DNA of 21,683 nt. Source: a virus. The stretch is taken from the IMG/VR virus record IMGVR_UViG_3300028388_000008, positions 1 to 21,683 of that record; one strand, written 5' to 3'. The notes beneath the pieces were generated by a model. That model saw only the letters and a list, made by a program, of their open reading frames with translations. It was not told the origin of the DNA and searched no databases. The stretch's first letter is position 1; each line of letters begins with the position of its first letter. The position numbers and the translations under genes are program-made. Shown piece by piece: positions 1-21,683 of this stretch.

Positions 1-203
1 CTATAATATCATCTCCAGGTGAGGCACCAGAGCCTCCCCAACTTCCAGATGAGGGGCCAGCCGGAGAAGCCGAGCAGGCTGTTGAAGAGGGGGCCAAGAA
101 ACGCAAGGGCCGCGCTTCGACAATTATCACATCTCCTGAAGGTCTAATGTCTGAGGCGAAGACGCGCGAGCGCCGGTCGTTGATGGGGGGCTTGATCCGA
201 TGA
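1..203 (+). CDS. C-terminal end of a small conserved phage protein (partial)
   Basis: An open frame enters from the left edge (first full codon at base 3) and stops at 201-203, giving at least 66 residues. The visible part is acidic and proline-rich (PGEAPEPPQLPDEGPAGEAE), then switches to a basic stretch, KKRKGRASTIITSPEGL, and ends LMGGLIR. A Lys/Arg-Gly-Arg-Ala-Ser-Thr-Ile patch followed by a short Leu-Gly-type tail resembles small proteins commonly found beside the portal gene in podophages; this family link is from memory of the pattern, and no function is known to me. The stop overlaps the next start as ATGA (200-203), so the two are probably translationally coupled. The N-terminus is outside the window. 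Confidence 0.7.
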   Translation, partial: IISSPGEAPEPPQLPDEGPAGEAEQAVEEGAKKRKGRASTIITSPEGLMSEAKTRERRSLMGGLIR

Positions 204-400
204 TGTATCGTCAGCCACAAAACATTGCTGGTGAAATGGGCCGGCGGGCGTCACAGCCCGCCAAGCGCCGTGCGGACATGACTGTCGATCCTTTAGAGCG
301 TCTTAATCAGAAGATGGCGGGACGGATGCAAGGCGGTGCGGTAGATGGTAAAGAGAAAAACAAGAAGAAATCTTTGCTAAATAGTATTGGAATGATGTAA
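200..400 (+). CDS. Small basic protein with C-terminal KKKSLLNS motif, unknown function
   Basis: This 66-residue frame begins at ATG 200, inside the ATGA overlap with the preceding gene and about 10 bases after a G-run (185-190) that can serve as a ribosome binding site. Its TAA (398-400) overlaps the portal start as TAATG. The product is rich in Arg, Lys, Met and Gln and ends KNKKKSLLNSIGMM. No known domain is recognised. The ending is a variant of the K-x-S-[ML]-[MIL]-N motif seen in three other small proteins near the right end of the window, so they may share a role or binding partner (inference). Because it sits between a small structural-module protein and the portal, it is probably expressed late; whether it is in the virion cannot be told. 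Confidence 0.7.
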   Translation: MMYRQPQNIAGEMGRRASQPAKRRADMTVDPLERLNQKMAGRMQGGAVDGKEKNKKKSLLNSIGMM

Positions 401-2001
401 TGGCTCAAGTGAATCCGCTGATTGCGCAGCTCGACCGTAGATATAAGACTTTGCAATCTCAGCGTTCGAACTGGGAGAAGCACTGGCAAGAGCTTGCTGA
501 TTATATGTTGCCGCGCAAAGCGGACATTACGAAGAAGCGGACTCAGGGTGACAAGCGGACTGAGTTGATCTTTGATGGCACGGCAATTCATGCTGTTGAG
601 CTTTTGTCGTCTTCACTGCATGGGATGCTAACGTCGCCAAGCACACCTTGGTTTTCGATGCGGTATCGTAATCCGCAGCTTCAGAATAATGATCTTGCGA
701 ATGAATGGCTAGAGATCTGCATGGATCAGATGTACAAGGCGTTCAACCGGTCAAACTTTCAGCAAGAGATCCACGAGCTGTATTATGATCTTGTTGTCTT
801 TGGCACGTCTGCCTTTTACGTTGAGGGCGACAAGGATGGCCTGCGGTTCTCTGCACGGCATATTGCGGAGGTAACTGTTGCCGAGGATCAGAACGGCAAG
901 GTTGATACAGTTTACCGTAAGTTTAAGATCACATCTCGCGCAGCGGCACAGCGTTTTGGTGAAGAGAGTTTGCCGCAGCAGATGTTGAAGGATCTTAAAG
1001 ACGATCCTCACAAAGAGCATGAGTTGGTGCATGCTGTTTATCCGCGTGGCGAATCAAAGGGCAAGCTGGCAAAGAGTAAGCCGGTTGCATCTGTTTACTA
1101 CCATTTGGATTCGAAGTCGCTAATCTCTGAGGGTGGCTTTGATGATTTTCCCTTTATGGTGCCGCGTTTTGTAAAAGACAGCGTCAGCACCTATGGCCGC
1201 TCGCCTGCCATGAATGCCTTGCCTGATGTAAAAATGCTCAACAAGATGAGCGAGACAACAATCAAGGCGGCTCAAAAGCAAATTGATCCTCCGCTGATGG
1301 CACCTGACGATGGGTTTATGTTGCCTATTCGCACGACGCCTGGCTCTCTAAACTTCTATCGGTCGGGAACACGGGATCGTTTGGAGCCGTTGCAGATCGG
1401 AGCGAACAATCCTTTGGGTTTGAATATGGAAGAGCAGCGTCGGAATGCAATCCGACAGGCTTTTTATGTAGACCAGCTGCTTATGTCTGGTGGGCCGTCC
1501 ATGACAGCCACAGAGGTTTTGCAGCGGAACGAAGAAAAAATGCGTCTTCTGGGGCCAGTGTTAGGCCGCTTGCAGTCTGAGCTTTTGCAACCGCTTATCT
1601 CCCGTTCGTTTGCATTACTCCTGCGTAATGGGCTGTTGCCTCCTGCCCCAGAAGAACTACAGGGCCAAGACATTGACATTGAGTATGTGTCTCCGCTTGC
1701 TAAGGCTCAGAAGCTTACAGACTTGCAGTCAATGCTTCGTGGCTTTGAGGTAATGATGCAGGTTGCTGAAGTGGCACCGGTCATGGATTACTTGGATAGC
1801 GACAAGCTTGTTCAGTATTTGGTTGAGGTGACAGGCATTCCTGCTCGCGTTATCAAGAGTGACGAAGAGGTTGCGCGTGATCGTCGTAAGCAGCAGCAGC
1901 AGATGCAGCAGCAACAGCAAGTTGAGCAGCAGATGATGCAAGCTGAAAATGCGAATAAGGTTGCGCCTTTGGTTAAAGCTGTGGGGTCTCTAGAGCAATG
2001 A
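400..2001 (+). CDS. Portal protein (head-to-tail connector)
   Basis: The 533-residue product has the length and opening of podophage connectors: an N-terminal helical segment with LQSQRSNWEKHWQELADYM, then LPRK, then FDGTAIHAVELLSSSLHGML and SPSTPWFSM. This pattern is typical of the T7/BPP-1-type head-tail connector family. Twelve copies would form the ring at one capsid vertex through which DNA is packaged and ejected, and onto which the tail assembles. The C-terminal 45 residues are highly Gln-rich (QQQQMQQQQQVEQQMMQ), encoded by CAG/CAA repeats near 1891-1938; such tails on portals are usually flexible or helical. The start at 400 overlaps the previous stop (TAATG) and the stop overlaps the next start (ATGA at 1998). 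The order portal, small protein, scaffold, capsid supports the call. Confidence 0.93.
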   Translation: MAQVNPLIAQLDRRYKTLQSQRSNWEKHWQELADYMLPRKADITKKRTQGDKRTELIFDGTAIHAVELLSSSLHGMLTSPSTPWFSMRYRNPQLQNNDLANEWLEICMDQMYKAFNRSNFQQEIHELYYDLVVFGTSAFYVEGDKDGLRFSARHIAEVTVAEDQNGKVDTVYRKFKITSRAAAQRFGEESLPQQMLKDLKDDPHKEHELVHAVYPRGESKGKLAKSKPVASVYYHLDSKSLISEGGFDDFPFMVPRFVKDSVSTYGRSPAMNALPDVKMLNKMSETTIKAAQKQIDPPLMAPDDGFMLPIRTTPGSLNFYRSGTRDRLEPLQIGANNPLGLNMEEQRRNAIRQAFYVDQLLMSGGPSMTATEVLQRNEEKMRLLGPVLGRLQSELLQPLISRSFALLLRNGLLPPAPEELQGQDIDIEYVSPLAKAQKLTDLQSMLRGFEVMMQVAEVAPVMDYLDSDKLVQYLVEVTGIPARVIKSDEEVARDRRKQQQQMQQQQQVEQQMMQAENANKVAPLVKAVGSLEQ

Positions 2002-2207
2002 AGCAGATCCAAGATTTAAAATTAGCGTATCGCCGCACATTCAACACAGAAGATGGTGAGAAAGTTTTAGCTGACATGAAAAGCCGGTTTGGCTTTCATA
2101 CCAGCACGTTTTCGGACAATCCTTATGAAACTGCATTTAATGAAGGTCAACGAGCAGCGTTGCTGTTGATTGTCCGTATGTTGACCGAAGGGAAGGAAAC
2201 CCCATGA
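1998..2207 (+). CDS. Bbp19-like small phage protein
   Basis: A 69-residue protein with the pattern AYRRTFNTEDGEKVLADM, then RFGFHTSTFSDNPYETAF, then EGQRAALLLIVRML. This matches the small family typified by Bbp19 of Bordetella phage BPP-1, in which a short helix-loop-helix domain carries a conserved AYRR-F...DG..VL.DL and ...ET.FR.EG.R. The biochemical role is not established. It is usually encoded between portal and scaffold or capsid genes, exactly as here. It overlaps the portal stop (ATGA 1998-2001) and its own stop overlaps the scaffold start (ATGA 2204-2207), which implies coupled translation. Confidence 0.8.
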   Translation: MKQIQDLKLAYRRTFNTEDGEKVLADMKSRFGFHTSTFSDNPYETAFNEGQRAALLLIVRMLTEGKETP

Positions 2208-3016
2208 GCGAAGAGGCAATCCAAGATACTGGATCTCAAGAAGTCGCAACAGCAGCTGTAGCAGCGGAAGCGGCTCCAGTTAGTTTTTTAGATAGTCTGC
2301 CAGAGGACTTGCGCAACGAGCCAAGCTTGCGCACCTTTACAGACCCAGGGTCTTTGGCAAAGTCGTATGTCAATGCCCAGCGCATGATCGGCGCAGATAA
2401 GATTGCACTGCCTGGTAAATCGGCCACAAGTGAAGAGTGGCGCGAAGTGTACCAACGGCTTGGCGCACCGACCGACGCTAATGGATATGAGTTTGACGGC
2501 GACATTCCGTTAGAAGAGAACTACCTAAACTCATTCCGAGAGCATGCATTGAGTGCCGGACTACGTCCAAGTCAGGCAAATGAGATGATGAACTTTGTAC
2601 GCAGCACGATTCAGGGCATGAATGAAAGCATGTCTCAAGGTGCCGAGCAGGCGCGGTTTGCGGCAGAGCAAGAGTTGCGTCAAGAATTTGGTCAAGCATT
2701 CGAACAACGCCTAGAATTGGCGCAATTGGCTGCACAAAATCTTCTTGGCGACACAAATGTTTTTGATGAGATCCAACTATCTGATGGTCGGATGTTGGGT
2801 GATCATCCAGAGATTATTCGCATGTTTTCAAGCCTTGCATCACAGATTGGTGAAGACAATCTGGCAGGCGAGACAACAGAGCTTGTCATGACCCCAGAGG
2901 AGGCATCACGTCAAATTGCAGAGATGACTAGACGAGATGGCCCTTATTTTGATAAGATGCACCCAGAACATGATACATACGTCCAAGAAGTCTTGCGACT
3001 TCGGGAGTACATGTAG
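2204..3016 (+). CDS. Capsid scaffolding protein
   Basis: The 270-residue product is acidic, Ala/Glu/Gln-rich and mostly predicted helix, as expected for a podophage scaffold. After a low-complexity Ala-rich N-terminus (to about residue 28) comes SLPEDLRNEPSLRTFTDPG and LAKSYVNAQRMIG, a recurrent signature of phage scaffolds and assembly proteins placed before the capsid gene. The middle (about 135-185) is a long Glu/Gln/Ala helix, and the C-terminus (MTRRDGPYFDKMHPEHD) is charged and aromatic, where scaffolds typically bind the capsid protein. It lies directly before the major capsid gene. No protease motif was seen, so scaffold removal by self-cleavage is not suggested. Start is fixed by the ATGA overlap at 2204. 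Confidence 0.85.
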   Translation: MSEEAIQDTGSQEVATAAVAAEAAPVSFLDSLPEDLRNEPSLRTFTDPGSLAKSYVNAQRMIGADKIALPGKSATSEEWREVYQRLGAPTDANGYEFDGDIPLEENYLNSFREHALSAGLRPSQANEMMNFVRSTIQGMNESMSQGAEQARFAAEQELRQEFGQAFEQRLELAQLAAQNLLGDTNVFDEIQLSDGRMLGDHPEIIRMFSSLASQIGEDNLAGETTELVMTPEEASRQIAEMTRRDGPYFDKMHPEHDTYVQEVLRLREYM

Positions 3017-3144
3017 TGGATAACCGAGAGGCCCACAGTCAAACTTGTAAGCCAAGTGGATTAGCTGCCCTAAGCAGTAGCACGGCCCCGTCAGGGACAA
3101 CCAGGCGCAGCAAACCTAAACTGAAACTGTAAGGAGTGACATAA
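3017..3144 (+). promoter_or_regulatory. Structured leader upstream of the major capsid gene
   Basis: This 128-base gap is the longest stretch without any reading frame inside a module where genes otherwise overlap. It has a series of small potential RNA hairpins: ACTTG-TAAGC-CAAGT (3043-3057, 5 bp), GCTGC-CCTAA-GCAGT (3064-3078, 5 bp including a G-U), and either ACG-GCCC-CGT (3082-3091) or CCC-GTCA-GGG (3087-3096). A competing pairing CCCT (3068-3071) with AGGG (3093-3096) would link the last two. It ends with a good ribosome binding site, AAGGAG at 3131-3136, eight bases before the ATG. An RNA that boosts capsid expression, a processing site, or a promoter are all possible; I recognise no consensus promoter. 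Confidence 0.5.
3131..3136 (+). promoter_or_regulatory. Ribosome binding site of the major capsid gene
   Basis: AAGGAG lies eight bases upstream of ATG 3145. It is one of the few strong free-standing Shine-Dalgarno sites in the window, in contrast to the overlapped starts elsewhere, and fixes the capsid start. Confidence 0.85.
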
Positions 3145-4005
3145 ATGTCTACCCAAATTAATACAGCTTTTGTCAATCAGTTTTCTGCAAACATCCAGAT
3201 GTTGTCACAACAGATGGGTTCTCTGCTGCGTGCAGCGGTAGATACAGAAAGCGTGAATGGCGAGAAAGCTTTCTTTGACCAAGTAGGTGAGGCAGCTGCC
3301 GTCCTACGCACATCACGCCACGCGGACACACCGTTGATTGATACACCTCACTCACGCCGCATGGTCACAATGTCTGATTACGAATATGCGGACTTGATCG
3401 ACGATCAAGATAAAGTTCGTTTGCTTGTTGATCCGACATCAACATACAGCCGTGCAGCTGCTGCTGCTATGGGCCGCGCAATGGATGACGTGATCATCTC
3501 TGCTGCTCTTGGTACAGCACAAACAGGCAAAGACGGTTCAACAACTACAGCATTGCCATCAGGTCAGAAACTCGCGGTTGCGTCTTCTGGTTTGACCATT
3601 GCTAAGTTGGTATCGGCTAAGGAAATCTTGGACAGCGGAAATGTTGATCCATCAATTCCACGTCATATCGTTTGCTCACCAAAGCAAATCTCTGACTTGC
3701 TCAACAACACGACTGTAACCTCAAGCGACTACAACACTGTAAAAGCTTTGGCGATGGGCGAAATCAACACATTCGTTGGCTTTAACTTCCACGTCAGCAA
3801 CCGTCTAAACACAGATGGCAACGGCGACCGTCAGGTCATCGCATTTGCCGGCGACGGCATCAAGCTTGCAGTTGGCAAAGAGCCAGCGGCGCGTATTGAT
3901 GAGCGTGCGGACAAATCATACGCAACACAGATTTACTATTGCCAGTCAATCGGTGCGACGCGTATGGAAGAGTCCAAAGTCGTTGAAATCGCTTGTTCTG
4001 AATAA
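3145..4005 (+). CDS. Major capsid protein
   Basis: The 286-residue product opens MSTQINTAFVNQFSANIQML and has the E-x-K-FFD-QVG segment followed by RTSRHADTPLIDTPHSRR, then MDDVIISAALG and a Lys/Ala-rich second half ending ATRMEESKVVEIACSE. This fits the compact capsid family found in BPP-1- and HMO-2011-type podophages, with an HK97-type fold presumed from the family. There is no obvious N-terminal propeptide or protease gene nearby, in line with a separate scaffold protein. It follows the scaffold gene, has its own strong ribosome binding site, and is followed after 12 bases by a second capsid-associated gene and then a terminator. That arrangement suits very high expression. Confidence 0.92.
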   Translation: MSTQINTAFVNQFSANIQMLSQQMGSLLRAAVDTESVNGEKAFFDQVGEAAAVLRTSRHADTPLIDTPHSRRMVTMSDYEYADLIDDQDKVRLLVDPTSTYSRAAAAAMGRAMDDVIISAALGTAQTGKDGSTTTALPSGQKLAVASSGLTIAKLVSAKEILDSGNVDPSIPRHIVCSPKQISDLLNNTTVTSSDYNTVKALAMGEINTFVGFNFHVSNRLNTDGNGDRQVIAFAGDGIKLAVGKEPAARIDERADKSYATQIYYCQSIGATRMEESKVVEIACSE

Positions 4006-4010
4006 GGAGA
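4004..4010 (+). promoter_or_regulatory. Ribosome binding site of the capsid-associated gene
   Basis: AAGGAGA, overlapping the TAA of the major capsid gene (4003-4005), lies seven bases before ATG 4018. Its strength matches that of the capsid gene and suggests that both products are needed in large amounts. Confidence 0.8.
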
Positions 4011-4017
4011 CTAGAAA

Positions 4018-4479
4018 ATGGCTACTGTATATTCAGCACAACGCACGAACTCACGCGCAACACCAGCCGTGATGAACAAAGCTAATGAGCTTGGCGGCCG
4101 CGTCCGCGTAGCTCACGGCACATACGAAGCATCTTCATTGGCGTCTGGCGACGTTATTGAAATGTTTGTCTTGCCTGATGGCGCACGTTTGTTGGAAGGC
4201 TCATTGGCGCATGACGCTCTTGGTGCATCAACAACATTGTCTGTAGGTTATGCAGCACACACAAACTCAGCTGGTACAGCTGTGTCTGCGTCTGCGGCGG
4301 CATACAAGGCAGCTGCGGCATCGACATCTGCTCAAAAGGTAGACGTTCTCGCAACTTTGGCTCTAGGCTCAGGCACAGAGACAGACACAAACGAGGATGG
4401 TGTAGCACTCACAGTAACAATGGGCGGCGCTGCCGGCACTGGTACTATTGAGCTGACAGTCAAGTATGTGGTTGATTAA
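4018..4479 (+). CDS. Probable capsid cement/decoration protein
   Basis: This 153-residue protein begins MATVYSAQRTNSRATPAVMN, has no membrane segment, and is rich in Ala, Thr, Ser, Val and Gly with alternating hydrophobic pattern (RVRVAHGTYEAS, DVIEMFVLPDGARLLEGSL), suggesting beta structure, perhaps a jelly roll. Position directly after the major capsid protein, a strong ribosome binding site and inclusion before a terminator are all what is seen for capsid cement proteins such as the Bbp16 type of BPP-1-like phages. The functional call rests on context and composition, not on a catalytic or diagnostic motif. A minor alternative is a different head completion protein. Confidence 0.65.
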   Translation: MATVYSAQRTNSRATPAVMNKANELGGRVRVAHGTYEASSLASGDVIEMFVLPDGARLLEGSLAHDALGASTTLSVGYAAHTNSAGTAVSASAAAYKAAAASTSAQKVDVLATLALGSGTETDTNEDGVALTVTMGGAAGTGTIELTVKYVVD

Positions 4480-4486
4480 ATAGATT

Positions 4487-4514
4487 GGGGCGGTTTGCGC
4501 CGCCCCTTTCTTTT
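4487..4514 (+). terminator. Strong intrinsic terminator after the capsid genes
   Basis: A perfect 7-bp GC stem, GGGGCGG (4487-4493) and CCGCCCC (4500-4506), with a six-base loop TTTGCG, is followed by TTTCTTTT (4507-4514). It sits eight bases after the capsid-associated gene's stop and before the next gene's ribosome binding site, as expected of a rho-independent terminator that limits read-through from the capsid pair. Confidence 0.92.
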
Positions 4515-4531
4515 CAAAAGGATTTGGATGA

Positions 4532-5137
4532 ATGCCCAGTAAAGTTGATATTGCAAACTACGCGCTAAACAATTTGGGTGCGTCCAACATTTCTTCACTA
4601 GATGAAAACAGCAAGGCTGCGAGAGTTGTGAATCAGCGTTACGATTCTGTGCGTGACGCAGTCTTTCGTGCGCATCCTTGGAATTGCTTGATCCGTCGGG
4701 CGCAACTAGCGCAAAGCACCGAGGCTCCTGCCTTTGGTTATGCGTACCAGTATGCTTTGCCGGTCGATCCTTTCTGCCTGCGTGTTTTAGAGTTTAGCAA
4801 CGGCAGCCTGTCTTATCCGCAAGATAATATCACAAACAACTCTGGTGGCCCTGTGTTTGTTGTCGAGGGGCGCAACATTCTTACAGACGAAGGTACAGCT
4901 CGGATCAAGTACATTGCTCGTGTCACAGACCCGCAGCAGTATGATGCGAATTTGGTAGAGGCTATTGCGGCCCGACTGTCAGCTGAAATTTGTTATGCGA
5001 TTACGGGATCGACAACTATGGTGCAGATCCAGACAGCATTCTACGAAGCAAAAATCAGTGAGGCTCGCTTCAACGACGCAACAGAGGGCGCACCGCAACG
5101 CATTGAGGCAAGCGACTTTATTGAAAGCAGGTTCTAA
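4532..5137 (+). CDS. Tail tubular protein A-like adaptor (T7 gp11 type)
   Basis: The 201-residue product starts MPSKVDIANYALNNLGASNI and continues with KAARVVNQRYDSVRDAVFRA and HPWNC. This 'ALN.LG...I.S...SK.A......YD..RD..LR.HPW' pattern is the hallmark of podophage tail tubular protein A (gp11-like), a ring beneath the portal that connects to the nozzle. The start at 4532 follows AAAAGGA (4516-4522); an out-of-frame ATG at 4528 was not chosen because it runs only four codons. The length is close to T7 gp11 (196 residues). It overlaps the nozzle gene as TAATG at 5135-5139. Confidence 0.9.
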   Translation: MPSKVDIANYALNNLGASNISSLDENSKAARVVNQRYDSVRDAVFRAHPWNCLIRRAQLAQSTEAPAFGYAYQYALPVDPFCLRVLEFSNGSLSYPQDNITNNSGGPVFVVEGRNILTDEGTARIKYIARVTDPQQYDANLVEAIAARLSAEICYAITGSTTMVQIQTAFYEAKISEARFNDATEGAPQRIEASDFIESRF

Positions 5138-7140
5138 TGGCACGTTCCGCACCAGCGTTTAGTTCGTTTACGGCAGGTGAGATCAGCCCACGCCTTGAGG
5201 GGCGAACGAACATTGAGAAATATCAAGAGGGCTTGTCTGATTTGACAAACATGGTCGTCATGCCTCACGGTGGTGTGACGCGCCGGCCAGGCACTGAATA
5301 TCTTGGCGAGGTTAAAGACAGCTCAGTTAAGACGCGCATCATTCCGTTTCAGTTCAAAACAGCTGACACATATATCCTAGAGTTTGGCGACCAAATCATG
5401 CGGGTTTATCGCAATGGCTTGCAAGTTTTAAACGGTACTGACAAGAGTATCACTGCAATAACGCAGGCAGATCCTGGCGTTGTGACAAGCGCTGCCCATG
5501 GGTTTAGCAATGGTGATGAGGTTTACGTTGACAGCATCGTTGGTATGACGGAACTGAATGGTCGAAACTATAAGATCGCCAACTCAACGACAAACACTTT
5601 TAGTTTGCAGGACTTGTTCGGCAACGACATAGATACAACAAACTTCACGGCGTACACGTCTGGCGGCACTGCCACAGAAATCTACGAGATTGCCACACCT
5701 TACGGCGAAGACGATCTGTTTGACATCCGATTCGCGCAGTCTGCTGACACGATGTACATTGTGCATCCGTCACATGATGTTCGTGAATTGACACGGACAG
5801 ATCATAATGCGTGGACGTTTAGCACATTCTCAATCACTGGATCTCCAAGTCCGAGCTTGAGTGGTGCTGATAACAGACCAGGCGTTGTTTCTTTCTTTGA
5901 ACAACGTCTTGTCTTTGGGGCAACGAATAATAATCCACAGACATTGTGGTTTAGTAAAAACGGCGATTACGGAAACTTTACTGTTGGTACGGCAGATGAT
6001 GACGCACTGATTTACACAATTGCTTCAAACCAAGTGAATGCCATTCGCTTTATTTCGGCCACACGAGTTTTGACTATTGGAACGTCTGGCGGCGAATATG
6101 TTTTGACATCTACCAACGATGGGCCGATCACGCCGACAACAACTCTTATCCGTAAATACTCAAACTATGGAACGTCACAAATTGAGCCTGTTCAGGTTGC
6201 GGACGTTACCCTGTTCGTGCAGCGTGGATCTCGTAAGGTTCGAGAGTTTAAGTTTGTCGGTGATGTGAATACCGGCGGCTATTCTGCGCCCGACATGACG
6301 ATCTTGGCTGAGCATATTACAAGTGGCGGTCTTACTGAGCTTGCCTTTCAGCAAGAGCCAGACAGTGTGGTTTGGGCAACGCGAGCAGATGGAACTCTCC
6401 TAGGTATGACATACCGTCGAGAGGAAGAGGTAGTGGCGTGGCATCGCCATGTTATTGGTGGCGAGTTTGATGGCGGCCAGGCCGTTGTTGAGAGCATTGC
6501 CACCTTGCCGACCGACACTGGCGAAGATGAGCTTTTCATGATTGTGAAGAGAACAATCAACAGCGTCACAAAGAGATACGTTGAGAAGCTAAAGCTGTTT
6601 GACTTTGGGGCCGACACTACAGCTGCATTTTTTGTTGACAGCGGTTTGTCATACTCAGGATCAGCAACCGATTCTCTATCTGCGCTGTATCACTTGGAGG
6701 GTGAAGATCTAAAGGTTTTGGCAAACGGAGCAAGCCACCCCGATAAAACAGTTTCTGGCGGTGGAATATCTCTAGACTTCTCCGCGACGACAGCAGCTGT
6801 GGGCTATGGCTACACAAGTAACATGCAGACACTTCGCATTGATAGCGGGTCGGTTGACGGAACAAGTCAAGGTAAGCCGAAGCGCATTCATGGAATTACA
6901 GTTCGACTGTACGAAACTGTAGGCATTCAGATTGGCAATGACAGCGGCGAGGTTGATCGCATTCCGTTCCGTGACAGCTCTATGAGCATGGATCAGGCTG
7001 TGCCTCTATTTACCGGCGACAAGGATATTGAGTTCGAAGGTGGATTCGAGGATGATGATCGTGTATACATTAAACAGGAGCAACCTTTGCCCCTAACAGT
7101 TCTAGCGTTCTTCCCTCGCATGAACACGTTTGATAAGTGA
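5137..7140 (+). CDS. Tail tubular protein B-like nozzle protein (T7 gp12 type)
   Basis: The 667-residue product opens MARSAPAFSSFTAGEISPRL, followed by Y-Q-x-G-L-x-x-L-x-N and VMPHGGVTRRPGTEYLGEV, the classic opening of the nozzle-like proteins of podophages and related prophages. The region around residues 104-185 (GVVTSAAHGFSNGDEVYV, later NGRNYKIANSTTNTFSLQD) resembles the small beta domain that databases call E1-FCCH-like and that recurs in marine phage nozzle proteins. Downstream, VVSFFEQRLVFGATNNNPQT and WFSKNGDYGNF are also family-typical. It should form the tail tip below the gp11-like ring and hold the fibre. Gene order (gp11-like then gp12-like) agrees. Confidence 0.88.
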   Translation: MARSAPAFSSFTAGEISPRLEGRTNIEKYQEGLSDLTNMVVMPHGGVTRRPGTEYLGEVKDSSVKTRIIPFQFKTADTYILEFGDQIMRVYRNGLQVLNGTDKSITAITQADPGVVTSAAHGFSNGDEVYVDSIVGMTELNGRNYKIANSTTNTFSLQDLFGNDIDTTNFTAYTSGGTATEIYEIATPYGEDDLFDIRFAQSADTMYIVHPSHDVRELTRTDHNAWTFSTFSITGSPSPSLSGADNRPGVVSFFEQRLVFGATNNNPQTLWFSKNGDYGNFTVGTADDDALIYTIASNQVNAIRFISATRVLTIGTSGGEYVLTSTNDGPITPTTTLIRKYSNYGTSQIEPVQVADVTLFVQRGSRKVREFKFVGDVNTGGYSAPDMTILAEHITSGGLTELAFQQEPDSVVWATRADGTLLGMTYRREEEVVAWHRHVIGGEFDGGQAVVESIATLPTDTGEDELFMIVKRTINSVTKRYVEKLKLFDFGADTTAAFFVDSGLSYSGSATDSLSALYHLEGEDLKVLANGASHPDKTVSGGGISLDFSATTAAVGYGYTSNMQTLRIDSGSVDGTSQGKPKRIHGITVRLYETVGIQIGNDSGEVDRIPFRDSSMSMDQAVPLFTGDKDIEFEGGFEDDDRVYIKQEQPLPLTVLAFFPRMNTFDK

Positions 7141-7149
7141 GGCTAGCAC

Positions 7150-7683
7150 ATGTGTGATCCCATCCTTGGCGCAATTATGGTAGGTACGCAGGTAATAGGC
7201 GGCATGCAGCAAAAGAGTGCGGCAAACAGTGCTGCTGATGCGGCTCAAGCGGCCGGAGAGTTTAATGCTGAAATCATTGAAAGAGACATTGACCTACTTG
7301 AGCGCCAAAGAAGCATCGTCAATGAAAACTTTCTTGTCAGCCAAAATCGCGCAGCCTCTTTCTTTGAGAGAGACGTTCAAGGCACAGCCCGTGCCGGATT
7401 TGGATTTGCCGGAGTTGATATGAGCATGGGGACGCCGCTTGAGGTTCTGCGCGACAACGCGCGAGAGTTTGACTACGAGCAGGCTGTCAATGAGTTTAAT
7501 AACAAGATTACGAACCTCCAAATCTCTGATGCTCAAGAAGAGGCAGAGCTTAATGCACAGCTGTCACGCATGCAGGGTGGCGCGTCTGCTGCTGGACTTC
7601 GTGCGCAAGGCACAGGAAGTCTTATTCGCAGCTTTGGTGCGGCGGCTGGTTCTGCCTATGAAACAGGATTATTTGCCCAATGA
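7150..7683 (+). CDS. Internal virion protein, T7 gp14-like (ejection protein)
   Basis: The 177-residue product starts MCDPILGAIMVGTQVIGGMQ, a hydrophobic, Gly-rich segment (about residues 5-18) that may insert into membrane, followed by a long Ala/Glu/Asn/Gln-rich helical region (about 20-145) and a Gly/Ala-rich end. 'QKSAANSAADAAQAAGEFNA' and the Q-x-AASFFERDVQGTAR pattern are typical of gp14-like internal virion proteins of podophages, which after ejection build the outer-membrane part of the DNA channel. Start ATG 7150 has GAGG at 7139-7142 as its ribosome binding site. The stop overlaps the next start (ATGA 7680-7683). No enzyme motif was found. Confidence 0.78.
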   Translation: MCDPILGAIMVGTQVIGGMQQKSAANSAADAAQAAGEFNAEIIERDIDLLERQRSIVNENFLVSQNRAASFFERDVQGTARAGFGFAGVDMSMGTPLEVLRDNAREFDYEQAVNEFNNKITNLQISDAQEEAELNAQLSRMQGGASAAGLRAQGTGSLIRSFGAAAGSAYETGLFAQ

Positions 7684-9437
7684 GAATCCCCGTATATCGC
7701 TCTCAAACTCAGGCCACGAGCCAAGCGCCAGGCCGAAGCATTCAGTCTAGAATGCGTGGCGATCTGCTCGCGCAGGCTGAACTCCGCAAAGGCGATGTCG
7801 GTGCAGCTGCCTTGGAAACTATTGGCGCTTATGCAAAGATGCGTTATGGCGCAGAGCAAGAGGTTTTGCTGAGCGAGGCGTTACTCACGGCTGAAGAGGG
7901 CTTGCGCACAGCGGCGCGAGATCTTTCTAAGTCTAGCCGACTGTCAGATGTGTTCGGTGGTGAAAACCTCTGGTCGCAGCAGTCTGAAGAGATTAAGCAA
8001 ACAGCTCTTGAGGCGATTGGCAAGAACCGATTTACCACGCAAAAATTTAATGATCGCTTTGGTCAAATGGAGCTGACCACTAGGTTTTCTCTAAAGAATA
8101 GCGTGGATGCTAGAATGGAGGCCATGGCCCAGAGAGCTATGGCGACACGTCAGAATAATGCTGTTGCGAATTTGTCTGAGCTAGGGATTGGCAATTCTGA
8201 TGAGATGATTGCTAATTACAATGCCACAATTTACGGCATTGAGGTCGATCAAGGCACCGGCGTAAAGCAAGGTCGCTATAACCCTGAACTAATTAATCAG
8301 GGCAACATTAAGATGAAGGCTGCAATTGCTCAAAACGTAGTTCTAGGCGTGGTTGGCTCAGATCCTCTTTTGGCAGCTCAATTGATTGATGCTTTGGAGT
8401 ATCAAGATATTCTAGACTCAGGGGCTGATCCTTCTGCTTATGGTGAGCCACCTCAAATCCCAGGCGCTGCTTATGCTTTGCATACGCTACGAAACATACC
8501 TCGTGGCGATGCTGTGGAGATTGTTGCCAAGTCAATCACGCAGGCAAACAAGTTTGCAAAATTGCGTCAGGATCAGGAAGAGCGTCGAGAGGCGGCATTT
8601 GATGATGCAATTGTTGCAGCCACAAATCGCTTTGAGTTTTTCGATGATCCATATGCTTTGTATGATGCATCTGAATTAACTAGATTTATCCCTGGCATTA
8701 GTAGCATTATGCCAGAAGGGGCTGAGGAGGTTAGTGGCCAAGAGGCTCGTGACCTTATCGTGGACTTTCTAAACACACTCAATGCAATCACACCGTCGAT
8801 AAAAGATCGTTTTGAAAAGGCAAGTGAGATTAGTCCAGAGTCTGCATTCCCCGCAAAATCTGACGACCGTGTTTTCACAAACCTTAGCATCCGCGCAACA
8901 AACGGCACCTTGACATATGAAGAGGTTGATTCCGAAAGGTTCCTTTTATCTAGACCGGACTACCTATCACTGCGTAATCGTGTAGGCACTGAGATTGATC
9001 AATCTGTTTCTGATCAGCTGGCAATAGCTAAGTCTGTATTTCGATATGATGAACTATCTGCTCTTGACCCTGAGCTTGGCCAGGCGTCAAAGGCCGCATA
9101 CTTCAGTGTTGAATCAGAGCTGTTGCAAACTGTTCAGGATCGCAAAACACAGGGCAATCCTATGATCCCTGTTGAGATCCAAGAGTACACAAAAAGTTTA
9201 ATTGATAAGCAGCAGACATTCTTTGAGCAGCAGGCCCGTTTAGACTTTGAGGGATACCTTGATATTCAAAATATGAGACTTGGCGCAACTGGATTGGATA
9301 TTTCTCCTGAAGATCCATTAGGCTCTCTTGATGATTGGTATAACAGTCTCAGCCCCGAAGACCAGGCTAGACAGACCGCCAACTACTCTCGCATCAAAAA
9401 CAACTTAAAAACCTATAAATCAAAAGGGGTGTTCTAA
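7680..9437 (+). CDS. Internal virion protein, T7 gp15-like (ejection protein)
   Basis: The 585-residue product starts MRIPVYRSQTQATSQAPGRS and is soluble and almost wholly helical, with many Glu/Ala/Leu/Arg segments (for example LLSEALLTAEEGLRTAARDL and MEAMAQRAMATRQNN). Similar long helical proteins starting with a short R-x-P segment sit between the gp14-like and gp16-like genes in many podophages and marine phages, and the position here is the same. The gp15 role is to form a tube across the periplasm after ejection; the role is inferred from order, length and composition. No catalytic motif is visible. Start overlaps the previous stop (ATGA) and the stop overlaps the next start (TAATG, 9435-9439). 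Confidence 0.72.
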   Translation: MRIPVYRSQTQATSQAPGRSIQSRMRGDLLAQAELRKGDVGAAALETIGAYAKMRYGAEQEVLLSEALLTAEEGLRTAARDLSKSSRLSDVFGGENLWSQQSEEIKQTALEAIGKNRFTTQKFNDRFGQMELTTRFSLKNSVDARMEAMAQRAMATRQNNAVANLSELGIGNSDEMIANYNATIYGIEVDQGTGVKQGRYNPELINQGNIKMKAAIAQNVVLGVVGSDPLLAAQLIDALEYQDILDSGADPSAYGEPPQIPGAAYALHTLRNIPRGDAVEIVAKSITQANKFAKLRQDQEERREAAFDDAIVAATNRFEFFDDPYALYDASELTRFIPGISSIMPEGAEEVSGQEARDLIVDFLNTLNAITPSIKDRFEKASEISPESAFPAKSDDRVFTNLSIRATNGTLTYEEVDSERFLLSRPDYLSLRNRVGTEIDQSVSDQLAIAKSVFRYDELSALDPELGQASKAAYFSVESELLQTVQDRKTQGNPMIPVEIQEYTKSLIDKQQTFFEQQARLDFEGYLDIQNMRLGATGLDISPEDPLGSLDDWYNSLSPEDQARQTANYSRIKNNLKTYKSKGVF

Positions 9438-12046
9438 TGGCTGATTTGATTATGGGTAACACGGACGACGAAGTTGAAAAATACGAAGAGGCTTACCTTA
9501 TTGCAAGCAATCCACCTCCTATGGATTCAGCAAAGTCCAAGACGCTAAACTTCAATCGCCGCACTGGTAAGAATGACGTTCTGTTGCCCCTGTCGTCTGG
9601 CGGTTATGCCAAGGTTGGTGAAGAGCCTATTCCTCGTGTTGATCAGGTGAAAAAGTATGCGAGAGAGCTGCAAGGCATGAATGCGCCATTTGACATGGCA
9701 GATTATGACGCGGCGGGATTTACAGCGGAAGAAGTGCAGGCAGCGGGAATTATGCCAGTACAGGCTCCTACTTCTGGACGAAGTGAGCCAATGACTGAGG
9801 GTGAAACTCTTATTGCTCAGCGGCAGGGTAATGAGATACTGCAAGCAGGCCCAAATCAATCTTTGTTTGAAGGTGCTGTTTCAGAGGTCACAAAGGGCTT
9901 GGCTCGTGGTGGTCTTGTGAGGCCGTCACAATTTTTAAAAGAAAATCTAAATGTGTACGATCCTTTGGTTTTTCAGATCGTAGACCCTGTAACGGGGGAA
10001 TTTGATCCTCAATTAAAAATAGTTAGCAGAGAAGAAAAGGCTGAAATTGATCGAAAGATAGAAGCAGGCGAAATGCCGTATGCGGTTGACTTTGAGCGTT
10101 TAGTTGAGTCAGATCCTGAGTCCGGTGCGGGAGCGCAGGTAGCTGGTAGTTTCTCACAGTTTCTAGGCGCGTTTGCGGGTGTTGGTAAATTGTTCCGTTT
10201 AGGCAGCGGTGCTACCGGAATGGCCACTCAAGGCGTGGCTGCTGATTTCTTAGCGTTTAGAGGTGACGAGGGTCGGCTTACTGATTTGCTTTTGGAAATG
10301 GGCGTTCCAGAAGGTCGAGTAACAAATTTCTTTAAAACTGATCCAAACGATCCTGATTATGTTGGAAGGTTTAAAACTGCCTTAGAAGGTACTTTATTTG
10401 GAGCAGCCCTTGCGCCTGTATTGATTGGTATGGGTAAAACTTTTAGGGCCATTAAAGATGGGGACGTCGTCCCAGAAGCTGCACGAGATGCTGTTGCAAA
10501 AGGTAAAGATGCACTTGGCAACGCATTCTTAAAGCAGGTTCAAAACGCAGAGGCACGCATTGCAGAGCGTGGCACAGGCACAACGATGTTCAGCAATCCT
10601 GTCGGCCCCGTGGTGGACAGAGGGTTGGTGGCTGCGGGGCGTTTAGCGGATATGCTTGAAGACAAGTATCCTGACGTAACTTTAGATATTTCAGGTGATG
10701 CCGAAAAGGGTTACGAATTAAGTCGCATTGTAATTCCTGATAATCAACGCAGTAAAGGCATGGGGACAAAAGTCATGCAAGATGTGGTTGATATGGCTGA
10801 TGAGCAAGGTGCAAGAATATCCCTTACGCCAGACACATCATTTGGTGGATCAAGCGTTTCAAGGTTAAAGGACTTTTACAAGCGCTTTGGGTTCGTTGAG
10901 AATAAAGGCAAGAACAAAGACTTTTCTACACGCAACACGATGTATCGTGACCCACAGGAGCCTAAGGTTGCACCAGATCCCGTCGAGGACATATCGTTTG
11001 TAGAGCCAAAGCAGGTTGAGGCTCCAACAGATGAAAAACGTGGCATCATCGCGTTTCATGGGTCTGGCGCAGACTTTGACAAGTTTGAATTGAGTAAGAT
11101 CGGAACTGGAGAGCAAGCGCAAGCCTTTGGTCACGGGCTTTACTTTACAGACAGTGAAGACATTGCTGAGTTCTATCGTCAATCAGTTCGTGGTCGCCAA
11201 GACTTATCACTTGGTTATGAAGTCTCATACAAAGGCAACAAGGTTTCTGACCTTGGAGATACACCTTTAGCAGAAGTGCAGCCGTATGAAAACGCTGCTA
11301 TCAATAAGATTGCGGACAACATAAGCAAAGTCACCACAATGGCCACAAAAGACTTGCCGCAAAGCGAACTAGTTCAACTGGCTAAAGACAAGGCAATCAA
11401 GACGCTTGAAGGTGAGATTAAGAGAACCGCAGAAAGAACATCAGGCAGTATGTTCGATGAACTTACTGACTTGATTGGAAACAGCTTGGATGATGAACTG
11501 AAGGCGCTCCAAGCAATTGATCCAAACGATGTTAGTTTTGCAGAGGGCAAAAAGTATCAGGTTCGCCTAGATGTTTCCCCAGAGGATCTGCTGAATTGGG
11601 ACATGCCTTTTGATAAGCAGACGCCAACAGCCCAACGCGCCATTCTGAAGACTGCTGATGAAATCACTTTGGACGATGCAATGAACCTGGGTGTTGATGT
11701 TTTCGATGCGCCATACAACGGAGATGAAGCAGCGGCGCTTGATGCGGCCAAGAAGATACTGCTTGATGACTTTTCCGTGAACCGTTTCTTAAACACCTGG
11801 TCTGCCATCCGTGGATCTGATAACGCTGGTGAAGAGTTACTTGCTAAGAACGGATTGAAGGGCATCACATACAAAGCGGATCAAGGCCCGACAGCAAGAG
11901 GCCCGATGGCAAGAGACGCGTCTGCTGGCGGCCCAAGCAATTACGTCATCTTCGACGATAAGCTGATTAACATTATGAAGAAGTATGGCATTGTTGGCCC
12001 TGTCGCCGTTAGCGCAATGGCTTCTCAAGAGCAGGAAGAGATATAA
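9437..12046 (+). CDS. Large ejection-type protein with GNAT-like and ADP-ribosyltransferase (polyvalent-type) domains
   Basis: 869 residues, in the place where T7 has part of gp16. The N-terminal third is charged, with two Gly/Ala-rich hydrophobic stretches (about 237-275 and 318-340) that could touch membrane. Residues about 410-510 look like a GNAT acetyltransferase: the acetyl-CoA loop Q437-R-S-K-G-M-G443 is the Q/R-x-x-G-x-G pattern, and FYKRFGF (about 480-486) is the usual C-terminal GNAT element. From about 535 to the end is an ADP-ribosyltransferase of the polyvalent-protein type (ART-PolyVal): His541 in FHGS, Tyr569 in GHGLYF, YQVRLDVSPEDLLNWDMPFD (about 707-726), Glu799/Glu800 as the candidate third catalytic residue, and NYVIFDDKLINIM (835-847). 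No lytic transglycosylase motif was seen. Likely packaged and ejected with DNA. The ART identification is firm; the GNAT call is good; activity and target are unknown. Confidence 0.85.
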   Translation: MADLIMGNTDDEVEKYEEAYLIASNPPPMDSAKSKTLNFNRRTGKNDVLLPLSSGGYAKVGEEPIPRVDQVKKYARELQGMNAPFDMADYDAAGFTAEEVQAAGIMPVQAPTSGRSEPMTEGETLIAQRQGNEILQAGPNQSLFEGAVSEVTKGLARGGLVRPSQFLKENLNVYDPLVFQIVDPVTGEFDPQLKIVSREEKAEIDRKIEAGEMPYAVDFERLVESDPESGAGAQVAGSFSQFLGAFAGVGKLFRLGSGATGMATQGVAADFLAFRGDEGRLTDLLLEMGVPEGRVTNFFKTDPNDPDYVGRFKTALEGTLFGAALAPVLIGMGKTFRAIKDGDVVPEAARDAVAKGKDALGNAFLKQVQNAEARIAERGTGTTMFSNPVGPVVDRGLVAAGRLADMLEDKYPDVTLDISGDAEKGYELSRIVIPDNQRSKGMGTKVMQDVVDMADEQGARISLTPDTSFGGSSVSRLKDFYKRFGFVENKGKNKDFSTRNTMYRDPQEPKVAPDPVEDISFVEPKQVEAPTDEKRGIIAFHGSGADFDKFELSKIGTGEQAQAFGHGLYFTDSEDIAEFYRQSVRGRQDLSLGYEVSYKGNKVSDLGDTPLAEVQPYENAAINKIADNISKVTTMATKDLPQSELVQLAKDKAIKTLEGEIKRTAERTSGSMFDELTDLIGNSLDDELKALQAIDPNDVSFAEGKKYQVRLDVSPEDLLNWDMPFDKQTPTAQRAILKTADEITLDDAMNLGVDVFDAPYNGDEAAALDAAKKILLDDFSVNRFLNTWSAIRGSDNAGEELLAKNGLKGITYKADQGPTARGPMARDASAGGPSNYVIFDDKLINIMKKYGIVGPVAVSAMASQEQEEI

Positions 12047-12047
12047 T

Positions 12048-15000
12048 ATGGCAATTGATCCAAACCAACTAGCACAAGAGCAAGAGCAGCGCCAACGTAT
12101 TGATGCTGGTGGCGCACCGACTGAGTTTTCAAAAGGCCCAGAGCAAGACAGCTCCATCCAATTGGCGGGTGGCGCTACTCGCGCAATGAGAGAACTTCTG
12201 AACCGCTTGGGTGATGCAAGGAAGCCACAGGTTGATGTCAGCCCTGATCTAGAAGGTTCGGCTGCTGTTCAGCCGCAGCGGGTTCCTACGCCACAAGAGG
12301 CGGGTCTTGTGCCGGACACAGGCCAGTTCTCAGAGACGCAAACAAAAAGGCAACTTGCCCCACAAGTTCTCAGCCCTGAAGGCGTTGCCGAGTTTGAGCA
12401 GCGTGGGCTAAAGGCAGCCCCTCTAGAAGAGGTGAACGTCATTAAGGACGCCAATGAGGCTCTAGAGGATCAACAGAAGGCTCTCACGATTGAAGACGTG
12501 AAGAGCCAGGCTAACAAAGCTTTAACGGCAGAGGCGAAGGGTACAACGCCTGAGTCTGCTTTGGTTGACCCTGAGTTGGCCGATCAAGCCTTGACCATGC
12601 TGGAACAGTCTGACGCAAATATTAAGACCCTGGCTGACGGCGGTGACTTTAATTTTGATTACATCAATTCGCCTGATGAGGTGAAGAAGACAATTACAGC
12701 ACTGTCAGAAGTTTACAGCGATCAAACCAATGCGGCAAAGCGTGGATATATATCCAATGAGGTTACGGCGCAAAAGGCTGCTGAAATAACGGCAGACGAA
12801 ATTGGACTTACAAAAAGTTTGCTTAAGCGCAAGGTCGGCGACGGATCTCTAAACGCCGAGACGATGCTTGCAGCTCGTGAGCTTTTGGTTCGCAGCGCGC
12901 CTCGCTTGACAGATTTGGCGCAAAAGATTCAAGGCGGCACGGCAAATGCGACAGATCGCTTGCAGTTTCGTCGCCAGATGGCAATCCACGCTGGCATTCA
13001 GGCGCAGGTAAAAGGTGCGCAAACAGAAGCAGCTCGAACGCTACAGTCGTTTCAAATACCTGTCGGTGGTGAGATGAGCGCTGTTGAGCAGGCTCGTGAG
13101 GCTCAGCGTCTGCTGCAAGAAAGCGGCGGTGCCGATGTTGTAGATGACATGGCTGCAAAACTTCTTACTGCCAAAGAGAAGAACGGCATGAAGGGTGTAA
13201 ATACTTTTGCAAAAGGCGGTTGGAGAGCAAAGACACGTCAGGCTCTCTCTGAAGCCTATTTAGCAGGCTTGCTTTCTAATCCAGCAACGCAGGTAAAAAA
13301 CGTCGTTGGTTCGGCTGCTTTCATGATGTACCAGCTTCCGGCCGAAACAATTGCAGGATTTTATGGAGCAGTAATTCGGTCTGGGCGCACAGCTATGAAC
13401 CTGCCCATCAGCCCTGATCAAGCTTATGTGAATGACTCCATGCTTCGCTTTAAGGGATGGATGGATAGCTATAAAGATGCGATGAGAGCTTCGTCCATTG
13501 CCTGGAACACAGAAGTTCCTGCATCTGAAGCAAGCCGTCTTGATGTTGAGACGTATGCGTCAATCACTGGTAAAAGCGATAGCGTGCTTCAAAATTCCAT
13601 TGATTATTTTGGGAAAGCTACTCGCATTCCATTCCGTCTTTTGCTTGGCGCTGATGAGTTTATGAAAACAATCTCACAGCGTGGTGAGCTTTATGTGCAG
13701 GCGAATCAGCGCTATCAGCAGGCTATTCGTGAAGGTAAGACCGTTCAAGAGGCTCAAGATGAGGCGGGTATGCTTCTCCTTGATCCTCGTGCTGTTTCAG
13801 AAGAATTAGATTACAAAGCAAAGTATGACACACTGCAAAGTGATCTAGGCGGGTTTGGCAAAGTAACAGGTGCAATTCAACGGTTTGACATTGCTGGCAT
13901 CCCTGTTGGTCGTTACGTCCTTCCATTTGCCACAGCACCGACAAACTCATTCCTTCGCACAGCAGAGTTTATGGGTATCAACCCAACGGTTTATGCAGAC
14001 ATTGCCGGCAAGAATGGTGCAAAGGCACAGCAGATGGCAATGGGGCGACTGTCGGTTGGCGGTGCAACAATGGGGATTGTTGCTGACTATGCGATGAAAG
14101 GCCAAATTACTGGAGGCATGCCAAGCGATCCTAGCATTAGGGATTCTTTACCGCCAGGTTGGCAGCCTTACAGCTTCGTTGTTAGAGCTGAAGGCTTTCC
14201 AGAAGATATGCCCTTGTATGACGCATATGGCAGACCCAATGGCCCTTTGAAATATGTTAGCTACGCAGGGTATGAACCTGTCGGCGGGATTATTGCTTTA
14301 ACAGCAAACACTGTTCAGAGTATGCACAAAACGCGAGATCCTGAAGTCAGAAACAATTTGGCTGCTGCCTCAATTGGCTCCGTTGTTGATTACTACAAAG
14401 AGCTTCCAATGCTCCAAGGCTTGTCGGATGTAGTGTTTGCCCTTGAGTATGGGAATTTTGACCAGCTATTCCGAGGCCCAGCCGAGGCGGCCACAATTGC
14501 AGGTGTTCCAAGCCCAGCTAGCGCGTTGCAAAGATCATTTGGCCGAATGCAAGATCCTACGGTTTTGCGGCCAAGGGGTGATTTAGAATATTATACCGAG
14601 CAAGATATTCTAGAAACGCGGCCAGATGGATCTTACAAGTTTTCTTTGCCAGATGGATCGCCAGACTACAGAATGGTCGGCATGGTTAAAAATGATATGA
14701 CCACGCAGATTGCATCAACGATGCGAAAATTAAGCGCATATCAATCTAAGGACAGTTTCTTCCGTGATGAATATGACCGGAACGCTCCTGTGTATGACAC
14801 ACTAGGGAATGTTGTTGGGTCAAATGATGTAAGCTTGGCAACTAAACCTGGCTTGGCGATCTTTAACAACTTGAGCGGAGTGCGCATTCGTGAAGGTGAA
14901 GAGGTTCCAGAGTTTCAGCAAGAGCTGATGCGATTGACGGCAATGACAGGAAAGTGGCCGCTATCAAATCCTGATTCAAAAGAGGGCATCCGTTTGTCAG

Positions 15001-15290
15001 CAGGTGCGCAGTCTGACTTAGTCAATATTGCTAAAAACGAAACGCCCCTTGACTTCCCTCGCGTTGGTGAATTGACGTTCAAGGAAGCCCTGACCGCTAT
15101 GACGACAACAACGTCAAACTCTTTGGGGCGCACTTACAATAAAGCAAGTGACAAAGAGCGTGTGACAATGTTAAAAGAACTCAACAAGAAGTATATAGAC
15201 GCAGCCTTTGTCGTTTTGCTACAGAACCCAAGGTATGCTAATATGGCCCAAGCATATGAAGATTTGCAGCGCTTAAAGGATGAACAATGA
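12048..15290 (+). CDS. Very large ejection-type protein with polyvalent-associated, membrane-linked domain
   Basis: 1080 residues. The start is placed at ATG 12048 (MAIDPNQLAQ), ten bases after AGGAAG at 12033-12038 and two bases after the previous stop; the frame is open back to 11985 but that extension overlaps the ART domain's end and lacks support. The N-terminal ~380 residues are charged and helical. From about residue 390 a conserved-looking block has EAYLAGLLSNPATQVKNVVG, a hydrophobic stretch to about 445, then LLGADEFMKTISQRGELYVQ and a helix with A-x-x-EGKTVQEA. This 'LLS-P-T...N..G' plus 'ADEF-K....R.ELY..A' arrangement occurs in phage and prophage polyvalent proteins as a large membrane-associated domain (one of the LPD families; which one I cannot say). 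Further hydrophobic segments lie near 666-685 and 741-757. It probably fills the gp16 inner-membrane channel role. Confidence 0.7.
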   Translation: MAIDPNQLAQEQEQRQRIDAGGAPTEFSKGPEQDSSIQLAGGATRAMRELLNRLGDARKPQVDVSPDLEGSAAVQPQRVPTPQEAGLVPDTGQFSETQTKRQLAPQVLSPEGVAEFEQRGLKAAPLEEVNVIKDANEALEDQQKALTIEDVKSQANKALTAEAKGTTPESALVDPELADQALTMLEQSDANIKTLADGGDFNFDYINSPDEVKKTITALSEVYSDQTNAAKRGYISNEVTAQKAAEITADEIGLTKSLLKRKVGDGSLNAETMLAARELLVRSAPRLTDLAQKIQGGTANATDRLQFRRQMAIHAGIQAQVKGAQTEAARTLQSFQIPVGGEMSAVEQAREAQRLLQESGGADVVDDMAAKLLTAKEKNGMKGVNTFAKGGWRAKTRQALSEAYLAGLLSNPATQVKNVVGSAAFMMYQLPAETIAGFYGAVIRSGRTAMNLPISPDQAYVNDSMLRFKGWMDSYKDAMRASSIAWNTEVPASEASRLDVETYASITGKSDSVLQNSIDYFGKATRIPFRLLLGADEFMKTISQRGELYVQANQRYQQAIREGKTVQEAQDEAGMLLLDPRAVSEELDYKAKYDTLQSDLGGFGKVTGAIQRFDIAGIPVGRYVLPFATAPTNSFLRTAEFMGINPTVYADIAGKNGAKAQQMAMGRLSVGGATMGIVADYAMKGQITGGMPSDPSIRDSLPPGWQPYSFVVRAEGFPEDMPLYDAYGRPNGPLKYVSYAGYEPVGGIIALTANTVQSMHKTRDPEVRNNLAAASIGSVVDYYKELPMLQGLSDVVFALEYGNFDQLFRGPAEAATIAGVPSPASALQRSFGRMQDPTVLRPRGDLEYYTEQDILETRPDGSYKFSLPDGSPDYRMVGMVKNDMTTQIASTMRKLSAYQSKDSFFRDEYDRNAPVYDTLGNVVGSNDVSLATKPGLAIFNNLSGVRIREGEEVPEFQQELMRLTAMTGKWPLSNPDSKEGIRLSAGAQSDLVNIAKNETPLDFPRVGELTFKEALTAMTTTTSNSLGRTYNKASDKERVTMLKELNKKYIDAAFVVLLQNPRYANMAQAYEDLQRLKDEQ

Positions 15291-17494
15291 CAGTAAGTAG
15301 CAGCACAAATAAAGTCAGCTTTAACGGTGATGATAGCACAACTGTCTTTGCCTACAGCTTCAAGGTGTTTGATCAAGACGATCTTACGGTTATTATTCGT
15401 GACTCTGATGGTATTGAGACAACTAAAACCATCACAACTGACTACACAGTAAGCGGCGTCGGCAATGCCGGTGGCGGTAACGTCACCATGGTGACAGCTC
15501 CTGCAACCGGCGAGACGCTAACAATCTTGCGTGAGCAGGATCTTTTGCAGGGTCTTGACCTGGTTCCAAATGACCCATTCCCTGCGCAATCACTTGAGGA
15601 CGCGCTTGATAAGCTTGTCTTTATGGTGCAGCAGCATGATGAAGAATTGGCTCGCGCTATTAAGGCGTCAAAGACAAACACAATCGGATCAACGGAATTT
15701 ACTGTCTCGGCATCTGATCGAGCAAGCAAAGTGTTTACATTCGACAGCAGCGGTGAGCTTGCTGTTAGCCAAGAGCTTGGAACATTCCGTGGCAACTGGG
15801 CGGCGTCAACGGTATTTTTTGAGCGTGATTTAGTAAAAGATTCATCCAACAGCAACATTTACATCTGTCTAACGGCCCACACATCAAGTGGCACAACACC
15901 TATTAGCAGCAACGCTGACAGTGCTAAATGGGGATTGATCGTTGATGCGGCTGCGGCGGCCACCTCTGCGAGCAACGCAGCAACGTCGGCAACTGAGGCA
16001 GAGACAAGCGCCACAAATGCGGCGACATCTGCATCTGCGGCGGCCACGTCTGAAAGCAATGCTGCTACCTCTGAGTCAAATGCGTCAACATCTGAAACGA
16101 ATGCAGCGAACAGTGCAACGGCTGCGGCTGCGTCGCAGACTGCGGCTGCTAACTCGGCTGCGGCTGCGGCCTCTGCGTTTGATAACTTCGATGACACTTA
16201 CCTTGGCAGCAAGACATCTGATCCTACAGTAGATAACGATGGCGATCCGCTAACAAGCGGTGATTTGTACTTCAATAGCACAGCTAATGAAATGCGTGTG
16301 TATGATGGTGCAAACTGGATTGCTGCAACATCTGCTGGCAACGTGTCTTTGCTAAACTACAGCTACACAGCTACATCTGGTCAGACTACATTCTCTGGTG
16401 CTGATGATAACGCGGCCTCACTTTCGTACACAGTGCAGAACCTTATTGTTACTTTGAATGGTATCGTTCTTGAAGATGGCACTGACTACACAGCAACGAG
16501 CGGCACAAGCATTGTGTTGTCCTCTGGTGCGGCTGCTGGTGATGAGTTAAACATTATTTCCTTTAAATCGTTCACCACTGCTGACATGGTTCCAGCAAGC
16601 ACTGGCGGCACGTTTTCTGGAAACGTGTCAATGACTGCCGATCTCACGGTAGACACAGACACGCTGCATGTAGATAGCACGAACAATCTTGTAGGCATTG
16701 GGACGAGTTCGCCAACGCAAAAACTTGACGTAACTGGAAACATTACAGCCAACGCTAACGCTTCATCCACATATGCAATGATACGGTCTTCAGACACAGG
16801 TGTTGCAAGTCTGTATTTTGGGAATCAGTCTGACCCCGTAACTTCTTCTATTTCCATGCGGCATGATGACAACAATGCGCTTCAGTTCAACGGGTATAAT
16901 AACGTAGAACGCATGCGCATCCAATCAAATGGCGCAACCATGATTGGAACTACAGCGCAAAACGGAAATGAGGGTTTAACCGTAACACCAAGTTCTGGTG
17001 GGAGCAATTCAGGTGCCGCACAAATATATTTTAACAGGTCAACAACGGCTGGGACAACTTTTGCTCTTGTATTCAACAACGCAAGCACTGCAGTAGGCAA
17101 TATCAACTACACAAATACAGCTACAACATTTGCGACATCATCCGATTACCGACTGAAAGAAGACTGGCAACCAATGACAGGTGCATCTGACCGTGTGCTT
17201 GCACTGAACCCAGTAAACTTTGCGTGGAAAGTAGATGGTTCCCGTGTTGATGGCTTCTTAGCGCATGAAGCGCAGACGGTTGTACCTGAAGCTGTCACAG
17301 GCGCAAAAGACGCAATGCGCACACAGGACGTGTATGATGAAGACGGTAACGTTACTGGCACTGAAGAAGTCCCAGATTATCAAGGCATTGACCAATCCAA
17401 GCTAGTGCCATTACTCACTGCTGCATTGCAAGAAGCACTTACTAAGATTAATGCACTTGAAACCCGCATCACAGCATTGGAGGATAACACATGA
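15287..17494 (+). CDS. Tail fibre with T7-type N-terminus and S74 self-cleaving chaperone C-terminus
   Basis: 735 residues. The N-terminal ~130 residues (FNGDDSTTVFAYSFKVFDQD, TVSGVGNAGGGNVTM, LTILREQDLLQGLDLVPNDP, FPAQSLEDALDKLVFMVQQH) match the T7 tail-fibre N-terminal domain that anchors to the nozzle. Residues 223-292 are ten consecutive heptads of Ala/Thr/Ser/Asn (N-A-A-T-S-x-S), a presumed trimeric stalk. A small domain follows (DGDPLTSGDLYFNSTANEMR), then beta-rich repeats. The last ~118 residues are a peptidase S74 intramolecular chaperone: S619-D-Y-R-L-K624 carries the Ser and Lys of the cleavage dyad, followed by LNPVNFAWKVDGSRVDGFLA and a terminal coiled coil. The chaperone should trimerise the fibre and then cut itself off. 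Start fixed by ATGA 15287. Confidence 0.93.
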   Translation: MTVSSSTNKVSFNGDDSTTVFAYSFKVFDQDDLTVIIRDSDGIETTKTITTDYTVSGVGNAGGGNVTMVTAPATGETLTILREQDLLQGLDLVPNDPFPAQSLEDALDKLVFMVQQHDEELARAIKASKTNTIGSTEFTVSASDRASKVFTFDSSGELAVSQELGTFRGNWAASTVFFERDLVKDSSNSNIYICLTAHTSSGTTPISSNADSAKWGLIVDAAAAATSASNAATSATEAETSATNAATSASAAATSESNAATSESNASTSETNAANSATAAAASQTAAANSAAAAASAFDNFDDTYLGSKTSDPTVDNDGDPLTSGDLYFNSTANEMRVYDGANWIAATSAGNVSLLNYSYTATSGQTTFSGADDNAASLSYTVQNLIVTLNGIVLEDGTDYTATSGTSIVLSSGAAAGDELNIISFKSFTTADMVPASTGGTFSGNVSMTADLTVDTDTLHVDSTNNLVGIGTSSPTQKLDVTGNITANANASSTYAMIRSSDTGVASLYFGNQSDPVTSSISMRHDDNNALQFNGYNNVERMRIQSNGATMIGTTAQNGNEGLTVTPSSGGSNSGAAQIYFNRSTTAGTTFALVFNNASTAVGNINYTNTATTFATSSDYRLKEDWQPMTGASDRVLALNPVNFAWKVDGSRVDGFLAHEAQTVVPEAVTGAKDAMRTQDVYDEDGNVTGTEEVPDYQGIDQSKLVPLLTAALQEALTKINALETRITALEDNT
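15953..16162 (+). repeat. Ten degenerate 21-base tandem repeats (heptads) in the fibre gene
   Basis: The coding DNA holds ten consecutive 21-base units, each a heptad: AAATSAS, NAATSAT, EAETSAT, NAATSAS, AAATSES, NAATSES, NASTSET, NAANSAT, AAAASQT, AAANSAA. The protein period is strict while the DNA is diverged, so this is an old expansion kept by protein selection. Such Ala/Ser/Thr heptads form rods in many phage fibres, and the number of copies can change between relatives. Confidence 0.85.
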
Positions 17495-18579
17495 GCAAGG
17501 CACGGGGACTAGCAGACTTGGGTAACGTCTATGACGACGGTGCTTTGTCGAACCGCAACCTGATTATCAATGGCGCTATGCAGGTGGCGCAGCGTGGAGA
17601 CGTTACGGGCATTAACAGTATTGGGCCCAACTATGGTGGCCCAGATAGGTTTGCTATATATTCTAATAGCCCTTCATCTAGTGCTGTATTTTCTGCAATT
17701 CAACAGTCAACAGGTCTTGCAGAGTTCCCTGAATGTTTTCGACTTGATTGCACTACGGCGGCAAGCGGTTCTTTAACAGGTACTCATGAAATAAAAATAG
17801 AACATAAAATAGAAGCGCATAATGTACAAGGCGTTGCATTCGGCACATCTTCTGCAAAAAAACTTACCCTATCTTTTTGGTGTCGATCTAACAAAGCTGC
17901 AACATATGCTTTGTGGTTTTTGCGACCAGACACCTCAAACAGACAAACAGGTGTGACTTACACAATAAGCAGTGCAAACACTTGGGAGTATAAAACTGTT
18001 ACTATAAATGCAGACACAACAAACACTGTAGATAATGATAATGGTGTAGGTCTTGATGTAGCTTGGATTATGAACACAGGCAGTGATTATACAAGCGGGA
18101 CCGCTGCAAACGGCACATGGGAAGCGCTTACTGATGCTAACAGGTATGTTGGGCATACAGCTACTATTGGCACAAGCACAGACGACTACTTTGACCTCAC
18201 AGGCGTCCAGTTGGAAGTAGGCGACACCGCCACCCCCTTCGAGCATCGCAGCTATGGGGATGAGTTGGCGAGGTGTAAAAGATATTTTAGGATTTTTGGT
18301 CATGGCGCTATCGGCATTTGGACTAACGCAAATAATGCTAGGGTTGCATCTGATTTTGATGTTGAAATGCGGACTAATCCGTCGTCAGTGCTTGTAACAA
18401 GCACACCTGTTATCGAAGTTTGGTCTTTGGTTGCGTTAACTGGTTCTGCTTCATCAATAGTTGAATCCATCACAAGTAAAAACCAAGCAAACATAGTAGT
18501 AAACGGTTTTAGTGGTAGAACATACGGTGATCCTGCCTACTCACCGTATGACATTATCCATCTTGATGCGGAGTTATAA
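17491..18579 (+). CDS. Second fibre/adhesin-like tail protein
   Basis: The 362-residue product starts MSKARGLADLGNVYDDGALS and NRNLIINGAMQVAQRGD, an opening recurrent in phage receptor-binding and tail proteins from marine and other phages, followed by a beta-rich domain (LTLSFWCRSNKAATYALWFL and TWEYKTVTI) that looks like a carbohydrate-binding jelly-roll. Then FDLTGVQLEVGDTATPFEHR and SYGDELARCKRYFRIFG, a well-known motif pair in phage tail fibres, and a variable-looking C-terminal ~90 residues. Directly follows the S74 fibre (ATGA overlap at 17491), so it may be a separate adhesin at the tail tip or attached to the fibre. No catalytic motif for a depolymerase was seen. Part of the gene (about 17650-18180) looks AT-richer than its neighbours, possibly a swapped host-range segment (not measured). 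Confidence 0.78.
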   Translation: MSKARGLADLGNVYDDGALSNRNLIINGAMQVAQRGDVTGINSIGPNYGGPDRFAIYSNSPSSSAVFSAIQQSTGLAEFPECFRLDCTTAASGSLTGTHEIKIEHKIEAHNVQGVAFGTSSAKKLTLSFWCRSNKAATYALWFLRPDTSNRQTGVTYTISSANTWEYKTVTINADTTNTVDNDNGVGLDVAWIMNTGSDYTSGTAANGTWEALTDANRYVGHTATIGTSTDDYFDLTGVQLEVGDTATPFEHRSYGDELARCKRYFRIFGHGAIGIWTNANNARVASDFDVEMRTNPSSVLVTSTPVIEVWSLVALTGSASSIVESITSKNQANIVVNGFSGRTYGDPAYSPYDIIHLDAEL

Positions 18580-18582
18580 CTT

Positions 18583-18759
18583 ATGAAAATCACATCTGCA
18601 CAATACGTTACAGGCTCATTGTCGGACACAATATCCGGCATTCGTGCCACCATCGACGGCACTGAAATGTCTGTCCCCCTAGACCCAGCCAACCGCCACT
18701 ACGCAGAAATCATGCGGCAGGTGGCTGCTGGCACACTGACTATACAGGATGCGGACTAA
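18583..18759 (+). CDS. 58-residue protein downstream of the fibre genes
   Basis: Starts three bases after the adhesin stop: ATG 18583, stop TAA 18757-18759. The product begins MKITSAQYVTGSLSDTISGI and contains VPLDPANRHYAEIMRQVAAG, ending TLTIQDAD. It is compact, acidic to neutral and without a membrane segment. Short proteins with a '(V)PLDPANRHYAEI(L/M)RQV..G.L.I' core occur after fibre genes in various phages; their role is unknown to me, possibly in fibre assembly by position only. The stop overlaps the next start as TAATG, matching the packing of the rest of the operon, which supports it being real despite its length. Confidence 0.72.
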   Translation: MKITSAQYVTGSLSDTISGIRATIDGTEMSVPLDPANRHYAEIMRQVAAGTLTIQDAD

Positions 18760-19238
18760 TGCTTGGGCTGCGTGGGACATACAATGCAATACGCACTGCA
18801 AATGGCCCTGCGCAGCACATAGCCTGTGCTATTACTGGCATTATCTATGCCGGAATGTTTGTTGACATGGTTCCAGACCCAGTGCTGATCGCATGGGCTG
18901 GCGTATCAGCAGTCATTATTTGTGCAGTCATATGGATGAATAAAAGCATTCTGATGTTTTTGCTTATCATTGACTTTGTTTTGTCTTGCATGGTGCTTTC
19001 ATTCTATTTAATGCACGAGCCAGAGATGCAGGGCTTTGTGTACTACAGTCATTCTGTCAACAGCATGTCGTCACACGCCCCGTCAATGAGTAGCATGAGT
19101 TTAATTGATACCATATCTCACTCAGTCGCCTCGGTAACTATGGCGCTCTGGTCACTGTACTTGGCCAACTTAACTCAGCGTCAAACTTTGGAGCGCAAAA
19201 GAATAATGTTTGTTATGGATGGCGAGGACATGAAATGA
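18759..19238 (+). CDS. Four-TM membrane protein at the start of the lysis cassette
   Basis: 159 residues with four hydrophobic helices: about 18-37 (HIACAITGIIYAGMFVDMV), 41-60, 62-85 (LMFLLIIDFVLSCMVLSFYL) and 117-138. The loop 95-116 is rich in Ser, Met and His (SHSVNSMSSHAPSMSSMS), and the C-terminal tail is charged (RQTLERKRIM). No family was recognised. It lies directly before a TM-coiled-coil protein, a 3TM holin and an M15 endopeptidase, with TAATG and ATGA overlaps, so a lysis role (second holin, antiholin or spanin-like partner) is plausible but inferred. The Met/His-rich loop is unusual for a holin. Confidence 0.68.
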   Translation: MLGLRGTYNAIRTANGPAQHIACAITGIIYAGMFVDMVPDPVLIAWAGVSAVIICAVIWMNKSILMFLLIIDFVLSCMVLSFYLMHEPEMQGFVYYSHSVNSMSSHAPSMSSMSLIDTISHSVASVTMALWSLYLANLTQRQTLERKRIMFVMDGEDMK

Positions 19239-19537
19239 ACTTGGACATGGAAATGCTCACGCCAATTATTGTGGCGCTTGTTGGTGCGGGGGGCCTATGG
19301 CAATGGCTCTCAACGAAATCAAAGAATGCTCACGAACGGGCGATGCACGAGCGTGAACAGCATGGCGAGTTTAACGACACGCTCCGCGCTCAGGTCGATC
19401 GCTTGAGTGAAAAGCTAGATGCAGTGATTGCCGACAAAGAGCAACTCTTGCGCGAGATGAGTGACATGCGTGCCGCTCTTGCCGAGGCCAACGCTACCAT
19501 TAAACACCTTGAAGAAATGCTGCGGAATAAAACATGA
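19235..19537 (+). CDS. Membrane-anchored coiled-coil protein, possible spanin-like
   Basis: 100 residues: one N-terminal hydrophobic helix at about 8-25 (LTPIIVALVGAGGLWQWL), then a basic stretch and a long coiled coil at about 45-97 (LRAQVDRLSEKLDAVIADKE). An inner-membrane anchor with a periplasmic coiled coil is the layout of Rz-type inner-membrane spanins, and the location next to holin and endolysin fits. The topology is uncertain, and no matching outer-membrane lipoprotein was found. A similar short TM-coiled-coil protein exists in other marine phage lysis clusters without a proven role. Starts and stops overlap neighbours (ATGA 19235 and ATGA 19534). Confidence 0.62.
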   Translation: MNLDMEMLTPIIVALVGAGGLWQWLSTKSKNAHERAMHEREQHGEFNDTLRAQVDRLSEKLDAVIADKEQLLREMSDMRAALAEANATIKHLEEMLRNKT

Positions 19538-19926
19538 TACAAGCACTCATCGGCCCAGTGACGGGCTTGCTCGACAAGTTCATCGAGGACAAAGACCAGA
19601 AAGCCGCTCTGGCGCACGACGTGGCCACAATGGCCGCAAAGCACGCTCACGATGCGGCAATGGCTCAGATCGACGTGAACAAGACCGAAGCGCAGCATCG
19701 TTCAGTTTGGGTCGCAGGGTGGCGCCCCGCGTGTGGTTGGCTTTGCGCCGCAGCGATGGGTGCGCACTTCGTGATCTTTCCAACGGTTGCAGTGATCGCC
19801 GCATCTCTTGGCCATGAAGTAACATTTCCAGAGTTTGACATGGGCAGCTTGATGACTGTACTACTTGGGATGCTTGGCCTCGGTGGCCTTCGCAGCTTTG
19901 AGAAAGCCAAAGGGGTGACGAAATGA
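19534..19926 (+). CDS. Holin of the GTA 3TM family
   Basis: 130 residues. A soluble Lys/Ala/His-rich helix fills residues 1-55, followed by GWRPACGWLCAAAM (62-75), a hydrophobic stretch to about 91, a short loop EVTFPEFD, then LMTVLLGMLGLGGLRSFEKA (106-125). The GWRP...GW and LLGMLGLGGLRSFEK elements are diagnostic of the GTA-type 3TM holin family found in gene-transfer agents of Rhodobacterales and in many phages. The protein would make the inner-membrane lesion that lets the endolysin out. It sits immediately before the M15 peptidase (ATGA overlap at 19923). Confidence 0.88.
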   Translation: MIQALIGPVTGLLDKFIEDKDQKAALAHDVATMAAKHAHDAAMAQIDVNKTEAQHRSVWVAGWRPACGWLCAAAMGAHFVIFPTVAVIAASLGHEVTFPEFDMGSLMTVLLGMLGLGGLRSFEKAKGVTK

Positions 19927-20378
19927 CATTCAAATTATCAAACCGCAGCCTCAGCAAATTAGAGGGCGTCGATGAGCGCCTCGTTGCTGTTGCCAAGAGC
20001 GCCATCACGCGCACGAAAGTGGACTTCGGCGTGATTTGTGGACTCCGTACCATCGAAGAGCAGCGCGAGCTTGTGGCCAAGGGCGCAAGCCAAACGATGA
20101 AGTCAAAGCATCTCGAAGGGCTTGCGATCGATGTCATGGCATTCATTGGCTCTCGTGGATCTTGGGAACTCAATCTCTATGATGACATTGGCGATGCGAT
20201 AATCGCCGCTGCTAAAGAGATCGATGTGCCGTTGCGCTGGGGTGCAGCGTGGCATGTGAACGACGTGCGGGAATGGGATGGTACATGCGAGGATCTTATG
20301 AACTCGTATATTGACACTCGCAGGGCAGAAGGTCGTCGACCATTTATCGACGCCCCGCATTGGGAGGTGTGTGAATAA
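19923..20378 (+). CDS. M15-family endolysin (L-Ala-D-Glu/D-Ala-type peptidase)
   Basis: 151 residues. The metal-site pattern of M15 peptidases is present: Arg42 in GLRTIEEQ, S61-K-H63-L-E-G-L-A-I-D70 for the first two zinc ligands (His63, Asp70), and D143-A-P-H146 for the base and third ligand, as in E-x-x-H of phage endolysins. The enzyme cuts peptide bonds in the peptidoglycan stem, causing lysis. WGAAW (106-110) normally lies close before the last motif; here about 30 residues intervene (NDVREWDGTCEDLMNSYIDT, then RRAEGRR), an insertion shared by some alphaproteobacterial phage forms. There is no signal peptide, so it depends on the holin next to it. Stop overlaps the next start as TAATG. 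Confidence 0.9.
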   Translation: MTFKLSNRSLSKLEGVDERLVAVAKSAITRTKVDFGVICGLRTIEEQRELVAKGASQTMKSKHLEGLAIDVMAFIGSRGSWELNLYDDIGDAIIAAAKEIDVPLRWGAAWHVNDVREWDGTCEDLMNSYIDTRRAEGRRPFIDAPHWEVCE

Positions 20379-20551
20379 TGGCTAACAAACCTGGACTATA
20401 TGCAAACATCCATGCAAAGCGAAAGCGCATTGCCGCTGGATCTGGTGAGAAAATGCGCAAGCCTGGTGAGCAGGGTGCGCCAACTGCAAAGGATTTTAAA
20501 GACAGCGAGAAGACCGCTAAGAAAAAATCCATGATGAATAGCAGGGCGTGA
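20378..20551 (+). CDS. Small basic protein with KKKSMMNS ending
   Basis: 57 residues, starting in a TAATG overlap with the endolysin stop. Sequence begins MANKPGLYANIHAKRKRIAA and then GSGEKMRKPGEQGAPTAKDF, with end KTAKKKSMMNSRA. It has 15 Lys/Arg and five acidic residues, so it is strongly basic, and no known domain is recognised. The PGLYANI-x-AKR-x-RI-A-GSGE-x-MRKPG pattern recurs in small proteins of marine phages (recalled from pattern, not checked). The C-terminal motif K-K-K-S-M-M-N is repeated in an 18-residue peptide about 1 kb downstream and in variants in two more small proteins. Basic character would fit binding to DNA, RNA or membrane, but this is only a possibility. Confidence 0.75.
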   Translation: MANKPGLYANIHAKRKRIAAGSGEKMRKPGEQGAPTAKDFKDSEKTAKKKSMMNSRA

Positions 20552-20552
20552 C

Positions 20553-20765
20553 ATGTCAGCGGCACCTGAAAAAACCGGCAACAGCGGCAGACGTGCAGCC
20601 TTTCTGCAACGGATGGGCAAGATGCCAGGGCCAACAAAGAATAAGGACGGCACAGACACGCCGCTCCTAAAGTCTTTGAAGGCTTGGGGCGCGTCGTCAA
20701 AGCAAGAGGCTGTGCGCAAAGGCAAGCGCATATCCATGATCAACAAGAACAAGGACAAAGGCTGA
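20553..20765 (+). CDS. Small basic protein, third member of a Lys-rich group
   Basis: 70 residues. Start ATG 20553 begins one base after the previous stop; stop overlaps the next start as ATGA (20763-20767). It opens MSAAPEKTGNSGRRAAFLQR and then MGKMPGPTKNKDGTDTPLLK, with a Lys/Arg-rich end RKGKRISMINKNKDKG. The SMIN element resembles the S-M-M-N motif of the flanking small genes. No domain or membrane segment is seen, and the function is unknown. Neighbouring positions, similar composition and a shared ending suggest descent from a common small basic protein, or convergent use of one docking motif. Confidence 0.68.
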   Translation: MSAAPEKTGNSGRRAAFLQRMGKMPGPTKNKDGTDTPLLKSLKAWGASSKQEAVRKGKRISMINKNKDKG

Positions 20766-21484
20766 TGGGATACTTCCACGAAGATGTTGATAGCCCTCAT
20801 GCGTTATTAGAGATTGCATCCGAGCGCATGCCAGACGTTGTGCCTGTCAACATCTTCGGGTTTAGCCGAACTGTCGGCACAGACTTTCAAACTATTTGGA
20901 ATAATGGCAGCCAGTACGTTCAACCTAGCGCAGCCGTTCAAATGAGCTGCGTATCAACAAGCGCAAGCGATACCATGACGATCCTTGTGTCTGGCCTAGA
21001 CAGCAACTACGAAAGCTTGGCAGAGATTATTCAGCTCAACGGCACAAGTGCAGTCACAACAAGCAATTCGTTTTATCGGATTAATAGCGCTGTAATTCTG
21101 TCAGGATCAAACGTCGGTGACATTACAATCAGCAATGGCGGCGCAGTATATGCAAACATTGAGGCGACTTTGGGAACGACGCAGGCATGTGTGTACACTG
21201 TGCCAGCGGATCACTCTTTGTACTTATTCCGAATCTCTCTGACATCTGGCACTGTTAATAGTAATAAATACATCACCTACAGAAACAGAATAGACAGCAG
21301 CTCAGGCCGTGTGCTGCGCGTGGCAGAGGCCACGTTCCAACTGAACATGCAGACATTCGACCGGCAAATACCATTCCGAATCGCGCCAAAAACAGACTTT
21401 CAGTTTGAGGCCAAATCGTCTTCTGGTACGAATGAGCTGTCAATCTTTATCGAAGCTTTATTAATGAGGGACAAGTATGCCTAA
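20765..21484 (+). CDS. Probable virion structural protein, function unknown
   Basis: 239 residues from ATG 20765 (MGYFHEDVDSPHALLEIASE). The frame is open further upstream to 20684, but that extension overlaps the 70-residue gene in another frame and is Arg/Gln-rich, so the ATGA start at 20765 is preferred. The product has NIFGFSRTVGTDFQTIWNNG early, a Thr/Ser/Asn-rich beta core (TMTILVSGLDSNYESLAEII and QLNGTSAVTTSNSFYRINS), then ACVYTVPADHSLYLFRISLT. The FGF-R-V-G-x-x-F-x-T-I-W and Y-TVPA elements occur in a widespread family of phage proteins thought to be structural; exact location in the particle is unknown to me. It lies after the lysis genes, away from the other structural genes, which is unusual. 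Confidence 0.68.
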   Translation: MGYFHEDVDSPHALLEIASERMPDVVPVNIFGFSRTVGTDFQTIWNNGSQYVQPSAAVQMSCVSTSASDTMTILVSGLDSNYESLAEIIQLNGTSAVTTSNSFYRINSAVILSGSNVGDITISNGGAVYANIEATLGTTQACVYTVPADHSLYLFRISLTSGTVNSNKYITYRNRIDSSSGRVLRVAEATFQLNMQTFDRQIPFRIAPKTDFQFEAKSSSGTNELSIFIEALLMRDKYA

Positions 21485-21533
21485 TAAAAAGAAACCAAAG
21501 AAGTCCATGATGAACGGCGGGTACGGCAAGTAA
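21477..21533 (+). CDS. Candidate 18-residue Lys/Met-rich peptide (KKSMMNGG)
   Basis: A short frame ATG 21477 to TAA 21531-21533 encodes MPNKKKPKKSMMNGGYGK. It overlaps the previous stop by eight bases and has GAGGG at 21466-21470, six bases before the ATG, a good ribosome binding site. Its PKKSMMN segment nearly repeats the ending of the 57-residue protein, including an 11-base identity (TCCATGATGAA, 21504-21514 and 20528-20538). Such tiny Lys/Met/Gly-rich frames are seen at similar places in marine phages. At this length a gene cannot be asserted firmly, but the repeated motif and ribosome binding site argue for translation. Confidence 0.5.
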   Translation: MPNKKKPKKSMMNGGYGK

Positions 21534-21545
21534 AGCGAAGGCTTT
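21532..21545 (+). other. Small hairpin overlapping the end of the 18-residue frame
   Basis: AAAGC (21532-21536) pairs with GCTTT (21541-21545) around GAAG, followed by CTTG rather than a clear U-run. It may contribute to transcript ending or RNA stability. Too weak alone to be called a terminator. Confidence 0.3.
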
Positions 21546-21554
21546 CTTGCCAAT

Positions 21555-21582
21555 CCACAAATGGTTGCGTTGTGGTTTATTT
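21555..21582 (+). terminator. Candidate weak terminator at the end of the late operon
   Basis: CCACAA (21555-21560) pairs perfectly with TTGTGG (21570-21575) around a nine-base loop, followed by TTTATTT (21576-21582). It lies between the last late frame and a gene with a fresh ribosome binding site, a sensible location. The stem is only 6 bp and half A-T, so termination would be inefficient. Confidence 0.4.
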
Positions 21583-21605
21583 ACTGTCAACTCTATGTTA
21601 TTGAA

Positions 21606-21643
21606 TGGGTGTCATTTTCTAGGAGGCAACCTTATGACACCCA
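21606..21643 (+). promoter_or_regulatory. Perfect 10-bp inverted repeat enclosing the ribosome binding site and covering the start codon of the next gene
   Basis: TGGGTGTCAT (21606-21615) is the exact reverse complement of ATGACACCCA (21634-21643). The 18-base loop holds AGGAGG (21621-21626). In RNA the start codon ATG 21634 would be the first three bases of the 3' stem arm, and the ribosome binding site would sit exposed in the loop. In DNA the same sequence is a symmetric candidate operator. Either reading suggests control of the following gene. Confidence 0.6.
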
Positions 21644-21683
21644 AACAAAGAGAGGCATACGAGCTGAGCAGTCAAGGCTTGAG
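21634..21683 (+). CDS. N-terminal fragment of a gene, possibly helix-turn-helix protein (partial)
   Basis: ATG 21634 follows the strongest ribosome binding site in the window (AGGAGG, 21621-21626; eight-base spacer). The 16 complete codons read MTPKQREAYELSSQGL before the window edge. A start of the type 'T-P-K-Q-x-x-A-Y-x-L-x-x-x-G-L' is common in short phage proteins whose next residues form a helix-turn-helix (S-x-x-E-I-A-x-x-L-G), so a DNA-binding role is suspected, but the decisive residues lie outside the window. It appears to start a new transcription or regulation unit rather than continue the late operon. Confidence 0.55.
   Translation, partial: MTPKQREAYELSSQGL

What the first reader, a model, noticed from the sequence alone, without database searches (positions are those of the whole stretch)
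9437..12046. Ejection-position virion protein carrying both a GNAT-like domain and an ADP-ribosyltransferase domain
Seen: Q437-R-S-K-G-M-G443 and FYKRFGF typical of GNAT enzymes, then His541 (FHGS), Tyr569 (GHGLYF), LLNWDMPFD, Glu799/800 and NYVIFDDKLI typical of the polyvalent-protein ART family. Known: polyvalent proteins are thought to enter the host with the DNA and act on host defences, and T4 injects the ART Alt. Inference: in this podophage the protein sits in the gp16-like ejection slot, with no transglycosylase motif, so a structural ejection protein has become a carrier of two protein-modifying enzymes. A roughly 230-residue helical region between the Tyr and Glu elements may hold a further module. 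This is the best candidate in the window for an undescribed host-takeover system.
Basis: partly seen in the sequence, partly recalled or inferred. Interest (0 to 1): 0.78.

Follow-up and report, generated by a model that had tools for sequence, protein, structure and literature searches.

The report
Swappable-effector protein in phage ejection operon
This phage gene encodes a conserved leader, found almost only among the phage's DNA-ejection genes, fused to two host-modifying enzyme domains (an acetyltransferase-like one and an ADP-ribosyltransferase), and in near-identical relatives the part behind the leader is replaced by quite different proteins, which suggests a slot for exchangeable weapons delivered with the phage DNA.

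Summary
In detail: ORF 9437-12046 (869 aa) contains a compact GNAT domain (about 405-512) and an ART-PolyVal-type ADP-ribosyltransferase domain (about 535-866). Window scores alone are below Pfam cut-offs, but 80 of 80 ART relatives and 36 of 36 GNAT-bearing members hit the families, and the AlphaFold/Foldseek model agrees. The proposed catalytic Glu799/800 is wrong: E occurs at these columns in 10% and 34% of 80 relatives. H541, Y569 and N835 are invariant and D840 is 88%, fitting the published H-Y-D clade. GNAT+ART in one polyvalent protein is already published (Iyer 2017). The 'gp16-like slot' is partly right: the ancestral internal virion protein D is split here. The middle of residues 1-395 matches its N-terminal part, and the next gene (12048-15290) its C-terminal part. 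What seems undescribed: in 67 of 67 related loci exactly one gene fills this slot, 66 with the same leader, while C-termini fall into at least 8 unrelated clusters (some with further domains, most unidentified) plus singletons. Phages 94-97% identical in DNA differ in cargo, with breaks near the leader end. The ART DNA is 93% identical in a P22-like phage. Best reading: virion-borne leader plus exchangeable effectors. Packaging, ejection and enzyme activity are inferred.

The parts
9437..12046 (+). Whole gene, 869 aa: leader + GNAT + ART
   Evidence: RBS AAAGGGG at 9423-9429
9437..9895 (+). Leader segment 1 (residues 1-153), confidently folded residues ~10-100
   Evidence: leader HMM hits in slot proteins; model pLDDT 93-95 over ~11-100
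9896..10408 (+). Leader middle (residues 154-324), Gly/Ala-rich helices homologous to the N-terminal part of internal virion protein D of marine Autographiviridae; highest hydropathy at 315-333
10409..10618 (+). Leader segment 3 (residues 325-394), conserved end of the leader; cargo swaps begin near here in relatives
10649..10972 (+). GNAT domain (residues ~405-512), motif QRSKGMG at 437-443 and FYKRFGF
11039..12034 (+). ART-PolyVal domain (residues ~535-866)
   Evidence: dN/dS about 0.1 against L003 and L001
11057..11059 (+). His541, strand-1 active-site residue
   Evidence: 80/80 in alignment
11141..11143 (+). Tyr569, strand-2 active-site residue
   Evidence: 80/80
11939..11956 (+). Strand-5 motif N835-Y-V-I-F-D840, candidate third active-site element
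   Evidence: N835 80/80, D840 88%; strand 834-838 in the model
11003..12003 (+). Stretch 93% identical in DNA to a P22-like phage (L003), a recent transfer
   Evidence: P22 portal and coat in L003
12048..15290 (+). Gene for the C-terminal part of the split internal virion protein D (1080 aa; first ATG is 12048, not 11985)
7680..9437 (+). gp15-position gene (585 aa), no family match of its own; assigned by position
7150..7683 (+). gp14-like internal virion protein gene
   Evidence: T7_gp14 E=1e-7, phrog_418

Best explanation
The gene encodes a virion-borne effector protein. Residues 1-395 are a conserved leader, part of which descends from the N-terminal half of the ejection protein internal virion protein D. 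Residues 405-866 are exchangeable cargo: here a compact GNAT and an H-Y-(N/D) ADP-ribosyltransferase. Proposed working (inferred): the leader docks the protein with the gp14/gp15/gp16C internal proteins, the protein leaves with them at the start of infection, and the cargo reaches the cytoplasm, where NAD+ and acetyl-CoA are available, and modifies host proteins before phage genes are expressed. Shown here by sequence: the domains, the conserved active-site residues, purifying selection, the one-gene slot, the shared leader and the cargo swapping. Not shown: presence in virions, ejection, catalysis and targets.
For: GNAT and ART families and folds; invariant H541/Y569/N835; dN/dS 0.10-0.11 in ART and about 0.06 in GNAT (dS of the GNAT comparison near saturation). 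Leader middle and next gene match two parts of internal virion protein D. 67 of 67 loci with the gp15-like and gp16C genes have one gene in the slot, 66 with the leader. At least 8 C-terminal clusters. Relatives 94-97% identical in DNA differ in cargo, breaks near the leader end and around the slot-gene end or gp16C start. At least 35 cargo changes on a 69-tip gp16C tree. A leader-only version (307 aa) exists.
Against: No proteomics. The leader model matches no solved fold, and no homology to T7 gp16 is detectable. Most other cargo clusters have no identified enzyme. Several ART genes in this slot, mostly in divergent loci, lack a detectable leader. The GNAT is compact and could be inactive. 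The swap survey uses metagenomic contigs, some of which could be misassembled.
Confidence: 0.62

Rival explanations
1. The protein is made late and acts inside the already infected cell or in assembly; its place in the operon only reflects late expression.
For: It lies in the structural operon, and no virion evidence exists here.
Against: The leader shares homology with a known ejection protein and was found almost only next to or fused with gp16C (79 of 83 hits; the other four are a contig that ends just after the leader, two ART-bearing slot-like loci and the P22-like L003) in loci mostly fetched by gp16C, ART or GNAT queries.
Confidence: 0.2
2. The C-terminal domains are structural or target-binding modules that kept the folds but lost catalysis; swapping reflects ejection-apparatus diversification rather than effectors.
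For: The GNAT is compact; no identified enzyme in most other clusters.
Against: H541, Y569 and N835 invariant in 80 relatives across unrelated contexts; dN/dS about 0.1; the same ART occurs beside terminase in a P22-like phage.
Confidence: 0.12
3. The cargo acts on competing phages or defends the phage's own DNA rather than taking over the host.
For: GNAT relatives occur in proteins annotated DarB-like antirestriction, and DarB protects injected DNA (PMC5512222).
Against: Neither a methylase nor a SWI2/SNF2 domain is present here.
Confidence: 0.2

Closest known systems
Polyvalent proteins of phages and conjugative elements (Iyer et al. 2017, PMC5512222)
   Same: Unlike enzymatic domains in one phage polypeptide near virion genes; ART of the H-Y-D clade; GNAT typically beside ART in the same polypeptide.
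   Different: Here the enzymes sit behind a conserved leader in a fixed one-gene slot of a split ejection protein, and are exchanged as C-terminal cassettes among near-identical phages; no mention of this slot was found in the passages searched.
MuF polymorphic toxins of temperate phages (PMC12226406, seen as abstract)
   Same: Conserved virion-associated N-terminus plus variable C-terminal activity.
   Different: The leader here is unrelated by the searches made to MuF, and no separate immunity gene lies between the slot gene and gp16C.
T7 gp14/gp15/gp16 ejection proteins (PMC8954989)
   Same: Same gene order, gp14-like protein and mosaic domain composition.
   Different: gp16 equivalent is split into two genes, no transglycosylase found, and T7 gp16 homology was not detectable.
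Hypervariable region of HTVC010P-type pelagiphages (PMC10504331)
   Same: Window capsid is about 70-72% identical to this group, and a hypervariable region with an internal virion protein is reported there.
   Different: The isolates inspected (HTVC010P, Lederberg) gave no leader hit; the reported Skadi region spans other genes.
T4 Alt
   Same: Injected virion-borne ART (PMC5512222).
   Different: Alt is of the R-S-E clade; this ART has H-Y-(N/D).

Membership tests
Polyvalent proteins (Iyer 2017) | Two or more biochemically unlike domains in one phage polypeptide | tested here: met
   GNAT and ART
Polyvalent proteins (Iyer 2017) | Encoded among virion genes | tested here: met
   Between gp14/gp15-position genes and gp16C, in a late structural operon
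Polyvalent proteins (Iyer 2017) | Packaged in the virion and injected | not testable with these tools
   Needs virion proteomics
ART-PolyVal (PF18760) / Tox-ART-HYD2 clade | Family profile match | tested here: met
   80 of 80 ART relatives match; window alone E=3e-6 to 7e-6, below the curated cut-off
ART-PolyVal (PF18760) / Tox-ART-HYD2 clade | H in strand 1, Y in strand 2, D in strand 5 | tested here: met
   H541 and Y569 invariant; D840 88% at the end of the last conserved strand, with N835 invariant at its start. Which of the two is the published D was not established
GNAT superfamily | (Q/R)xxGxG motif and GNAT fold | tested here: met
GNAT superfamily | Acetyltransferase activity | not testable with these tools
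   Needs assay
T7 gp16 family | Sequence homology to T7 gp16 | tested here: not met
   hhalign of leader and gp16C profiles with T7 gp16 gave no match
Internal virion protein D of marine Autographiviridae | Homology along the protein | tested here: met
   Leader middle and gp16C match separate parts of HTVC041P, HTVC011P and CRP-403 proteins
MuF polymorphic toxins | MuF N-terminal domain | tested here: not met
   No MuF match in Pfam

The most novel reading that the evidence does not exclude
The ejection operon of a group of short-tailed phages has a dedicated delivery slot: a conserved leader that carries interchangeable C-terminal effectors into the host with the ejection proteins, a virion-borne counterpart of polymorphic toxins.
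Probability: 0.55. Interest if true: 0.82.

Novelty: new variant of a known kind. Interest (0 to 1): 0.62.

Why it matters
If right, the cargo behind this leader is a ready list of candidate proteins that phages deliver before any phage gene is expressed, including several families with no known function. It also offers a testable leader for studying how proteins are loaded into and ejected from short-tailed phages, and an explanation for part of the variability seen in the virion-core region of such phages.

Tried and rejected
Programmed frameshift or overlap between 9437-12046 and the 11985 ORF: rejected, the downstream ATG is 12048, one base after the stop. Catalytic Glu799/800: rejected. 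A separate module between Tyr and Glu: rejected. PDB sequence searches with the GNAT-ART and gp16C profiles gave nothing; the leader profile hit only a short DotG-type repeat motif and chance matches. Leader fold search gave no match. The ART part gave no solved-structure match in the 50 rows shown, all GNATs or chance, though viral predicted ARTs matched. Genome scan with gp16C found one relative, an Azospirillum prophage with a transglycosylase-like stretch (by eye) in the gene before a single gp16-like gene. Literature searches for this slot found no description among the results read.

Full report
Observation. The ORF at 9437-12046 encodes 869 aa, preceded by AAAGGGG. The next gene starts at ATG 12048. 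Pfam gives ART-PolyVal (E 6.6e-6) and GNAT (E 5e-4) below their cut-offs for this protein alone; PHROGs add a strong match over 362-512.

Domains. Alignment of 80 viral relatives shows H541, Y569, Y580, G558, E559, Q562, G704, Y707, G809 and N835 at or near 100%, D840 at 88%, and E799/E800 at 10% and 34%. The published clade has H, Y and D in strands 1, 2 and 5 (PMC5512222); N835 and D840 bracket the strand predicted at 834-838. From memory, PARP1 has Glu at the N835 position; this is a lead, not a test. All 80 ART rows match PF18760 and 36 rows match GNAT. The model of 398-869 has mean pLDDT 84; its GNAT part matches Gcn5, Ard1 and RimI-type folds at probability near 1 though E-values are above 0.01; viral ART-PolyVal models match better. 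dN/dS is about 0.1 in ART and about 0.06 in GNAT, with dS near saturation in that comparison.

Surroundings. The window has T7_gp14-like, gp15-position and gp16C-like genes in order. The leader middle matches the N-terminal part of internal virion protein D of HTVC041P, CRP-403 and HTVC011P, and gp16C matches a later part; T7 gp16 was not detectably related. The capsid is about 70-72% identical to HTVC010P-type pelagiphages, but window GC is 46-50%, so the host is left open.

Slot survey. Of 67 loci with recognisable gp15 and gp16C genes, all 67 have one gene between them and 66 carry the leader. Last-230-residue tags form eight clusters of three or more and four singletons. One is ART (18 proteins), two have DUF7178, one has phrog_2563, one includes GNAT with an ART-like stretch by eye; the rest have no family found in the representatives scanned. 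The 12 singletons-plus-clusters are by BLAST on C-terminal tags and may merge with deeper searches.

Swapping. In contig pairs with 82-97% DNA identity on both sides, homology stops in the slot gene and resumes between its end and the start of gp16C. In most pairs the left break lies within about 40 residues of the leader end; L090/L091 breaks earlier, near residue 125. At gp16C identity of 90% or more, 16 of 28 pairs share a cargo cluster; at 70-90%, 10 of 54. The gp16C tree needs at least 35 cargo changes and 11 ART changes; this is a FastTree tree with some long branches. The window's ART DNA is 93% identical over 1001 bp to L003, a phage with P22-type portal and coat, where the gene lies just upstream of the terminase gene.

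Known. GNAT+ART polyvalent proteins and their presumed injection are published, and 44% of phage ARTs lie in packaging contexts (PMC9503650). A hypervariable region with an internal virion protein is reported for HTVC010P-type phages (PMC10504331). The leader-cargo slot was not found in the papers searched, which excludes most subscription journals.

Limits. All is sequence and model inference. Virion presence, ejection, topology, catalysis and targets were not tested.

Noticed in passing
L091:5869-7998: Slot protein with two GNAT stretches around an R..S..E ART-like stretch (by eye; phrog_2579 match).
   Followed up: partly
L123:3215-4135, L124:7078-7998: Slot gene of 307 aa consisting of the leader alone, without cargo.
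   Followed up: partly
L084:1379-5668: ART at the N-terminus of a single 1430-aa gp16-like protein, an unsplit arrangement.
   Followed up: partly
L003:9356-11443: P22-like phage GNAT-ART protein upstream of terminase that also shares a leader segment (about residues 88-155).
   Followed up: partly
L012:5023-6162: Leader plus the first ~30 residues of the ART, then the frame breaks; ART similarity goes on in another frame.
   Followed up: no
window 9683-9760: Leader motif DYDAAGFTAEEVQAAG resembling decapeptide repeats of DotG (PF25296, weak).
   Followed up: no
L251:2891-5101: Azospirillum brasilense prophage gene before a single gp16-like gene, with a transglycosylase-like stretch by eye.
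   Followed up: no
window 19534-20378: GTA-type holin followed by an M15 peptidase, the likely lysis genes.
   Followed up: no
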